A stretch of DNA of 64,000 bases from Candidatus Zixiibacteriota bacterium (GTDB lineage Bacteria; Zixibacteria; MSB-5A5; WJJR01): assembly GCA_036397555.1 (NCBI GenBank), contig DASWIS010000008.1, positions 796,501-860,500 of the forward strand. Direction: 5' to 3'. Made by a program: the position numbers and the translations under genes. Below the pieces are notes generated by a model, which saw only the letters and a program-made list of their open reading frames with translations, did not search any database and was not told the origin of the DNA. Below are positions 1 through 64,000 of the stretch, piece after piece. The stretch's first letter is position 1, and the number at the start of each line of letters is the position of its first letter.

Positions 1-2
1 CC

Positions 3-284
3 GGCAAGATCGCCAAAGACGTCTTCGCCGAAATGCTCTCGTCCGGAATGCCTGCGGGGCAGATCGTAGAATCGAAAGGACTGTCACAAATATCGGACCA
101 CGACGAGCTGGGCGTCATCATTGAATCGCTGATTCAGTCGCACTCCGAACAAGTGTCGGATTATCGCGCGGGCAACAAACGCGTGCTGGGATTCTTCGTC
201 GGCCAGGTGATGCAACAAACCGGAGGGCGTGCCAATCCCGCAATGGTCAATGAACTCCTGCGGGCGCAGCTCGACCGTATCTGA
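3..284 (+). CDS. gatB: Aspartyl/glutamyl-tRNA amidotransferase subunit B, C-terminal fragment
   Basis: Only the last 93 residues are inside the window; the reading frame is open to the left edge. GatB is the tRNA-binding subunit of the GatCAB complex, which converts Glu-tRNA(Gln) or Asp-tRNA(Asn) to the amide form. The fragment is the helical GatB/Yqey tail domain: GKIAKDVF near the edge, a basic-aromatic RVLGFFVGQVM stretch, and the closing MVNELLRAQL typical of this family. The stop lies 11 bases before purN, so the two may share a transcript. The identification rests on the tail domain alone; YqeY-like proteins share it, but the length and ending fit GatB best. Confidence 0.85.
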   Translation, partial: GKIAKDVFAEMLSSGMPAGQIVESKGLSQISDHDELGVIIESLIQSHSEQVSDYRAGNKRVLGFFVGQVMQQTGGRANPAMVNELLRAQLDRI

Positions 285-294
285 GTCAACGGCG

Positions 295-912
295 ATGGAT
301 CATGCCCCAAAACTGCGAATCGCCGTCATGGCCTCCGGCAGCGGCAGCAATCTGCAGGCGGTCATCGATCGCTGCGCCGATGGCACACTCCATGCCGAGG
401 TCGTGTTGGTGATTTCCAACAACCGCGATTCCGTGGCGCTGCGGCGAGCGGAGGCAGCGGGTATCAAGGCGCTGCACTGGTCGGAGAAAGCCGTCGGATC
501 CAGCGAGCGCTTTGCGGCGGGACTGATTGAACACCTGCGCGCCGCACGGACCGATTTGGTGGTTCTGGCGGGGTATATGAAACTGGTGCCCCCGGCGGCG
601 GTGGCCGCATTTTCCGGATGCATCCTGAATATCCACCCGGCGCTGTTGCCCCGGTTCGGTGGAAAGGGGTATTATGGCATCCGCGTGCACCAGGCGGTGC
701 TGGCCGCCGGAGAAAAAGAGACCGGCGCCACCGTGCACGTCGTCGATGACGTATATGACCGCGGTCCGATCGTGATGCAGCGACGAGTCCCGGTGATGCC
801 GGGTGACACGCCCGAACGCCTGCGCGAACGCGTTCTGGAGATTGAGCATCAATTGCTGCCGGAGGCGATTGCGCACTGGGCACAGGGTCGGACCCGGGCC
901 AAAACGGAATGA
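295..912 (+). CDS. purN: Phosphoribosylglycinamide formyltransferase (GAR transformylase)
   Basis: Transfers a formyl group from 10-formyl-THF to glycinamide ribonucleotide in purine synthesis. The 205-residue protein opens with a Rossmann-like strand and SGSGSNLQAV loop. It carries the catalytic NIHPALLP segment (Asn112, His114) and the later HVVDDVYDRG segment, whose His148 and Asp155 match the family's catalytic His/Asp. I chose the ATG at 295 because the family begins a few residues before the RIAVMASGSGSN strand; an in-frame ATG at 229 would overlap gatB by 56 bases and add 22 unrelated residues. purC and purH follow directly, so this is a purine operon. Confidence 0.95.
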   Translation: MDHAPKLRIAVMASGSGSNLQAVIDRCADGTLHAEVVLVISNNRDSVALRRAEAAGIKALHWSEKAVGSSERFAAGLIEHLRAARTDLVVLAGYMKLVPPAAVAAFSGCILNIHPALLPRFGGKGYYGIRVHQAVLAAGEKETGATVHVVDDVYDRGPIVMQRRVPVMPGDTPERLRERVLEIEHQLLPEAIAHWAQGRTRAKTE

Positions 913-944
913 ACCGATTATCTTGAGCGATCGAGGATGGCACC

Positions 945-1883
945 ATGAATGTGGCGATTGATGCGATCGAACGCGCCGTGGGACAAACAACGATTCCCGG
1001 TGTGCCGCTGTACGCGCGCGGCAAGGTGCGCGACATCTATGATCTGGGAAGCAACCTCCTGATCGTCGCCAGCGACCGCCTCTCGGCGTTCGATGTCGTG
1101 CTGCCCACGCCGATACCCGGACGCGGAATTGTGCTCACGCAGATGTCGCGATTCTGGTTTGAGAGTACGCGGCACATCGTGCCCAACCACTTGCTCACCA
1201 CCGATGTCGGGCGCTATCCGGCGCCGCTTCCGGAATTCCGCGACCGTCTCGAGGGCCGCTCGATGCTGGTCAGGCGCTGCAGCCGCATCGACTTCGAGTG
1301 CGTCGTCCGCGGGTACATCACGGGATCGCTGATGAAAGAATACAAGCAGGCGCGCTTCGAGTCCTCCGGCGATGTGGTCAGTCTCCATGGATTGCAGTTT
1401 CCGCGCGACCTGGTCGAATCTCAGAAACTCCCGAACCCGATCTTCACCCCGGCCACAAAGAACGACTCCGGACACGACGAAAATGTCTCCTTTGAGCACA
1501 TGTCCAATCACATCGGCGACGATCTGGCGCAGACGCTGCGCCGACTGTCCGTCGAACTGTACCAATCGTGTGCCGACCTCGCGGCCAAGCGCGGAGTCAT
1601 CATCGCCGACACCAAGTTTGAGTTCGGCCTCGACGGGGACACCGTGACGCTCATCGACGAGGTCTGTTCCCCGGATTCGTCGCGCTTCTGGGATTCGAAA
1701 TCGTATCGTCCCGGTGAGATTCAGGACAGCTTCGACAAGCAGTACGTGCGCGACTACCTCGTCTCCATCGGCTGGGACAAGACCCCGCCGGGACCCCAAT
1801 TGCCGATCGAAGTGGTTCGACAAACGGCCGCCAAGTACCGTGATGTCCAGCAACGTATCATGGGTGAGCAGACGACTGCTTAA
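945..1883 (+). CDS. purC: SAICAR synthetase
   Basis: Phosphoribosylaminoimidazole-succinocarboxamide synthase joins aspartate to CAIR using ATP. At 312 residues it is the longer form (the short E. coli type is about 240). Visible signatures are GKVRDIYDLG near residue 26, the SDRLSAFD motif, the ECVVRGYITGS motif in the middle, and the Mg/ATP-site segment TKFEFGLD followed by LIDEVCSPDSSRFW. It sits 32 bases after purN and 17 bases before purH in the same direction, so co-transcription is likely. Confidence 0.96.
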   Translation: MNVAIDAIERAVGQTTIPGVPLYARGKVRDIYDLGSNLLIVASDRLSAFDVVLPTPIPGRGIVLTQMSRFWFESTRHIVPNHLLTTDVGRYPAPLPEFRDRLEGRSMLVRRCSRIDFECVVRGYITGSLMKEYKQARFESSGDVVSLHGLQFPRDLVESQKLPNPIFTPATKNDSGHDENVSFEHMSNHIGDDLAQTLRRLSVELYQSCADLAAKRGVIIADTKFEFGLDGDTVTLIDEVCSPDSSRFWDSKSYRPGEIQDSFDKQYVRDYLVSIGWDKTPPGPQLPIEVVRQTAAKYRDVQQRIMGEQTTA

Positions 1884-1900
1884 AATGCGATTGTCCGACG

Positions 1901-3526
1901 ATGACAGAGACACTGACTCAGAGCAAGCGGATGGATCGCGGAAGCGCTGAACATCTGCCCAACGGTGCGATACGCGTTCGCCGCGCGCTGCTGTCGGCCT
2001 ACGACAAATCCGGACTGCTGCCCCTGGCGCAAACGCTCCGGCAGTTGGGAGTCGAGATCGTATCCACCGGCGGGACATTATCGATGTTGCGCGATGGCGG
2101 AGTACCGGCGCGCGCGGTCGAAGAGGTCACCGGTTACGGCGCCATGCTGGGCGGACGCCTCAAGACGCTGCACCCGAAGCTGCTCGGCGGGATTCTGGCG
2201 CGTCGCGACAACACTTCGGACACTCACGATCTTTCAGAAGCGCAGATCGATCCCATCGACCTGGTTGTCGTGAATTTATATCCATTCGAAACGGCGGCCG
2301 ACGATCCCTCCGCCACACGGGATGATGCCATTGAGCTGATCGATGTCGGCGGGCCGACCATGATCCGTGCCGCCGCCAAAAATCATGCGTGGGTCGCGGT
2401 CGTCTGCGACCCGGCGGACTACGAATCGTTGTCGCGGGAGTTGCAGGCAACCGACGGTTGTGTCAGCGAGGATTCTCGGGCACGTCTGGCGTCGAAGGCG
2501 TTCTCCATCACGGCCGCCTACGACACGCGCATTGCGGATTACTTTGCCCGAAATGTCGGTCAGGACGCATCGCCGGGTTTCCCGTCGATCTGGCTGCAGC
2601 GCTACGATTACGTAGCCGGGCTCCGATACGGCGAAAACCCGCATCAGCGCGCCGCGGTCTATGCCGCGGCCGATTCAACGCAATCGTCCCTGGCGCGGGC
2701 GCGCGTCATCGGCGGCAGGGAGATTTCCTACAACAACTACAACGATCTCGACGCCGCCTGGCGCATGGCCGCCGACTTTTCGGAGCCGTTTGCCGCCGTC
2801 TTCAAACACGCGACTCCCTGTGGTGCGGCCGAAGGCAATTCGATCGCGGCGGCCTACCGATCCGCCCATGAGACCGACCCGTTGTCGGCGTACGGCTCGA
2901 TCATCGCCTTAAACCGCCGTGTCGATTATGCGTGCGCCGAATTGCTCCACGCGACGGAGTTTATCGAGTGTGTCCTAGCCCCGGGCTATGATGAGGATGC
3001 GCTCGAACTGCTGATCCGGAAAAAGGCGCGCCGTTTCGTCGACGTACCGACCATCGACATCGAATCCTCCGCAATGCGCGTGCGTGAGATCATCGGCGGA
3101 CTCCTGGTGCAGGAGGACGACAGAACGAACCTGACCCCGGCGGATCTGCGCGTTGTCACGCGCCGTTCGCCGACCGCGGAGCAAATCACGTCGCTGCTGT
3201 TTGCCCGCAAGGTCGTCAAGCACGCGCGCTCGAATGCCATCGCGATCGCATCGGGTTGTGTGGCGGTCGGCATCGGCGCGGGGCAGACATCACGGGTCGA
3301 TGCCGTGCACCAGGCGGTGGCCAAGGCGAACAATCGCACCCAGGGTGCTGTGCTGGCATCCGATGCATTCTTTCCCATGGCCGATGGCGTCGAAGCGGCG
3401 GCGGCCGCGGGGATTGCGGCCATCATCCAGCCGGGCGGCTCCCGGCGCGACGCCGAAGTCATTGCCGCCTGTGACAACGCGAATATCGCCATGGTGTTCA
3501 GCGGGCTGCGGAACTTCCGGCATTAA
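1901..3526 (+). CDS. purH: Bifunctional AICAR formyltransferase / IMP cyclohydrolase
   Basis: Catalyses the last two steps to IMP. The 541 residues divide into an N-terminal MGS-like cyclohydrolase (about 22-180, with ALLSAYDKSGL, STGGT and the GGRLKTLHPK segment) and a C-terminal AICAR transformylase (about 225-541). The latter holds LRYGENPHQ, the SYNNYNDLDAA motif, the KHATPCG catalytic region and FFPMADGVEAA near the end. The start at 1901 gives a short variable tail; an ATG at 1931 is equally possible and leaves the domains untouched. Full length and intact; third gene of the purN-purC-purH set. Confidence 0.97.
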   Translation: MTETLTQSKRMDRGSAEHLPNGAIRVRRALLSAYDKSGLLPLAQTLRQLGVEIVSTGGTLSMLRDGGVPARAVEEVTGYGAMLGGRLKTLHPKLLGGILARRDNTSDTHDLSEAQIDPIDLVVVNLYPFETAADDPSATRDDAIELIDVGGPTMIRAAAKNHAWVAVVCDPADYESLSRELQATDGCVSEDSRARLASKAFSITAAYDTRIADYFARNVGQDASPGFPSIWLQRYDYVAGLRYGENPHQRAAVYAAADSTQSSLARARVIGGREISYNNYNDLDAAWRMAADFSEPFAAVFKHATPCGAAEGNSIAAAYRSAHETDPLSAYGSIIALNRRVDYACAELLHATEFIECVLAPGYDEDALELLIRKKARRFVDVPTIDIESSAMRVREIIGGLLVQEDDRTNLTPADLRVVTRRSPTAEQITSLLFARKVVKHARSNAIAIASGCVAVGIGAGQTSRVDAVHQAVAKANNRTQGAVLASDAFFPMADGVEAAAAAGIAAIIQPGGSRRDAEVIAACDNANIAMVFSGLRNFRH

Positions 3527-3543
3527 TCAGTGTTGCGAACGTG

Positions 3544-4812
3544 ATGACAGACCATATCAATGATGCACCGCCCTGGGAGTCGCTGGGGGGCAAGCAGATC
3601 CTGCTGGGCATCGGCGGCGGCATCGCCGCCTACAAGTCCGCGTACCTCTGCCGACGGCTGATCGAAGCCGGCGCCCAGGTGCAGGTGGTCATGACCGAGG
3701 CGGGATCGAAGTTCATCACCCCGCTGACGATGGAGAGTCTCTCCGGGCGCGAGGTCATCACCGAGATGTTTCCGACGGGACAATTCGTCGGCACACGCCA
3801 CATCGACATCAGCGCCTGGGCCGAGTTGGTCATTGTCGCGCCCGCCACAGCGAATCTGATCGGGCGTTACGCCGCCGGTTTGGCCAATGACATGCTCACG
3901 ACGCTGCTGATCGCCACGCGCGCGCCCGTGCTCCTCGCGCCGGCAATGAATACCGACATGTATCTGCATCCGGCCGTGCAGGACAATCTGGAAACTTTGC
4001 GGCGCCGCGCCGTTTTGTTCGTCGAGCCCGGAGTCGGTGAGATGGCCTGCGGCACCGTGGGTGTGGGACGCATGGCCGAGCCCGAAGAGATCGTGGCCGC
4101 CGCCGCCGCCGTCCTCGCCGCGCGCGACAAGCGCGACCTGGTCGGGCACCATGTCATCGCCACCGCCGGACCGACGCAGGAACCGATCGATCCGGTGCGC
4201 GTCCTGACCAACCGGTCATCGGGCAAGATGGGATACGCGATCGCCGAGGCGGCCCGGATGCGCGGCGCGACCGTCGATCTGATCAGCGGTCCCACAGCGC
4301 TGCCCCATCCGTCAGGTGTCGAGTTGTTGAGGGTCAACACGTCCGAGGAAATGTACGACGCGGTGGTCGAGCGCGCCCCGCGCGCCACGATCATCATCGG
4401 TGTGGCGGCGGTCTCCGACTGGCGCGTCGATGAGGTGGCCGATTCGAAACTGCGCAAGGAGGACGGCACACCGTCGTTGCGTCTGGTCCCGACACGCGAC
4501 ATCATGGCATCGCTGGGCGCATCGAAACGACATGACCAAATACTCGTCGGTTTCGGACTGGAAACAGACCCGCGACGTCTGGAATCGATTGACAAGCTGA
4601 GGCAGAAGGGTCTGGATTTGCTGATCGCCAATAACCCGACACGGCCCGGCTCGGAGTTCGGCGGCGACACGAATGAAGCGGTCCTCATTGACGCAACCGG
4701 CACGATCACCCGGCCGGGACTGCTGTCGAAGCGCGCGCTCGCCGATGTTGTTCTCGACCGAATCGCGGAAATGATCGAACACAAACGCACCGGGGCACGC
4801 ACCCGAACGTAG
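3544..4812 (+). CDS. coaBC: Bifunctional phosphopantothenoylcysteine decarboxylase / phosphopantothenate-cysteine ligase
   Basis: Carries out the cysteine addition and decarboxylation steps of coenzyme A synthesis. The N-terminal CoaC flavoprotein half (about 15-195) has GIGGGIAAYK, the active-site His in TRHIDIS, the PAMNTDMY motif (family PxMNxxMW) and the catalytic Cys in EMACGTVGVGRM. The C-terminal CoaB half (about 200-415) opens with ATAGPTQEPID and the NRSSGKMG segment, and has IANNP near the end. A GTG at 3541 directly precedes the ATG at 3544; I chose the ATG. It follows purH by 17 bases, in the same operon-like run. Confidence 0.96.
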   Translation: MTDHINDAPPWESLGGKQILLGIGGGIAAYKSAYLCRRLIEAGAQVQVVMTEAGSKFITPLTMESLSGREVITEMFPTGQFVGTRHIDISAWAELVIVAPATANLIGRYAAGLANDMLTTLLIATRAPVLLAPAMNTDMYLHPAVQDNLETLRRRAVLFVEPGVGEMACGTVGVGRMAEPEEIVAAAAAVLAARDKRDLVGHHVIATAGPTQEPIDPVRVLTNRSSGKMGYAIAEAARMRGATVDLISGPTALPHPSGVELLRVNTSEEMYDAVVERAPRATIIIGVAAVSDWRVDEVADSKLRKEDGTPSLRLVPTRDIMASLGASKRHDQILVGFGLETDPRRLESIDKLRQKGLDLLIANNPTRPGSEFGGDTNEAVLIDATGTITRPGLLSKRALADVVLDRIAEMIEHKRTGARTRT

Positions 4813-4824
4813 ACGAAAGTCCCC

Positions 4825-5496
4825 ATGGATGAGTCACTGGCAACGATGGGCCGGGCACTGCGGCAACTGCTGGACACCGAACCCTCGTTGCAGCTATTCG
4901 ACGACCCCCGCGCGCAGCGGCGCGCGCGGTCGCTTGTGGAACTCTACGAACAGATTCACACGTGCACGAAGTGCCCGCTGGGACACTCGCGAAACAAGTT
5001 CGTCTTCGGCGTCGGCAATCCCAACGCCGAAATCCTGTTCATCGGCGAAGCCCCGGGACGGGATGAAGATTTGCAGGGAGAGCCGTTTGTGGGGCGCGCG
5101 GGCCAGCTACTCGACAAAATGCTGGCGGCAATCCACCTCCAACGCGAAGAAGTTTACATTGCCAACATCCTGAAATGCCGCCCGCCGGACAATCGCGACC
5201 CCCTCCCCGAAGAATCCGCCGCCTGTCTGCCGCACCTGGCGGAGCAGATTCGGCTGCTGGCGCCGCGCCTGATCTGTTCGCTGGGGCGCGTGGCGGCGCA
5301 GATTCTCATGGAGACGAAGGCGCCATTGTCCAAGCTGCGCGGCCGGTTTTATGAGTTCGGTTCCGCGCGCATGTTGGTGACATTTCATCCGGCGGCGCTC
5401 CTGCGTAATCCCAACTTCAAACGCGATGCCTGGGAGGACCTGAAGGTCTTGCGCAGAGCATACGATGATCTGAAAGGGCAGCCGTCGAACTTTTGA
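4825..5496 (+). CDS. Family 4 uracil-DNA glycosylase (Fe-S)
   Basis: Removes uracil arising from cytosine deamination. The 223-residue protein has the four-cysteine cluster pattern of family 4: Cys47 and Cys50 (CTKC), Cys118 (LKCRPP) and Cys134 fifteen residues later, which would bind a [4Fe-4S] cluster. Active-site motif A is GEAPGRDED (residues 74-82), and motif B is HPAALLRNP near the C-terminus. A non-catalytic N-terminal extension of about 40 residues precedes the first cysteines, as in many family members fused to phage-polymerase-like tails. It lies 12 bases after coaBC with no obvious functional link. Confidence 0.94.
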
Positions 5497-5524
5497 TCGC
5501 CAGGTCTTCAAGGAGATCAATCCT

Positions 5525-6604
5525 ATGGTTCACGCCGTAATCCTTGCCGGTGGCGCTGGAGAGCGATTCTGGCCGCTGTCGCGCCGCTCGCGCCCCAAGC
5601 AGCTATTGCCCTTATTGGGCGACCGTTCGATGATCGAGATGACCATCGATCGCATCAGTCCCGACATTCCCGCCGATCGCACCTGGGTGGTTACCGGACA
5701 GGAGATCGGGGCTGCCGTGTGCGAACGGCTCACGCAGATTCCCAAACAGAATATTCTCGAGGAGCCGCGCGGCAACAACACCTGTCTGGCGATTGCCTGG
5801 GCTGCCGCCGAGCTGCGACGCCGCGATCCCGATGCCACGCTCGTCGTCCTCTCGGCCGACCACGCAATCTCCCCGGTGGAGACATTGCGCCGTGTTCTCA
5901 GGGAAGGCGTCCGCCTGGCGGAATCCGACGATCATCTGATCACCGTTGGGATCACGCCCACGCGCCCGGAGACAGCCTACGGCTACATCGAATTGGGGCC
6001 GATCTTCGCCAAAACCGATGGGATCACGTCGTATCAGGTCGAGCGCTTCGCCGAAAAGCCCGACCGTCCCACCGCGCAGGATTACTATTACGACCGTCGG
6101 CATCTGTGGAATTCCGGTATGTTTGTCTGGACGGCGCGCGCGCTGCTGGACGCCCTGTCGAAACATGCTCCCGGCGTCAATACGCCGCTGATGGACTACA
6201 TCAGGAAATCCGGCACCGGCCCGAACAACGGCGCACTGCAGGAGCTCTACGACACGGCCGAGTGCATCTCGATTGACATTGCCGTGCTCGAACGGGCCGA
6301 CAATGTCGTGGTCATCCAGGCCGATCTGGCATGGGATGATGTCGGCAGTTGGCTGGCCCTGCAGCGGCTGTCGCACAAGGACTCGCACAGCAACGTCGTG
6401 CGGGGCAACGCGGTCTCCCTGGAGACATTCGACACGACAATCTACAACGATTCCGATGACTTGGTTTGCGCCTTCGGTGTCTCCGATTTGGTGGTTGTCC
6501 GCACCGGACGGTCCGTGATGGTGGCGCACAAGTCCCGGATCGATGAGATGAAGCAACTGATGGAGGAAATCAAGTCCGACCCCTCGTGGGAGGAGTACCT
6601 CTGA
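5525..6604 (+). CDS. manC: Mannose-1-phosphate guanylyltransferase
   Basis: Makes GDP-mannose from mannose-1-P and GTP for surface polysaccharide. The 359 residues correspond to the nucleotidyltransferase domain alone; the C-terminal isomerase half of bifunctional versions is absent. Signatures are LAGGAGERFWPLSRRSRPKQ at the N-terminus, the LSADHAI segment, and FAEKPDRPTA around residue 176. NSGMFVW and DVGSW follow. A GGAGATC stretch lies 8-14 bases before the ATG. The stop overlaps the next start (TGATG at 6602-6606). Confidence 0.92.
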   Translation: MVHAVILAGGAGERFWPLSRRSRPKQLLPLLGDRSMIEMTIDRISPDIPADRTWVVTGQEIGAAVCERLTQIPKQNILEEPRGNNTCLAIAWAAAELRRRDPDATLVVLSADHAISPVETLRRVLREGVRLAESDDHLITVGITPTRPETAYGYIELGPIFAKTDGITSYQVERFAEKPDRPTAQDYYYDRRHLWNSGMFVWTARALLDALSKHAPGVNTPLMDYIRKSGTGPNNGALQELYDTAECISIDIAVLERADNVVVIQADLAWDDVGSWLALQRLSHKDSHSNVVRGNAVSLETFDTTIYNDSDDLVCAFGVSDLVVVRTGRSVMVAHKSRIDEMKQLMEEIKSDPSWEEYL

Positions 6605-7074
6605 TGAGACCCGTGACCGCGCCGGGGATTTTGGCTGTTCTGCTTGTGGTCAGTTCCTCGCCGGTTACGGCCGATCGCAAGGGTCCCGACCCTCTCGGCT
6701 TCCCCGGCGATGATGCCGTCATCACGGAGAATGTCACCGCTCACATGCCCGACACGGGTGCGGTCACAGCGCACGAATACCAACAGCCGGCTCCATCCAC
6801 TGCGTCCACTGCGTCCTCACTCAGTCTCCAGGTCCAGTTCTACGCGTCGCCGGACATCGCCAAGGCGCGGGATGTCAAGTCGCGCGCCGAGGCGAACCTG
6901 CCCGATTCGATCACGCTGATCTATGAAACGCCGTACTACAAGCTGCGCACGGGCGACTTCCGCGATTACGACCAGGCCGAACACATCGCGGTCCGTCTGC
7001 GTGCCATGGGATATGAGACCGCCTGGGTCGTGCGCGTCGATCGCGCGCGCAACCCGCGCGCGACGGGTGAATGA
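6604..7074 (+). CDS. Secreted SPOR-domain protein
   Basis: The 156-residue protein starts with a signal peptide (MRPVTAPGILAVLLVVSSSP, likely cut after PVTA). A disordered Pro/Thr/Ser stretch follows, and then a C-terminal SPOR domain (about 78-152) with alternating strands: SLQVQFYAS, YYKLRTGDF, and MGYETAWVVR. SPOR domains bind glycan strands stripped of stem peptides at division sites, so a periplasmic cell-wall role is likely; no catalytic domain is present. The ATG at 6604 overlaps the manC stop, and the stop overlaps the next start (ATGA), so translation is probably coupled. Confidence 0.8.
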   Translation: MRPVTAPGILAVLLVVSSSPVTADRKGPDPLGFPGDDAVITENVTAHMPDTGAVTAHEYQQPAPSTASTASSLSLQVQFYASPDIAKARDVKSRAEANLPDSITLIYETPYYKLRTGDFRDYDQAEHIAVRLRAMGYETAWVVRVDRARNPRATGE

Positions 7075-7706
7075 AGGCGCCCGCCATTATCCCGATCGAC
7101 CGCAGAGACCCGTCTCGTTTCGTTCCACGCATCGTTGGCCATCTTAAAAGGGCGGCGGTTGTTGTTCTCCCGACCGAAACGCAATATGCGTTGGCTGTCG
7201 ATGCCTTTAACATTGCCGCGGTGCAATCAGTGCTCCGGCTCAAGGGACGCGACGCCGGCAACCCGCTGTCGATCTTCGTGTCCGGCTGGGACGCGCTGAA
7301 GCCCCTCGATATCCTGACAAACGACCGCGAGCGTCTCCTGGCCGAGGCATTCTGGCCGGGGCCGCTCACGCTGGTGCTCAAGACCGGAAACCGGCGGCTG
7401 TTGGCATTGGGGGGAGAGGGGTCGGTCGGGATTCGCGTCAGTCCGGAGCCGGTTGTCCGCTCGTGTCTGCGCACGCTCGGCCGGCCGTTGATTGCAACGA
7501 GTGCGAATCCTGCCGGTCGGCAGCCGCCGGCCGCCGCGCAGAATCAATGGTTGCAGAGACTCGCCGCTTCGGGTAGTGTCGTGTGGGTGCGCCCGCGATA
7601 TTACCGGCGTGGTACTCCCTCAACCGTCGTCGATTGCCGTGACGGGCATCTGCGGGTGCTGCGGCACGGGGCGATTGCCGAATCGCAACTGCGGCGTGTG
7701 TTGTAG
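7071..7706 (+). CDS. Sua5/YciO/YrdC family protein, threonylcarbamoyl-AMP synthase
   Basis: Members make threonylcarbamoyl-AMP from threonine, bicarbonate and ATP for the t6A modification at tRNA position 37. The 211 residues hold one YrdC-like domain: VVVLPTETQYALAVDA near the start, the LKGRDAGNPLSIFV motif (family KxRp...Pl), the FWPGPLTLVLK segment and LIATSANPAG. The C-terminal Sua5 extension is absent, as in TsaC/YwlC. A low-molecular-weight phosphatase follows 14 bases later, an arrangement also seen in Bacillus (ywlC-ywlE). A YciO-type paralogue of unknown role cannot be excluded. Confidence 0.85.
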   Translation: MKAPAIIPIDRRDPSRFVPRIVGHLKRAAVVVLPTETQYALAVDAFNIAAVQSVLRLKGRDAGNPLSIFVSGWDALKPLDILTNDRERLLAEAFWPGPLTLVLKTGNRRLLALGGEGSVGIRVSPEPVVRSCLRTLGRPLIATSANPAGRQPPAAAQNQWLQRLAASGSVVWVRPRYYRRGTPSTVVDCRDGHLRVLRHGAIAESQLRRVL

Positions 7707-7720
7707 AATCAGGTGACGTC

Positions 7721-8254
7721 ATGGAATCGGAACGCAAGACACAACGACAGGGGGCAGGAGGCGAGCCCTTTCGCGTGCTCTTTGTCTGCACCGGAAACAC
7801 CTGCCGCAGTCCGATGGCGGAGGGGATTCTGCGGAAAATTCTCGCCGAGCAGGGGATTGATGCCGGTGCGATCACGGTCGCATCGGCGGGCACGCTCGAT
7901 CTGCGTGGCGCGCCCGCCAGCGAACACGCCATCGCAATCTGCCGCCGTTACGGGATCGACATCAGCGCTCACCGTTCACAAGGGCTGACCCGGCGCGCCG
8001 TCGGGGAGGCGGATTTGATACTGGCGATGGCGCCGGAGCATTTCGATGCAGCGAGCGCGCTGGGCAAATCACCCGACGCGGTCAATCTGCTCCGCTCGTT
8101 CCCCGATGGTTCACAGGGTCGTGCGGGCCGCGCAGTGCCCGACCCGATCGGACATGCGATCGCGGAGTACGAAGAGGTGTTTTTGCTCATCGACGAGACT
8201 CTCCGGCACGCCCTGCCGGCGATTCTGGAACGCGCCAATCTTAACGTTCGATAG
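7721..8254 (+). CDS. Low-molecular-weight protein-tyrosine-phosphatase family protein
   Basis: The 177 residues carry the phosphate-binding loop CTGNTCRSPM with nucleophile Cys23 and Arg29 (C-x5-R), just after the first strand. The general-acid loop is VPDPIGHA, where Asp-Pro is kept but the usual aromatic after it is Ile. The family removes phosphate from protein tyrosine or arginine; relatives that reduce arsenate share the fold but lack this acid loop. About 16 polar residues precede the first strand. Context with a YrdC-type gene suggests housekeeping, though the target is unknown. Confidence 0.88.
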   Translation: MESERKTQRQGAGGEPFRVLFVCTGNTCRSPMAEGILRKILAEQGIDAGAITVASAGTLDLRGAPASEHAIAICRRYGIDISAHRSQGLTRRAVGEADLILAMAPEHFDAASALGKSPDAVNLLRSFPDGSQGRAGRAVPDPIGHAIAEYEEVFLLIDETLRHALPAILERANLNVR

Positions 8255-8269
8255 CCCACATCGATATCC

Positions 8270-9199
8270 ATGATGCCCAGTCTGCCACGGCGCACCGCAC
8301 GCGCACTCCGACAGGGTTTGCCGGGTGTCATTGCTCTTGCGTCGTTGGCGCTGCTGGTCGTCGGCAACCTGACGCAGGCACAGGCGCCCGACGCTCCCAA
8401 AGTCGGCGATCCGACCATCACGCCGCCGGATACCGTCGACTTCATTACACCGCTCTTCGATTCGACGGTGACGGGCGACAGCACTCTGACGGGATCCGGA
8501 CCGTGGGCGGCGCGTCAGCACACCAACTGGGCCTTCGGCAGCGCGGAGACCCTCAGCTACACGATCGGCTGGGAGTCGATCGTCGCGGGACGTGGCACCA
8601 TGGTGGTCGGCGAGGCGATCGACACGGCGGGGCGAACGTGTTTTCCGATCAATTCGCTGGTTGAATCGACGCCGTTCTTTTCGACATTTTACCGTGTCGC
8701 CGACACGATCACGACGCTGATCGATGCGCGGGAACTCTTTCCGTTGCGGTATGACAAGCGCGTTCACGAGGGGAAATACCAACACCGGACGCACGTGACA
8801 TTCATTCCCGAACTCGGCATTGCCCATACGGACAAGGACACACTCGCGGTCCCGCCCTATGTCCAGGACGATCTTTCGTTGCTGTACTTTGTGCGGACCC
8901 TCGATCTGGCGCCCGGCAAGGACATTGAAGTGGACATCTACGGGGGCAAGAAGCTCTATCGGTTGACCGTCAAGATCGTCAAGCGCGAGCGCATCAAGGT
9001 TCGCGCCGGCGTATTCAGCACCATCGTGGTCGAACCCTTGCTGCAGGCGGCCGGACTCTTTAAGAGCGAGGGACGGGTCCGCGTGTGGCTCACCGACGAC
9101 CGCCTGCATCTGCCGGTACTGATGAAAAGCAAGGTCGTGGTCGGGTCGATCGTTGCGGAGCTGGAAGATTATCGTCTCGGGCAAATCCGGCCCTACTGA
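8270..9199 (+). CDS. DUF3108 domain protein, exported
   Basis: A 309-residue protein beginning with a signal/anchor segment (about residues 14-43, GVIALASLALLVVGNLTQA). After a short acidic linker, the DUF3108 domain runs from about residue 95 to the end. It has the family's opening (ETLSYTIGWESI, V..G.G...V), an FFSTFYRV segment, YFVRTLDL in the middle, and the closing FKSEGRVRVWLTDD with a final strand. DUF3108 proteins are periplasmic beta-rich proteins of unknown function, often near envelope genes. Tandem ATGs lie at 8270 and 8273. The next gene starts one base after the stop. Confidence 0.8.
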   Translation: MMPSLPRRTARALRQGLPGVIALASLALLVVGNLTQAQAPDAPKVGDPTITPPDTVDFITPLFDSTVTGDSTLTGSGPWAARQHTNWAFGSAETLSYTIGWESIVAGRGTMVVGEAIDTAGRTCFPINSLVESTPFFSTFYRVADTITTLIDARELFPLRYDKRVHEGKYQHRTHVTFIPELGIAHTDKDTLAVPPYVQDDLSLLYFVRTLDLAPGKDIEVDIYGGKKLYRLTVKIVKRERIKVRAGVFSTIVVEPLLQAAGLFKSEGRVRVWLTDDRLHLPVLMKSKVVVGSIVAELEDYRLGQIRPY

Positions 9200-9200
9200 C

Positions 9201-10190
9201 ATGACGCCCCGGCAATCAACCATGCGCTCCAAACGCAAACCACCGAGCCGTTCGGTACCGGCCGATCTGTCGCGGCTGAAACGTTACGACGTGTCGCGCC
9301 GACGCTCATTGGTACGCAAGGATCAGTTCGCAACGGCGCCCGCGCGTCGTGACACCATCGCCCGCTTTCTCGACAAACTGCCCCGGATTCTCAAGTCGGC
9401 GGATTGGACTCAACTGCTCGATCACATTGCCGAGGCAAAACGCCGCGGGAAACCGGTGTTTTGGTTGTTGGGCGCGCATGTGATTAAGTGCGGATTGTCC
9501 CCGGTCATTCTCGATCTGATGCGCTATGGGTTGGTCGATCTGATTGCGCTTAACGGCGCCGGCGCCATCCACGACCTGGAAATCGCATTCATTGGGCAGA
9601 CGTCGGAGGATGTCGCCGCCGGACTGAAGACCGGGCAATTCGGCATGGCCCGCGACACGGCGCGTTGGTTTGCAGGCGGCGTCGATCGGGCGAAGCAAAA
9701 CCAACTCGGATTGGGGGAGGGGTTGGGGCGGTTTATACGGGCGGAAAAGCCCCGCTGGAGACGCTTCTCCTTGCTTGCGGCGGCGGCTGAGTGGGACATA
9801 CCGGCCCTGGTCTTCCCCGCCATCGGAGCGGAGATCGTTGCCCAACATCCTGAGTTCGATGGCGCCGCGGTCGGAGAAGCCGGTCATATCGACTTTCGCC
9901 TGCTGGCGACAGAATGCCGCAAACTCCACCGGGGCGGGGTGGTATTACAGTTCGGGTCGGCGGTCATCCTGCCGGAGGTGTTCCTGAAGGCGCTGTCGGT
10001 GGCCCGCAACCAGCGCCGCGTCGAGGGCATCGTCACCGCGAATTTCGATATGATTCAGCACTATCGCCCATTGACCAATCTGGTCAGCCGTCCCACCAGC
10101 GGCTCCGGTCATGGTTACAGCTTCACGGGTCACCATGAACTGATGCTGCCGTTTCTGGCGTGGTCGTTGAAGTCGCGTCTCAAACTGTAG
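9201..10190 (+). CDS. Conserved protein, possibly deoxyhypusine-synthase-like
   Basis: I recognise this 329-residue protein as a conserved bacterial family but not one with a proven role. A basic N-terminal tail precedes an alternating alpha/beta core. Conserved-looking segments are FWLLGAHVIKCGL, ALNGAGAIHDLEIAFIG, TSEDV, HIDFRLL, LQFGSAVILPEVFLKA, NFDMIQHYRP and a C-terminal TGHHELMLPF. The GAGAIHD and GSAVILPEVF segments resemble the NAD-binding deoxyhypusine synthase fold; this is inference from memory of the family. No eIF5A-like partner lies nearby. The ATG at 9201 was chosen because an upstream in-frame ATG (9153) lies inside the preceding gene. Confidence 0.65.
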   Translation: MTPRQSTMRSKRKPPSRSVPADLSRLKRYDVSRRRSLVRKDQFATAPARRDTIARFLDKLPRILKSADWTQLLDHIAEAKRRGKPVFWLLGAHVIKCGLSPVILDLMRYGLVDLIALNGAGAIHDLEIAFIGQTSEDVAAGLKTGQFGMARDTARWFAGGVDRAKQNQLGLGEGLGRFIRAEKPRWRRFSLLAAAAEWDIPALVFPAIGAEIVAQHPEFDGAAVGEAGHIDFRLLATECRKLHRGGVVLQFGSAVILPEVFLKALSVARNQRRVEGIVTANFDMIQHYRPLTNLVSRPTSGSGHGYSFTGHHELMLPFLAWSLKSRLKL

Positions 10191-10198
10191 CGCGTTCA

Positions 10199-10227
10199 TT
10201 GTTCGGTTTCCACGAATCTGCTATAAT
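10199..10227 (+). promoter_or_regulatory. Sigma-70-type promoter upstream of ftcD
   Basis: A perfect TATAAT box lies at 10222-10227, 17 bases after a weak -35 element TTGTTC at 10199-10204. The start codon of ftcD is 35 bases downstream. It occupies the first real gap after a long co-directional run, so a new transcription unit probably begins here. Confidence 0.55.
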
Positions 10228-10261
10228 ATCGGGCTGCGCCTGAGCCGGCGTTCACTTTGCC

Positions 10262-11221
10262 ATGAGTGCCATCGTCGAGTGCGTTCCCAACTTCTCCGAG
10301 GGGCGTCGTCCGGAGATCGTCGATGCCATTGCCGGAGCGATCAGTGGCGTCGCCGGAGTCGCCCTGCTGGACCGGCACATGGATGCCGATCACAATCGTT
10401 GCGTGATCACCTTCGCCGGCGAAGCCGATGCGGTCGCAGAGGCCGCCTTTCGCGCAGCAGAACGCGCCGGGGAATTGATCGACATGCGGGTCCACCGGGG
10501 CCTGCATCCGCGCATGGGCGCGGCCGATGTCGTACCGTTTGTTCCGATCCGCGATGCAACGACGTCCGATTGCGTTTCGCTCGCGCGCCGCGTCGGGCAG
10601 CGCATCGGCGACGAGCTTGGCACTCCGGTCTATCTGTATGGCCGTGCGGCGACCTCCGAGTCCCGTCGAGAACTCTCCGATGTGCGTTCAGGCGAGTACG
10701 AAGGTTTGTTGGAGGCGATCCGCACCGACCCTGATCGCCGCCCCGACTTCGGGCCCGCCGAGTTGAATCGCAAATCGGGCGCGACCGCGGTCGGCGTCCG
10801 GCCACCGCTGGTAGCATTCAATGTTTATCTGAATACCGGCAGGGTCGAGGTCGCCGATGCTATCGCCCGCGCCATCCGTTTTTCCAGCGGCGGACTGCGG
10901 CATGTCAAGGCGCTGGGACGTCCGGCGCCGTCGCGTCACGGTACGCAGGTCACGATGAATCTGACCGATGTCTGGGAGACCCCGATTTACCGGGTTTTCG
11001 CCATGATTAAAAACGAGGCCGCGCGATGGGGCGTCCAAATCACCAGTTCGGAGATCGTGGGGCTGGCTCCCGCCCGGGCACTCTTCGATTGCGCCGCCGC
11101 AAACTTGCAGTTGGAAGGGGATGTGCTGGACCGCGTCCTCGAGGAGAGAGTCCGCCGACTGTTGTCCGAGGAAATCGCGCCGCTGGACGCCGATCACTCA
11201 ATGCACACACCGGCCAACTGA
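10262..11221 (+). CDS. ftcD: Glutamate formimidoyltransferase (stand-alone)
   Basis: The 319 residues match the formiminotransferase N- and C-terminal subdomains: VECVPNFSEGRR at the start, LLDRHMDADHNR with its paired acidic/His residues, HRGLHPRMGA (catalytic His region), and FNVYLNTG opening the second subdomain at about residue 184. The cyclodeaminase domain of the mammalian bifunctional enzyme is absent, and no histidine-degradation genes lie nearby. The family moves a formimino or formyl group between glutamate and tetrahydrofolate; stand-alone forms have been shown to process 5-formyl-THF, which would fit the folate-dependent purine genes upstream. A promoter precedes it. Confidence 0.9.
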   Translation: MSAIVECVPNFSEGRRPEIVDAIAGAISGVAGVALLDRHMDADHNRCVITFAGEADAVAEAAFRAAERAGELIDMRVHRGLHPRMGAADVVPFVPIRDATTSDCVSLARRVGQRIGDELGTPVYLYGRAATSESRRELSDVRSGEYEGLLEAIRTDPDRRPDFGPAELNRKSGATAVGVRPPLVAFNVYLNTGRVEVADAIARAIRFSSGGLRHVKALGRPAPSRHGTQVTMNLTDVWETPIYRVFAMIKNEAARWGVQITSSEIVGLAPARALFDCAAANLQLEGDVLDRVLEERVRRLLSEEIAPLDADHSMHTPAN

Positions 11222-11319
11222 TGATCGACAAATCGACCCGGAACCCAATCACACATTGGCGAGTTTAAGAACTGGCCGATCCGAGATTCCCCATCCGGCA
11301 TGAGAGGACTCTCCCGCAT

Positions 11320-13176
11320 ATGTTCCTGAAACGCGCAATCATGTTGTGCCTCGTGGCTTCCTGGGCCGCAGACGCCACGGCCGCTGTCGACGCCGCCTAC
11401 CAACAGTCGCTGATCGAGCGGGTCCGGCAACTCTTTCCATCACCGGCGACGACTCAGCCCGACAGCGACAATTCCGCCACGACAGTCAAGTGCGGCACGC
11501 CGCTGATACTGGAAGTCTGGCAGGCCTGGCCGGACCTGAACGAGGACACCCGGCGCATCCTCGGCGCGGCCATTCAACTGGAGCGTCCGGAACTCGACGA
11601 AATCTATGACACTCCCGATGGCCTGTTCCGGCTGCACTATTCGCGAACCGGAGCGGACTCTGTCGATATGACCGACGGAGTCGGCGCGGGCAATGTCCCC
11701 ATTTACGTGCTCAATTGCGCCGATCTGCTGACGGATGTCGTCGATGTGGAGATCGACCAACTCGGTTTCCGGTACCCGGTATCCGATTCGGTCGGAGCGC
11801 CGGGGGAGGATCCGCGATTCGATATCTATTTCATCGATTACAACCTCGGGCTCTACGGCCTGACCGTGCCCGATAACATCGTCAAGATGGGCGACGAGGA
11901 GTCGTTTTGGGCGACGTCCCACATGCGGATCCACAGCCAATTCCGCGACATCCCGCCGTATCGCAACAACCCCTACGACGCCATGGCCGTGACCCTGGCG
12001 CACGAGTTCCACCATTCCTCGCAGTGGACCTACGACGTGGGCGAGGCCGAAGTGCGCGGGGCCAGTTCCTACCCCTGGTTTTTGGAAGCGTCGGCCGTCG
12101 CGATGGAGGATTTCGTCTTTGACGATGTCAACGACTACTACGCATATCTCACATCGTTCTACGACAACCCGTGGATGTCTCTGCGCGTCTTTGCCAACAG
12201 CCCCACCGCGGAGGGCTTCCATCCCTATGCGAGCGCAGTCTTCTTCATCATGCTGGCGCAACGGTACGATCAGGTGATGCTCCGTGAAATGTGGGAAGAG
12301 TGCGGGGATGTCTCCGAATTCAACACGTTCGATGCGATTCGAACCGTCATGGGAACGCGCGGAACAACCTTCGAGGTCGAATGGGCCGAATTCCTGATCT
12401 GGAACTACTTCACCGGCGGCCGCAATCGCGCATGGGCCTACCAGGAAGGTCAAAGCTACCCGGAAGTTCCTCAGAACCTGCTGGCGCAATACGACACCTA
12501 TCCCATGGCCGACACGTCATCACTGATCGGTGCTCCGCGTTCCGTCGATGAACTGGCGGGCCAATACTTCATCTTCAGACCCCCGCCCACCGACACGTCG
12601 ATCACGTTCCGCACCCTCGTGACGCCGCGCAGCGCTTTCGATGAATGGATGGTCGTGACCGCCGGAATCAACGGGATCTCCAAGCCGATGATCACGTACA
12701 CGCAGGACATCTCCGCACCGATCGAGATTCCACACTGGGATACCTACGATGAGATCCTCATGGTCGTCTCGCCGTTTAAGGCCGACCCGCAGGAGGACGC
12801 ACTGACCCGGCGCCTCGACTACATTGTCGCCGTGGCCGACACCTTCGAGACCATCTCGCCACGGTCCGCTGTGTGGAAAGTCATCCCCAATCCGTTCCCC
12901 ATTGCAACCGGCTCAGCGGAAAAAATTCGCATTTACGTCGACCGCGCCTCAGCGGTCGAAGTCTCCATGGATATTTTCACGATCGATGGACGCCTGGTCC
13001 GGGGCGGCGAAAAAGATGGCATGCATGTTCCGGCGAACACGGGCCGCGTTTCGCTCGAGTGGGATGCCACCAACCGGGACAACGAGTTGGTCGCCTCCGG
13101 TGTCTATCTCGCCCTGGTGCGCATCGGCGACAAACGCGAAGTGGTCAAGCTCGCGGTTCGCAACGAGTCCGACTGA
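11320..13176 (+). CDS. Secreted MXAN_6640-like putative metalloprotease with FlgD-like C-terminal domain
   Basis: A 618-residue exported protein (signal peptide MFLKRAIMLCLVASWAADATAA). The central region has a zinc-protease signature HEFHH preceded by VTLA at about residue 228. A Glu in WFLEASA some 28 residues later is a possible third ligand, in the arrangement of the MXAN_6640 family. Downstream lies a beta-rich region. The last 95 residues form a FlgD/sorting-type Ig-like domain (NPFP, MDIFTIDGRLVR, LEWDATNRDNELVASGVY), which in related lineages marks proteins for surface display or type IX-like export. Its stop overlaps the next start. Substrate unknown. Confidence 0.78.
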   Translation: MFLKRAIMLCLVASWAADATAAVDAAYQQSLIERVRQLFPSPATTQPDSDNSATTVKCGTPLILEVWQAWPDLNEDTRRILGAAIQLERPELDEIYDTPDGLFRLHYSRTGADSVDMTDGVGAGNVPIYVLNCADLLTDVVDVEIDQLGFRYPVSDSVGAPGEDPRFDIYFIDYNLGLYGLTVPDNIVKMGDEESFWATSHMRIHSQFRDIPPYRNNPYDAMAVTLAHEFHHSSQWTYDVGEAEVRGASSYPWFLEASAVAMEDFVFDDVNDYYAYLTSFYDNPWMSLRVFANSPTAEGFHPYASAVFFIMLAQRYDQVMLREMWEECGDVSEFNTFDAIRTVMGTRGTTFEVEWAEFLIWNYFTGGRNRAWAYQEGQSYPEVPQNLLAQYDTYPMADTSSLIGAPRSVDELAGQYFIFRPPPTDTSITFRTLVTPRSAFDEWMVVTAGINGISKPMITYTQDISAPIEIPHWDTYDEILMVVSPFKADPQEDALTRRLDYIVAVADTFETISPRSAVWKVIPNPFPIATGSAEKIRIYVDRASAVEVSMDIFTIDGRLVRGGEKDGMHVPANTGRVSLEWDATNRDNELVASGVYLALVRIGDKREVVKLAVRNESD

Positions 13177-13721
13177 TGCCGCACCTGCAGCGTCTCGCCC
13201 GCAGCGGCGGGATTCTGGCCGCCGCTTTGGTCCTGGGGTACCCGCTCATTGCCGTTCCCAATGTCGAGCCCCTCACGCTCGCCTTCTTCGCGGTCGGGTG
13301 CGCTGAGGGGCCGCTGTGGGGTCTGTTTGTCGCGCTCGTCGGTGAGAGCGTGTTTGCGGCCTTTCATCCCATGGGTCCCGCCATCGCTCCGGTGTGGCTG
13401 GCGCAGGTCATGGGAATGGGGATCGTCGGCGTGCTCGGTGGTTGGTCGCGTCCGCTGTGGCGTGGTGCGTGGCATCGCGGCGCATGGACAGTCCGCGCCG
13501 CGTGGGTCGGCGTGCTCGCCACGCTGGTTTTCGATGGGCTGACCAATTTCGCGTTTGCGATCGCGATCGGGCCGTTTGTCCCGGTCATGATCGCCGCCAT
13601 TCCGTTCGCTGCGGTTCATGCCGGATCAAATGCGTTGCTGTTTGGGTTGTTCTTCCCCATTCTCCAGCGATGGCTCCTGCGGCCGACGAGCGTCGTGGCG
13701 CATTCCGTTCCGTCGCCGTGA
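13176..13721 (+). CDS. ECF-transporter S-component-like membrane protein
   Basis: A 181-residue very hydrophobic protein with about five or six membrane segments (roughly 10-30, 36-57, 66-88, 107-130, 134-160). The pattern PNVEPLTLAFFAVGCAEGP, a Gly-rich third segment (ALVGESVFAAFHPMGP) and LAQVMGMGIVG resemble the substrate-binding S components of energy-coupling-factor vitamin transporters. The ATG at 13176 overlaps the preceding stop (TGATG). Its own stop overlaps the GTG of the beta-barrel gene, suggesting the two are made together. No EcfA/EcfT genes are nearby, so the transporter assignment is tentative. Confidence 0.55.
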   Translation: MPHLQRLARSGGILAAALVLGYPLIAVPNVEPLTLAFFAVGCAEGPLWGLFVALVGESVFAAFHPMGPAIAPVWLAQVMGMGIVGVLGGWSRPLWRGAWHRGAWTVRAAWVGVLATLVFDGLTNFAFAIAIGPFVPVMIAAIPFAAVHAGSNALLFGLFFPILQRWLLRPTSVVAHSVPSP

Positions 13722-15673
13722 CGGTCCGCGGATGCCGTGCCGTTTGTGCGGCAATTGCGGCCATCGTGGCGCTTCTTGCCTCCCGCGTTTCCGCGCAGTC
13801 CCCATCGCTGCTGAATGCCTTCGCCGCCGATTCGACGGCGCAGAAGGACACGGCGCACGCGCCGGTGATCGCAGTCTCACGTTTCTCATTTCAGCCGATA
13901 TCCGAGGCAGAGACGCCGAGTCGCCGCCGCTTGCGAGCGCGCTTGTCGGGGCCGCCGTGGCTGCTGCCGTCACCAGCGGCAACGGGGGGCGGTGATCTGG
14001 CCGACTGGATACAGCTTCTTCCGGGATACGATGTCGACGATGCGCCCGGTGTCGGACAAAGCCGCTTCTATACTCACTGGGGGATCGCGCCGCGTGAAGG
14101 GGGCTGGTCGGTCGATGGTGCGCCCCTGCATTGGCAGCGATTGTCGATCCCGCAGCGCGCCCAATTCGATCCTGTCATCGTGCCGTCGTTCATTTTCCAT
14201 CAGTACAATGTGAGCGACGCCGTTATCCTCGAACGCGACACCCTGTGGGAGCATCCGGCGCGTTCGTCGTATTTCTATCGCCAGGGCGACTTCGCCGACA
14301 CGTATTCGGAAGGACGCTTTCGCCGTGTCCTGGGCGGCCGCCTGGGAATCGACCTCGATTTCACCTTCTTCGACAGCGAGGGACGCTACCTCTCGGACAA
14401 TCGCGACACGCGCCATCTGCGCGCACAGTTGGTCGCGCCGTTGTCATCGGCGGTCATGTGGCGCTACCAGTTCACACAATTCCGCGACAAGACACGCATC
14501 GTGATGCCGGAATCGCCCAGCCCGCTCTCGCAACTGGCTCCGCGACGCGATGATCTGCTCTGGCAGATGGATGTCGATCTGTACCGCCCGGAGCCGCTCG
14601 GATCGGCAGGCGGGTGGAGGGGCGGCCTGCAGATCCAGTCGGGAAAACAGTCATTGCGTGATGCGCTGCACGGTTTTCGCAATGGAAGCAAAGACCAGCG
14701 CTGGACGCTGCATGCTCAGACCGAACTCGTCGGGTGGCAGCTCGATGCCGAGACGGGATACGAACGTCTCGACGTCGAAGAGACACTCCACGAGCGTTGG
14801 CGCGGACGGATCACCGCCGGGCGTACCGCCACGATCGCCGAACAGTGGTTGGGCGCGGCATCGGTATCCGCCACCGAGTACGACACCGACCCCTTGGGCG
14901 TCGAGCTTCAGGCATCAATCGGACCCGCTGCCCAAACTCTATGGTTCATCCCGACCGTCCGGGTCGAGCGTACACGTGTCATGCCGACACTCTATGACCG
15001 CCACCGTCCCGCAACAGACTCCCTGACGGCCGTCAGCGGGTTTTCCAGTATCATCGTCTACGGCGAATCCGGGGATCCGTCGCTGGAGCCGCAATGGAAC
15101 AACATGGTCAGTGCCTATTGGACGCTGGGAGACGCCAAAGGCGGCGGTCGCGCCCTGGTTCTCGAAGGGCGAAGCGCCTACATCGAGAATTACACCGCTT
15201 GGCAGGACATCTCATCGACGGACGACTCGATCCGCTACGCTCCGTTGGGTCACGATGCACGCACCCATGGTTTCGGCGCCGCCCTGCGCTCGGGGAGTGC
15301 CGCCGGGTTTCGCATGACGCTTCACTACGCCGCGCAATACGCCGAACAAACCAATGGGCAGCGGCTCGCGGGCTATTTCCCGCACAAGGCGAGCGCGATT
15401 CTCAACTGGCATCGGGACTCGCTGTCGTGGGATGTCACGACCGATGCCAATGTCGTTGCGGTGTGGTGGTATGGGGACCGTCGCATCGATCCGACACTGT
15501 ATGAATCGCCGCATGTCTTCCGCATCGATCTGGCGGGATCGGCGACGCTGCACACGTTTACGTTTTATTATACGGTGCAGAACCTGTTTAACTTTCGGTA
15601 TCGGACGCGCGTGGAGTATCCGATGACCGGGCGCACGATGCGCTTCGGACTCGACTGGCGATTCCTGGACTGA
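13718..15673 (+). CDS. TonB-receptor-like outer-membrane beta-barrel protein
   Basis: The 651-residue protein has a signal peptide (VTVRGCRAVCAAIAAIVALL, ending SRVSAQ) and a plug-like region at about 85-150 (DWIQLLPGYDVDDAPGVGQS, then GWSVDGAPLHW). A long series of amphipathic strands follows, with periodic Tyr/Trp/Arg turns typical of a TonB-dependent receptor barrel, ending GRTMRFGLDWRFLD. No clear TonB box is visible. I chose the GTG at 13718 because it couples to the upstream stop (GTGA) and starts directly at the signal peptide; the in-frame ATG at 13670 would place a hydrophilic tail before it. Paired with an S-component-like gene, it could import a cofactor. Confidence 0.7.
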   Translation: MTVRGCRAVCAAIAAIVALLASRVSAQSPSLLNAFAADSTAQKDTAHAPVIAVSRFSFQPISEAETPSRRRLRARLSGPPWLLPSPAATGGGDLADWIQLLPGYDVDDAPGVGQSRFYTHWGIAPREGGWSVDGAPLHWQRLSIPQRAQFDPVIVPSFIFHQYNVSDAVILERDTLWEHPARSSYFYRQGDFADTYSEGRFRRVLGGRLGIDLDFTFFDSEGRYLSDNRDTRHLRAQLVAPLSSAVMWRYQFTQFRDKTRIVMPESPSPLSQLAPRRDDLLWQMDVDLYRPEPLGSAGGWRGGLQIQSGKQSLRDALHGFRNGSKDQRWTLHAQTELVGWQLDAETGYERLDVEETLHERWRGRITAGRTATIAEQWLGAASVSATEYDTDPLGVELQASIGPAAQTLWFIPTVRVERTRVMPTLYDRHRPATDSLTAVSGFSSIIVYGESGDPSLEPQWNNMVSAYWTLGDAKGGGRALVLEGRSAYIENYTAWQDISSTDDSIRYAPLGHDARTHGFGAALRSGSAAGFRMTLHYAAQYAEQTNGQRLAGYFPHKASAILNWHRDSLSWDVTTDANVVAVWWYGDRRIDPTLYESPHVFRIDLAGSATLHTFTFYYTVQNLFNFRYRTRVEYPMTGRTMRFGLDWRFLD

Positions 15674-15685
15674 CAACGGACAACC

Positions 15686-16060
15686 ATGATGTCTCACATC
15701 CACGGCATACGCGGCGCAATCCAGGCGAGTGAAAACTCGGTTGCCGCCATCAAATCGGCGACGCAATCCTTGTTGCGCGCGATGATGGACGACAACGGCC
15801 TGACGGTCGACGACATCATTTCGGCGTTCTTCACCATGACCATCGATCTGAATGCCGACTATCCGGCGGCGGCGGCGCGCGCCATGGGATGGACCGCCGT
15901 GCCGCTGTTGGACGCACAGGAACTGGAAGTCCCCGGCGGACTCCCGCGCGTGATTCGTGTGCTTCTCCATGTGCGGTCGACCCGAGTTCGGGATCAGATC
16001 CAGCACATCTATATCGGCGCCGCTGAAGCCCTGCGTCCCGATCTGCACAATCCAGCGTGA
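15686..16060 (+). CDS. aroH: Chorismate mutase, AroH type
   Basis: Converts chorismate to prephenate for Phe/Tyr synthesis. The 124-residue length and signatures match the AroH (Bacillus) class and not the helical AroQ class. RGAI near residue 9 supplies the first active-site Arg, the QELEVPGGLPRVIRVLLH segment supplies the Glu and second Arg, and HIYIGAAEALRPDL supplies the Tyr and final Arg. A tyrA-type dehydrogenase starts 4 bases after the stop, so prephenate would be passed straight to it. Confidence 0.93.
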   Translation: MMSHIHGIRGAIQASENSVAAIKSATQSLLRAMMDDNGLTVDDIISAFFTMTIDLNADYPAAAARAMGWTAVPLLDAQELEVPGGLPRVIRVLLHVRSTRVRDQIQHIYIGAAEALRPDLHNPA

Positions 16061-16064
16061 TCCG

Positions 16065-16964
16065 ATGCCGACCACACGCCGCCGCACATTCGGGAAACGG
16101 CGCGCGTCTGCGCGTTTGCTGCGCGGCCGGACCGTCGGCGTGATCGGCCTCGGTCAGATCGGCGGCTCGATCGTCCGTCGACTCTCGGGGTTCAGAAATC
16201 GACTGAATCTCCTGGGGCACGACCGCGACCGACGACTGGCGGCGCGCGCGCGGCGATTCTGCCGTTGGCGCGCGGACATCGACGATTTGATTTCCCAATC
16301 GGACGTCATTATTGTCGCGGTGCCGGTGCCGACGAGTATCGCTCTGCTGGCTCTGATCGCCGCGTCGGCGGCGAAACGGATCTCCGGTCGGCTGATCGTC
16401 ATGGATGTCGGCACCGTCAAGGCGCCTGTCATTCGCGAAGCCCGGAGACACCGGGCTGCATTCGATTTTGTCGGGCTGCACCCGTTTGCCGGGACCGAGA
16501 AGTCTGGTTGGAAAAGCGCCCACGAGGACTTGTTCGTCGGCAGAACCATTGCGTTGTGCGGCCCCCCACGATCCGCCGCCACTGCAGTTGCCTCCGAACT
16601 GATTGCCCTCCTTGACGGCGTCCGCTGGCGAGTCGATGCTGCAGCCCACGATCGCCTCGTGGCCTTGTCGATCGGCCTGCCGCATGTGCTGGCCTATGCC
16701 GCCGCCGGGATGCCGGAAGCCGCACTGCTCTCCGAGGGTCCGCAGGCCGGGTCGTGGCCGTCGCTGACGCGCGTGGCGGCATCGGATGCGGGCATGGTCG
16801 CGGGGTTTCTGTCGACCAACGCGACAGTGCAGCGCCGAATGATCAAACAATTCCGAAGGCGGCTCGACCTGATCGACGGGCTGCTGCGATCACACGATGT
16901 GAGCATGCTGGAGAAAACACTCAAGGCCTGGGGAAGGAAGACTGCGCACCGTGAGCCACGATGA
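16065..16964 (+). CDS. tyrA: Prephenate dehydrogenase family protein
   Basis: A 299-residue NAD(P)-dependent dehydrogenase acting on prephenate or arogenate in tyrosine synthesis. A basic tail is followed by a Rossmann motif VGVIGLGQIGGSI at about residue 25. Then come the SDVIIVAVPVPT strand, VMDVGTVKAPV, and the characteristic HPFAGTEKSGW active-site segment (family HPMAGTE). The C-terminal half is helical and holds LSIGLPHVLAYA. The ATG at 16065 was chosen because it begins right after aroH; an upstream in-frame ATG lies inside that gene. The 3' end overlaps the next gene by 14 bases. Confidence 0.92.
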   Translation: MPTTRRRTFGKRRASARLLRGRTVGVIGLGQIGGSIVRRLSGFRNRLNLLGHDRDRRLAARARRFCRWRADIDDLISQSDVIIVAVPVPTSIALLALIAASAAKRISGRLIVMDVGTVKAPVIREARRHRAAFDFVGLHPFAGTEKSGWKSAHEDLFVGRTIALCGPPRSAATAVASELIALLDGVRWRVDAAAHDRLVALSIGLPHVLAYAAAGMPEAALLSEGPQAGSWPSLTRVAASDAGMVAGFLSTNATVQRRMIKQFRRRLDLIDGLLRSHDVSMLEKTLKAWGRKTAHREPR

Positions 16965-17895
16965 ATCGCCTGTTTCATCCGATTACCTGCCGGTCGTCTA
17001 CTTCGATGGTTCCTTCGTCGACATCGCCTCGGCCCGCATTCCGGTCACGACCCATGCGCTGCACTATGGTACCGGCGTATTCGAGGGAATTCGTTCGTAT
17101 GGAGACGGCGACCGCGCCTGGATATTCCGGGCCCGCGACCATTACGAGCGTTTACTGCGAAACGCCGCACTCTTGCAGATGGTGCCCCGGCACACGGTGG
17201 ATGAGTCAATTGGGCTGACGGTCGAACTCCTCCGTCGCAATGACGCCTGCGCTGACACCTACATTCGTCCGCTGCTCTACAACAACACCGAACACATCGG
17301 CGCAGGTCTGAACAGCGACTGCGCGCTGACCATCATGGCCGTCCGGTCCGCCCGTGCGCCGGCGCCGCGCGCCCCTCTGAGAACTGACTTCTCGCGTTGG
17401 CGGCGCTTTCCGAGTGCGTCATGTCCCGCCGGCGCGAAAATCACGGGCTTGTACATCAACTCCTCGCTGGCGAGGGGAGACGCCCAGGCGCGCGGCTACG
17501 ACCAGCCGATTCTGCTGACGACTGCGGGGCAGGTCTCAGAGGGATTTGGCGCCAATCTCTTTGCCGTCTTCGGGCGGCGGATCGTGACTCCGCCTCCGGA
17601 GGCCGACATTCTGGCTGGAATTACGCGCCGCACGTTACTGGATCACCTGGCCCGAATGCCCGACTACCGTGTCTCTGAAGAACACATCGATCCCGACGCG
17701 CTGACGTCCGCCGACGAGCTGTTTTTTTGTGGCACGGGAATGGAGATTACTCCGATCGGCAGCATCGGTGACGTCCCGATCGGCGATGGCGCCGTCGGTC
17801 CCGTTACGACGCGACTGGCGATCTGGTACCGCGCCGTCGTGACGCACGAAGTGGTTCCGGACTCCAGTCTGTACACCGCCGTTCACCGCGATTGA
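16951..17895 (+). CDS. ilvE: Branched-chain amino acid aminotransferase (class IV PLP enzyme)
   Basis: A fold-type IV aminotransferase of 314 residues, interconverting branched-chain amino acids and 2-oxo acids. Signatures are VTTHALHYGTGVFEGIR at about 31-47, the PLP-lysine region GAKITGLYINSS near residue 163, and SEGFGANLFAV around residue 203. A late FFCGTGMEITPI segment is the family's substrate-side loop. Translation starts at a GTG inside the end of the dehydrogenase gene. D-amino-acid transaminase and ADC lyase share this fold, but the N-terminal HYGTGVFEGIR motif favours BCAT. The stop overlaps the next start. Confidence 0.87.
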   Translation: MSHDESPVSSDYLPVVYFDGSFVDIASARIPVTTHALHYGTGVFEGIRSYGDGDRAWIFRARDHYERLLRNAALLQMVPRHTVDESIGLTVELLRRNDACADTYIRPLLYNNTEHIGAGLNSDCALTIMAVRSARAPAPRAPLRTDFSRWRRFPSASCPAGAKITGLYINSSLARGDAQARGYDQPILLTTAGQVSEGFGANLFAVFGRRIVTPPPEADILAGITRRTLLDHLARMPDYRVSEEHIDPDALTSADELFFCGTGMEITPIGSIGDVPIGDGAVGPVTTRLAIWYRAVVTHEVVPDSSLYTAVHRD

Positions 17896-19154
17896 TGATG
17901 GTGCCCGACACATTGTCCGCATCGGCTCCGCGCCGCGCCGTGGTCTCGTGGTGTCTGTATGATTTCGCCAACTCGGTCTACGCAGCCGTCATTCCCGCCA
18001 CCGTGTGGTCAGCGTACTACGCCGGTGTGATCGTCGGTTCGGCGGGCGCCGGATCGCAGTGGTGGGGACGGGCCGTGTCACTGTCGATGGTTGCCGTCGC
18101 TGTCACATCGCCGTTCGTCGGCGCCGTCTCCGATTGGGCCGGGTGGCGCAAGCGGCTGCTGATCACGTATACGGCCCTCTCGGTCATTGCAACCGGACTG
18201 CTGGCGACCGTGCAGCCGGGGATGATCATTTATGGATTCATCCTCAGCGCGATCGCCGGATTCGGATTCGAAGGGGCGATGGTCTTCTATAATGCCTATC
18301 TCCCCGACCTGTCGCCCCCGGAACGCCGCGGTCGTCTCTCCGGCGTCGGGTTCGCCGTCGGCTACGCCGGGTCGTTCATTGGACTGTTGGCTGTGCTGCC
18401 CCTGGTCAATGCCGAGCACTACGCCGCATCGTTCGCCCTGGTCGCCCTGTTGTTCGGTGTTTTGGCGGTGCCCTCATTCCTGTGGCTGCCGCGTGACCAC
18501 GTGGGCACGCACAGTGTCTGGCATGCCGGACGGCTCGGATGGAGCGGTGCCTGGGCGACGACCCGGGACGTGCTGCGCCACTGCACGCTGCGGCGATTCC
18601 TCGCGTCATATTTTCTGTATGCCGACGGCGTCAACACCGTCATCGTCTTCTCGTCCATCTTTGCCAAAGAAGTGCTCGGTTTCGCGATGACCGATTTGAT
18701 CCTCGTGTACATCATCGTGCAGGTATCCGCGCTCATCGGCGCGGCGCTTTGGGCCAGGCCCACCGACACTTTGGGGCCGAAGTTTGTTGTGATGACCACC
18801 ATCATCCAGTGGAGCATTGTCGTCGGATTGATCTATTTCGTCCAATCCAGAACGATGTTTCTCATCGTTGCCGCCATCGCAGGCACCGGACTCGGAGCCA
18901 TTCAATCCGCCTCGCGGGCCCTGATGGCCTCGATGATCCCCCGCGGACGTGAGGGAGAGTTTTTCGGATTCTACAGCTTGTGCGGCAAGGCGTCAGCCGT
19001 ACTCGGGCCGCTTGTTTTCGGAGAAGTGGCCGCCGCCACCGACGGAAACCTGCGGTTGGCCGCGCTGTCGATCCTCTTCTTCTTTGTCGCCGGGGGCGTG
19101 CTGCTGTCGACGGTTCGCGCCGGTGGTCCGAGTGCCGAGCAGAAGGCGGTGTGA
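17895..19154 (+). CDS. MFS transporter, UMF1/Atg22 type
   Basis: A 419-residue integral membrane protein with about twelve membrane segments. The N-terminal motif WCLYDFANSVYAAVI is the hallmark of the UMF1/Atg22 family, and PDLSPPERRGRLSG in the loop after segment four resembles the MFS A-motif region. Yeast Atg22 exports amino acids from the vacuole; bacterial members are uncharacterised, so an amino-acid efflux role fits the preceding aminotransferase but is inference. Start ATG 17895 overlaps the ilvE stop (TGATG). The gene ends 3 bases from the convergent regulator. Confidence 0.85.
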   Translation: MMVPDTLSASAPRRAVVSWCLYDFANSVYAAVIPATVWSAYYAGVIVGSAGAGSQWWGRAVSLSMVAVAVTSPFVGAVSDWAGWRKRLLITYTALSVIATGLLATVQPGMIIYGFILSAIAGFGFEGAMVFYNAYLPDLSPPERRGRLSGVGFAVGYAGSFIGLLAVLPLVNAEHYAASFALVALLFGVLAVPSFLWLPRDHVGTHSVWHAGRLGWSGAWATTRDVLRHCTLRRFLASYFLYADGVNTVIVFSSIFAKEVLGFAMTDLILVYIIVQVSALIGAALWARPTDTLGPKFVVMTTIIQWSIVVGLIYFVQSRTMFLIVAAIAGTGLGAIQSASRALMASMIPRGREGEFFGFYSLCGKASAVLGPLVFGEVAAATDGNLRLAALSILFFFVAGGVLLSTVRAGGPSAEQKAV

Positions 19155-19157
19155 CCG

Positions 19158-20546
19158 CTACACGTCATCGCCGCGTCGGCCGGAACGCGGATCGTCGAAC
19201 TTGTACTTGCTGATCTTGCGGTACAGCGTCGAGTTATCGATGCCGAGGATCTGCGCCGCCTTCGATTTCTGCCAGTCTGTTTGATTCAGAATCCAATAGA
19301 TGTAGGCCTTCTCGATTGACTCCAATGTCGGCACCGCTCCATCGGACGGTCCGTCCGTCGCTTCGGCCGATGTCGCCTGTCCCAGCTTGTCGGGAAAGTC
19401 GCTGATATCGAGCTCGTCTTTGCGCGTCAGGACAACCGCCCGCTCGATCACGTTTTGCAGCTCGCGCACGTTGCCCGGCCACGAGTAACTGTGCAGGCGT
19501 GCCGCCGCCGCAGGAGTCAATGTCTTGAGTGCGCATCCCGCGCGCTCGCAGCTTTGACGGACAAAATAATCGCTGAGCAGTTCAATATCGTCGCGGCGCT
19601 CTCGCAGCGGCGGCAAATAGATTTGGATGACATTCAGACGGTAGTACAAATCGGGACGGAATCGCTTGGCCCCGACAGCGCCTTCCAAATCAGCGTTCGT
19701 GGCGGCGATCAGGCGCACGTCAACCGGCTCGGCACTCGTCGAACCGATCGACGTGACCTGCTTGTCCTCCAACACGCGCAGCAGCTTGACCTGGATCGCG
19801 CCGGGAGTCTCGGCAATCTCGTCGAGAAACAGTGTGCCGCCGTTGGCGGCGCGAAAGAGCCCTTCATGATCCCGGATCGCTCCGGTAAACGATCCCTTCA
19901 CATGCCCGAAGAGCTCGCTTTCCAGCAATGTCTCCGGCAGAGCGCCGCAGTTGACGGCCAGAAACGGTTGATCACGTCGCGACGAGTACTGGTGGATGGC
20001 GCGCGCCAGCAGATCCTTTCCGGTGCCGCTCTCGCCACGGATCAGGATCGTCGCATCCGAACGTGCCGCCTGCGCCGCCGTGCGCTTGAGCTGATCGATG
20101 CGCGCGTCGGCGCCGAGAATCCGGTCGAATGCGCCGGCGACCCCGAGCTTCTCCTTCAGGACGCGGTTTTCCTTCTTGAGCGCCTTGGTCTCCAGCGCCT
20201 TGGCGACCGCGTGTTTGAGCTCGTCGACCTTGAACGGCTTGATGATATACTCATCCGCGCCCTTCTTGATCGCCTCGATCGCCGTGTCCACCGACGCGAA
20301 CGCCGTCATGACGATGAAGGGCACCTCATTATTGAGGCGGCGTGCTTCATCGAGGATTTCGATCCCCGACATTCCCGGCATCTTCAAATCCGCGATCACC
20401 AGATCGTAGCCGGTGCTTTTGAGGCGCGTCAGCGCGCGGTCCCCATCGGGCTCAGCGTCGACGGCATACCCTTCCCGCGTGAGCATGATGCTCATCATCT
20501 CCCGCAGCGACTGCTCGTCGTCGACAACCAGAATCCGATGCTGCAT
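19158..20546 (-). CDS. NtrC-family sigma-54 response regulator
   Basis: The 462-residue regulator has three parts. The receiver domain (1-120) has Asp53 as phospho-acceptor in [12 protein letters not shown] and the switch Lys in YIIKPFK. The AAA+ domain (about 140-375) has Walker A GESGTGKD, the sigma-54 contact motif in the form GSFTGA, Walker B TLFLDEI and [11 protein letters not shown] Fis-type helix-turn-helix ends it ([17 protein letters not shown]). It should activate sigma-54 promoters. No histidine kinase is adjacent. An open frame extends much further upstream on this strand, but it runs antisense through the divergent regulator; homology begins at [10 protein letters not shown], so I start there. 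Confidence 0.93.
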
Positions 20547-20637
20547 AGCGCGTTGTCCGGACTGCCCCATCAAGGGGAGTATCGGCCGACGGCGGCGATC
20601 CGTTGACCGACTCGGTGCCGCGTCTAAATGTCGGGAA

Positions 20638-20651
20638 CGGGTTTCAACCCG
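20638..20651. promoter_or_regulatory. Inverted repeat between the divergent regulators
   Basis: CGGGTT-TC-AACCCG is a perfect 6-base inverted repeat with a 2-base centre, lying in the 189-base gap between the two divergent NtrC-type genes. A dyad here could be an operator for either regulator. No convincing -24/-12 (GG-N10-GC) promoter was identified beside it. If the rightward regulator used an ATG at 20628, this dyad would be coding, which I think less likely. Confidence 0.35.
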
Positions 20652-20735
20652 CGGACGGTTTCGCCGATAACTACTGTGTCGGGCTCCGGGCGGTCGTCGA
20701 CCGGCTGTCTCGTATCCCGTCACCGCAGGGACACT

Positions 20736-22166
20736 GTGACAACACGCCGAATCACCGTCTTGCTGGTCGATGACGACCCCGAGATCGCTCAGGCGGTCGC
20801 CAACTTCCTGTCGCCGGAACGCTTCCGTGTCGAAGTGGTCGGCGACGGTGCGCTGGTGCTGTCCACGGTCCGCCATGTGCAGCCCGATGTGATCTTGTTG
20901 GATGTCCACCTGCCGTCGATCAGCGGGCTGGACCTGCTCAAAGAGATCAAAGCGACCGCGGCATCGATTCCGGTGATCATCGTCTCCGGGCACGTCTCCA
21001 CCGACAACGCGATTGAAGCGATGAAACAAGGTGCATTCGAGTACGTCACCAAGCCGTTCCGTTTGGCGACATTGGAGCAAACGATCATCCGCGCCTGCGG
21101 ACGCGCCGCCGGTCCCTTCCCGCGCGACGACGAAGACGTTGTGCCCGCCGACGGCCAGATCATCGGCAAGTCGCCGGAAATCGTCGCGGTTGCGAAGATG
21201 ATCGGACAGGTCGCCGATGCCGACGCACCGGTGCTGCTCATGGGCGAATCGGGAACGGGCAAGGAATTGGTCGCCCGGGCCATCCATCGGAATTCGCGCC
21301 GCGCCGGAGCGACCTTTTGCTCCGTCAGTTGCGCTGCCTCCAACGAAGACTTCCTCGAAGCGGAACTCTTTGGCGGGATCGGCGGCTCGGAACGCGGACG
21401 GCCGGGACGGGCGGGAAAACTCGAGGAGGCAACCGGCGGAACCGTCTTTCTCGACGAAATCGCCGACTTGTCGCTGCTGGTGCAGAGCCGTCTGTTCCGC
21501 GTCCTCGATGACAACCTCATCGAGCACCCCGGTACACACGAAACCATCCACACCAATGTCCGGATCATCGCCGCGACGTCGCAGAGTCTGGTCGACCTGA
21601 TGAAAGAGGGGCGCTTCCGCGTCGACCTCTTTTATAAGCTGAAAGTTGTCTCGCTGTTTTTGCCGCCGCTGCGCGAGCGCAAAGCCGACATCCGTTTACT
21701 GAGCGACTATTTCATCCGCAAGTACTCGCGCCTGGCGCATCGTCCGCCCAAGCCGCTCGCGTCCAGGGCGTACGATCAACTGCTGCGGTACCATTGGCCC
21801 GGCAATGTCCGGGAACTGGAAAACGCCATTCATACCGCCGTCGTGCTCGCGCGCGAGGCCGAACTCATTCCCGAAGACTTCCCGATGCTCGCGGACGTGC
21901 GGCAGGCGGTGCCGCCCGATTTGGACAAGATGCACGGCGACTATTGCGACTTGTTCCGCCGCACCCTCCGACCCGCATTCGAGCAGATGGTCGGAAATTC
22001 CGAAGGGCGGATTTACACGGAACTGACCGCCGCGCTCGACGAGGCATTGGTCGAAGCGGCCCTGGAGGCGACACAAAACAACCAGGTCCGGGCCGCGCAG
22101 TTGTTGGGAATCTCACGCAACACGCTGCGCGAACGGATGCGCCGCTTTTCGATGGTCGCCAGTTGA
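20736..22166 (+). CDS. NtrC-like response regulator lacking the GAFTGA motif
   Basis: A 476-residue protein with the NtrC layout. The receiver domain has Asp56 in LLDVHLP and Lys in YVTKPFR. The AAA+ domain has Walker A GESGTGKE near residue 170, Walker B TVFLDEI at 236-242, and [10 protein letters not shown]. The Fis-like HTH at the C-terminus is RAAQLLGISRNTLRERM. The loop that should read GAFTGA is replaced by GGIGGSERGRPGRAGKLE (213-230), so productive contact with sigma-54 is unlikely. It may act as a sigma-70 regulator like NtrC of Rhodobacter or TyrR, or may repress. I chose GTG 20736, just before the receiver domain; ATG 20628 would add 36 atypical residues. Confidence 0.85.
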   Translation: MTTRRITVLLVDDDPEIAQAVANFLSPERFRVEVVGDGALVLSTVRHVQPDVILLDVHLPSISGLDLLKEIKATAASIPVIIVSGHVSTDNAIEAMKQGAFEYVTKPFRLATLEQTIIRACGRAAGPFPRDDEDVVPADGQIIGKSPEIVAVAKMIGQVADADAPVLLMGESGTGKELVARAIHRNSRRAGATFCSVSCAASNEDFLEAELFGGIGGSERGRPGRAGKLEEATGGTVFLDEIADLSLLVQSRLFRVLDDNLIEHPGTHETIHTNVRIIAATSQSLVDLMKEGRFRVDLFYKLKVVSLFLPPLRERKADIRLLSDYFIRKYSRLAHRPPKPLASRAYDQLLRYHWPGNVRELENAIHTAVVLAREAELIPEDFPMLADVRQAVPPDLDKMHGDYCDLFRRTLRPAFEQMVGNSEGRIYTELTAALDEALVEAALEATQNNQVRAAQLLGISRNTLRERMRRFSMVAS

Positions 22167-22239
22167 GCCGCAGCCAGGGAGGCAGGGAGCAGCGAAGACA
22201 ACGCAGACGGCGCAGACGGGGCCCCATCTCGCAATCGGT

Positions 22240-22255
22240 ATGGGACAATTCCCAT
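22240..22255. promoter_or_regulatory. Inverted repeat upstream of pilM
   Basis: ATGGGA-CAAT-TCCCAT is a perfect 6-base inverted repeat in the 274-base gap between the second regulator and pilM. The rest of this gap (22167-22440) holds a purine-rich stretch, short CGCAGACGG direct repeats at about 22202-22219, and a GGGGGAG ribosome site just before pilM. I see no clear sigma-70 or sigma-54 promoter. Confidence 0.3.
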
Positions 22256-22440
22256 CCCGTGTTCAACATGAGAAAAAACCCCTAAAACAGTCGCGTGCGT
22301 CGGCCGATGTGAGATTTAGGCGATCGCTTGATGTGCCGGTGGTCTCGGGGTGAGCGCACCGCATACACGGCGATTCCGATTGCATACGCAGAAGTGACGC
22401 CGACTCCGGGTGACGGAGTCCTTCCCAGACGGGGGAGATC

Positions 22441-23499
22441 ATGCAGATACCATTTTTTAAGAAACGTTCCCGCTCCGTGGCCGCGCTCGACATCGGCGCC
22501 AGTTCGTTGAAGTACGTGCGGCTCGACCGCCAGTCGGAAGGGTATGCCCTGTCGGCCGCAGGGATTCGGGAGTTGCCGACCGAAGCGATCGTCTCTCACG
22601 AGATCAAGGACCGCGACGCCATCATCTTCAACATTCAGAGTCTGATCGACCAGTGCGATCCCGGCACGACGGATGTTGTGGTCAGCGTCTCCGGCCACGG
22701 CGTCATCACCGACAAGTTTGAAGTTGAGCACAAATCGGGCGTCGAAGCCGAACAGGCGATTCTCTTCGAGGCCGAGCAGCGCAGCCCGTTCGACGTCGAT
22801 GATGTCTCCATGGATTACCACGTTTTGCGCGAGGACGCCGACCGCGGCAAGATGGAGGTGCTGCTGGTGGCGGCGCGCCGTGAGTTTTTGCAGGAGTACT
22901 TGAACCTCATCGAAGACGCCGGCTTAAAGACATCGCTCGTCGATACCGATGCCTTCGCGGTGCTCAACGCTTACGACATCAACTACGACATCGACCCCGA
23001 ACGCGTCACGGCGTTGATCAACATCGGGTTCGACACGACGAACGTCATCTTTCTAAAGGACGGGCGCTACCACTCGACACGCGACGTATCGGCGGGTGGA
23101 CGCATCCTTTATGAAGTCATTCAGCGCGAATTTCGTCTCAACCAGGAGTTGGCGCTCAAAGTGATCAAGGGCGAAATGACCGAGACCGTCGATCAGGACA
23201 TGCTGCGCGCCACCATTCAGTCGGCGTCCGATGACCTGCTCACCGGGCTGGAAGTCGCGTTCTCCTACTTCCGCACGCTGGCCAAGACCGACGCGGTCGA
23301 CTGGATCGTGTTGTCGGGCGGCGGGTCGATGGTGCCGTTTCTGCCCGAGTGTATCCAATCGAAGATGAACGTGCCGATCGAAATCGCCAATCCGTTGCGC
23401 AACGTCGAGTACGATCCCGAGCTGTTCGGCGGGGTCGATCCGGAACGCGTGGCGCCGCTGTTGGCGGTGGGAATCGGACTGGCGGCACGGGAGGCATAA
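22441..23499 (+). CDS. pilM: Type IV pilus assembly protein PilM
   Basis: A cytoplasmic actin-like ATPase of the pilus alignment subcomplex that recruits the N-terminus of PilN. The 352 residues begin with KKRSRSVAALDIGASSLKYVRL, the ATP phosphate-1 motif (DIGxxxxK). TALINIGFDTTNVIFL at about residue 181 is the phosphate-2 motif, and WIVLSGGGSMVPFL near residue 281 is the adenosine motif. GGGGGAG lies 7 bases before the ATG. It is the first gene of pilM-N-O-P-Q; no pilin, PilB/T ATPase or PilC gene is in the window. Confidence 0.93.
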   Translation: MQIPFFKKRSRSVAALDIGASSLKYVRLDRQSEGYALSAAGIRELPTEAIVSHEIKDRDAIIFNIQSLIDQCDPGTTDVVVSVSGHGVITDKFEVEHKSGVEAEQAILFEAEQRSPFDVDDVSMDYHVLREDADRGKMEVLLVAARREFLQEYLNLIEDAGLKTSLVDTDAFAVLNAYDINYDIDPERVTALINIGFDTTNVIFLKDGRYHSTRDVSAGGRILYEVIQREFRLNQELALKVIKGEMTETVDQDMLRATIQSASDDLLTGLEVAFSYFRTLAKTDAVDWIVLSGGGSMVPFLPECIQSKMNVPIEIANPLRNVEYDPELFGGVDPERVAPLLAVGIGLAAREA

Positions 23500-23503
23500 C
23501 GCG

Positions 23504-24241
23504 ATGACGATGATTCAGATCAACCTGCTTCCCCGTGAGATGCGCCGGACCTCCGGCGGCGTGGGGCTGTCCAAGAGCTCGCTGGTGGGCGTCGCGGCGC
23601 TGGCCGGTGTGATGGCGGTACTGGCGGGATTGACCTTCATGCAATCGGCGCGCCACAACGCCGTTCAGGGCGAAATTGCCCGCGCGCAAATCAAGGTCGA
23701 TGAACTGCGCGACGACATCGCCCTCGTCGATCGCTTGGAAGAGGTCAAAACGAAAATCCTGCGGCGCATGAACGCCATCGAGACGCTGGACAACCACCGG
23801 GGCTATTGGGTGCGCAACGTCGAGGACATTCTGGCGGTCATCCCCAGCTATCTGTGGCTCTCCGGGTTCCACCGCGAAGACCCCCGGAAAGCCGTGAAGG
23901 GCCAGGCCATCGATTCGACCCTGTTGTCGGAGAACCGCTATCTGCTCGACGGCTTCTGTTTTACGATCAGCAGTCTGGCCAATATGATTTTGAACATGCA
24001 GGACTCGCCGCGGTTCGAAAACGTTCAGTTGCGGCGCGCACAGATCAAGGATCTGAAGAAGCGCCACGTCTATGAATTCCAGGTCGCCTGCGAACTGATC
24101 CCGTTGGACGAGGCGACCGGCGGCATCGAAGACGTACCCGCGACATCCGTGACCGTCGGCAGTCGTCCGACCCAACGCGGCGCGGCGATGGCTGCGACAC
24201 CCGATTGGTACGACGCACCGGCCGAGGAGGCACGGCCATAA
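23504..24241 (+). CDS. pilN: Type IV pilus assembly protein PilN
   Basis: An inner-membrane protein of 245 residues. The N-terminus MTMIQINLLPREMRR holds the INLLP motif that docks onto PilM. One membrane helix follows (about 26-47, SLVGVAALAGVMAVLAGLTF), then a periplasmic coiled coil (about 50-90) and a ferredoxin-like globular region. The tail after residue 215 is polar and probably disordered. It is longer than typical PilN (about 180-200), mainly through an insertion around residues 120-150. It begins 4 bases after pilM. Confidence 0.88.
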   Translation: MTMIQINLLPREMRRTSGGVGLSKSSLVGVAALAGVMAVLAGLTFMQSARHNAVQGEIARAQIKVDELRDDIALVDRLEEVKTKILRRMNAIETLDNHRGYWVRNVEDILAVIPSYLWLSGFHREDPRKAVKGQAIDSTLLSENRYLLDGFCFTISSLANMILNMQDSPRFENVQLRRAQIKDLKKRHVYEFQVACELIPLDEATGGIEDVPATSVTVGSRPTQRGAAMAATPDWYDAPAEEARP

Positions 24242-24282
24242 CCATCATCAATCGACTCTGACCTCTTGGACAGGTGGATGCA

Positions 24283-24912
24283 ATGGATCTGAAAAACCCG
24301 CAAGTACAGAAGCTGTTGCTGCTGGTCATGGTCGGGCTGGTCGGTACCTACTTTTGGTACACGAAGGTCTATACCGACTACGAGCAGAAAATCGATGCCG
24401 GCTACATGCGTCTGGAGTCGCTGCAAACGGAGCTCGCCGAAGTCGAAATGAAGTTCCGTTCGCTCGAATCCCTGAAGGCCGAGTACACCGACCTGACGCA
24501 CCGCTACCGCCTCGTGGCGCAGTTGTTGCCCGAGCACAACCAGCTCTCGCCGCTGCTTTCGAAAATCCACGCTGCCGCGCTGGAAACGTCCTCGAAGATC
24601 GCGAAGGTCGTGCCGCTGACCAACGCCTCGGAGGGATTCTACGATCGCGAGAACTATCAATTGACGCTGCATTCGACTTATCACGACCTGGGGGACTTTC
24701 TATCCCGGCTGTCGAACATGCCGTTTATCGTCAATGTCAATCAGTTGGCCCTGAAGTCGGTGGACGAGCGCGAGTCGCCCGAAACGGTGGGCGGCGGATT
24801 CACGCTCACCGCCGAAATGCAGATTGCCACCTACCATGTCAAAGAGTCCGAGCGCCTCGTGCTGTTGGACAATCTGGACTTAACCGAAGGTAGCGGGGAA
24901 GCGGGTCTATGA
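24283..24912 (+). CDS. pilO: Type IV pilus assembly protein PilO
   Basis: A 209-residue bitopic inner-membrane protein that pairs with PilN. A short cytoplasmic start is followed by a membrane helix (about 9-26, KLLLLVMVGLVGTYFWYT). A coiled coil (30-70) and a periplasmic ferredoxin-like domain with YQLTLHSTYHDLGDFLSRLSN follow, as in PilO. I chose ATG 24283 because an AGGTGG ribosome site lies 5 bases before it; a GTG at 24274 in the same frame falls inside that site. The last codons overlap the next start by 4 bases. Confidence 0.88.
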   Translation: MDLKNPQVQKLLLLVMVGLVGTYFWYTKVYTDYEQKIDAGYMRLESLQTELAEVEMKFRSLESLKAEYTDLTHRYRLVAQLLPEHNQLSPLLSKIHAAALETSSKIAKVVPLTNASEGFYDRENYQLTLHSTYHDLGDFLSRLSNMPFIVNVNQLALKSVDERESPETVGGGFTLTAEMQIATYHVKESERLVLLDNLDLTEGSGEAGL

Positions 24913-26639
24913 TGAGTGCTCAGAGATCGTGCCGTTTGATCGCCGCCGCAGGCGCGGCCGCATTCCTTCTGGCGGGATCGCCGGCGCATGCCGCGACCCC
25001 CGTCAAAAGTGTGGCCATGCGACCGGTCGGCGACTTCACCGAACTGTCGATTCCCGTGCCCGGGGCGCTCTTATGCGAGCACTTCACCGTGGAACCGGGC
25101 AACGGCAAGCCCGCCCGCATCGTCCTGGATTTTTGCGATGCGACTCACGCCTTTGGCCAGAACGATTTCTCCAATCTGCCGCCGTGCGTCATCCGCGGCA
25201 TTCGCACCAGCCAGTATCGTGTCGAGCCGCAGCCGATCGTGCGTGTCGTGCTCGATCTGGAGCGCAACGCCACGTACACGGTCCGTCAGGACGCCAATTC
25301 TGTGATCGTGGCGATTGCCGATGCGCAGCGCCCGGCGTTTGCCGAGTGGCAGAGCGGGCGTTCGATCGCGCCGTCGCCGACGTCGTCGGGCAAGCCCGCA
25401 ATGGCGGCTGCCGAACAGAAAGCCCCTGCTTCAGTGCCACAAGTGACGAGCAAGCCGACCGTCGCAGCCAGCGACAAACCCGCGACGCAAACGGCGCCGA
25501 GCAAAACTCAGTCGCCGCCGCCAGCGCCGACTTTTGCGGATGCAAAAAAGAGCGCCGAGCCGAAACCGCAAGCGGCCGCCGCGGCAAAAAGCTCTTCGGA
25601 CGCAAAGCCGGCAGCGGCCGGACAGCCGGAGTCACCCCCGTCGCAACCGGTGCCCGCACAGGTGCCGACCGACATGGCTCAGTCGCCGGGGAAGGGGCCG
25701 CAGTCGAGTGAGAGTCCCGCTGATTTTATGGCGCGCATGACGCCGCCGCAAACGAGTCAGACGTTCGTCCCGCCGTCGGAACCGTTGGTGCTCGCTCCCG
25801 AGCACTTCTCCGGGAAGGACGAGTCCGCCACAAGCACCGATATGCCGATGTCGTCCGCGCCGGTGCAGCCGATGCCCCGCGTGACATCGGGCACAGCGTC
25901 GCGGCAGACTGAGGCGCAGGTATTTGCTTCGACCGGACCGCAGGTTGTTCGCTCCGGAGAAGGCGGCGATGCCGTGGCAGACGATGAGCGTTCGCTGCTG
26001 GAACGTCTCAAGCTCAAGTTCTTCGGCAATCAACGTGCGCCGCGCCCCTACACGACGACGGGTATCGACCCCGCGGCCGTCCCGTTCGACAGCACGGCCG
26101 ACCTGTTTGGTCCGCCGTCGCCGGGGCAGGCGCTCGATCGCGCCGCGTTGCTGGAACGCATTCGCGAGGCCGAACAACAGGCGGCCCAACGGTTCGGACA
26201 AGGCAAGCCCCTGCCACAAGAAGCCAGCGGACGGCACGACGTTTTCTACGATGACATGGGACGCACCGATCCCTTTGAGCAACTTCTCGACGGCCTTCGC
26301 TCGGGGTTCCTGACCAATGCCGTGCCGAACGTCGAGAGTCTGCGGATGGTCGGTGTCCTGCATGATGACTACGATGCCATGGCGCTGCTGGAAGACATGG
26401 AAGGGCACAGCTACATCCTGCGAGAGGGTGATCCGGTCGAGAATGGACACGTCGTGACGGTCCAGGACCAACGCGTGATCTTCCGGATTAACGACTACGG
26501 ATGGCTGCGCAACGTGGCGCTGCAACTCAGCCCGCGCAACGCCGATCCGACCAAGACGCTGGGAATGAATACACAGAACCGACCGGATCGAATTCAGTAT
26601 CAGGAAGAACCCATACCGACAGAAGGCAACGGCGAATAG
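24909..26639 (+). CDS. pilP: AMIN-domain / PilP-like fusion lipoprotein-type pilus protein
   Basis: A 576-residue exported protein in the pilP position. A signal peptide ends near AHAA (29), and there is no lipobox. An AMIN domain follows (about 33-138: FTELSIPV, PARIVLDFCD, IRGIRTSQY, VRVVLDLE). A roughly 300-residue low-complexity linker rich in Pro, Ala, Ser, Lys and Gln comes next. The C-terminal 130 residues look like PilP (GRTDPFEQLL, LRMVGVLHD, YILREGDPV, VVTVQDQRVIF). AMIN domains bind peptidoglycan and normally sit at the N-terminus of PilQ; here the secretin lacks one. The protein probably ties the PilNO platform to the wall and the secretin. Confidence 0.78.
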   Translation: MMSAQRSCRLIAAAGAAAFLLAGSPAHAATPVKSVAMRPVGDFTELSIPVPGALLCEHFTVEPGNGKPARIVLDFCDATHAFGQNDFSNLPPCVIRGIRTSQYRVEPQPIVRVVLDLERNATYTVRQDANSVIVAIADAQRPAFAEWQSGRSIAPSPTSSGKPAMAAAEQKAPASVPQVTSKPTVAASDKPATQTAPSKTQSPPPAPTFADAKKSAEPKPQAAAAAKSSSDAKPAAAGQPESPPSQPVPAQVPTDMAQSPGKGPQSSESPADFMARMTPPQTSQTFVPPSEPLVLAPEHFSGKDESATSTDMPMSSAPVQPMPRVTSGTASRQTEAQVFASTGPQVVRSGEGGDAVADDERSLLERLKLKFFGNQRAPRPYTTTGIDPAAVPFDSTADLFGPPSPGQALDRAALLERIREAEQQAAQRFGQGKPLPQEASGRHDVFYDDMGRTDPFEQLLDGLRSGFLTNAVPNVESLRMVGVLHDDYDAMALLEDMEGHSYILREGDPVENGHVVTVQDQRVIFRINDYGWLRNVALQLSPRNADPTKTLGMNTQNRPDRIQYQEEPIPTEGNGE

Positions 26640-26657
26640 AAACGGGGTGTCCGCGCT

Positions 26658-27965
26658 ATGAAACGGTTACGCAATCGACAAGTACTGGGTCTCTCGCTGC
26701 CGGCGATCGGCCTGACGGTCTGCGCGCTGCTGCTCCTGGCGGCGCCGACTTCGGGCGAAGAGATCATCAAAAACCTCAACTTCCAGAATGCCGACGTCCG
26801 CTCCGTTCTGAACTTCCTGGCGGAGTACGGAGGCGTCAATCTGGTCGCGGCGCCCAACGTTCAGGGCCAGGTCACGCTGAACCTGAAGAATGTCGAATGG
26901 CGCCAGGCACTGGAAATCCTCGCCAAGACCTATGGACTGAAGGTCACCGAGGAGAACGGATTCCTGCGCGTGCTCTTGCTGATCGACTACCTCGAAGAGG
27001 AAGCCGAGCGCGAACGGCACCTCGCCGAACAGCGGCAACTCGTCGACATCGAAACCGAGCTATTCGAGATCAAGCACGCCAACGCCAAGGATCTCATCAG
27101 ACCGGTCAAGTCGCTGTTGTCGGTGCGCGGAAAAGTCGATGTCGAAGAGCGGACCAACACGCTGTTGGTCTCCGATGAACCGGTCAATCTGGCGCGCGCC
27201 GCCCAATTCATCATCGAGCTGGATCGCGAAACACGTCAAGTGCGCATCTCCGCAAAACTGCTGGAGGTATCCAGCAACTACTTCGACGAAGTCGGCGTGT
27301 CCTGGAATCTGCACGGCTCCGGCGCCGACAACGACGGCAACACGTATACCAACGACATCTCGACCGACGGCGCTGAACAGATCACCGATCCCTTCGGAAT
27401 CTACACCTTCGGCACGATGCAGAATGGATGGGATCTGGACGCCACCGTCGCCGCCATCGTCTCCAGCGGCCATGGCAAGGTCGTCGCCCATCCGGAAATC
27501 ACCACCGTCGACAATAAAATGGCGCGCATCCAGGTCGGCCAGAAGGTCCCCATCAAGCAGTTCTCCGCAACCGGTGACGTCGTCATCACGTTCGAAGAGG
27601 TCGGCACCATTCTGCGCGTGACCCCGCACATCACCTCCGACAATCGCATTCTCCTGTCGCTGATGCCCGAGCGCTCCTCGTTCTTCTTTGACCCCAGCGG
27701 CGTGGTGATCAACACCAGCAATGCCGAGACCAACGTTGTCGTCGAAAACGGCCAGACCGCGGTCATCGGCGGACTCACTACCGAGGACGAATTAAAGACC
27801 GTTATCGGCGTGCCCATCCTGAAGGACATTCCGCTGATCGGCAAACTCTTCAGCTACGAAAAGAACGACACTCAGAAACGTGACCTGGTGATCTTCGTGA
27901 CACCGGAAATTGTCGAGCCCGCCCTCATGGGAGCCGTCGACAACACAGGCAGCACCAATCCGTAA
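26658..27965 (+). CDS. pilQ: Type IV pilus secretin PilQ (short form)
   Basis: The outer-membrane channel for the pilus. The 435 residues include a signal peptide (to about SGEE, 33-35) and one N0/STN-type domain (36-95, KNLNFQNADVRSVLNFLAEY). One N1 domain follows (about 130-190, IKHANAKDLI and LLVSDEPVNLARAAQFI). The secretin core (about 195-422) has VVAHPEITTVDN, VPIKQF, VTPHITSDNRI, NGQTAVIGGLT, VPILKDIPLIGKLF and DLVIFVTPEIV. The AMIN domains expected in PilQ are missing; one lies on the preceding protein. A strong terminator follows 20 bases later. Confidence 0.92.
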   Translation: MKRLRNRQVLGLSLPAIGLTVCALLLLAAPTSGEEIIKNLNFQNADVRSVLNFLAEYGGVNLVAAPNVQGQVTLNLKNVEWRQALEILAKTYGLKVTEENGFLRVLLLIDYLEEEAERERHLAEQRQLVDIETELFEIKHANAKDLIRPVKSLLSVRGKVDVEERTNTLLVSDEPVNLARAAQFIIELDRETRQVRISAKLLEVSSNYFDEVGVSWNLHGSGADNDGNTYTNDISTDGAEQITDPFGIYTFGTMQNGWDLDATVAAIVSSGHGKVVAHPEITTVDNKMARIQVGQKVPIKQFSATGDVVITFEEVGTILRVTPHITSDNRILLSLMPERSSFFFDPSGVVINTSNAETNVVVENGQTAVIGGLTTEDELKTVIGVPILKDIPLIGKLFSYEKNDTQKRDLVIFVTPEIVEPALMGAVDNTGSTNP

Positions 27966-27985
27966 CCGTGCGTTATCGCCAGAAC

Positions 27986-28017
27986 AAAGCCCCGCGCAAA
28001 TGTGCGGGGCTTTTTCT
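27986..28017 (+). terminator. Rho-independent terminator after the pil operon
   Basis: AAAGCCCCGC (27986-27995) pairs perfectly with GCGGGGCTTT (28004-28013) around an 8-base loop and runs into a T-rich tail (TTTTTCTTTT). It closes pilM-N-O-P-Q. Confidence 0.92.
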
Positions 28018-28242
28018 TTTGGCCGCGATGTCCTCTTCTTATTGTATTTTTATACTGTTGCTAAACAATGCTATGCGTTGAAAATATGAAGTCTCACTTT
28101 AAGCAGCGACCGACTCACTGTCCGGAGACGTTCAACGTCAAATATGTCAATGAGATAGCGACATTGTCCACATGTTTACCGTTGACAGATCAACCCGCCG
28201 CCGGTAGTCTGCTTCCTGTTGTCGGACTTTGGGTTCCGTCGA
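28018..28242. other. A/T-richer intergenic region, no gene seen
   Basis: This gap is clearly poorer in G+C than the genes around it. It contains GACGTT-C-AACGTC, an inverted repeat at 28127-28139, and a TTGACA at 28182-28187 with a weak TAGTCT 17 bases on (28205-28210), a possible promoter for dtd. No convincing coding frame or known RNA family was recognised. Confidence 0.4.
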
Positions 28243-28680
28243 ATGAGGATCTGCCTGCAACGTGTGAACTCGGCCTCCGTCGCCATCGGCGACGAACTGG
28301 CCGGAGAGATCGGGCCGGGGCTCGTGCTCCTGGTCGGATTCCGCACTGGTGATGCCGAGGATCAAATCGAGCCGATGGCCCGACGAATTGTCAATCTGCG
28401 GATCTTCGAAGATGACGACGGACGGATGAATGAATCGCTGTTGGAGCGTGGTTACTCGCTCCTGGTGATTTCGCAGTTTACCTTGTACGCCGATGTCGCC
28501 AAAGGACGGCGGCCGTCGTTTACCGAAGCACTCGAGCCGCGTCGGGCGGAGGAATTCTACTTGCGCCTTGTATCGGCCTTTCGGAGTATGAACGTGCGGA
28601 CGGAGACCGGTCGCTTCGGCGCGAAGATGCTCGTACGCATCAACAACTGGGGGCCGGTCACGTTGGTGCTGGATGCCTAA
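28243..28680 (+). CDS. dtd: D-aminoacyl-tRNA deacylase
   Basis: Hydrolyses D-amino acids (and glycine) mis-attached to tRNA. The 145 residues begin with MRICLQRVNSASVAI, matching the family start, which is why ATG 28243 was preferred to an upstream TTG. The SQFTLYAD motif (family SQFTL) is at about residue 79, and the cross-subunit GPVT motif is present as NWGPVTLVLD at the end, with Trp where Asp is common. The last 8 bases overlap maf. Confidence 0.93.
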   Translation: MRICLQRVNSASVAIGDELAGEIGPGLVLLVGFRTGDAEDQIEPMARRIVNLRIFEDDDGRMNESLLERGYSLLVISQFTLYADVAKGRRPSFTEALEPRRAEEFYLRLVSAFRSMNVRTETGRFGAKMLVRINNWGPVTLVLDA

Positions 28681-29359
28681 GGGGGGCTTGTGGTCTTCCG
28701 GGAAACGCCGCAGGCAGGGGTCCGAGACGCTCTCGTTTCGCCAGGTCGTCGACAACGGCGACATCGCATCACTGCGGCTGGCGGTTGGCCGACGCCGCGT
28801 TTGTCTCGCGTCGGCGTCCCCGAGACGGCGTCGAATACTCCGCGCCTGTGGGATTTCGTTCTCGGTGTGCCCGTCGACCGTCGACGAGCCGCCGCCGCAT
28901 GGTCCCGACTGGCGCGCGTGGGTGCGAACGTGGTCGTCATTCAAGGCATCCGATGTCGCGACACGAATCAATCGTTCGGCGCTGATCATCGCCGCGGACA
29001 CGATCGTCGTGCTCGGCGGGCATGGTCTCGGCAAACCGCGCGACGGCGACGATGCCGTTGCCATGCTGAAACGATTGTCGGGACGTTCGCATTCGGTCAT
29101 CACGGGCATCACCGTGACTGACCGGGCAACCATGCGAGGTGGGTCGGCATCCGAGGCGTCGGTTGTGACCTTTCGTACGCTGACCGATTCGGAGATTCGT
29201 GACTACGTCCGAAACGGTGAACCGATGGACAAAGCCGGCGCTTATGCAATCCAGGGTCAGGCGTCGGCATTCATTGCCGATGTTAAGGGCCCGATCGACA
29301 ACGTGGTCGGTCTGCCGGTCGGAGCACTGGCCCGGCTGATCAGACGAGTGAGCGCATGA
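28673..29359 (+). CDS. maf: Maf-like nucleotide pyrophosphatase
   Basis: Maf proteins hydrolyse non-canonical or modified nucleoside triphosphates and have been linked to septum formation. After an extra N-terminal tail of about 40 residues, the domain begins with VCLASASPRRRRILRACGI (SxSPRR motif). It carries IIAADTIVVL and GKPRDGDDAVAMLKRLSG, SVITGITV, and the closing DKAGAYAIQGQASAFI and VVGLPVG. The tail could be an artefact of the start choice, but ATG 28673 is the only start that overlaps dtd tightly. The stop overlaps the next start (ATGA). Confidence 0.88.
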   Translation: MPKGGLWSSGKRRRQGSETLSFRQVVDNGDIASLRLAVGRRRVCLASASPRRRRILRACGISFSVCPSTVDEPPPHGPDWRAWVRTWSSFKASDVATRINRSALIIAADTIVVLGGHGLGKPRDGDDAVAMLKRLSGRSHSVITGITVTDRATMRGGSASEASVVTFRTLTDSEIRDYVRNGEPMDKAGAYAIQGQASAFIADVKGPIDNVVGLPVGALARLIRRVSA

Positions 29360-30297
29360 GCACGCGAAATCCCCGACGTAACGGATACGCCGCCGCGCCC
29401 GAAGGCGGCGCCGGGAGCGGATCCACGTCCGGGGCGCGCATCGAGTTGGCAACGCCGGTTGAAATCGATGTCGCGTCCGACCGACTGGGGCCCGTGCTCG
29501 GCGACCGACGACGATCATTGGGACTCAAACTGGAAGAAGTCGCGGAGGAGATCAAGATCAGGGCGGAATATCTCAAGGCGCTCGAGGAGGAATCCTTCGA
29601 CGATTTGCCGACGCCCGAGTACGCCCGCCTGTTTTTGAAAACATACGCCGAACGCCTGGCGTTGAATGTCTCCGAGGTTTACGCCCTGTTGGATCTGTGC
29701 GACCATCCCGGAGTCCGCCGCATACCCTCGGTAACCGTGAAAACCCCGGCGATTTCGGTGCCGAGTCCGTCGACGGTCCGTTCGGGAAAGCTGTCAATCA
29801 TCGCCATCGCCACTCTCGCGTTGCTGGCGATTCTGATGGTTGTGTGGTTGTTGCTCGGCGGGGATCAGGAGCAGTCGAATGTCGCGCCGCCGCCGGCCCC
29901 GGTCACATCGGATATCGAAGGGGCCGGGCAGCAGTATCAGGCAACGACCGAAACGGGGACAACTCCGGTTGAGCCGATGCATCTGGTGCTGCATTTCGGC
30001 AAGTCGACGTGGGCCGTGATCGCCGCCGACAGCGACACGGTCGTCAGTACGATTCTCTCGGCCGGGGACTCCGTCACCGCATTCGCTGAGGATCGGTTTC
30101 TGTTGACGATGGGGCACACCGACAGCGTGACGGCATCCATCGACGGCCATCCATTGGTCCCGTTCCGCAACCGCGCGGTCCGGCTGTCCGGACTGTTGCT
30201 CACCCGCGATTCGCTCGACGTCTGGTGGGATACAACTCAGGCGGCGCGGGCGATTTCTGTCGGCTCAGAAATGTCTCCCGACGGAGAGGGTATTTAA
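29356..30297 (+). CDS. rodZ: RodZ-like helix-turn-helix membrane protein
   Basis: A 313-residue protein with the RodZ layout. A cytoplasmic HTH_25 domain (about 42-115) includes LGPVLGDRRRSLGLKLEEVAEEIKI split across two helices, then EYLKALEEE and YARLFLKTYAERL. One membrane helix follows (about 147-168, IIAIATLALLAILMVVWLLL). The periplasmic Pro/Thr-rich linker leads to a beta-rich DUF4115-like C-terminal domain (about 210-290, STWAVIAADSDTVV). RodZ links MreB to the elongation machinery. No mreB or rod genes are in the window, so the cell-shape role rests on domain order only. Confidence 0.8.
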   Translation: MSTRNPRRNGYAAAPEGGAGSGSTSGARIELATPVEIDVASDRLGPVLGDRRRSLGLKLEEVAEEIKIRAEYLKALEEESFDDLPTPEYARLFLKTYAERLALNVSEVYALLDLCDHPGVRRIPSVTVKTPAISVPSPSTVRSGKLSIIAIATLALLAILMVVWLLLGGDQEQSNVAPPPAPVTSDIEGAGQQYQATTETGTTPVEPMHLVLHFGKSTWAVIAADSDTVVSTILSAGDSVTAFAEDRFLLTMGHTDSVTASIDGHPLVPFRNRAVRLSGLLLTRDSLDVWWDTTQAARAISVGSEMSPDGEGI

Positions 30298-30306
30298 GGG
30301 CGGCCA

Positions 30307-30924
30307 ATGGGAATGATCCGCGATCTGATCATTCGTTGGCTGGCCCGACGCTACGCTCCGGCGGAGTTCGCGTTTCCCCACGTGTTGCGCAACGCGCGCC
30401 GGGTGATGGTGCTGATGCCGCTGTCGCTGGAGGCATTTCGATTGTCGGAATACTTCCTGTCACGCCTGCCGCAGGCGTTCCCCGATGCCAAGATCACATT
30501 GCTCTATCCGCCCAAGAGTCTGGCGCCGCGCTTTTACAACCCGCACGGTTACCGCGTGGTCGTTCCCGAACCGCGCCAGGTCTGGTGGTTCAGTCTGCCG
30601 CGCCGTGCGTTTTTGGAAAAGCTCTTCGAGTCGAAGTTTGACGTGATCATCATTCTCAACAAGGAACCGAGCGTCTTCTATTCGGCGGCGGTGATGGCCT
30701 CCGGCACGGCGGTCCGGATCGGCTTGCCCGGCGGCATGGGTGCGCCCTTTGTCACCGTCGAGCTGCGTCACGGACGCGACGACGCCGATGTCAAAACCGA
30801 ATTCATCCTGTTCGTGGAGATGTTGCGCAAAATGTCACGCGTCGTCCCGCCCCCCGACGAGAGCAGCGGCGCCGGGCTGGAGCCGACCTCGCCGCTGATC
30901 GGCCCGCAGTTGGCGATGCTGTAG
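30307..30924 (+). CDS. Unknown protein resembling the N-terminal half of a GT9 glycosyltransferase
   Basis: I do not firmly recognise this 205-residue protein. The middle shows an alternating beta/alpha pattern: VMVLMPLSLEAFRLSEYFLS, then KITLLYPP and KFDVIIILNKEPSVFYSAAVMAS, with AVRIGLPGG. This resembles the first Rossmann half of heptosyltransferase-type (GT9) enzymes, but the catalytic C-terminal half is missing. The tail is Pro-rich. It is not visibly broken: the frame is clean and the gene is spaced normally between a RodZ-like protein and smc. It may be a small family specific to this lineage. Confidence 0.5.
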   Translation: MGMIRDLIIRWLARRYAPAEFAFPHVLRNARRVMVLMPLSLEAFRLSEYFLSRLPQAFPDAKITLLYPPKSLAPRFYNPHGYRVVVPEPRQVWWFSLPRRAFLEKLFESKFDVIIILNKEPSVFYSAAVMASGTAVRIGLPGGMGAPFVTVELRHGRDDADVKTEFILFVEMLRKMSRVVPPPDESSGAGLEPTSPLIGPQLAML

Positions 30925-30952
30925 ACCGGGCGAAGCGACAAGGGAGTCCACT

Positions 30953-33900
30953 GTGTATCTCAAACGAATCGAATTGGCCGGATTCAAATCGTTCCCGGAG
31001 CATACCGAGGTCATTCTCTCCTCCGGGATCACGGCGGTCGTCGGACCCAACGGCTGCGGCAAGTCCAATCTCATGGACGCCGTCCGCTGGGTGCTCGGCG
31101 AGCAGCGCCCCCGTGTCCTGCGCGGCGGGAAGATGGAAGAGGTCATCTTCGGCGGCACGCCGCAGCGTCCGGCAATGTCGGCAGCCGAGATCACGCTGGT
31201 CATCGACAACGAGTCGGGACGTCTGCCGACCGAGTACACCGAAGTGTCCATCAGCCGTCGGCTCGACCGTTCCGGCGACAGCGAGTACCGGCTCAACGGG
31301 CAGGTCTGCCGTCTGAAGGATTTCAGCAATCTGTTTCTCGATACCGGGATGGGTTCCCACGGTTACGCCGTCATTCAGGCGGGGATGATCGATGCGATCA
31401 TCTCCGAGCACCCCGACGAACGACGGTTTCTCTTCGAAGAAGCGGCCGGCGTCTCCAAATACAAAGTGCGCCAGCGCGAGGCACTGCGCAAAATGGAGGC
31501 GACCGATCAAGACTTGCTGCGGCTGTCGGATCTGCGCAACGAAGTTCAGACGCGCGTGCGATCGCTTGCGCGACAAAAGGGGATGGCCGAACGGCACCGC
31601 CGTCTGCGCGAGATGTGGAAGACGCTCGATATCGCCCGGGCCGCCCGGGCCTACCAGAAGTTCGTCAACGAGCGCGATCGGCTCGCGGCGTCGTTTGAAT
31701 CCGCGGTCGGTGACGCGGCCGCGTTGACCGCGCAGACCGATGCGCTGGAACTGGAACGACAAAAGCTGCGCTTGTCGGTCGACGAAGCCGAACGTGACGC
31801 CCAGGAGATCATCGACCGATTGACCGCCGCCACCGCCATGGCACAGGATGTCCGCGCCCAGCGCCTGCGCAGTGAAGATCGCATCGTCCACCTGCGAGAG
31901 GAACAGACGCGTGCCGCCGACCGGAGTGGGATGTTGGTCCGGCGCAGTGAGGAAGCCACTCAGGCATTACAGAACGCGCAACACCGTCGCATGGACGCGG
32001 AAAAGGATCGCGAGCGAGTCTCGTTAAGCGTCAACGAAGCCGAGCAAAGTTGCCGTGCGGCCGATCAGGCCTTTGACACCGCATCGGAACAAGAACGCAC
32101 CGCACGCGAACGGCGTGATCTGGCCGAACGTGACTATGTCCGCGCCGTCTCGCAGCGCGAGGCGATGGAGCGGCACGCGCAGACGCTCGCATCGATGCAA
32201 ACCGAACAGCGTGAGCGACTGATACGATTGGAAGAAGACGTCTCGCAACTCCAACTCGAGACGGCGGCCGACGCCGCACAATTATCGGCGGCAGAAGAAG
32301 AATTGCGCCGGGACGGCGATGCCGCCGAACAACTGCAGAAGCAACACCGTGAAATCCAGGATGCCATCGCCCGCACGGAAACCGAAATTCAGCAGCGCCG
32401 GGAGCGTCTGGATGAAGCCCGTGACGGGCGCGCCTTCGTCGAGGGACTGATGCGGCGCGGTGAGGGACTGGGTGAAGCGGCCGAGCGCATCCTCTCCGAC
32501 GAAGCCCGTTGGGGCCAACGTGTCAGCGGCTGGGTCGACCGCCTGCATCCGAAGTCCGAATGGATGCTGGCAATCGAGACGGTGCTGGCCGACCGGATCG
32601 CCGCCATCTGTTGTGTCGATCAGGCGACCGTCCACGATGTCGTCGCGCACCTGTTGGCTGAATCGACAGGACGCGCCGTCGTTCTCGACCCGTCACTGCT
32701 GCCGAAGACGTCAGGCGAGAAATCGGCCGAATCGGCGGCACATTTCGTCGGCTGGCTGTCCGATTTCATTGATCGTGAACCCGCTGACGCGGGGATGGTC
32801 AACGCAATTTTCGGCGGGATCGCCTGCGTCGATCAATCCGAGGATGTGCGCCCGCTGTTCGAATTCCTCGGACACAACACGCCGGTCGTGTCGCGCGACG
32901 GTCTGCACATCGCGCCGCCGGGGACAATCCGAGTCGGTCGCTTCGAGGGCGAGCCCGTTGTCGGGCGTCGCGCGCGGCTGCAGGTGCTCGATGCGCGGAT
33001 GGCGGAAAGCGAATCGGTTCTCGAGGATTGCCGACACCGCCTCGCAGAGCTGGAACGGACGCGGGAAACGCTGACCAGGGACCTGACCGAAGCGTCGTCG
33101 CGCAGGAATCACCGGCAGCACGTTGTCATCGAGTTGCGCGCGAAGTCGGAAACAGTCAATGCGCGACTGGCGATGACGCGCCAATCGCTCGCCGAACTCC
33201 GGCTGTCGGTCGGCGGCGACCCCGCGACAGCGAGGGAAGGTGGCGTTGCCGCCGATGATCGTTCCCTCGAGGAGTTGCAATCGATTCGCGACACGATGTT
33301 GAAGGAACTCGAAGCGGCTTCGAACAGAGCCCGCGCGACCGAGGAACATCGCAATCGCCAATCGGCGGCACTCAGCCGCGCGCGCATCGCGGTGGTCGAG
33401 GCACAGGCGCGGCTCGAAGCGATTATCGCCGAACAGCGGCGTTACAACGACCAGATGACCGAGCTCAACTCGGAACAGCAGGAACTCTCCGGCCGATTGG
33501 CGGCCATACAATCCGAGTCGTCCGCCTTGGAACGCTCCCTGAACGAAGGCAAAGAGCTTGAGCGTCAATCTCAGAGAGCGGTTGAGGAACTGGAGGAACA
33601 ACGCCGTGCCGCACGTGCCGAGCTGTCCGTGCGACGGGAAGCCCACGACGCGCAGGAGGCGCAGTTGCGCGAGTCGCGACGGCGCCGCGACGAGGCCGAA
33701 CGCGCGCGATCGGGCATCGAGTTGCAACGCGCCAAGCTCGACGCCGAGGCGGAGCAATGGCGGCGTCATGTGCGCGACACCCACCAGATGGACCTGGCGA
33801 CCGCAACAGTCGCCCGAGCGGAATTGTCCAATGAGGATCTGGACAAAAAAGTTCAGGATGCACAGCGCGCCATCGACAAGCTCGGCCCGGTCAATCCGCT

Positions 33901-34570
33901 GGCGCTGGAAGAATGGGAACGCGAATCGGAACGGCTCCAGTACCTCGATCAACAGATTCGTGACCTGCAGGAGGCCAAAAAGTCACTGGTCGATACGATC
34001 ACCGAACTGAATGAGACCGCCGGCCGGCGTTTCACCGAGACCTTCGAGACTGCCCGCGGCCATTTTCAGGTTGTTTTTAACGAGTTGTTCCGAGGCGGTG
34101 AAGCCGACGTGCGCCTGACGCAGCCCGATCAGCCGCTGGAGTCGCCGATCGAGATCTACGCCCGGCCACGCGGCAAAAAATTCATCGGCATCCGCCAGCT
34201 CTCCGGCGGCGAACGCGCCCTGACCGCGCTGGCGCTCTTGTTCGCGCTCTATTTGGTCAAACCCAGCCCCTTCTGCATTCTCGATGAAGTCGACGCGCCA
34301 TTGGACGACGCCAACTGCGGGCGATTTCTGCGGCTCCTGCACCGATTCAAACAGAGCACGCAATTCATCGTCGTCACACACAACAAACTGACGATGGACG
34401 CCGCCGACGTGCTCTACGGCGTGACCATGGAGCAGCCCGGCGTGTCCAAGCTCGTCTCGGTACGTCTCAACCGGGGCGCGGAGCAGGGCGGCAACGGGCA
34501 TTCGCCGTCGGATGACTCGCGCACCGTCGATGAACTGTTGGCGCCGGGCGTGGCGCCGTCGTCGAATTGA
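30953..34570 (+). CDS. smc: Chromosome segregation ATPase SMC
   Basis: The condensin subunit that compacts and segregates DNA. The 1205 residues give the full layout: an N-terminal head with Walker A GPNGCGKSNLMDAVRW at about 32-47, a coiled coil from about 165 to 500, and a hinge at about 510-665 (GWVDRLHPKSEW, ADRIAAICC). A returning coiled coil follows to about 1000. The C-terminal head has signature LSGGERALTALALLFAL and Walker B PFCILDEVDAPLDD. It starts with GTG, which gives the canonical MYLKRIELAGFKSF opening. scpA/scpB are not in the window. ftsY follows 49 bases later. Confidence 0.97.
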   Translation: MYLKRIELAGFKSFPEHTEVILSSGITAVVGPNGCGKSNLMDAVRWVLGEQRPRVLRGGKMEEVIFGGTPQRPAMSAAEITLVIDNESGRLPTEYTEVSISRRLDRSGDSEYRLNGQVCRLKDFSNLFLDTGMGSHGYAVIQAGMIDAIISEHPDERRFLFEEAAGVSKYKVRQREALRKMEATDQDLLRLSDLRNEVQTRVRSLARQKGMAERHRRLREMWKTLDIARAARAYQKFVNERDRLAASFESAVGDAAALTAQTDALELERQKLRLSVDEAERDAQEIIDRLTAATAMAQDVRAQRLRSEDRIVHLREEQTRAADRSGMLVRRSEEATQALQNAQHRRMDAEKDRERVSLSVNEAEQSCRAADQAFDTASEQERTARERRDLAERDYVRAVSQREAMERHAQTLASMQTEQRERLIRLEEDVSQLQLETAADAAQLSAAEEELRRDGDAAEQLQKQHREIQDAIARTETEIQQRRERLDEARDGRAFVEGLMRRGEGLGEAAERILSDEARWGQRVSGWVDRLHPKSEWMLAIETVLADRIAAICCVDQATVHDVVAHLLAESTGRAVVLDPSLLPKTSGEKSAESAAHFVGWLSDFIDREPADAGMVNAIFGGIACVDQSEDVRPLFEFLGHNTPVVSRDGLHIAPPGTIRVGRFEGEPVVGRRARLQVLDARMAESESVLEDCRHRLAELERTRETLTRDLTEASSRRNHRQHVVIELRAKSETVNARLAMTRQSLAELRLSVGGDPATAREGGVAADDRSLEELQSIRDTMLKELEAASNRARATEEHRNRQSAALSRARIAVVEAQARLEAIIAEQRRYNDQMTELNSEQQELSGRLAAIQSESSALERSLNEGKELERQSQRAVEELEEQRRAARAELSVRREAHDAQEAQLRESRRRRDEAERARSGIELQRAKLDAEAEQWRRHVRDTHQMDLATATVARAELSNEDLDKKVQDAQRAIDKLGPVNPLALEEWERESERLQYLDQQIRDLQEAKKSLVDTITELNETAGRRFTETFETARGHFQVVFNELFRGGEADVRLTQPDQPLESPIEIYARPRGKKFIGIRQLSGGERALTALALLFALYLVKPSPFCILDEVDAPLDDANCGRFLRLLHRFKQSTQFIVVTHNKLTMDAADVLYGVTMEQPGVSKLVSVRLNRGAEQGGNGHSPSDDSRTVDELLAPGVAPSSN

Positions 34571-34619
34571 CGGTTCATCGCAGCGATTGCAATCCCCATG
34601 ACACCGAGGGCGCCACGCC

Positions 34620-35546
34620 GTGCGTGAGTTTTTTCAGCGGCTCAAACGCGGATTGCACAACACGCACCGCCAACTCTCCGATGGCCTCCGTCGGGCGGTG
34701 GGGCTGTCGCCCGTGTTCGATGAGGCGATGTACGACCACATGACGGCCGCATTGATCGCCGCCGACTGCGGTGTCGATCTGTCCGAAAAACTGATCGCGC
34801 AGTTGCGCGATGATGCCCGACAACAAGGAATCAGCACCACGGATGGACTGTTGCAGGCGCTGAAGGGCCACGTGGTCCGACTGCTCAGCGATGCGCATGC
34901 GCCGGCTGGGCCGGATGATGATCGAATTCAGCCGCGCGTGACCGTGTTTGTCGGCGTCAACGGGGCCGGCAAGACGACCTCGATCGGCAAGATCGGATGT
35001 CATTGGGCGCAGAAGGGACGTCGCGTGCTGTTCGCCGCCGCCGACACCTTCCGCGCCGCCGCCGCCGAACAGTTGTCGATTTGGGCCGAGCGCGCCAACG
35101 CGCAATTGGTCAATTCGGCATCGGGCGCCGATCCCGCGGCGGTCGCGTTCGATGCGGTCAGCGCCGCCTACGCGCGCGGCATCGATGATGTCTTAATCGA
35201 CACCGCCGGTCGACTACAGAGCAAAAGCAACCTGATGGCCGAATTGACGAAAGTGCGCCGCTCGATCGACAAGGCGCGCGGCGAACGGCCCGGCCTGGTT
35301 CGCGCTTGGCTCGTCTTGGATGCGACTACCGGACAAAACGGCCTCTCCCAAGCCGAGCGCTTCCGCGAGGCCGTCGGGCTCGACGGCATCGTCCTGACCA
35401 AACTTGACGGTACGGCGCGCGGCGGCATCGTGCTCGCCATCGCCGATCGGCTCAAGCTGCCGGTGGTCTGGGTCGGCGTCGGCGAGTCGCTGGAGGATTT
35501 GGAGACCTTCGACCCCGTGGAGTTTGCCGATGCGCTTTTTGATTGA
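34620..35546 (+). CDS. ftsY: Signal recognition particle receptor FtsY
   Basis: The SRP receptor GTPase that docks ribosome-nascent chains at the membrane. The 308 residues hold a helical N domain (about 1-90) and the NG GTPase: G1 GVNGAGKTTSIGKIG, the DTFRAAAAEQL motif, G3 DTAGRLQSK, G4 TKLDGTARGGI and the closing GVGESLEDLETFDP. The acidic A domain of E. coli FtsY is absent, as in many other phyla. The start is a GTG, immediately before the first N-domain helix. smc-ftsY is a common bacterial pairing. Confidence 0.96.
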   Translation: MREFFQRLKRGLHNTHRQLSDGLRRAVGLSPVFDEAMYDHMTAALIAADCGVDLSEKLIAQLRDDARQQGISTTDGLLQALKGHVVRLLSDAHAPAGPDDDRIQPRVTVFVGVNGAGKTTSIGKIGCHWAQKGRRVLFAAADTFRAAAAEQLSIWAERANAQLVNSASGADPAAVAFDAVSAAYARGIDDVLIDTAGRLQSKSNLMAELTKVRRSIDKARGERPGLVRAWLVLDATTGQNGLSQAERFREAVGLDGIVLTKLDGTARGGIVLAIADRLKLPVVWVGVGESLEDLETFDPVEFADALFD

Positions 35547-35561
35547 GAGCTCTCCCGCGCG

Positions 35562-36032
35562 ATGACAATCTCCTTCATTGCCGTCGGAAAGCCGAAGGCC
35601 CGCTGGGTGTCGGCCGCGCTCGCCGATTACGAACGCTTTTTGCGGAAATACACGAAAGTCGAATGGGAGTGGCTCCGACCATACTCGCGTTCTTCGAAGA
35701 CTGCTGCGCAGATTCGCGCTGCCGAAGCTGTCGCAATCCAATCGGTGCTCCGGCGCCAGGTCGCGTTCACGGTCGTGTGCGATCACAGGGGAGAAGCGAT
35801 GGATTCGGAGGACTTTGCCCGGCGGTGGCGCAAGGGCTTGGATTCACACGGCGGGCATGCACGAATCATCGTGGGCGGCGCGTGGGGGCTGGAAGCGAAA
35901 CTGATCAGGGAGGCGGACCTGGTCTGGTCGCTGGGGCCGCAGACGATGGCCCACGAACTGACCCTCGTTGTCGCCGCCGAGCAGATCGCCCGCGCATTCT
36001 CGATCCTGCGCGGCGACTCCTACCACAAGTAG
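35562..36032 (+). CDS. rlmH: 23S rRNA pseudouridine-1915 N3-methyltransferase RlmH
   Basis: A small SPOUT methyltransferase (156 residues) that modifies the ribosomal A-site helix 69. Key features are MTISFIAVGKPK at the start, VCDHRGEAMDSEDFA in the middle, and the trefoil-knot SAM site IIVGGAWGLEAK. The C-terminal MAHELTLVVAAEQIARAF...GDSYHK ending is diagnostic. It begins 15 bases after the ftsY stop and is probably the end of the smc-ftsY transcript. Confidence 0.95.
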   Translation: MTISFIAVGKPKARWVSAALADYERFLRKYTKVEWEWLRPYSRSSKTAAQIRAAEAVAIQSVLRRQVAFTVVCDHRGEAMDSEDFARRWRKGLDSHGGHARIIVGGAWGLEAKLIREADLVWSLGPQTMAHELTLVVAAEQIARAFSILRGDSYHK

Positions 36033-36073
36033 TGTTGACTCCTTTGGGGGTCGCAACAATGACTCCCTCTGTC

Positions 36074-36109
36074 CACCTGTCCCGCTTGTCCCACTTGTCC
36101 CGCTTGTCC
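36074..36109. repeat. 9-bp tandem repeat, four units
   Basis: Four adjoining copies of C(A/G)C(C/T)TGTCC lie between rlmH and the convergent permease gene: CACCTGTCC, CGCTTGTCC, CACTTGTCC and CGCTTGTCC. They run directly into a second, 15-bp tandem array. Together they occupy about half of the 201-base intergenic gap. Confidence 0.85.
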
Positions 36110-36110
36110 C

Positions 36111-36170
36111 GAGCGCAGCCGAGGGAAGCGTAGTCGAGGGAAGCGTAGTCGAGGGAAGCGTAGCCGACGG
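36111..36170. repeat. 15-bp tandem repeat, four units
   Basis: Four 15-base units follow one another: GAGCGCAGCCGAGGG, AAGCGTAGTCGAGGG, the same again, and AAGCGTAGCCGACGG. A single related unit (GAGCGAAGCCGAGGG) occurs at 52398-52412. The array lies downstream of rlmH and beyond the 3' end of the convergent permease gene. Confidence 0.85.
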
Positions 36171-36233
36171 AGTGAGGTGTGTGGCGAGGGAAACGGGAAT
36201 GATCCGGGCGAACTTGCCAGGGCCTGAAGACTG

Positions 36234-37298
36234 TTACGCTGTCGCGGTCGAATGACGCCGTACGCGCACGAGGCGCCGCAACCAGGTCGCGAGGAAGGCC
36301 GCGATCAGCACGATGACACCGAGCCAGTTCAATACGGTCGCGGACTCTTCCGACAGAGCCGTGTCCACATTGGGTGTCCAATCCCAAGCACCAAAACCGG
36401 CATTCACGATCCACCCGATAAGGACACTGATGACGATCAGCGCCGTGATGTAGACCGCCGTCGTGCGTCGCCCCAGTTCTCGCGCGATGACCGCGAGCGC
36501 TGCGACATTCGTGGCCGGACCGACCAACAGGAACACCAGCACCGCGCCGGGCATCATGCCCTTGGCCAACAGCACCGCCGCGATCGGTGTCGAAGCCGAC
36601 GCGCAGATATACAAAGGCACGCCGGCAATTATCACGAGCGCCATCTGACCCCACGCCGAGGTCGCGCCGAAAAACTGATCGGGCAGCCAGACCGCCAGCA
36701 CACCGGATAGCACCAGCCCGATCGCCAGCCAGTTGGCGATGTCCGGGAAGAAGTCGAACGCGACATATCGCGCCGCCGAGCGGACGCGCTCAGGCCATCC
36801 GTGCCCCGTGGCGCATTCGGCCTCGTGACAAACGATGCAGCGCACGATATGATCGCCCCCGGATTCGGATTGTTGACTGCCGGAGAATCGATCGACCGCC
36901 AAGCCGGTCGTCAGCGCCGACACCAGCGCAGCCGCCGGGCGCAGAATCGTCATCAGGGGGTTGATCAGTGCGTAGGTCACCGCAATCGAATCGACCCCGG
37001 TCTCCGGCGTCGACACCAGAAACGACACGACCGAGCCCCGCGAAGCGCCACGGCGTTTCATGGTCAGCGCCGTCGGCAAGACACCGCACGAACACAAAGG
37101 CAGCGGTATTCCGGCCAGCGCGGCTTTGAGGTTGGAGACGAATCCGGGCTTGCCGATCAAGCGATGGATGCGATCCGACGGAAAGACCACCAACACGACA
37201 ATCGCCGCCGTCAACCCCAGCACGATGTACGGGGCCATCATGAGCGCGACATGCCACGTCTCTTTCGCCGCCTGCGCGATCCAGAGCATCCAGTTCAT
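36234..37298 (-). CDS. Permease of the SO_0444 / DUF318 type, probable metal efflux
   Basis: A 354-residue membrane protein with about eight to ten membrane segments. The segment IPLPLCSCGVLPTALTMKRR and the following SFLVSTPETGVDSIAVTYAL are diagnostic of the SO_0444-like permease group, annotated as Cu/Zn efflux, and related to ArsP. A central hydrophilic loop has CIVCHEAEC, a possible metal-binding site. The second half repeats the pattern (GVPLYICASASTPIAAVLL, FLLVGPATNVAAL). It lies downstream of an ArsR/SmtB regulator gene on the same strand with a dyad operator in between, supporting metal-controlled expression. The exact metal is unknown. Confidence 0.83.
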   Translation of the reverse strand: MNWMLWIAQAAKETWHVALMMAPYIVLGLTAAIVVLVVFPSDRIHRLIGKPGFVSNLKAALAGIPLPLCSCGVLPTALTMKRRGASRGSVVSFLVSTPETGVDSIAVTYALINPLMTILRPAAALVSALTTGLAVDRFSGSQQSESGGDHIVRCIVCHEAECATGHGWPERVRSAARYVAFDFFPDIANWLAIGLVLSGVLAVWLPDQFFGATSAWGQMALVIIAGVPLYICASASTPIAAVLLAKGMMPGAVLVFLLVGPATNVAALAVIARELGRRTTAVYITALIVISVLIGWIVNAGFGAWDWTPNVDTALSEESATVLNWLGVIVLIAAFLATWLRRLVRVRRHSTATA

Positions 37299-37342
37299 AA
37301 TCGATCGATCCTAACGCAAATACGAAATACTGATTCGAATGG

Positions 37343-37358
37343 TTGAACAATCGTTCAA
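37343..37358. promoter_or_regulatory. ArsR/SmtB-type operator before the permease gene
   Basis: TTGAAC-AATC-GTTCAA is a perfect inverted repeat containing TGAA-N6-TTCA, the core of known SmtB/CzrA-family operators. It sits in the 110-base gap between arsR and the permease gene, 45 bases before the permease start codon on the minus strand, where a bound repressor would block transcription. Confidence 0.72.
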
Positions 37359-37408
37359 ATGATACAAACGTATAACCCGTTGCGCATCAATGTCATATCG
37401 CCTCACGC

Positions 37409-37825
37409 TTAGATGATCCCGTCGTCCACGTGACGAATGTGATCGAGACCCGAGGCGAAGACCGCCCTGACATGGTCGTCGTCGATGGAATAATAGGCCA
37501 TCTTGCCCGCCCGTCGGAATTTGACCAGCCGGGCCATCCGCAAAGTCCGCAGTTGATGCGAGACCGCCGATACCGTAGCCCCCAAGACTTGGGCCAGGTC
37601 GCAAACGCACAGTTCCGTTCGCGACAAGGCGCGCAGGATTTTCACGCGCGTCGGATGCCCGAGGCAGGAAAAAATCGACGACAGTCGCTCCACTTCGGCG
37701 TCGTCAAGCTGACCGGCGCGCGCCTGAGACACCTTTTTCGGGTCGAACGACTCAATGGTACAGACGTCGAGTGTCCCGCTTGCCGCATCACGGGGTTTGC
37801 GTCCCGTCATCATCGGTGCCTCCAT
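37409..37825 (-). CDS. ArsR/SmtB-family metal-sensing repressor
   Basis: A 138-residue winged-helix repressor. It carries ELCVCDLAQ in the third helix (the classic metal-binding ELCVCDL motif of ArsR/CadC), the recognition helix SAVSHQLRTLRMARLV, and YYSIDDDHV at the wing. An N-terminal Cys in DVCTIESFDP recalls the extra ligand in CadC-type sensors. DDDHVRAVFASGLDHIRH in the last helix has Asp/His positions like the SmtB/CzrA zinc site. Both metal-site types could therefore be present, suggesting a response to Cd/Pb/Zn-like ions. It lies upstream of the permease it probably controls. Confidence 0.87.
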   Translation of the reverse strand: MEAPMMTGRKPRDAASGTLDVCTIESFDPKKVSQARAGQLDDAEVERLSSIFSCLGHPTRVKILRALSRTELCVCDLAQVLGATVSAVSHQLRTLRMARLVKFRRAGKMAYYSIDDDHVRAVFASGLDHIRHVDDGII

Positions 37826-37917
37826 CCGTATCAGTCAGCATGCGCGCCGCTGTCGAGTCAATGAGACTATTACGTTTCAGGCGCGGTCTCAGACAGATTC
37901 GTGCATCCCGGCCCTGC

Positions 37918-37946
37918 TTGACTCCGTACAACTTTGGGCCTACAAT
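37918..37946 (+). promoter_or_regulatory. Sigma-70-type promoter of the S9 peptidase gene
   Basis: TTGACT (37918-37923) and TACAAT (37941-37946) each match the consensus at five of six positions, separated by exactly 17 bases. The gene's AGGAGGAG ribosome site and ATG at 37990 follow about 30 bases after the -10 box. This is one of the clearest promoters in the window. Confidence 0.75.
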
Positions 37947-37989
37947 CGCCCCGTCAACCATGGGTCGCATCATTCTCTGAGGAGGAGCA

Positions 37990-39864
37990 ATGAGGAGTTT
38001 GATTGTATTTGTCAATGTCGTTGCCGCGATCGCCCTGTCGGCGGGCGCATCGTGGGGATACTTCGTCGATACGGCGTATGTTCCCGACATTGAAACGTTC
38101 ATGCAGATCGGCGGCAACTCCTCGTTGCAGGTCTCACGCGACGGTTCGGTCCGTTGTTTCAGTTCCGCGATGTCCGGGGTCTCCCAGGCATACCGGCTCG
38201 ATGCCAACGGCTGGCCGGTGCAGTTGACTTTCTTCACCGATGGCATCTCTTTCTATGCGTTGTCTCACGACGGCAAGTGGGCCATCGTCGGCGCCGCGGT
38301 CGGCGGATCGGAGCAGACCAATCTCTACCTGCTTGAAGTGGCGACCGGCCGGATCGAGCCGGTGACCGACTTAGACGATGTCCAGATCGCCAGCGTCCTG
38401 TGGTCCAATGACGACCGGCACATCTACTACCGCTCCAACGAGGTCAACAAGAAGGACTTTCATGCCTACGAGATGAACCTGGCGACCCGAAAGGTGCGTC
38501 CGGTCTTCGTGCAGGAAGGGTACAACGGCCCGTCGCTGATCACCCCCGATGATAAACGGCTGGTGACCTTTCGCTACAATTCGAATGTCGACAACGAACT
38601 CTACCTCGTGAACCTCGCCGATGGTTCGGTCGATCCGCTGACGCCGCACGAGGGCAACCAGATGTTCGAACCCGGCGGTTTCTCGGTTGATATGAATACG
38701 TTGTATATCGTCACCAACGCCAACGACGACGGCATCATGCGGCGCGCGACACTGGATGTCGGCACCAAGCAGATCACGTTTCTCGATGCGGCATCGCCGT
38801 GGGAAGTCGAAGGGCTGACACTCTCCGACGACACCAAGACCCTGGCCTGGACGGTCAATGAGAAGGGGTACTCGCGTCTCAAGCTCTGGGATCTGACCGC
38901 CGACCGCGAACTGCCGTTGCCGCCGCTGGACGGTTTGATTTCCGGCGTCGACTTCGCGGGCAACGACGCGGTGAGTTTCACGTTTACCAGCGCGGCCAGG
39001 CCACCCGATTGCTGGATTTGGAACCTCAGGACGCAAAAGCTTCAACAACTGACACAGGCAGTCAATGCCGGGATCGATGCGTCGATCTTTGTCGAGCCGG
39101 AGTTGGTGACCTTCCCCAGTTTCGATGGGTTGGAGATCAGCGCGTTTCTCTTCATGCCTCCCGGCGCGAAGAAGGGCGACCGCGTGCCCTTCATCGTCCA
39201 CTGCCATGGCGGCCCCGAATCGCAGTTTCGGCCGACGTTCATCCGCAACTTCCAGTATTTCGCGCTCAACGGATTCGGGCTTCTCGCGGTCAATCCGCGC
39301 GGTTCATCGGGATACGGGCGTGAGTTCCAGGATATGGACAACTACAAGGACCGGCACAAGTCGGTGAAGGATTATGAATTCGCCACCCGGTGGATTGTCG
39401 AGCAGGGGTACGCCCATCCCGACAAGGTCGGCGTGTCCGGGGGCTCGTACGGCGGCTACATGACCTTGGCCTGCCTGACGACCAATCCCGAGCTGTACGC
39501 GGCCGGAGTCGACTTAGTCGGCATCGCCAATTTTTACACGTTTCTGAAGAACACCGCCGATTACCGGCGCGGCCTGCGGGAGTCCGAGTACGGTCCCATG
39601 AGCGACAGCGCGTTCCTGATGGAGATCTCGCCCGTGTCGCACGTCGACAGAATCGCCGCGCCGTTGTTCATCATCCACGGTGAAAACGATCCGCGCGTGC
39701 CGGTGGGCGAAGCACGCCAGATGGCGGCGGCGATCGCCCAGCGCGGCGGGATTGTCGACACCTTGATTTTTCCCGATGAGGGGCATGGGGTCGCCAAACG
39801 CGAAAACATTCTGGTGGCCTACCGGCGGATCGTGGATTTCTTCAGGCAGCACCTGACCAATTGA
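37990..39864 (+). CDS. Secreted S9-family prolyl oligopeptidase-like peptidase
   Basis: The 624-residue protein has a signal peptide (VFVNVVAAIALSAGASWG) and then a beta-propeller of WD/PD40-like repeats (about 40-360). The C-terminal alpha/beta-hydrolase domain carries the catalytic Ser486 in GGSYGGYM, the Asp in HGENDPRVP and the His in PDEGHGVAK. Family S9 enzymes cut short peptides, often after proline or releasing dipeptides. The signal peptide places it outside the cytoplasm, suggesting peptide scavenging. It has its own promoter and a strong ribosome site (GAGGAGCA before ATG). Confidence 0.9.
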   Translation: MRSLIVFVNVVAAIALSAGASWGYFVDTAYVPDIETFMQIGGNSSLQVSRDGSVRCFSSAMSGVSQAYRLDANGWPVQLTFFTDGISFYALSHDGKWAIVGAAVGGSEQTNLYLLEVATGRIEPVTDLDDVQIASVLWSNDDRHIYYRSNEVNKKDFHAYEMNLATRKVRPVFVQEGYNGPSLITPDDKRLVTFRYNSNVDNELYLVNLADGSVDPLTPHEGNQMFEPGGFSVDMNTLYIVTNANDDGIMRRATLDVGTKQITFLDAASPWEVEGLTLSDDTKTLAWTVNEKGYSRLKLWDLTADRELPLPPLDGLISGVDFAGNDAVSFTFTSAARPPDCWIWNLRTQKLQQLTQAVNAGIDASIFVEPELVTFPSFDGLEISAFLFMPPGAKKGDRVPFIVHCHGGPESQFRPTFIRNFQYFALNGFGLLAVNPRGSSGYGREFQDMDNYKDRHKSVKDYEFATRWIVEQGYAHPDKVGVSGGSYGGYMTLACLTTNPELYAAGVDLVGIANFYTFLKNTADYRRGLRESEYGPMSDSAFLMEISPVSHVDRIAAPLFIIHGENDPRVPVGEARQMAAAIAQRGGIVDTLIFPDEGHGVAKRENILVAYRRIVDFFRQHLTN

Positions 39865-39894
39865 CGGACGATCGCGAGACGCGATTCGTGTCAG

Positions 39895-39967
39895 GCCGGC
39901 GTAACTCAGATGGTAGAGTAGCTGATTTGTAATCAGCCTGTCGGGGGTTCGATTCCCTTCGCCGGCT
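39895..39967 (+). tRNA. tRNA-Thr (UGU anticodon)
   Basis: A full cloverleaf can be folded: acceptor GCCGGCG (39895-39901) with CGCCGGC (39960-39966), D arm ACTC/GAGT, anticodon arm GCTGA-TTTGTAA-TCAGC with anticodon TGT, a CTGTC variable loop, and T arm with TTCGATT. The 3' CCA is not encoded (TTCG follows). A short hairpin ATCGCG-AGA-CGCGAT at 39871-39885 precedes it. Confidence 0.95.
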
Positions 39968-40055
39968 TCGATATCGTCGGGTGTCGGACAGCACGGCCGC
40001 CACGACAAACTCGTTGACCAACGCTGCGTACGGGTTTAGATACACGCCCTGTCCG

Positions 40056-40072
40056 CCCGCGCCCGGCGCGGG
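40056..40072. other. GC-rich hairpin between the two tRNAs
   Basis: CCCGCGC-CCG-GCGCGGG forms a perfect 7-base stem with a 3-base loop in the 121-base spacer between tRNA-Thr and tRNA-Tyr. It has no T tail, so it is more likely a processing or pausing structure than a classical terminator. Confidence 0.45.
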
Positions 40073-40088
40073 AGGTCGACCCGGTGAC

Positions 40089-40174
<86 letters not shown>

Positions 40175-40267
40175 TTCCCGAAGCAAGCGACCCGGTTCCC
40201 CCATGAATCATCGCAATCGAACAGGTGTGCCGTCGTTATGAGCACACACCAAGGAGAACGATCTCCC

Positions 40268-42193
40268 ATGAAGAAGGACCCTGCACCACGCAGGCGGACC
40301 CTCGGCCCGGTCTCTGATCTGGAACGCCATCTGCCGACAGACTGGTGGCGTCATCTGTTCAACTCGGTCTACCTGAAGACCGACGGCGATGTCATCGAAA
40401 ACCGTGACAACACGCGGCGCGAAGTCGAAATCGTCATTCGCGTGGCCGATCTCGACAGGGATTCCCGTATCCTCGATCTGTGTTGCGGACAGGGACGGCA
40501 CTCCATCGAATTGGCGCGCCGAGGATTCCATCACGTCACCGGCGTCGACCGTTCACGCTATCTGATCCGCCTGGCCCGCAAGCGCGCGCGGTCGGAGCGG
40601 CTCGATGTCCGCTTTCACGAAGGCGATGCGCGCAAATACCGGACACAGGGGGAGCCGTACCATTGCGTCGCGCTGCTGGGCAATTCGTTCGGCTATTTCG
40701 ACATGGAAAGCGACGATGCGGCGGTGCTGGAGAGCGTGCGACGCGCCGCCGTTTCCAACGGCAGTCTCGTGCTCGACTTGGCCGACGGCGACTGGGTGCG
40801 CGCACACTATCAACCGCGTTCGTGGGAATGGATCGACGAGAATCATCTGGTGTGCCGCGAACGGTCCATCTCCCGCGATGGCGACCGGCTGATCGCGCGC
40901 GAGGTGGTCGTGCATGCCGAGCGCGGCATGATCGCCGATCAGTTCTACGCGGAACGGCTCTACTCCGAGGAGCGGATCACCGCGCTCCTGCGCGCCAACG
41001 GTTTCGGCGACATTCGCAACCACGGGCCGGTCGCGGCCGAATCGACTCGCGGGCAGGACCTGGGGATGATGGAGCACCGCCTCATCCTGACCGCCCGCAC
41101 GCCGCGCCGTGTCGCCATCCCACGCCCCGAAGTCGGTGAAAGACGGTCCGTCACTGTGATCATGGGCGATCCCCGGCTGCCCGATGAAGTCAAGCTGGAA
41201 GAGAAGTTCAATGCCGAAGACATGGACACGATCGATCGGCTCAAGCGGGCGCTGGCGGAATTGGATGAGTATGAGTTCACCTATCTCGACGATCACGAGA
41301 CTCTCATCAGCGATCTGCGCCATGAACCGCCGGAATTCGTTCTGAATCTCTGCGACGAGGGATTCGGCAACGATCCGCTGTGCGAACTGCACGTGCCCGC
41401 CATCCTCGAATTGCTCGGCATCCCCTACACCGGAGCCGGCCCGGGGTGCCTGGGATTGTGTTATGACAAAGGACTGGTGCGCACGATCGCCGCTTCCGAA
41501 GATATTCCCGTCCCGCTGGAATCGTACTGCGGCCCCGATGACACCTCCGCCACGTTGCCGTCGACATTTCCCGCGCTGGTCAAGCCCAACCTCGGTGACA
41601 GCAGCATGGGCATTACGCAGCACGCCGTCGTGAACGACTCCGGCGAGTTGTTCGAGTATTTCACCTGGTTGCGGGAGAAGTACGGACGCAAGGCGGTGCT
41701 CGTGCAGGAGTACCTGACCGGCCCGGAATACACCGTCGCCATCATCGGCAACCCCGGACGGTCCATTCGGACTCTGCCGGTGCTCGAGGTTGATTATTCG
41801 GGTTTGAATCCCGGCTTGCCCCGGATTCTGTCCTACGAATCCAAATGGGATCCCCATTCTCCCTATTGGACACAGATCAAATTCAAAGAGGCCGATGCCG
41901 ACGCTGAGACCGAACGGCGCCTGATCGATTACTCCAACATACTGTTCGAGCGCCTCTCCTGCCGTGATTATGCTCGTTTTGACTTTCGCTGCGACGACGA
42001 GGGCACTCCGAAGTTGCTGGAGGTCAATCCCAATCCGGGATGGTGCTGGGATGGCAAGCTGAACATCATGGCCGAAATGGGCGGCCTGCGATACGCCGAG
42101 TTGTTACGGCTCATTATCGAGGCGGCGCACGAACGCAACGGTCTGCGCCCGGCACGGGTGCATGAAGCCGAACCGGCGCCGAGCTACGGTTAA
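40268..42193 (+). CDS. Fused SAM methyltransferase / D-Ala-D-Ala-ligase-like ATP-grasp protein
   Basis: A 641-residue protein with two enzyme domains. Residues 1-277 form a class I methyltransferase: motif I LDLCCGQGRHSIELARRG (69-86), the VTGVDRS acidic strand, and a CVALLGNSFGYF segment. Residues about 294-622 form an ATP-grasp ligase of the Ddl type: LPDEVKLEEKF, FVLNLCDEGFG, LLGIPYTGAGPGCLGLCYDK, ALVKPNLGDSSMGI, VQEYLTGPEYTV and the metal site LLEVNPNPGW. A bona fide ddl exists elsewhere in this window, so this copy probably joins a different pair of substrates, one of them methylated. ATG 40268 has AAGGAG upstream; ATG 40238 is possible. Product unknown. Confidence 0.82.
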   Translation: MKKDPAPRRRTLGPVSDLERHLPTDWWRHLFNSVYLKTDGDVIENRDNTRREVEIVIRVADLDRDSRILDLCCGQGRHSIELARRGFHHVTGVDRSRYLIRLARKRARSERLDVRFHEGDARKYRTQGEPYHCVALLGNSFGYFDMESDDAAVLESVRRAAVSNGSLVLDLADGDWVRAHYQPRSWEWIDENHLVCRERSISRDGDRLIAREVVVHAERGMIADQFYAERLYSEERITALLRANGFGDIRNHGPVAAESTRGQDLGMMEHRLILTARTPRRVAIPRPEVGERRSVTVIMGDPRLPDEVKLEEKFNAEDMDTIDRLKRALAELDEYEFTYLDDHETLISDLRHEPPEFVLNLCDEGFGNDPLCELHVPAILELLGIPYTGAGPGCLGLCYDKGLVRTIAASEDIPVPLESYCGPDDTSATLPSTFPALVKPNLGDSSMGITQHAVVNDSGELFEYFTWLREKYGRKAVLVQEYLTGPEYTVAIIGNPGRSIRTLPVLEVDYSGLNPGLPRILSYESKWDPHSPYWTQIKFKEADADAETERRLIDYSNILFERLSCRDYARFDFRCDDEGTPKLLEVNPNPGWCWDGKLNIMAEMGGLRYAELLRLIIEAAHERNGLRPARVHEAEPAPSYG

Positions 42194-42202
42194 GTCGCGC
42201 TC

Positions 42203-42916
42203 ATGCCGATGACGGCGATCTCAGTGCGGCCGATGCATCCGGACAGGGCGACGCACATGACCCTGGAGACCACGCCCGACCGCGATCCGGCCGCCTTTGC
42301 GCGTGCGTTCCCCTGGCAATTCCGGTCACGTATCCCCGCCCGTATTCATCCGGCCGGCGCGTCCCTAAAACGGATCGACATTCTCGAAATCGGCCCGGGG
42401 CGCGGCGAATTCCTGCTGGCAGCGGCCCGATCGTATCCCGATTTGCGGTATCTGGGCATCGAGCTGGGACGGAGACGCTTCGACAAACTCAGGGCGCGGT
42501 GTGATCGGCTGGCGCTCGACAACGTCGTGCTGATCCACGCCGATGCGCGTCTGGCCATCCCGCAGTTTGTTCCCGAATCGGCCGTCGCCCAGATTCATGT
42601 CCTGTTTCCCGATCCCTGGCCCAAACGACGGCATGCTTTTCTTCGTCTGTTGTCGATACAGTTTCTCCTGATGCTGCACACACGACTGCGTGCCGGGGGG
42701 GTGCTGGTCATGCGGACCGATGTGCGCCAGTACGCCGACTGGGTTGCCCGCAATACTGAAGCCGTTGCCGGTTTAACGCGGGACGACGGGCATTCAGCGT
42801 TGGATACACAGCTTGAGACGGAGGGCGCGACATCGCACTTCGAACGAAAGTGGCGTGCCGATGGCGCCCGGATTTTGCGCCTGTGCTGGCGCAAAGCCGC
42901 CGGGGACACGTCCTGA
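42203..42916 (+). CDS. trmB: tRNA (guanine-N7-)-methyltransferase
   Basis: Methylates G46 in the tRNA variable loop. The 237 residues carry motif I ILEIGPGRGEFLLAAA, YLGIELGRRRF, and the family hallmark HVLFPDPWPKRRHAFLRLL near residue 132. A TRD...SHFERKW segment near the C-terminus matches the TrmB ending T(x)YE(x)(R/K). The N-terminal 30 residues are poorly conserved and several ATGs (42203, 42233, 42257) could start the protein. The stop overlaps the hemH ATG (TGATG). Confidence 0.93.
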   Translation: MPMTAISVRPMHPDRATHMTLETTPDRDPAAFARAFPWQFRSRIPARIHPAGASLKRIDILEIGPGRGEFLLAAARSYPDLRYLGIELGRRRFDKLRARCDRLALDNVVLIHADARLAIPQFVPESAVAQIHVLFPDPWPKRRHAFLRLLSIQFLLMLHTRLRAGGVLVMRTDVRQYADWVARNTEAVAGLTRDDGHSALDTQLETEGATSHFERKWRADGARILRLCWRKAAGDTS

Positions 42917-43968
42917 TGGCAGTATCCGCATCCACCCGCCGACGCGGCGTGCTCATCGTCAATCTCGGTTCACCCGAATCGCCATCCCCAAAGGATGTCC
43001 GCCGCTACCTGCGTCAGTTCCTGATGGACCCGCGCGTGCTGGACCTGCCGTATCACCAGCGCGCATTCCTCGTCTACGGTCTGATTCTCCCGCGTCACAC
43101 GGCGAAGTCGGCGTCGCACTACCGCAGCATCTGGACCGACGACGGCTCCCCGCTGATCGTCCACAGCCGCAAGGCAGTCGCCGCACTCAGAGAACGGCTG
43201 ACGATGCCGGTCGCCCTGGGAATGCGCTACGGCCATCCGTCGATCCGTGAAGCCGTCGGCGAATTGCTGTCCGCGCCCGGAGAGCGAGTCGATGAAATCC
43301 TGCTGATCCCCGCGTATCCGCAATACGCGATGTCCAGCTACGAGACAGCGTTGGTCGAAGCCCGAAGAGCACTCAGATTCAAGCGTCGCATCCGCTTGAC
43401 CGTCATCCCGCCCTACTTCGAAGAAGACCGGTTCCTCGACTCACTGGTCGAGTCCGCCCGCCCGCATCTCAAAGAGGGATTCGATCATCTCCTGTTCAGT
43501 TATCACAATATCCCCGCACGACACCTGCACAAAAGCGACACGACCGGTTCCCACTGTCTGAGGGACGATCGTTGCTGTCTGATCCAATCCGATACCTGGC
43601 GTACCTGCTATCGCCGGCAGGCCATCCGCACCTCCGAATTGTTCGCGGCGCGGGCGGGAGTGCCGATTGAGCGCTGGTCGATTGCCTTTCAATCCCGATT
43701 CGGTTCTGACGAGTGGCTGACTCCCGAGACCGAACCGGAGATCATTCGCTTGGTCAACGACGGTGTCAAACGACTCACCGTGATCTGCCCCGGGTTTTCC
43801 GCCGATTGCCTGGAGACAATCGAGGAAATCGGGATCCACGGACGCCAAATGTTTCTCGATGCCGGCGGCGAGTCGTTCACGCTGATCCCATGTCTTAACG
43901 ATCATCCCCGTTGGGTCCAGACCCTCGCGGATTGGTCGCAAGAGGACTGGCCGGACGCTCGCAAATAG
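42916..43968 (+). CDS. hemH: Ferrochelatase, putative [2Fe-2S] type
   Basis: Inserts iron into protoporphyrin to make haem. The 350 residues show GVLIVNLGSPESP at the start, LLIPAYPQYAMSSYET, the metal-site His197 in FSYHNIPARHL, SIAFQSRFGSDEWLTP and CPGFSADCLETIEEIG. Between the His and the next helix lies a Cys-rich insert (Cys214, Cys220, Cys221, Cys231; HCLRDDRCC...TCYR). This matches the internal [2Fe-2S] cluster arrangement known in some bacterial ferrochelatases such as that of Myxococcus. Some other bacteria use coproporphyrin as substrate, which the sequence alone does not settle. ATG overlaps the trmB stop. Confidence 0.92.
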   Translation: MAVSASTRRRGVLIVNLGSPESPSPKDVRRYLRQFLMDPRVLDLPYHQRAFLVYGLILPRHTAKSASHYRSIWTDDGSPLIVHSRKAVAALRERLTMPVALGMRYGHPSIREAVGELLSAPGERVDEILLIPAYPQYAMSSYETALVEARRALRFKRRIRLTVIPPYFEEDRFLDSLVESARPHLKEGFDHLLFSYHNIPARHLHKSDTTGSHCLRDDRCCLIQSDTWRTCYRRQAIRTSELFAARAGVPIERWSIAFQSRFGSDEWLTPETEPEIIRLVNDGVKRLTVICPGFSADCLETIEEIGIHGRQMFLDAGGESFTLIPCLNDHPRWVQTLADWSQEDWPDARK

Positions 43969-43998
43969 CGGTCGCATGTCGCTCCCATTGCCCACAAC

Positions 43999-44583
43999 GT
44001 GAGAAATACCTTGACTTTACGGGGTATTCCGCTACGTTTCGACGCCGTGGAATTGGAATTATCAGCACTCCCGGATGGCCAAACCGAGCAAGACCTTTCG
44101 GAGCCGTGGGAAGATGTTCTGCCCGAGGGAGATACCTATCGGTTCGACCGCCCGGTCCGGCTCCAGTTCATAGCATCCAAGACCCAGGACGAGGTCGTTG
44201 CCGATGGTGAGTGTGACTGCCATGCCGTTTTGACCTGTGTCCGTTGTCTCGAGGAGACGGCAGTCGAGATCAGGCAGCCGTTTCGGGTCGTTGTTCACAT
44301 CGTCGACGATGCGCAGTTCGAGGCAGACACGGGGGATGAAGATTTCTATCTTGTGCGTCGCAGCGATCCGGTCTGGAATCTGGGAGACCTGATCCGCGAC
44401 CTGTTGCTGCTGAGCATCCCGGTCAAGCCGCTTTGCCGGACCGATTGCGCCGGAATTTGTCCTGAGTGCGGCGCGAACCGAAACACCGACCCGTGCAATT
44501 GCCGCGCACAGAGACCGGAGGGACCGTTGGCCGATCTGGGACGCCTGATGGAAAAAGCGGGTGGACGGCAACCCGACGATTGA
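43999..44583 (+). CDS. yceD: YceD/DUF177 family protein
   Basis: The 194-residue protein has the DUF177 pattern: ECDCHAVLTCVRCLEETAVEI in the middle, and the acidic DEDFYLV and DLIRDLLLLSIPVKPLCR segments. CRTDCAGICPECGANRNTD follows near the end. The paired Cys motifs suggest a zinc site. YceD sits before rpmF in most bacteria and has been linked to 23S rRNA accumulation; mechanism unclear. Translation starts with GTG. An approximately 70-base gap with an AGGAG site separates it from rpmF. Confidence 0.9.
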   Translation: MRNTLTLRGIPLRFDAVELELSALPDGQTEQDLSEPWEDVLPEGDTYRFDRPVRLQFIASKTQDEVVADGECDCHAVLTCVRCLEETAVEIRQPFRVVVHIVDDAQFEADTGDEDFYLVRRSDPVWNLGDLIRDLLLLSIPVKPLCRTDCAGICPECGANRNTDPCNCRAQRPEGPLADLGRLMEKAGGRQPDD

Positions 44584-44652
44584 TGCTGAAAGTAACGGTA
44601 TTGCTGTAACGAGCAGGGTCTTTGGGGGTAATAAGAAAGCACAGGAGATCGC

Positions 44653-44835
44653 ATGCCATTACCGAAGAGACGTCACTCCAGAACGCGCGGGCTCAAGCGG
44701 CGCACGCACTGGAAGCTGCAGGTCCCGAACCTCGGGCCGTGTCCGCAATGCGGAACGATGCGTCAACCGCACATCGTTTGCCCGCACTGCGGCCATTACA
44801 ACGGACGTTCAGTCATCAACGTTGACGCATCCTGA
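44653..44835 (+). CDS. rpmF: 50S ribosomal protein L32
   Basis: A 60-residue basic protein with the L32 opening MPLPKRRHSRTRGLKRRTHW and a four-cysteine zinc ribbon (CPQC...CPHC, about residues 30-46). It retains the zinc-binding C+ form. AGGAGATCGC precedes the ATG. It lies between yceD and plsX, the standard location in many phyla. Confidence 0.97.
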   Translation: MPLPKRRHSRTRGLKRRTHWKLQVPNLGPCPQCGTMRQPHIVCPHCGHYNGRSVINVDAS

Positions 44836-44876
44836 TCGATCGAGTACCGATCGACAGGACGCCTCGAGGACTCTCG

Positions 44877-45911
44877 GTGAAAAACTCCGAAACCATCGTA
44901 ATTCTCGATGTTATGGGGGGTGACCACGGCCCCCCCGAGTGTATCGCCGGAGCGGTGCAGGCGGTGACCGAAGCGCCGCACCCGATGCAAATCGTCCTCG
45001 TCGGTGACCAGGCGGCGATCGAGTCGGAACTGCGAAAGCACCACGTGCAGCGGGACCGGCTGGAGGTCGAGCATGCGACCGACTTCATTCGTATGGACGA
45101 GCAACCGACCGAGGTGATGCGGCGTCCCGACACATCCATCCGGGTCGCCATGCGCCTGTTGAAATCCGGCCGCGGTTCGTCGGTTGTCTCGACCGGTAAC
45201 ACCGGCGCCGTCATGGCGGCGGGGCTTTTGGAACTCGGACGGCTCCCCGGCGTCTCACGTCCCGCCATCGCCAGTCTTTTCCCCACGGAGAAGGGTTCGA
45301 CATTACTCCTGGATGTCGGCGCCAATCCTGTCTGCAAAGTGCAAAACCTGACCGAATTCGCGGTCATGGGCTCGGTCTATATCCAGGCGACGAAGAACAA
45401 CGGTCGACCAACGGTCGGGCTGCTCTCGATCGGCGAGGAACCATCGAAAGGCACGGAGTTGACGATCAACGCGCACCAGGCGTTGTCGCAATCATCGCTC
45501 AATTTCATCGGGAATATCGAGGGACGCGATATCCTGCGCGGACGCGCCGACGTCGTCGTCTGCGACGGATTCGTCGGCAACATCGTCCTGAAGTTTGCCG
45601 AATCGCTGCGCGGGTTCCTGGAGAATGCCGTCCGCGCACAGATCAGCAAAAACTACTTTTCGCATCTCGGCGCGATTTTGATGGGACCGTTCCTGCGACG
45701 GATGCGCAAGCGTTTCGATTATGCCGAGTACGGCGGCGCGCCGCTGCTGGGACTCAACGGCATGTGCCTGATCTGTCACGGATCGTCATCGGCGCTGGCC
45801 ATCCGCAATGCGCTCTGGGCGGCCATGTCCGGCGCGGAGCACCATGTCAACGATCACATCGTCGCGGCACTGGCCGGAAGCGAACCCGCAGTCGCGGTGA
45901 TGACCGCATAG
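44877..45911 (+). CDS. plsX: Phosphate acyltransferase PlsX
   Basis: Converts acyl-ACP to acyl-phosphate, the first committed donor for phospholipid synthesis. The 344 residues include ILDVMGGDHGPPE, SVVSTGNTGAVMAAG, LLLDVGANP, VGLLSIGEEPSKGTEL, VVVCDGFVGNIVLK and GGAPLLGLNGMCLICHG. The start is GTG 44877, giving KNSETIVILD directly before the first strand. It is the first enzyme of the fatty-acid/phospholipid block. Confidence 0.96.
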   Translation: MKNSETIVILDVMGGDHGPPECIAGAVQAVTEAPHPMQIVLVGDQAAIESELRKHHVQRDRLEVEHATDFIRMDEQPTEVMRRPDTSIRVAMRLLKSGRGSSVVSTGNTGAVMAAGLLELGRLPGVSRPAIASLFPTEKGSTLLLDVGANPVCKVQNLTEFAVMGSVYIQATKNNGRPTVGLLSIGEEPSKGTELTINAHQALSQSSLNFIGNIEGRDILRGRADVVVCDGFVGNIVLKFAESLRGFLENAVRAQISKNYFSHLGAILMGPFLRRMRKRFDYAEYGGAPLLGLNGMCLICHGSSSALAIRNALWAAMSGAEHHVNDHIVAALAGSEPAVAVMTA

Positions 45912-45920
45912 GGGGAGGGA

Positions 45921-46916
45921 TTGGCCAACGCCATCATTCGTGGAACCGGCCGTTACACTCCGGAAAAGGTGCTCACCAACGCCGACCTGGAGAAGATGGT
46001 CGATACTTCGGATGAATGGATCGTCGAACGCACCGGCATCCGCGAACGGCGCGTACTCAACGGCTCCGGCGACTTCGGTTGCTCGGACATGGCGGTCGCC
46101 GCCTCGCGCAACGCCATCGAAGACGCCGGACTCACGCCGCGCGACGTCGACGCCATCATTCTCGGCACCGTCACGCCCGACTTTGTCGTCCCATCGACAG
46201 CGACCGTCGTACAGTACAAGCTGGGCTGCCGCCGCGCTGCCGTCATGGACATTGTGGCGGCCTGCGCCGGATTCCTCTATGGGCTCTCGATTGCCAGAGC
46301 ATTCATCGTCTCGAACACCTACAAAAACGTGCTCGTGATCGGCGTGGAACACCTGACCAGCATCACCAACTACAAAGACCGCAACACCTGTGTCTTGTTT
46401 GGCGATGGGGCGGGCGCGGCGATCGTGGCGCCGTCGACAGCGAGTGAAAGCGGACGCGGTATCCTCGCCACGTATCTGTCCGGCGACGGCCAGTACCGGG
46501 ACCTGCTGAATGTCGAATTGGGCGGCTCACGCGCGCCGCTGACCGCTCAGACACTCGATTCGCCCGGACGCTTTATCTACATGGATGGCCGCAGCATCTT
46601 CAAGCTGGCGGTGCGTGAAATGGCTGATGCCGCCGAGCGCGTCCTGGAGAGCGCCGGTGTCAAACCCGCCGACGTCGACATGCTGATCCCTCACCAGGCC
46701 AATATTCGCATCGTCGAGGCGGTCTGCAAAAAGCTCGGTTTCCCCATGGAACGCGTGTATCAAAACATCGAACGTTACGGCAACACCTCGGCGGCCTCTG
46801 TCCCGATCGCATTGGACGAAGCGCGGCGCGGCGGCATCGTCGCCGACGGTTCGCTGATTCTCTCCGTGGCGTTCGGCGGCGGGCTGGTCTGGGGCGCCGC
46901 GCTCTATCGCCTGTGA
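45921..46916 (+). CDS. fabH: 3-oxoacyl-ACP synthase III
   Basis: Starts fatty-acid synthesis by condensing acetyl-CoA (or a branched starter) with malonyl-ACP. The 331 residues show the active Cys115 in DIVAACAGFLYG, the His in IPHQANIRIV, and the Asn in ERYGNTSAASVP. The ERTGIRERRV loop and a final SVAFGGGLVWGAA also match. Translation begins with TTG, which is supported by a strong GGGGGAGGGA site just upstream and by the standard start of homology (ANAIIRGTGRYTPE). Confidence 0.95.
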   Translation: MANAIIRGTGRYTPEKVLTNADLEKMVDTSDEWIVERTGIRERRVLNGSGDFGCSDMAVAASRNAIEDAGLTPRDVDAIILGTVTPDFVVPSTATVVQYKLGCRRAAVMDIVAACAGFLYGLSIARAFIVSNTYKNVLVIGVEHLTSITNYKDRNTCVLFGDGAGAAIVAPSTASESGRGILATYLSGDGQYRDLLNVELGGSRAPLTAQTLDSPGRFIYMDGRSIFKLAVREMADAAERVLESAGVKPADVDMLIPHQANIRIVEAVCKKLGFPMERVYQNIERYGNTSAASVPIALDEARRGGIVADGSLILSVAFGGGLVWGAALYRL

Positions 46917-46937
46917 TTCGGTATTCCCTCAGGTGCC

Positions 46938-47888
46938 ATGAAGACAGCGCTACTGTTTCCCGGTCAGGCATCCCAGTACGTGGGTATGGGCGCCGACTTG
47001 TATGCGGAGTATCCGCCGGCACGCGAAATGTATGGCCGTGCCAATGAAATCCTCGGTGTCGACATCGCCGCACTCTCCTTTCACGGTCCATCGGATGCGC
47101 TCGTCCGGACGGCGAACACGCAGCCGGCCATCTTCCTGCACTCTTGCGTCATGCACCGTCTCGCCGCCGATGCCGGACTGGTTTTTGACTTCGCTGCCGG
47201 ACACTCACTGGGCGAGTACTCGGCTTTGGTGGCGTCCGGCGTGTTGACGTTTCACGATGGTCTCGTGGCGGTCCGCGAACGGGCGCGATTCATGCAGAAC
47301 GCTTGCGAAGCCCACCCCGGCACGATGGCCGCTGTCCTGGGGCTGGACTTCGCCACCGTCGACGACGTCTGCAAGCGCGCCATGACCGTCGGCACCGTCG
47401 TCGCCGCGAACTACAACGGTGAACGCCAGATCGTGATCTCCGGCGACCTCCCCGGTGTCGAGGCGGCATCAGCACTGGCCTCGGAAGCAGGCGCCAAACG
47501 GGTCATCCGACTGGCCGTCGGTGGCGCGTTTCATTCGCCGCTCATGGAACCGTCGCCCCGAATGCTGGCGCCGGTGCTCGAGCGATTGCAGTTCGCCCCC
47601 GCGATGCGTCCGGTCGTCCTCAATGTTTCCGCCGAACCGACGACCGATCCGGCCGCCATCAAACCCGCGCTGATCCAACAATTGACCGCCCCCGTGCTCT
47701 GGTATCCGACCTTGCGGGCACTCTCGTCGGCGGGTGTAACCCGCATCATTGAAATCGGCCCCAAGACCGTCTTGCTGGGACTGGCCAAGCCGCTCTTCCG
47801 CGAAGCGGAACTGCTCTCGCTGGACACCGTCGTCGATCTGAAATCATTTGCGGAGAACCACGAAACCGTCCCTGCCCGTGGCGATTGA
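46938..47888 (+). CDS. fabD: Malonyl-CoA:ACP transacylase
   Basis: Loads malonate onto ACP. The 316 residues include LLFPGQASQYVGMG at the start, nucleophile Ser90 in AGHSLGEYSAL, the Arg in VRERARFM, and the catalytic His in VGGAFHSPLM. IEIGPKTVLLGL near the end is the family's late motif. It follows fabH by 21 bases and precedes fabG. Confidence 0.95.
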   Translation: MKTALLFPGQASQYVGMGADLYAEYPPAREMYGRANEILGVDIAALSFHGPSDALVRTANTQPAIFLHSCVMHRLAADAGLVFDFAAGHSLGEYSALVASGVLTFHDGLVAVRERARFMQNACEAHPGTMAAVLGLDFATVDDVCKRAMTVGTVVAANYNGERQIVISGDLPGVEAASALASEAGAKRVIRLAVGGAFHSPLMEPSPRMLAPVLERLQFAPAMRPVVLNVSAEPTTDPAAIKPALIQQLTAPVLWYPTLRALSSAGVTRIIEIGPKTVLLGLAKPLFREAELLSLDTVVDLKSFAENHETVPARGD

Positions 47889-47913
47889 ATTGCGATCAGG
47901 CAGTCTGTCCGAT

Positions 47914-48711
47914 ATGTCGACAACGCCCCCGAAGGCCGGCGAGACTCGCACGCCGGGTATGAGCGAGACGGTACGGTCGCGCGTGGCGCTGATCACCGGC
48001 GGTTCGCGCGGAATCGGCGCGGCCATCGCCGCCCGCCTGGCGGCCGACGGCCACAAAATCGCCATCAGTGGACGCGATCAAAGCGCGCTGACGCGCCGCG
48101 CTGAAGACGTGCGCTCGCTGGGCGTCGAGGTGCTGCCGGTGGTCGGCGATTTGCTCGATGCCGATGCCGCGAACCGTCTCATCGACCAAATCGAAGAGCG
48201 GTGGAGTGCGCCGGAGATTCTCATCAACAACGCGGGCATCACGCGCGATGGCCTCTTCATTCGGATGAGCGACGATGATTTCGACACTGTCATTCGCACC
48301 AATCTGACCGCGGCCTTCGCGCTCTCCCGGCGCTGCGCGCGCAGCATGATGAAGGCGCGCTGGGGACGGATCATCAATATCACGTCCGTCGTCGCCCAGA
48401 TGGGAAATCCCGGACAGGCAAACTACGTGGCCGCCAAGGCGGGACTGATCGGTTTGACCAAGAGCATGGCGTTGGAGCTGGCCACGCGCGGTGTCACGGT
48501 CAATGCTGTCGCTCCCGGGTTCATTCAGACCGAGATGACCGCTGCGCTGTCCGAGGAACTCGCGGCGCGCTACTTGTCACGCATACCGTTGGGCCGTTTC
48601 GGTTCGCCCGCTGATGTCGCGGGGCTGGTGGCGTTTCTGTCCGGCCCGGAGGCCGCGTACATTACCGGACAGACCTTTCGCGTCGATGGGGGATTGCTGC
48701 TGGCATCCTGA
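47914..48711 (+). CDS. fabG: 3-oxoacyl-ACP reductase
   Basis: An NADPH-dependent short-chain dehydrogenase that makes the first reduction in each elongation cycle. It carries the cofactor motif TGGSRGIGAAI, NNAG in ILINNAGITRDG, the catalytic Ser in NITSVVAQMGNPGQ, YxxxK in NYVAAKAGLIG and VNAVAPGFIQTEMT. The last segment TGQTFRVDGG is typical. ATG 47914 gives 265 residues; ATG 47959, at MSETVRSRVALITGG, gives a more standard length of 250 and may be the real start, because the 15 residues before it look unstructured. Confidence 0.93.
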   Translation: MSTTPPKAGETRTPGMSETVRSRVALITGGSRGIGAAIAARLAADGHKIAISGRDQSALTRRAEDVRSLGVEVLPVVGDLLDADAANRLIDQIEERWSAPEILINNAGITRDGLFIRMSDDDFDTVIRTNLTAAFALSRRCARSMMKARWGRIINITSVVAQMGNPGQANYVAAKAGLIGLTKSMALELATRGVTVNAVAPGFIQTEMTAALSEELAARYLSRIPLGRFGSPADVAGLVAFLSGPEAAYITGQTFRVDGGLLLAS

Positions 48712-48733
48712 GGAATGGGCCGGCAATTGGGCT

Positions 48734-48762
48734 TTCCCCGGAAGTCATGATTGTCCTATTAT
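48734..48762 (+). promoter_or_regulatory. Possible promoter before acpP
   Basis: TATTAT (48757-48762) makes a good -10 box, with a weak TTTCCC 17 bases upstream. The position, 55 bases before the acpP start, fits a separate high-level promoter for the abundant acyl carrier protein, but the -35 match is poor. Confidence 0.35.
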
Positions 48763-48816
48763 TGCAGGTTGGATCGGAGATTTACGGCACAGACAATTTG
48801 CTGGGGAGGATCGAGC

Positions 48817-49068
48817 ATGGCGTCCGTCGAAGAGCGGGTCAAAAAGATCATCGTCGAGCAGTTGGGAGTCAATGCGGAGCAGGTCACCAGTGGCGCGTCG
48901 TTCGTGGATGATCTCGGAGCGGATTCGCTCGACACGGTCGAGCTTGTCATGGCCTTGGAAGAGGAGTTTGGTCTGGAGATTCCCGACGAAGAGGCACAGA
49001 AGCTCGCCACCGTGCAGTCTGCCATCGACTACATCAACGAGAAGGGCGAGGGCGGAGCCGACGACTAA
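48817..49068 (+). CDS. acpP: Acyl carrier protein
   Basis: The 83-residue acidic four-helix protein carries growing fatty acids on phosphopantetheine attached to Ser37 in the [12 protein letters not shown] motif. Helix II ([22 protein letters not shown]) is strongly acidic, as needed for docking enzymes. ATG 48817 has GGGGAGG upstream; an in-frame upstream start would add residues unlike any ACP. The C-terminal GEGGADD tail is slightly long. Confidence 0.97.
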
Positions 49069-49110
49069 GAGCGATGCCCTTCGCCGGCTGACCCGGGGCA
49101 TCACTGACCG

Positions 49111-50409
49111 ATGAGCACCAACGGCTACCATCGCAATGACCGTCCGCGCCACCGTGTCGTGGTGACCGGTATGGGTGCGCTCACGCCGATTGGTCTGTCG
49201 GTCGACGAGTTCTGGAGTGGTTTGCTGGAGGGGCGCTCCGGCGCGGCGCTGATCGACTCCTTCGACACCTCGCAGTTCTCCACGCGCATCGCCTGCGTGG
49301 TCAGGGGTTTCGACCCGGCCAGTGCCGCCGAACGCAAGGAGGCCCGTCGGCTGGATCGAGCCGAACTCTTCGCCCTGGCCGCCACGGCCGAGGCGATCAA
49401 AAGCGCCGGAGTCGATTTCGACACGCTGGATCGCGAACGCTGCGGCGTCGTGATCGGCTCGGGCATCGGCGGCATCGATACGTTCGAAAAACAACATTCG
49501 ACGCTGCTGAATCAGGGTCCCGGACGCGTGTCGCCGTTCTTCATCCCCATGATGATCATCGATATGTGTGCCGGAATCGTGTCGCTGCGACACGGATTGA
49601 AGGGACCCAATTACGCCACCGTCTCCGCCTGCGCATCCTCGGCACATGCTATCGCCGACGCCGCCCGCATTATTGAACGCGGCGACGCCGACTTGATGAT
49701 TACCGGCGGCGCCGAGGCCACCATCACCGCCGGTGCGCTCGCCGGATTCTGCTCGGCGCGCGCGATGTCGACGCGCAACGACGAACCCAAACGCGCCTCC
49801 CGTCCCTTCGATGTCAACCGTGACGGGTTTGTCATGGGCGAAGGCGCCGGCATCATCGTGCTCGAATCACTGGAACATGCCACCGCGCGGCACGCCAGGG
49901 TCTTAGGTGAGATTCTCGGCACCGGGATGTCGGCCGACGCCTATCATATCACCGCCCCGGCGCCGCACGGGGAAGGCGCGGTCCGGGCCATGCGCGCCGC
50001 GTTGAAGGACGCGGAAATCGAACCCGAAGACGTCGACTACATCAACACGCACGGCACATCGACCGATCTGGGGGATATCTGTGAGACCGAAGCGATCCGT
50101 TCCGTGTTTGGCGGCCACGCCGACAAACTGGCCGCAAACTCCACGAAATCCATGATCGGGCATTTGCTCGGGGCCGCCGCCGGCGTCGAATTGATCACCT
50201 GCCTCAAGACGATTGGAACCGGCACCGTTCACGGCACACTCAATCTCGAAGATCCCGATCCGAAATGCGACTTGAACTATGTGCCGCTGGTCTCGATCAA
50301 GCGGACCGTCAAGACGGCGATTTCCAATTCTTTTGGTTTCGGCGGGCACAACATCACACTTGTCGTCGGTGCGCCGCCGGGCAACGGCAGCACAGGAGCA
50401 ACGTCGTAA
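49111..50409 (+). CDS. fabF: 3-oxoacyl-ACP synthase II
   Basis: The elongating condensing enzyme. The 432 residues have the Cys-His-His triad: Cys174 in VSACASSAH, His in NTHGTSTDLGD and His in SMIGHLLGAAAGVE. GMGALTPIG at the start, GSGIGGI, and the final SNSFGFGGHN glycine-rich loop are also present. About 13 extra polar residues precede the first strand. It is the last fatty-acid gene before rnc. Confidence 0.96.
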   Translation: MSTNGYHRNDRPRHRVVVTGMGALTPIGLSVDEFWSGLLEGRSGAALIDSFDTSQFSTRIACVVRGFDPASAAERKEARRLDRAELFALAATAEAIKSAGVDFDTLDRERCGVVIGSGIGGIDTFEKQHSTLLNQGPGRVSPFFIPMMIIDMCAGIVSLRHGLKGPNYATVSACASSAHAIADAARIIERGDADLMITGGAEATITAGALAGFCSARAMSTRNDEPKRASRPFDVNRDGFVMGEGAGIIVLESLEHATARHARVLGEILGTGMSADAYHITAPAPHGEGAVRAMRAALKDAEIEPEDVDYINTHGTSTDLGDICETEAIRSVFGGHADKLAANSTKSMIGHLLGAAAGVELITCLKTIGTGTVHGTLNLEDPDPKCDLNYVPLVSIKRTVKTAISNSFGFGGHNITLVVGAPPGNGSTGATS

Positions 50410-50478
50410 TACCGACACCGAGTCACACTGAGGGCCACACAACACCCGTAAGCGCCGGGAGCGGTTAGCCGGGAGGCG

Positions 50479-50512
50479 CTATCTGCGCCCTGCATCAGCA
50501 GGACGCAGATAG
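50479..50512 (+). other. Long hairpin in the fabF-rnc spacer
   Basis: CTATCTGCG and CGCAGATAG form a 9-base outer stem. After one C/A mismatch an inner stem CCTGC/GCAGG closes a 4-base loop (ATCA). A weak T-rich run (TTCTT) follows. It could end fabF transcription or act as an RNase III target in the rnc leader. Confidence 0.8.
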
Positions 50513-50563
50513 TTCTTCCCCACATTCCCGATCGAACCGTCGGCTTCCGCGCTCGGGTTCACT

Positions 50564-50578
50564 GGGACGTTGCGTCCC
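50564..50578 (+). other. Short hairpin directly before rnc
   Basis: GGGACG-TTG-CGTCCC is a perfect 6-base stem with a 3-base loop, ending 10 bases before the rnc start codon, so it covers the region where a ribosome would bind. No clear Shine-Dalgarno sequence lies outside it. Confidence 0.6.
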
Positions 50579-50588
50579 GGGACGACCG

Positions 50589-51389
50589 ATGGGATTTTTA
50601 TCACGACTCTTCAAGTCTCGCCGTACTGGCGACCAACCGACGATTTCGGCCGCGACGCTGCTGGGTTACCAGTTTCGCAGCCGTCTCCTCCTCGAAGAGG
50701 CGCTGACGCATCGTTCCTATGCGAATTCCGCCGGTACGCCGACAACGTACGAGCGCCTCGAGTTCCTCGGCGATTCGATCCTCGGACTGGTCGTGGCCGA
50801 ACACCTCTATCGAACCCATCCCGACAAGACGGAAGGGGAACTCACCAAGCTGAAAGCGTCACTGGTCAACCTCAAGACACTGACCGCGGTGGCGCGACGC
50901 GAAGGGATTGCTCCCCACATCCAGCTCTCTCCCGAAGAAGACCGCGCCGGCGGTCGGCGTCGCGGCTCGATCCTCTCCGATGTCCTCGAGGCCGTGCTCG
51001 GGGCGATCTACCTCGATGGCGGGTTGCCCGCAGCGCAGGGGGTCATCGAACGCATCCTCATCGGCGAATTGACCAACACCCACCAGGAGTTTCTCGAAGT
51101 TAATTACAAGGGGGAACTGCTGGAGTATCTCCAGGGACGTGGCGAGGGCATGCCGCGTTACGAAGTCTCCGATGAGTCCGGTCCCGACCACCAGAAAACA
51201 TTCACCGTCGTCGTGCACCGCAACGGGCAGGCGATCGGACGCGGTATCGGCACCAACAAGAAGGAAGCGGAGCAAGGTGCCGCGCGTGAAGCGCTGCGCT
51301 CACTGGGCATCCTCACGGAGATTCTCGAAGGCGCAAGAAAGCGCCGCATTCCGTCTGGTCCCGGCCATGCCCGCGCCGGCACGATTTAA
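50589..51389 (+). CDS. rnc: Ribonuclease III
   Basis: Cuts double-stranded RNA in rRNA maturation and regulation. The 266 residues contain the signature ERLEFLGDSILG (about 55-66), LTHRSYAN before it, and the second metal-site segment DVLEAVLGAIYLDGG. A C-terminal dsRNA-binding domain follows (about 172-242: NYKGELLEYLQ, YEVSDESGPDHQKTF, GIGTNKKEAEQGAAREAL). A basic 20-residue tail closes it. The fabF-rnc order is conserved in bacteria; smc and ftsY, often next in other genomes, are about 15 kb upstream here. Confidence 0.95.
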   Translation: MGFLSRLFKSRRTGDQPTISAATLLGYQFRSRLLLEEALTHRSYANSAGTPTTYERLEFLGDSILGLVVAEHLYRTHPDKTEGELTKLKASLVNLKTLTAVARREGIAPHIQLSPEEDRAGGRRRGSILSDVLEAVLGAIYLDGGLPAAQGVIERILIGELTNTHQEFLEVNYKGELLEYLQGRGEGMPRYEVSDESGPDHQKTFTVVVHRNGQAIGRGIGTNKKEAEQGAAREALRSLGILTEILEGARKRRIPSGPGHARAGTI

Positions 51390-51434
51390 GTAGCGTCACA
51401 CGCGCGTCGAATCCGACGCCACCCGGAGAACCCG

Positions 51435-52214
51435 ATGAATATCGTCGTCTGCATCAAACAGGTCCCGGAAATCGCCCTGGTCAAAGTGACGGCGACTGAG
51501 GGCGTCATCCTGCCGGCGGGAAAGGGGACCATGAATCCCTTCGATGAGTACGCGGTCGAGGAAAGCATCCGGCTCAGGGAGAAACACGGCGGCACCGTCA
51601 CGGCGCTGAGCTGCGGTGGCGACGACGCCGTCTCCGGCCTGCGCGATGCCATCGCGCTGGGCGCCGACCGCGCGGTGCTGTTGGCCGATGCTGCCTTCGC
51701 CGGTTCTGACGGCGTGGCCATCGGGCGGATTCTCGCGGCCGCAATCGTTAAGCTCGGCGCGGTCGATGTCTGTCTGTTCGGCAAAAACGCCGTCGATACC
51801 GACCGGTCCGTCGTGCCGGGGGCCACCGCCGGAGCGCTGGGATGGCCGCAGGTCTTGTTCGTCAAACAGATCGCGGCGATCGCCGACCGCCGGGCCGAAC
51901 TCCTGCGCACGACCGAGGACGGATTCGACCGTGTCTCCGTCACGCTTCCCGCGGTGATCAGCGTCGTGAAAGAAATCAACGAGCCCCGGCTGCCCTCGTT
52001 GAAGGGCAAGATCAAAGCCAAGAGCGCGCCGGTGGATCGCTGGAGCGCATCCGACTTGGGGATCGACGTGTCCCATATCGGAACGGGCTCGGCGACGCGC
52101 GTGCGCACGGTGACTCCGCCCGCCGAACGCACCGGCTGTGAAATGCTCACCGGCGATGCGCAGACGGTGGCCCGGTCGTTGTATCAAAAACTGCGAGAGC
52201 AGAAAGTCATTTGA
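51435..52214 (+). CDS. etfB: Electron transfer flavoprotein beta subunit
   Basis: The 259 residues match EtfB/FixA: VVCIKQVPEIALV at the start, INPFDEYAVEE-like MNPFDEYAVEESIRL, LALGADRAVLL-type AIALGADRAVLL, and LFGKNAVDTDRSVVP. The closing segment VKEINEPRLPSLKGKIKAK is diagnostic. EtfB normally pairs with EtfA, which carries the FAD, to move electrons from acyl-CoA or other dehydrogenases to the quinone pool. No etfA follows; the next gene is an EF-G homologue after a 210-base gap. The partner must be encoded elsewhere. Confidence 0.92.
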   Translation: MNIVVCIKQVPEIALVKVTATEGVILPAGKGTMNPFDEYAVEESIRLREKHGGTVTALSCGGDDAVSGLRDAIALGADRAVLLADAAFAGSDGVAIGRILAAAIVKLGAVDVCLFGKNAVDTDRSVVPGATAGALGWPQVLFVKQIAAIADRRAELLRTTEDGFDRVSVTLPAVISVVKEINEPRLPSLKGKIKAKSAPVDRWSASDLGIDVSHIGTGSATRVRTVTPPAERTGCEMLTGDAQTVARSLYQKLREQKVI

Positions 52215-52392
52215 AATTCATCGATTCCTCGCGTGCGTCGTGACATACGCAAATATCGCAATTCGATCGCTTAACGATGACCCGCTGAATCGACACTTCG
52301 CGGGCGATGGCCCCCGATGCCGTTCCCGGATGCCGGTTGACCCCCGCTGAGGTGATTTCTATCTTGCCCGGTCTCAAGCCCTGGGGACACGG

Positions 52393-52414
52393 GTCCCGAG
52401 CGAAGCCGAGGGAA
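52393..52414. repeat. Single copy of the 15-bp intergenic element
   Basis: A 22-base stretch matches 36106-36127 at 21 positions (one C-to-A change) and contains the unit GAGCGAAGCCGAGGG (52398-52412). It ends about 10 bases before the EF-G2 start codon and abuts its AAAGGAG ribosome site. The rest of the gap (52215-52392) shows no gene. Confidence 0.75.
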
Positions 52415-52424
52415 AGGAGCGTTC

Positions 52425-54512
52425 GTGAAGGAGATTACATCCGAGGATATCCGCAACATCGCGCTCGTCGGCCACGGCGGGACCGGCAAAACATCGCTGA
52501 CCGAGGCCATCCTCTTCTGTGCCGGGGCGCTCAATCGCATGGGATCGACCGATGCGGGCAACACGACCAGCGACTACACCGAAGAAGAGATCGCGCGGAA
52601 AATGTCGTTGGCGGTCTCACTGACACACTGTGATTGGAAGGGTCGTCACATCTCCGTCCTCGATGCTCCCGGTTACAGCGATTTCATCGGCGAGACGATT
52701 TGCTCACTGCGCGCGGCGGACACTGCGGTCTGCCTCCTGAATGCCACCGGCGGCGTCGAGGTCGGGGCCGAGCACACGCTGCAATTGCTCGACGAAGGCG
52801 ATCGTCCGCGATTGTTCTATGTCAACAAGATGGACAAAGAACACGCCGACTTCGCCGCCGCCGTTGAAGCGCTGCGCGAACGCTACTCGACGAAGGCCGT
52901 TCCGGTGCAGTGGCCCATCGGCCAGGCGACCGAGTTCAAGGGCATCGTCGACTTGGTCACCATGAAGGGATACGCGGCCGACGGAAAGCCATCCCCGGTG
53001 GAGATGCCGATCCCCGATGCAGTTCGTCCCCAGGCCGAAGAGGCGCGTGGCCAAATGGTCGAAGCCGCGGCCGAATCCGATGATGCGCTGCTGGAGAAAT
53101 TCTTCGAGTCGGGCGCATTAAGCGATGAGGAACTGGTCACCGGACTGCGCAAGGCCGTGGCCGATGGGAAAGTCTTTCCGATCCTCTGCGGCGCCGCCGC
53201 CACCGCCGCGGGCGTGCCGCTCTTCATGTCGTTTGTCGATCAGTTTGCACCGTCCCCCGCCGACCGTCCCCCGGTCGAGGGGACCAACCCGGCCGATGAT
53301 CAGGCCGCGACCCGCCCGCCACGATCCGTCGCGCCGTTTTCGGCACTCGTGTTTAAGACCGTCTCCGAACCGCATGTCGGAGAACTGTCGATGGTGCGCG
53401 TGTTCTCCGGGCGGCTCGCCCACGGCGACGAAGTCATCAACACAACCCGCGATCAGACCGAACGCATCGGCCAGGTGTATCTGCTCAACGGCAAGGAGCG
53501 CAGCGAGGTCGGGACGCTCGTGGCCGGACAAATCGGCGCGGTCGTCAAGCTGAAAACCACGCACACCGGCGATACGCTCTCCGACAAGAAATATACCATC
53601 AAGCTCCCGCCGCTGGTGTTGCCCAGACCCGTTATCGAGATGGGCGTCAAGGCGAGCGCCAAAGGCGATGAAGACAAGATGGGCAACGGTCTGTCCCGGT
53701 TGCACGAGGAGGACCCCACGTTCTTCCACCGTGTCGATTCCGAACTGCGGCAGACGATCATCTACGGTCAGGGGGAGATGCACTTCGACGTCATCACCAA
53801 CAAGCTGAAAAAGCGCTTCGGTGTCGAAGTCAACCTTGAGAAGCCGCGCATCCCGTATCGCGAGACCATCACCGGGAAGACCGAGATTGAGTTCAAATAC
53901 AAAAAGCAAACCGGCGGACGCGGCCAGTATGGCCACGTGTTTCTGCGGATCGAGCCCCGTGGGCGCGGCGAGGGATATGAGTTCGCCGACGAAATCAAAG
54001 GCGGCGTCATTCCGTCGAAGTTCGTCCCGTCGGTCGAAAAAGGCGTCGTCGAAGCGATGCACGAAGGAGGGCTCTCCGGCCATCCGGTCGTCGATACGCG
54101 GGTCGCGGTTTTTTATGGATCGTACCACACTGTCGATTCCTCCGACATGGCATTCAAGACCGCCGGCCTGATGGCATTCAAAGAGGGTTTTTTGAAATGC
54201 CACCCGGTGATGCTCGAACCGATTTACAATGTTGAGATCATGGTCCCGGATGACTTCACCGGGGATGTGATGGGCGACATGTCGAGCCGTCGCGGCAAAA
54301 TCATGGGCATGGACCCGATGGGGAAGTGGCAGAAGATTCGCGCGCAGACGCCGCAGGCCGAGTTGTACAAATATGCCACCAAGCTGCGGTCATTGACTCA
54401 GGGGCTGGGGACTTATTCCAGCGAGTTTTCCCACTACGAACTGGTGCCGCGCGAGTTCGCCGAACAGGTGATCGAAGAAGCCAAAGCCGCCAAGAAAGCC
54501 GCCGAGGCATAG
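52425..54512 (+). CDS. Elongation factor G-like translational GTPase (EF-G2 type)
   Basis: The 695 residues cover all five EF-G domains. The P-loop reads GHGGTGKTSL, where ordinary EF-G has the AHIDAGKTT form; this glycine-rich version and TSDYTEEE mark the EF-G2 paralogue group. G3 is DAPGYSDF, G4 NKMDKE. Domain II follows at about 300-390, and domain IV shows GGRGQYGHVFLRIEP with FVPSVEKGV. GTG is the start, with AAAGGAG upstream. No rpsL/rpsG/tuf genes are near, consistent with a paralogue, whose role in known bacteria ranges from translation to unclear. Confidence 0.88.
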   Translation: MKEITSEDIRNIALVGHGGTGKTSLTEAILFCAGALNRMGSTDAGNTTSDYTEEEIARKMSLAVSLTHCDWKGRHISVLDAPGYSDFIGETICSLRAADTAVCLLNATGGVEVGAEHTLQLLDEGDRPRLFYVNKMDKEHADFAAAVEALRERYSTKAVPVQWPIGQATEFKGIVDLVTMKGYAADGKPSPVEMPIPDAVRPQAEEARGQMVEAAAESDDALLEKFFESGALSDEELVTGLRKAVADGKVFPILCGAAATAAGVPLFMSFVDQFAPSPADRPPVEGTNPADDQAATRPPRSVAPFSALVFKTVSEPHVGELSMVRVFSGRLAHGDEVINTTRDQTERIGQVYLLNGKERSEVGTLVAGQIGAVVKLKTTHTGDTLSDKKYTIKLPPLVLPRPVIEMGVKASAKGDEDKMGNGLSRLHEEDPTFFHRVDSELRQTIIYGQGEMHFDVITNKLKKRFGVEVNLEKPRIPYRETITGKTEIEFKYKKQTGGRGQYGHVFLRIEPRGRGEGYEFADEIKGGVIPSKFVPSVEKGVVEAMHEGGLSGHPVVDTRVAVFYGSYHTVDSSDMAFKTAGLMAFKEGFLKCHPVMLEPIYNVEIMVPDDFTGDVMGDMSSRRGKIMGMDPMGKWQKIRAQTPQAELYKYATKLRSLTQGLGTYSSEFSHYELVPREFAEQVIEEAKAAKKAAEA

Positions 54513-54543
54513 CGGCAGTTCTCACGTCCGCGTGTGGGGCCCA

Positions 54544-55323
54544 ATGAAATCACCGTGTGCATCATCCGCCGTCAGGTTGTTATTCATCGTCCTGACCGTT
54601 GCGGCTGTCCTCGCGCCGTTGTCACAGGCGTACTCTCAGGACTACGCGACTCCGAAGTGGCTCCTCTCCGTTTCCGGCGGTCTGGCATTCCCAACCGGGC
54701 GATTTGCCGAAACCAACCCCGATGCCGATCCGCCCAAGGCCGGTCACGACAACGGCTATGATGCCTCAGCCGCTATCGGCATGTTCCTCTCACCCGCCGT
54801 GGCTGTCGGCATTTCCGGCGACTACAGCCGATTTGACATCGATTTCGAGGGTCTTCCCGTCAATCCCGACGATCGGGGACACACATCGACCGTGTCGGGG
54901 CATGTCTGGATCAAATACCAGTTGAGTGGCGGCTTTGCGCGCTGGCAGCCATATGCCAAAATCGGGCTCGGCGCCGGGCGTCCCACCGGCCAGGTCGACT
55001 ATGACGTACCGGTTGCATTTTCCGTCAACGACTCGACCGTTCTGGCGACCAAACTGGAGAGCGTCGTGAAGACGTCATTCTCGTTCCTGGCGGCATTAGG
55101 CGTGCTGATTCCGATCACCAATCAAGTCGGCATTTCCATCGAACCGGCCTATCGAACTGTCTCGACCAAAGGGGCAGGACGCACCGACAAGATCCACACA
55201 GTCGACGGCGATGTCTTTGAAACCGAAATCGGGACTGATTCGGGCGGTGGAACCGTGCGTCTGAAGGCAAAATCCAACACCGATTGGTGGGAAATCCGCG
55301 GCGGAATCGTCATCATGATCTGA
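54544..55323 (+). CDS. Outer-membrane beta-barrel protein
   Basis: A 259-residue exported protein with a signal peptide (LLFIVLTVAAVLAPLSQAYS). About eight to ten amphipathic strands follow, with alternating hydrophobic residues: WLLSVSGGLAFPTG, AAIGMFLSPAVAVGISGDYS, VSGHVWIKYQL, PYAKIGLGAG, VGISIEPAYRTVS and the final WEIRGGIVIMI. The pattern fits a small OmpA/OmpW-like barrel; no recognised family motif. ATG 54544 was chosen; a GTG at 54532 adds four residues. No clear promoter was seen in the short gap after EF-G2. Confidence 0.7.
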   Translation: MKSPCASSAVRLLFIVLTVAAVLAPLSQAYSQDYATPKWLLSVSGGLAFPTGRFAETNPDADPPKAGHDNGYDASAAIGMFLSPAVAVGISGDYSRFDIDFEGLPVNPDDRGHTSTVSGHVWIKYQLSGGFARWQPYAKIGLGAGRPTGQVDYDVPVAFSVNDSTVLATKLESVVKTSFSFLAALGVLIPITNQVGISIEPAYRTVSTKGAGRTDKIHTVDGDVFETEIGTDSGGGTVRLKAKSNTDWWEIRGGIVIMI

Positions 55324-55430
55324 CCGGCAGTGCCAGATTCCGCATAAACCATTGCCTGGCAATATCTTGACGGCATAGGCAGCCGGAGACAGGTCACCAA
55401 CTTTTTTGTAAGCGATTGACAATTCTACTC

Positions 55431-55459
55431 TTGACAGGTTGATGGCTCCGGCGTTTACT
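55431..55459 (+). promoter_or_regulatory. Promoter of the small barrel gene
   Basis: A perfect -35 TTGACA (55431-55436) is followed after 17 bases by TTTACT (55454-55459), four of six matches to TATAAT. Another TTGACA lies 15 bases upstream (55416-55421). Transcription would begin near 55466. Confidence 0.6.
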
Positions 55460-55465
55460 CTGGCC

Positions 55466-55492
55466 GACCGTTGGCGGGAACGGTCATTTTTT
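55466..55492 (+). other. Hairpin with T-run at the start of the barrel gene leader
   Basis: GACCGTT-GGCGGG-AACGGTC is a perfect 7-base stem followed by ATTTTTT. It may terminate read-through from the upstream barrel gene, or form a 5'-end hairpin on the mRNA starting at the promoter at 55431-55459. Confidence 0.6.
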
Positions 55493-55552
55493 GCAATGCT
55501 CGCACTACTGATTGTGGAAACAGGGAAGATCTAAACAACCGGAGGAGGGTCC

Positions 55553-56116
55553 ATGAAGAAATTAGTACTGATTTGTGCCGCAACAGTGTTGGGACTGTTC
55601 GCGATCGCCGGTAGCGCGCATGCCGGAGCAGGCGTCGGAGCGACATGGTATTATGGTTCGATCATTCCCGACATCACGATCCCCATCAAGATGGAATCCG
55701 GGATGATCATCGAACCGCGACTGGGCTTTACCAACATCAGCTACGACGAAGGCAGCAGTTCGCAGGCGGCCGGCAGCGTCTACTCCTATGGCGGCACCGC
55801 CATCCGTTTGGGCGTCAGCGGTGAGTTCCCGTTCGGTGAGGCCACCGCGGCTCACCCGATGATCGGCGCCTGTGTCGGTGTTCAGAATATCTCGCCCGAC
55901 GTCGAGGGGCTGGATAGCTGGACGGATTTCTTCGTCGACGCGTTTGTCGGGGGCACCGCCAGCTTAACGGACGGCTGTGATGCCGGTGTCCGTGCCGGAG
56001 TCGAGCTCTGGATGTATGGCGAGCAGAAGGCCGGTGATGTCGTTGTCGAGCCCTCGGCGACCGAGATCGCCACGTTCGTCCAGTTCTTTATGCGTTGGTG
56101 GCTCTGGGGGCAGTAA
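55553..56116 (+). CDS. Small outer-membrane beta-barrel-like protein
   Basis: A 187-residue exported protein of unknown function. A clear signal peptide (MKKLVLICAATVLGLFAIAG, cut after AHA) precedes glycine- and aromatic-rich strands: GVGATWYYGSI, MIIEPRLGFTNI, GTAIRLGVSGEF, FVDAFVGGTASL. The end is FMRWWLWGQ; a terminal aromatic cluster is common in barrels. Two internal Cys are present. A near-ideal GGAGGAGGG ribosome site, a promoter and a strong terminator frame it as a single-gene unit, suggesting high expression. Confidence 0.68.
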   Translation: MKKLVLICAATVLGLFAIAGSAHAGAGVGATWYYGSIIPDITIPIKMESGMIIEPRLGFTNISYDEGSSSQAAGSVYSYGGTAIRLGVSGEFPFGEATAAHPMIGACVGVQNISPDVEGLDSWTDFFVDAFVGGTASLTDGCDAGVRAGVELWMYGEQKAGDVVVEPSATEIATFVQFFMRWWLWGQ

Positions 56117-56139
56117 ACCGTCTTGGACAATCGAAGTTC

Positions 56140-56174
56140 AACCCGCCCGAAACACTGTTTCGGGCGGGTTTTCT
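56140..56174 (+). terminator. Rho-independent terminator after the small barrel gene
   Basis: AACCCGCCCGAAAC (56140-56153) and GTTTCGGGCGGGTT (56157-56170) form a perfect 14-base stem around a 3-base loop, followed by TTTC. Confidence 0.93.
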
Positions 56175-56201
56175 TCTGATATTCGACGTCGACTCCATGT
56201 A

Positions 56202-56240
56202 GGTTGGAGCCACGCCAGCCCCTTGTGGTCTGGTCCAACC
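56202..56240 (+). other. Structured element upstream of yebC
   Basis: GGTTGGA (56202-56208) pairs with TCCAACC (56234-56240), enclosing CCAC/GTGG (56210-56213 and 56225-56228). The 39-base element lies in the 119-base gap between the terminator and yebC; its role is unknown. Confidence 0.4.
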
Positions 56241-56293
56241 GGACATTATCTTAATCCATTGCGCGAGCTTAGCAGACGGAGCGTTGACATCTT

Positions 56294-57049
56294 ATGTCCG
56301 GACATTCCAAATGGTCGACCATCAAGCGCAAGAAAGGCAAGACCGATGCCGCGCGCGGACGGATGTTCACCCGTCTGATCCGCGAAATCACGGTGTCCGC
56401 CCGCGAAGGGGGCGGCGATCAGGACTCCAATCCCCGTTTACGCACCGCCGTCGCAGCCGCCAAGGCGGCCAACATGCCCGCCGACAACATCAAGAAAGCA
56501 GTTCAGCGAGGCACCGGCGAACTGCCGGGGGTCACCTACGAAGAAATCCTCTATGAGGCCTATGGTCCCGCCGGAGTGGCGATTCTGATGCGCACACTGA
56601 CCGACAATCGCAACCGCACCGTCGGTGAATTGCGCCATCTGCTGAGCCGTTTCGGCGGCAATATCGGCGAGACCGGAAGCGTCAATTGGGTTTTCCAACG
56701 CCTCGGCCAGTTCGAGATCGATGCGAAGTCGGCCCCGGAGGATACGGTGCTCGAGATCGCGATGGAGTCGGGGGCGACCGACATGAGCAGCGACGGTGAC
56801 ACCTTTACGATTATTTCACCGATGGCCGAATTCGATTCGGTCAGGACGGCGCTGGAACGTAAGGGGATCCGGCCCACCAGCGCGGAGTTGACCATGGTGC
56901 CGCAGTCCTATATTCGACTCGAAGGGCGCGACGCCCAGACCATGTTGAAGTTGATGGATGCGATCGAAGACCACGAGGATGTGCAGAACGTCTACGCCAA
57001 CTTCGATATTGACGATGAGTTGATCGAAGAATTCAGCGCACAAAATTGA
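56294..57049 (+). CDS. yebC: YebC/PmpR-family protein
   Basis: The 251 residues start with the family hallmark MSGHSKWSTIKRKKGKTDAA. They include MPADNIKKAVQRG, YEAYGPAGVAI, and ENRNRT-like DNRNRTVGELRHLLS with GSVNWVF. Two roles are described for the family: transcriptional regulation (PmpR) and, for YebC, relief of ribosome stalling at proline-rich stretches. It precedes ruvCAB, the standard order in many bacteria, but a terminator separates it from ruvC here. No good ribosome site is visible before the ATG. Confidence 0.94.
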   Translation: MSGHSKWSTIKRKKGKTDAARGRMFTRLIREITVSAREGGGDQDSNPRLRTAVAAAKAANMPADNIKKAVQRGTGELPGVTYEEILYEAYGPAGVAILMRTLTDNRNRTVGELRHLLSRFGGNIGETGSVNWVFQRLGQFEIDAKSAPEDTVLEIAMESGATDMSSDGDTFTIISPMAEFDSVRTALERKGIRPTSAELTMVPQSYIRLEGRDAQTMLKLMDAIEDHEDVQNVYANFDIDDELIEEFSAQN

Positions 57050-57071
57050 TACCGGCTGTCGGTGAGTGTTC

Positions 57072-57097
57072 CGCCCCGGAATCTGGGGCGTTTTTTT
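57072..57097 (+). terminator. Rho-independent terminator after yebC
   Basis: CGCCCC (57072-57077) pairs with GGGGCG (57085-57090) around a 7-base loop and is followed by seven T residues. Confidence 0.92.
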
Positions 57098-57157
57098 GTG
57101 GTACCCATGCCGGATGCCGTAGTCTATCCTATCGGCGCGCGATCTGCGCGGTGCGTC

Positions 57158-57679
57158 ATGAAAGTATTTGGCATCGATCCCGGACTGAGCACGACCGGCT
57201 GGGCCGTGATTCATCAGGCCGACGACGGCGTTAGTCTCGACGCGTCAGGAGCAATCCGGACCGATTCGTCCCTGCCGCTGCCGATTCGCCTGCTGTGTTT
57301 GTTTGAAGAGTTGCAGGATGCGCTGACGCGGCATAGGCCGCAGGTCGTGGCCATCGAAGAAGTGTTCGTCGCGCGCGATGCGCGCGCCGCACTGGCCTTG
57401 GGTCAGGCCAGAGGCGCGGCGCTGTTGGCGGCGTCGATGAACGGCCACGAAGTGCACTCGTACTCTGCCTTGGAGGTCAAGCAATCGATTACCGGCAACG
57501 GCCGCGCATCCAAAGAACAGGTGGGGTACATGGTATCGCGCCTTCTCAATCTCGCGTCGGCGCCGAAGCCCGCCGACTGCGCCGATGCCGCGGCGATCGC
57601 GCTGTGCCACTTAAATCGCGCCTCCATACCGGATGTGCTGCGCGCGTCCGAACGTCCTCGCGTGGGGGGGGCGCGATGA
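57158..57679 (+). CDS. ruvC: Holliday junction resolvase RuvC
   Basis: Cuts Holliday junctions after RuvAB migration. The 173 residues carry the acidic active site: Asp in FGIDPGLSTTGWAV at residue 7, Glu-Glu in VVAIEEVFVA, and Asp in PADCADAAAIALCH. Between them is ALALGQARGAAL, and KQSITGNGRASKEQV is the DNA-facing loop. ATG 57158 was chosen because homology begins at KVFGIDPG; an upstream open frame runs back through the terminator. The stop overlaps ruvA (ATGA). Confidence 0.95.
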   Translation: MKVFGIDPGLSTTGWAVIHQADDGVSLDASGAIRTDSSLPLPIRLLCLFEELQDALTRHRPQVVAIEEVFVARDARAALALGQARGAALLAASMNGHEVHSYSALEVKQSITGNGRASKEQVGYMVSRLLNLASAPKPADCADAAAIALCHLNRASIPDVLRASERPRVGGAR

Positions 57680-58269
57680 TCGGATTTGTCGAGGGCGAAT
57701 TGATCGAGCGCCACCCGACGCGCGCGGTGATCTCCTGCGCCGGAGTGGGATATGAAGTCGCGGTGCCGCTGTCGACCTTCGACCGTTTGCCCGATGTCGG
57801 CCAGAGCTGTCGCATCCTGACACGGCTGGTTGTGCGTGAAGATGCCCACCTGCTCTTCGGGTTTTCATCGCACGAAGAGCGGACCCTCTTCGACCAGCTC
57901 TGCTCGGTGTCCCGCGTCGGGCCGAAGCTGGCCCTGTCGGTGCTCTCCGGTCTGTCCGTGCCTGAAATTAAAGGCGCGATCGCGAAAGAAGATGCGGGTC
58001 GTTTGGCGTCGATTTCCGGTGTCGGCAAGCTCACCGCGCAGCGTATTTGTGTCGAACTGAAGGACAAAGTCAGCGCCGATGGCGCCCTGACCCGCATCGG
58101 ACGGCCCGGTGGAGAGGGGATCTATCACGAGGCCGTCACGGCGCTCATTGTTCTGGGGTATTCCCGTTCCGAAGCGCAGGATGCCGTGGAGCGCGCGATG
58201 AAAAAGTCGCCCGGAGTCGTTGAAGTCGAAGAGCTGGTGCGCCACGCGCTGGGTTCTCCGGCGCGCTGA
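57676..58269 (+). CDS. ruvA: Holliday junction DNA helicase subunit RuvA
   Basis: The junction-binding tetramer. The 197 residues include an N-terminal OB fold ([33 protein letters not shown]), two helix-hairpin-helix motifs ([15 protein letters not shown] and [19 protein letters not shown]), and a C-terminal RuvB-binding helix domain ([20 protein letters not shown]). The start overlaps the ruvC stop by 4 bases. Confidence 0.95.
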
Positions 58270-58280
58270 GTCAACCGATC

Positions 58281-59357
58281 ATGGCCGCGATGCGTAAAAG
58301 CGATGTGACCAACCGACTGCCGGAACATGGCGTCATCACCCACGACCGCCTGACCGCGCCATCGCCGCAGCCCGACGATCTGGCGGCCGAGGGGTCGGTA
58401 CGCCCCCGGCGCTTTAGTGAGTTCCTCGGTCAGTCGGCATTGGTCGACAATCTCAAAGTCTTTATCACCGCCGCGCGCCAGCGCGGTGATGCGCTCGATC
58501 ATGTGCTGCTATATGGTCCGCCCGGATTGGGCAAGACCACGTTGGCGCACATCATCGCCAATGAACTCGATACCGAACTGAAGAGCACGTCCGGCCCGGC
58601 GCTGGAACGCGCCGCCGATTTGGCGGGGTTGTTGACCAACTGCGGCGAGCGCTCCGTGCTGTTCGTCGATGAGATCCATCGGCTCAATCCCACTGTCGAA
58701 GAATACTTGTACCCGGCCATGGAAGATTTTTCGCTCGATATCATGATCGACCGCGGCCCGGCGGCACGCGCGGTCAAACTGCCGCTCAAACGGTTCACCC
58801 TCATCGGCGCGACCACCCGTGCGGGTCTGCTGACATCGCCGCTGCGTTCCCGGTTCGGGGTCGTCGGCCGTCTCGATTATTATTCGGGCGACGATCTGGC
58901 GGCCATCGTCCGTCGTTCGGCCGCCATCCTCGATGTCGACATCAGCTCCGAGGGCGAGCAGGAAATCGCCCGGCGCGCGCGCGGAACGCCGCGCATCGCC
59001 AATCGTCTGCTGCGGCGCGTCCGCGACTTCGCGCAAGTGCAGGGTCAAAAGACGATCGACCGCACGGTCGCCGATGATTCGTTGCGTTCGCTCAATGTCG
59101 ACGCCTCCGGTCTCGATGAAATGGACCTCAAAATCCTCGAAACCATCGTGCACAAATTCCACGGCGGGCCGGTTGGGCTGAATACACTCGCGGTGGCTGT
59201 CGCCGAAGAATCCGGGACCATCGAGGAGATTTACGAGCCGTTTCTGATTCAGGAGGGGTTTCTCGACCGCACGCCGCGCGGGCGGTCCGCCACGCCGCGC
59301 GCATACGAGCACCTCGGGGTGGTCCAAAAGGCGGCAGGGGCCGGGCGCCTGCTCTGA
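58281..59357 (+). CDS. ruvB: Holliday junction DNA helicase motor RuvB
   Basis: The AAA+ motor for branch migration. The 358 residues show [11 protein letters not shown] at the start, Walker [19 protein letters not shown], Walker [25 protein letters not shown] (read in two parts), sensor 1 [18 protein letters not shown], and the C-terminal winged helix with the ending RTPRGR-like [18 protein letters not shown]. About 30 residues precede the usual start. It follows ruvA by 11 bases. Confidence 0.96.
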
Positions 59358-59399
59358 TCCGCCACTGGTCGTGGCCTTCACCTCTTTCGAGCACACAGT

Positions 59400-59633
59400 A
59401 TGGCCAGCGGGTCGCAAACGTCGGAACTCGGACGGTTGCTGATTGTCATCGGCGGCGCGGTGCTCATCATCGGCATCGCCGTGGTTCTGATCGGTCGCGC
59501 CGGCTGGCCGTGGAGACCGCCTGGCGATATTCTGCTTCGCGGGCGCGGGTGGAGCGTGTGGATTCCGATCACGAGCAGTATCATCCTCAGTTTGTTGCTC
59601 ACCCTGATTCTGAATATCTGGCGGCGGCATTGA
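59400..59633 (+). CDS. DUF2905 small membrane protein
   Basis: A 77-residue protein with two membrane helices (about 11-33, LLIVIGGAVLIIGIAVVLIG, and about 53-73) joined by a loop containing WPWRPPGDILLRGRGWSVWIP, which is the DUF2905 signature (PGDI motif). Function unknown. It often lies near ruvB and queA. The queA start codon begins 1 base after its stop. Confidence 0.82.
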   Translation: MASGSQTSELGRLLIVIGGAVLIIGIAVVLIGRAGWPWRPPGDILLRGRGWSVWIPITSSIILSLLLTLILNIWRRH

Positions 59634-59634
59634 T

Positions 59635-60723
59635 GTGAAGACCGCGCAGCTCGACTATGAACTCCCCCCGGTGCTGATCGCGCAGCACCCGATGCGCGTG
59701 CGACGTCATTGCCGATTGCTGCGTCTGAGCCGGCAGGACGGTTCGACGGCGCATCACCGGTTCGACGAGCTGCCGCAGTTGCTGGATCGCGGCGACCTGC
59801 TCGTCGTCAATGATGCGGCCGTCATCCCGGCGCGGCTTCTGGGACAGCGTGCCCCCGGCGGCGGGCAGGCCGAAGTGTTACTGCTCGAAAAGCTGGGCCG
59901 ACGCCGTTGGCGGGCGATGGTCCGCCCCGGCCAGCGGCTGCGCGACGGGGCGGTCGTCGAGTTTCCGGATCGCAACGGCGATGCGTTTGCGGCGCGCGTT
60001 GAATCGGTCGCCAACGATGGCACACGCGTCGTTACGTTTCACGGTCACGGACAATTCGATGTGTGGCTGAAAGCCGTCGGCCATGTCCCGCTGCCGCCGT
60101 ATATCGACCGTCCCGACCAGACACGAGACCGGCGCGACTACCAGACGGTCTTCGCGCGGCACCCCAATTCCGTGGCGGCGCCTACCGCCGGGCTGCACTT
60201 CGACAAGCCGCTGATCGCCCGGTTGCGCGCGCGCGGCATCGCGCTGGCGGCTATCACGCTCGACGTCGGCGCGGGGACATTTCGACCGATCAAGTCCGAC
60301 CGGATCGAGGACCATCACATGGATGAGGAACGGTTTTCGATTTCGTCGCGCACTCTGAGGGTGCTGGCGGCACGGAAACACACCGGGCGCATTATCGCCG
60401 TCGGCACGACCGTCACACGCACGCTCGAAACCCTGGCGACGCACCCGCAATGGCGCAAGCTGTCAGAGCGCTCAGATTCTCCGACACAACCGGGCAGCGT
60501 CTCTGTCGGGAGCGTTGAGGGTCGTACTGATTTGTTCATCCGTCCCGGCTGCCGATTCGCACTGGTCGATGGACTCATCACCAACTTTCATTTGCCGAAG
60601 TCGTCGCTGCTGGCGCTGGTCGCGGCCTTTGCCGGACTCGATTCGGTGATGGCGGCCTATCGGGAGGCGGTCGAACAGCGGTATCGATTCTATAGTTACG
60701 GCGATGCGATGCTGATCCTGTAG
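59635..60723 (+). CDS. queA: S-adenosylmethionine:tRNA ribosyltransferase-isomerase
   Basis: Transfers ribosyl from SAM to preQ1 in tRNA to make epoxyqueuosine. The 362 residues include LDYELPPVLIAQHP near the start, LLVVNDAAVIPARLLG, HVPLPPYI, the DYQTVFARHPNSVAAPTAGLHF segment (read in two parts), TLDVGAGTFRPI and a final FHLPKSSLLALVAAFAG. The start is GTG 59635. An insertion around residues 276-298 (PTQPGSVSVGS) is short. No other queuosine genes are in the window. Confidence 0.95.
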   Translation: MKTAQLDYELPPVLIAQHPMRVRRHCRLLRLSRQDGSTAHHRFDELPQLLDRGDLLVVNDAAVIPARLLGQRAPGGGQAEVLLLEKLGRRRWRAMVRPGQRLRDGAVVEFPDRNGDAFAARVESVANDGTRVVTFHGHGQFDVWLKAVGHVPLPPYIDRPDQTRDRRDYQTVFARHPNSVAAPTAGLHFDKPLIARLRARGIALAAITLDVGAGTFRPIKSDRIEDHHMDEERFSISSRTLRVLAARKHTGRIIAVGTTVTRTLETLATHPQWRKLSERSDSPTQPGSVSVGSVEGRTDLFIRPGCRFALVDGLITNFHLPKSSLLALVAAFAGLDSVMAAYREAVEQRYRFYSYGDAMLIL

Positions 60724-60727
60724 CGAC

Positions 60728-61906
60728 ATGTCCGCGCAACCCACAACCGGAGTGATTATCGCCGCCGCCGGATCTTCGGAGCGCCTGGCGGGCGACCGCC
60801 CGAAACAATGGCGTCCGCTCGCTGGGATGACGCTCGTCGAGCGTGCCCTGCGCTCGTTTCAATCCGAGCCGGTCGACGGCGTGGCGCATCTGGTGCTGGT
60901 CGTCGCGGCGGGCTGGGAAGAATTAGCGCGGGCGACGCTGCGCGAACCCCGTGTGAGCGTCCACGTCGTGACCGGAGGCGCCACCCGCAGCGAATCGGTG
61001 CGCAATGGGCTTGAGGCGATGCCGCCGGATATTGACGTGGTCGCCGTTCACGACGCCGCGCGTCCGTTCTGGCCGGTCGCACGCTGGACCGCGCTCGTAG
61101 CGTCGCTGCGCGATGCCGATGGCGCCGTGCTCGCCGTTCCGGTGCCGGATACCCTCAAGGACGATCGCGCCGCTGGCTGCCGCACGATCGACCGCAAAGG
61201 CCTCTGGCTGGCGCAGACGCCCCAGGCGTTCGTGGCAGCATCGGTACGAGCCGCGCACGACCGCGCCAAGAGGGAATCGTATTGCGGCACCGACGATGCC
61301 GAGTTGGTCGAACGCAATGGCGGACGGATTGCCCTCGTCGAATCGGATTCCACCAACTTCAAGATCACAACAAATGAAGACTGGCGTCTGGCCGAGCGGA
61401 TCGTGTCGAATACTCCCGTGAGCGCGACCCGTGTTGGGATCGGCTTTGATGCGCACCGTTTGGGGGGAGAGGGCCCTCTCATCCTGGGCGGAGTACGATT
61501 CGCGGATGGCGGCGGCCTGATCGGCCACTCCGATGGTGACGCGCTGTTGCATGCGATTTGTGACGCACTGCTCGGGGCCGCCGCGCTCGGCGACATCGGC
61601 CGTCACTTCCCACCGAGCGATCCGAATTTCTCCGGAGTCGACTCACGCGAACTGGTTCGTGCCACAACCGGGCTGTTAGCGAGGGTCGGATATGCTCCGT
61701 GCCAGGTCGATTGCGTCGTCATGGCCGAGGTTCCGCGACTGGCGCCGCAAATCAATGCGATGCGGGCGATCATCGCCGCCGACCTCGGGCTTGCTCTCAG
61801 CACGGTATCGGTCAAGGCAACCACGACCGAGACGATGGGTTTTGTCGGGCGTCGCGAAGGTATTGCCGCGCAGGCCATCGCGACCATTCGTGCGATTCAG
61901 CCATGA
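60728..61906 (+). CDS. ispDF: Bifunctional IspD/IspF isoprenoid enzyme
   Basis: Two enzymes of the MEP pathway in one 392-residue chain. The IspD domain (about 5-225) has VIIAAAGSSERLAGDRPKQW, VAVHDAARPFW and a CTP-binding layout. The IspF domain (about 232-390) has VGIGFDAHRL, the metal site GHSDGDALLHAICDALLGAA (in parts), DIGRHFPPSDP and VKATTTETMGFVGRREGIAAQA. Fusions of these two are known in several phyla although the reactions are not consecutive (IspE acts between). It starts 4 bases after queA. Confidence 0.96.
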   Translation: MSAQPTTGVIIAAAGSSERLAGDRPKQWRPLAGMTLVERALRSFQSEPVDGVAHLVLVVAAGWEELARATLREPRVSVHVVTGGATRSESVRNGLEAMPPDIDVVAVHDAARPFWPVARWTALVASLRDADGAVLAVPVPDTLKDDRAAGCRTIDRKGLWLAQTPQAFVAASVRAAHDRAKRESYCGTDDAELVERNGGRIALVESDSTNFKITTNEDWRLAERIVSNTPVSATRVGIGFDAHRLGGEGPLILGGVRFADGGGLIGHSDGDALLHAICDALLGAAALGDIGRHFPPSDPNFSGVDSRELVRATTGLLARVGYAPCQVDCVVMAEVPRLAPQINAMRAIIAADLGLALSTVSVKATTTETMGFVGRREGIAAQAIATIRAIQP

Positions 61907-61930
61907 ACGCGCCACAGGACACGATCTGAC

Positions 61931-62557
61931 ATGGAATTTTCCGATTCCTGGAGTTCGCTGCTCTGGCTGCAGTCGTTCTGGTGGTCGGTCGGTCTGTTCT
62001 TTGTCGCCGCCCTGACCGAGATGATCTTCCCGCCGTTTCCGGGTGATGCCGTCTTCTTCCTCGGACTCGTCGCCGTCCAATCCCAGCAACAACCGCTGCT
62101 GGCGGCGTTTGTCGCCGCGCTGCTGGGCGGAGCGCTCGGGTATTCCTTGCTGTATTGGTTCGGACGCTTGAAAGGACGCAAACTCTTTCGCCCCGGACGG
62201 CGCGGAATGTTCTCCGAGGCGGTCTTAATCAAACTGGAACGCTGGATCAAGCGCTGGGGGTGGCTGGTGATCGTCGCCGGGCGCTTTCTGGCCGGTGTGC
62301 GTTCGGCGGTGCCATTGGTGGCGGGAGTCGGACGTTACCAGCCGATCACTGCGCACGTCCTGGGCGTGATATCGATACTCCTGTGGAACGGCATCCTCGC
62401 CTATCTGGCGCTTCGACTTCACAAAAATTGGGTTACCGTCTCGCGCGTCTGGGACACTTACACCTTGGCGGTTTTGGCGGTCCTTGCTACCATAGCAATC
62501 CTCTGGTTTGTGATGACGAGGCGACAGACGAAAGCATCCGAGCGTATACCACAGTAA
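61931..62557 (+). CDS. DedA-family membrane protein
   Basis: A 208-residue integral membrane protein with four to six membrane segments. The conserved MIFPPFPGDAVFFLGL (acidic/Pro/Gly motif) and FLAGVRSAVPLVAGVGR segments define the DedA/SNARE-associated family, now linked to lipid scrambling and undecaprenyl-phosphate recycling in several bacteria. The first of these carries the conserved Glu (TE) before the PP. The following gene, ddl, acts in peptidoglycan synthesis. Confidence 0.88.
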   Translation: MEFSDSWSSLLWLQSFWWSVGLFFVAALTEMIFPPFPGDAVFFLGLVAVQSQQQPLLAAFVAALLGGALGYSLLYWFGRLKGRKLFRPGRRGMFSEAVLIKLERWIKRWGWLVIVAGRFLAGVRSAVPLVAGVGRYQPITAHVLGVISILLWNGILAYLALRLHKNWVTVSRVWDTYTLAVLAVLATIAILWFVMTRRQTKASERIPQ

Positions 62558-62567
62558 TGGGGGCATC

Positions 62568-63623
62568 ATGAAGGTTCTGGTTCTGGCAGGGGGACGGTCC
62601 GCGGAGCGCGATGTGTCGCTGGCGACCGGTGCGGCCGTATGCGCGGCACTCACCGAGACGGGCTATGACGTGATGGTGCTCGATCCGGCGGTTTCATCGC
62701 GGGCACTCGATTGGTCGCCCGATGTTTTGACCGCCCGGATCGGCGTCACGCCTCCCGAGGACGAGGACGAATCGCCCATCGTGGCCGATCATGTCTCGAC
62801 TCTCACACCCGCCGATCTGGCCCCGGCCGGTGTCGGCGATGTCGATTTGGTGTTCATCGCCCTTCATGGCGGCGATGGCGAAGACGGACACGTGCAGGCG
62901 CTGCTGGATGCCGCCGGCGTCGCCTATGTCGGCTCCGGTATGCTGGCTTCCGCATTGGCAATGGACAAAAACGCCGCCAAACGGATCTTCATCGCCGAAG
63001 GGATACCGACTCCGAATTGGCGCGTGGCCGATCGCGGCGAAATCGTGTCCTATCAGGAAAGTGTCGTCGCCCTGGGACTCCCATTGGTCGTCAAGCCGAA
63101 TGCGCAGGGCTCGACCGTCGGCCTGAGCATCGTGAAAGCCGAAAGCGGCTGGGAACCCGCCCTGGCCGAAGCGTTTCGCTGGGACAGACGACTGCTCGTG
63201 GAGGAATTCATCCCTGGACGAGAACTCACCGTGGCCATCCTCGCCGGTGAAGCGCTCCCGGTCATCGAGATCAAGCCGTCGCACGGCATTTACGACTACG
63301 AGTGCAAGTACACCAGCGGACGCACCGACTACATTTGCCCCGCCGAGTTGACCCCGAAGCAGACCCGCGCCATACAGGAACAGGCGGTGTCGGCGTTTCG
63401 CGCGCTCGGATGCCGCGACTATGCCCGCGTCGATTTCCGGATGCGCGATGACGGCCCGCTCTACTGCCTCGAGGTCAACACGCTGCCCGGTATGACGCGG
63501 ACATCGTTGGTTCCCAAGGCGGCCCGTGCGGCGGGAATCGAATTCCCGCAGCTCATGCGGCGGTTGTGTGACTCGGCGATGCGGCATCAGTCGCGCACGA
63601 CGGCGGCGAAGGTCTCCGCGTAA
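62568..63623 (+). CDS. ddl: D-alanine--D-alanine ligase
   Basis: Makes the D-Ala-D-Ala dipeptide of peptidoglycan. The 351 residues show VLVLAGGRSAERDVSLATG at the start, LHGGDGEDGHVQALLDAAG, YVGSGMLASALAMDK, LPLVVKPNAQGSTVGLS, LVEEFIPGRELTVAIL and the metal-site segment CLEVNTLPGMTRTSLVPKAA. An acidic insertion at about 64-72 (PEDEDESP) is longer than usual. The ATG is preceded by GGGGGC. This is a normal Ddl, in contrast to the fused copy near 41 kb. Confidence 0.95.
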   Translation: MKVLVLAGGRSAERDVSLATGAAVCAALTETGYDVMVLDPAVSSRALDWSPDVLTARIGVTPPEDEDESPIVADHVSTLTPADLAPAGVGDVDLVFIALHGGDGEDGHVQALLDAAGVAYVGSGMLASALAMDKNAAKRIFIAEGIPTPNWRVADRGEIVSYQESVVALGLPLVVKPNAQGSTVGLSIVKAESGWEPALAEAFRWDRRLLVEEFIPGRELTVAILAGEALPVIEIKPSHGIYDYECKYTSGRTDYICPAELTPKQTRAIQEQAVSAFRALGCRDYARVDFRMRDDGPLYCLEVNTLPGMTRTSLVPKAARAAGIEFPQLMRRLCDSAMRHQSRTTAAKVSA

Positions 63624-63658
63624 GCGATGGCGCGTTTCCGCAGCCCCCGGCCATCGTC

Positions 63659-64000
63659 ATGACATTCGCACAGACCCGCCGTCGATCCGGAACGGCTCGC
63701 CTGCGCCCGCCCGGCGGCGGTCGTTATGCCGCAATCATCTTCGACATGGGCGGCACGCTCATTGAATACGAAAACATCCCGTGGCCCCGGTTGTATGGGA
63801 TCAGTCTCGATGCTGTGCGACAGTATCTCCGTCGGTCCGGACGCTCCCTGCCGCCCCGGCCGGTGTTTCGCCGCCAATTCGACGCGCTGTTGAATCGTCG
63901 CCGGCAACTCATCCGCGCCCAGATGCGTGAATACCGAATCGGCGAACTCCTGCGCTCGCTGTTGCGCTCGGCGGGCATACGTCTGCAACGCGACGAGTTG
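63659..64000 (+). CDS. HAD-superfamily hydrolase, N-terminal fragment
   Basis: The frame is open to the right edge (114 residues visible). After a basic tail, motif I reads AIIFDMGGTLIEYE, where the usual second Asp (DxDxT) is Gly, followed by a helical cap region rich in Arg (RRQFDALLNRRRQLIRAQ). ATG 63659 is the first in-frame start after ddl, 36 bases downstream. Many HAD proteins with FDMGGT/FDLGGT exist and several remain uncharacterised. Substrate cannot be guessed. Confidence 0.7.
   Translation, partial: MTFAQTRRRSGTARLRPPGGGRYAAIIFDMGGTLIEYENIPWPRLYGISLDAVRQYLRRSGRSLPPRPVFRRQFDALLNRRRQLIRAQMREYRIGELLRSLLRSAGIRLQRDEL

Follow-up and report, generated by a model that had tools for sequence, protein, structure and literature searches.

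In P. aeruginosa, the AMIN domains of PilQ bind peptidoglycan and place the pilus machine (PMC5285504), and in M. xanthus they are needed for the polar recruitment of PilQ (PMC10653833). Secretins lacking AMIN domains have also been reported, including 27 of 197 proteobacterial PilQ proteins (PMC7545093) and those of Synechocystis, Moraxella catarrhalis and Burkholderia cepacia (PMC10653833). In a ten-species survey, AMIN domains on the secretin were associated with polar pili and their absence with pili all over the cell (PMC10653833). Two further proteins are relevant here: TsaP, a LysM-like pilus protein, and GspB/OutB of type II secretion, an HR-domain protein that ties the N0 domain of the secretin to the wall (PMC9239104).

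The window analysed here, a stretch of 64,000 nucleotides, comes from a genome of Zixibacteria, a little-known bacterial phylum, and holds an intact pilM-N-O-(pilP)-pilQ operon on the + strand. PilM, an actin-like protein that serves the alignment complex as its cytoplasmic clamp, is encoded at 22441..23499 (PF11104, E = 7.4e-53; TIGR01175, 181.9 bits, cut-off 133), followed by PilN at 23504..24241 (PF05137, 32.4 bits, cut-off 22.8) and PilO at 24274..24912 (PF04350, E = 5.7e-22). The stop codon of pilO overlaps the start codon of the gene in the pilP place (24912 vs. 24909), which extends to 26639 and encodes a 576-residue protein comprised of an AMIN domain, a linker and a PilP domain, as seen from profiles, an orthologue alignment, an AlphaFold model and a fold search. 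The adjacent pilM, pilN and pilO genes are accompanied by a PilQ-class secretin (26658..27965), which scored 292.1 bits with TIGR02515 (cut-off 284.35). The genome also encodes, in one cluster, PilB (TIGR02538, 701.4 bits, cut-off 675.65), PilT (490.9 bits, cut-off 319.1) and a PilC-like protein (513.7 bits, under the PilC cut-off of 700). As an alternative to a pilus, the operon might belong to a machine for DNA uptake or one resembling type II secretion: HR domains occur also in GspC and GspB, the C-terminus of the AMIN-PilP protein gave a weak GspC_delta match (E = 0.015), and the secretin scored 212.7 bits with the HofQ DNA-uptake porin model, under its cut-off of 554. However, PilM, PilQ, PilB and PilT all scored above their cut-offs, while GspD did not (212 of 351.35 bits), making such a machine very unlikely. 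The curated GspC/GspB family NF041515 matched at 15 bits (cut-off 150). The pilus may yet be one that serves competence.

A preliminary description of this DNA had proposed that the protein in the PilP position carries an AMIN domain, a Pro/Ala linker of roughly 300 residues and a PilP-like C-terminus, and each of these parts was recovered. Pfam PF11741 (AMIN) matched residues 67–135, within the first 140 residues as proposed, by a narrow margin (21.2 bits, cut-off 20.5, E = 3.1e-4); at E ≤ 1 it matched 28 of 37 aligned orthologues, and the other nine had no match. In the AlphaFold model, 10-residue pLDDT means were 81–97 across residues 31–150, and the predicted domain (residues 30–142; 24996..25334) has the AMIN fold: residues 28–146 align to AmiC (Z = 11.9, rmsd 2.6, 105 residues aligned) and residues 30–140 to M. 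xanthus PilQ (Z = 11.3, rmsd 2.8, 102 residues aligned). A PDB profile search with the AMIN-PilP family gave as its best match the AMIN region at the N-terminus of M. xanthus PilQ (3.7e-8), followed by M. xanthus PilP (3.1e-5).

Such a fold might instead act as a protein-binding or structural module, contacting PilN/PilO, PilQ or an envelope partner, with wall binding lost and anchoring supplied from elsewhere. AMIN is a β-sandwich, alpha-crystallin-like sandwiches are listed further down in the same fold search, and wall binding by the PilP-position protein is only predicted. We nevertheless regard this as improbable, since the nearest sequence match is the AMIN region of PilQ, and the sole LysM protein found in the genome is MltD-like, so that no LysM (TsaP-type) anchor is seen among the LysM matches. 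A whole-genome AMIN search listed only an AmiC-type amidase; because the window's own 21.2-bit protein escaped that search, it does not exclude other AMIN proteins.

The disordered linker (residues 151–439; 25359..26225) is 289 residues long with 31% Pro+Ala, and is apparent both from the alignment columns and from 10-residue pLDDT means mostly between 38 and 58. Short helices are modelled within it at residues 363–372 and 411–427, and its length varies from 33 to 409 residues across the 37 orthologues. Mean pairwise identity per column is 0.17 in the linker, well below that of the AMIN domain (0.37), and 0.45 in the HR domain. The HR domain (residues 469–545; 26313..26543) scored under the PilP cut-off (PF04351, 20.5 bits vs. 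25.6), and 14 of the 37 orthologues had no PF04351 match at E ≤ 1, but its predicted β-sandwich resembles P. aeruginosa PilP (2lc4, Z = 9.7), 2y4y (Z = 9.6) and N. meningitidis PilP (2ivw, Z = 9.0), as well as the HR domain of GspC (3oss, Z = 8.5). N-terminal to it lies a conserved DPF motif (26268–26276), in which D454 and F456 are invariant across the 37 orthologues and P455 is present in ≥90%. At the other end of the protein, a hydrophobic core followed by A-H-A ahead of the AMIN domain (...AGSPAHA-ATPV) was judged by eye to be a likely signal peptidase I type signal peptide (24909..24992), with a helix modelled at residues 3–21. A regular expression found no lipobox, in agreement with the preliminary description, and scored in only one of 38 Zixibacteria proteins, within the hydrophobic core of that protein. 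At 576 residues and without a lipobox, the protein is not the short inner-membrane lipoprotein that is typical of PilP.

The 435-residue secretin starts with an N0 domain, as had been described. Pfam showed it to be complete, with a GspD-type N0 domain (PF21305, residues 40–105), STN, Secretin_N (residues 133–194) and Secretin (residues 268–420), and detected no AMIN domain, the presence of which would have refuted the preliminary description. The N0 domain, the expected partner of HR, spans residues 36–105 (26763..26972; PF21305/PF07660). Since a same-frame TAG at 26637–26639 leaves six codons before the PilQ ATG, no AMIN domain can precede N0. A Pfam scan of the secretin alignment allowed AMIN in at most one of 36 members (25 of the 33 families were listed, the other eight having at most one member each). 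Because that alignment sets only this bound, AMIN was also counted directly: in Zixibacteria PilQ proteins it was found in 0 of 47 with an own-family model and in one of 47, at E = 0.74, with a general model, compared to 41 of 45 PilP-position proteins (six of the 45 are 5'-truncated). The majority of the proteins counted had themselves contributed to the models.

Within the phylum, a two-domain AMIN-PilP profile matched 121 of 132 genomes. The secretin was matched at E ≤ 1e-30 in 124 of the 132, with no listed frame longer than 585 residues. Nothing was found in favour of a gene-calling or assembly artefact as the source of the fusion. By manual count, a single profile match spans both domains in 73 of the phylum genomes, and named MAG records from other projects show the identical gene order; this recurrence of domains and gene order refutes an artefact, and its probability is negligible. 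The comparison with other lineages that had been proposed extended the arrangement to two other phyla, in which the profile matched 4/4 and 15/17 genomes. At five loci outside the phylum, Pfam detected AMIN above cut-off in four of the PilP-position proteins and in none of the five PilQs. The PF11741 scores of the relatives L142–L145 were 31.9, 34.5, 29.4 and 39.0, and the L142 protein also passes PF04351 (30.4 bits). A more distant PilP fusion, L151, had no Pfam match and is tentatively assigned from an hhalign probability of 72. L148 and L159 (hhalign 39 and 3) are not claimed as fusions, and no AMIN was seen in L146 and L154. The PilP-borne AMIN domain is thus a trait of the whole phylum and of other lineages and not a quirk of one genome.

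PilM was found in 128 of 156 outside genomes surveyed. Eleven of these were left out, four at contig ends (G179, G205, G279 and G287) and seven with weak PilM (G152, G164, G175, G198, G243, G257 and G272); two other weak PilM genomes, G153 and G185, were retained. Of the resulting 117 loci, 20 had been chosen for matching the AMIN-PilP profile and 97 were the best PilM match per genome with room on the contig; 40 without a recognised PilP plus a full PilQ were then dropped. Among the remaining 77, 44 carried AMIN on PilQ alone and five on PilP alone; 28 had it on neither protein, and no locus had it on both (Fisher p = 0.012, uncorrected for kinship). L193 was counted as "neither", although AMIN sits on a broken-up secretin, and entered neither the trees nor the lipobox tally. 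The regular expression for the lipobox is a strict one that fails to recognise, for example, LPGC; it scored in 20/44 PilPs where AMIN is on PilQ, 3/27 with neither and 0/5 where it is on PilP. The operons with AMIN on neither protein are otherwise complete, so a wall anchor of the AMIN kind is not needed everywhere.

The preliminary description had the anchor shift from the channel to its periplasmic partner. The distinct architecture holds, phylum-wide, but a move is not the sole history that could have led to it. In the PilQ tree, the neighbours closest to the PilP-borne group (L147, L154 and L159) have AMIN on neither protein; the AMIN domain tree, built on 112 columns and with a star on one of its 82 branches, does not place the donor and was left out of the direction argument; and PilP without a lipobox occurs also where no AMIN was found. 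These neighbours and the AMIN tree would also suit a history in which PilQ lost, or never had, AMIN first and PilP gained one later and separately, to which we give somewhat less than an even chance. That AMIN occurs on both proteins in none of the 77 loci speaks against it, as does the N-terminus of the fusion, a signal peptide plus AMIN as in PilQ, which a copy of the 5' end of the adjacent pilQ would give. The PilQ tree fits, but does not prove, a single origin of the PilP-borne carriers.

Taken together, gene order, domain make-up, conservation and the PilB, PilT and PilC genes, along with the modelled folds, lead us to read the locus, with a probability of roughly 0.7, as part of a retractile type IVa pilus machine in which the PilP-position protein of the alignment complex, and not the secretin, carries a predicted AMIN wall module. 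Peptidoglycan binding by this module is suggested by published work on other AMIN domains, those of PilQ being known to bind septal or polar peptidoglycan. The AMIN-PilP protein would be exported and, without a lipid anchor, presumably remain periplasmic, where its AMIN domain would grip peptidoglycan. The flexible linker would allow the C-terminal HR domain to bind PilQ N0, while the region preceding HR may contact PilN/PilO, so that PilP, instead of PilQ, would hold the machine on the wall, which might also determine where the machine sits. In a read-through model of HR and N0, each domain matched its known folds, N0 those of secretins including N. meningitidis PilQ, but the pTM of 0.34, from a 12-row paired alignment, was too low to judge the contact. 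A more doubtful extension is assembly from the inside outwards, in which PilMNO with AMIN-PilP would select septal or polar peptidoglycan first and the AMIN-less PilQ would then be captured via N0; if so, the site of AMIN sets the assembly order. For Myxococcus, the opposite sequence, starting with PilQ, has been published.

A machine can carry AMIN even when its secretin does not, and surveys must therefore examine PilP too; the place to seek the wall anchor of such machines now includes the PilP position besides the outer-membrane channel. The locus also offers a natural experiment for asking whether the channel itself must bear the wall anchor and what determines assembly order. Among systems in which a separate protein links secretin and wall, GspB/OutB is the closest working analogue of the AMIN-PilP protein, but OutB, a component of a different machine, is held by a transmembrane anchor, and no AMIN is named for it in the sections consulted of PMC9239104. 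TsaP, too, binds the wall as a partner protein distinct from the secretin, as AMIN-PilP is predicted to do, but it is LysM-like and not fused to PilP. Type IVa pili with an AMIN-less PilQ share that feature of the secretin, whereas here AMIN resides on another component; the published reports, in the portions consulted, cover the secretin only. No description of this arrangement was found in the literature searched. With the PilMNOPQ systems of P. aeruginosa and M. xanthus it shares gene order, PilM, PilN and PilO, an HR domain beside an N0 secretin, and one AMIN-bearing component; it differs in that AMIN is on the PilP-position protein and absent from PilQ, and in that PilP has a long linker and no lipobox. 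The arrangement is thus a new variation on a known pilus machine.

The operon runs pilM, pilN, pilO, the PilP-position gene and the PilQ gene on the + strand. The preliminary description had proposed that the protein in the PilP position, the product of 24909–26639, combines an AMIN domain with a PilP-like C-terminus, and both assignments held. This product is 576 residues long and opens with a signal peptide, followed by AMIN, an extended linker and the PilP-like domain. AMIN scored 21.2 bits, above the Pfam curated cut-off of 20.5. Although the PilP domain fell below its own curated cut-off (20.5 against 25.6 bits), the fold supported it. The structure model was confident over AMIN and the PilP/GspC-type (HR) domain, with low confidence in the linker: modelled residues 28–146 matched AmiC (Z = 11.9) and residues 30–140 the AMIN domain of M. 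xanthus PilQ (Z = 11.3), and residues 468–545 matched PilP structures (Z = 9.7, 9.6 and 9.0) and the GspC HR domain (Z = 8.5). When the family profile was compared with all PDB chains, the top match was the N-terminal AMIN region of M. xanthus PilQ (3.7e-8), followed by M. xanthus PilP (3.1e-5). In the family alignment of 37 sequences, AMIN was matched in 28 and PilP in 23 (E ≤ 1), and invariant columns were found in or just after AMIN and in or just before HR, with none in the linker. Since the linker spans 33–409 residues across orthologues (median 246), it is not a fixed ruler.

The secretin in the window (PilQ, 26658–27965) matched the N0, Secretin_N and Secretin domains and passed the PilQ model. 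A TAG at 26637–26639 lies in frame with PilQ, 18 bases ahead of its ATG, so that no AMIN domain can precede it; as had been suggested, this secretin begins at N0. AMIN was found in none of 47 Zixibacteria secretins with the family's own AMIN model, and in one of 47, at E = 0.74, with a general model. The best named relatives of the window secretin were mostly Candidatus Zixiibacteriota MAGs, at no more than 67% identity. The genome (2.63 Mb; the window is 796501–860500 of contig DASWIS010000008.1) encodes PilB and PilT, both above model cut-offs, and a PilC-like protein clustered with them on that same contig. Among the matches listed, the only other AMIN protein was an AmiC-type amidase, and the sole LysM match was an MltD-like transglycosylase. 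Just upstream of pilM (19158–22166) are two divergent sigma-54 type response-regulator genes, of which the + strand one is backed by Pfam. Four further loci of this genome (L263, L264, L265 and L267) hold extra filament-type ATPase genes: another PilB-like one, next to a GspF/PilC-like gene, one of TadA type and two additional members of the PilT family.

The two-domain (AMIN plus PilP) family profile was matched in 121 of the 132 Zixibacteria genomes, and a secretin (E ≤ 1e-30) in 124. Overall, 175 of 288 genomes matched, 54 of them outside the phylum; a single match covered both domains in 73 Zixibacteria genomes (hand count), and in others separate pieces did so. In two outside phyla, those of genomes G267 and G282, 4/4 and 15/17 genomes matched the profile, most of them with the two parts within one open frame.

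The survey outside the phylum covered 156 genomes, 128 with PilM, and yielded 117 fetched loci, including 20 picked for matching the two-domain profile. Where both PilP and PilQ were recognised (77 loci), AMIN was confined to PilQ in 44 and to PilP in five; neither protein had it in 28, and both in none (Fisher p = 0.012, a guide only, as the genomes are related). Pfam AMIN passed its cut-off on the PilP-position protein in four of the five PilP-only loci, the fifth, L151, being tentative, and was found in none of their five PilQs. Of four control PilQs called AMIN-bearing by the local model, three (L155, L157 and L160) passed the Pfam cut-off and L150 had no Pfam AMIN; the local model is thus the more far-reaching. 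The median PilP frame was 316 residues in the five AMIN-on-PilP loci versus 200.5 in the 44 AMIN-on-PilQ loci, and the median PilQ frame 432 versus 762.5.

Other arrangements were seen among the outside loci. The PilP-position proteins of L148 (G230; 3006–4829, 608 residues) and L159 (G219; 4663–6708, 682 residues) have a strong and a weak bacterial SH3 match (SH3_3), respectively; these may be other wall-binding modules on PilP. In L255 (G236), where gene order is altered, a separate 275-residue frame (2–826) has a weak local AMIN match and no Pfam match; PilP is short at this locus, and the nearby PilQ lacks AMIN. PilO and PilP share one open frame, as a fusion, in L224 (G225; at 2099, 319 residues) and L158 (G251; at 3623, 311 residues), and PilM and PilN are likewise fused in L145 (G256; 551 residues) and L156 (G286; 636 residues). 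In L209 (G169), two secretin frames, each about 1,010 residues long, lie in tandem.

To follow the history of the arrangement, a tree was built from 93 PilQ cores, excluding AMIN; 22 of its rows had AMIN on PilP. These rows required two changes, and a branch whose support was 88, under the star level, separated 21 of them from all other rows. A tree holding all 22 together was not rejected (p-AU = 0.684) and was likelier than the free tree; a single origin is therefore possible, though not proven. The preliminary description had AMIN moving from the secretin to PilP. The arrangement itself is supported, but such a transfer is only one of several conceivable histories: the rows nearest to the group have AMIN on neither protein. 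The 5′ end of pilQ, encoding signal peptide and AMIN, might have been joined to the adjacent pilP, which would also explain the missing lipobox on the PilP-position protein. However, PilP lacked a lipobox in 24 of the 27 loci with AMIN on neither protein, which disfavours a tight link between this route and lipobox absence.

In the titles and opening parts of abstracts on AMIN with PilP or PilQ, type IV pilus domain architecture, PilP wall-binding or secretin fusions, and Zixibacteria pili, we found no description of this arrangement, which we regard as a new variant on a known pilus machine, although de Souza and colleagues may have noted it in their 2008 survey of AMIN. PilQ AMIN domains are reported to bind peptidoglycan and to place the pilus machine (PMC5285504, PMC10653833), and HR domains to bind secretin N0 (PMC9239104). 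Putting these published contacts together, we infer that one end of the PilP-position protein would hold on to the wall while the other, through HR–N0 contacts, would hold the channel. It would then do in the pilus what OutB reportedly does in type II secretion, where it ties wall to channel.
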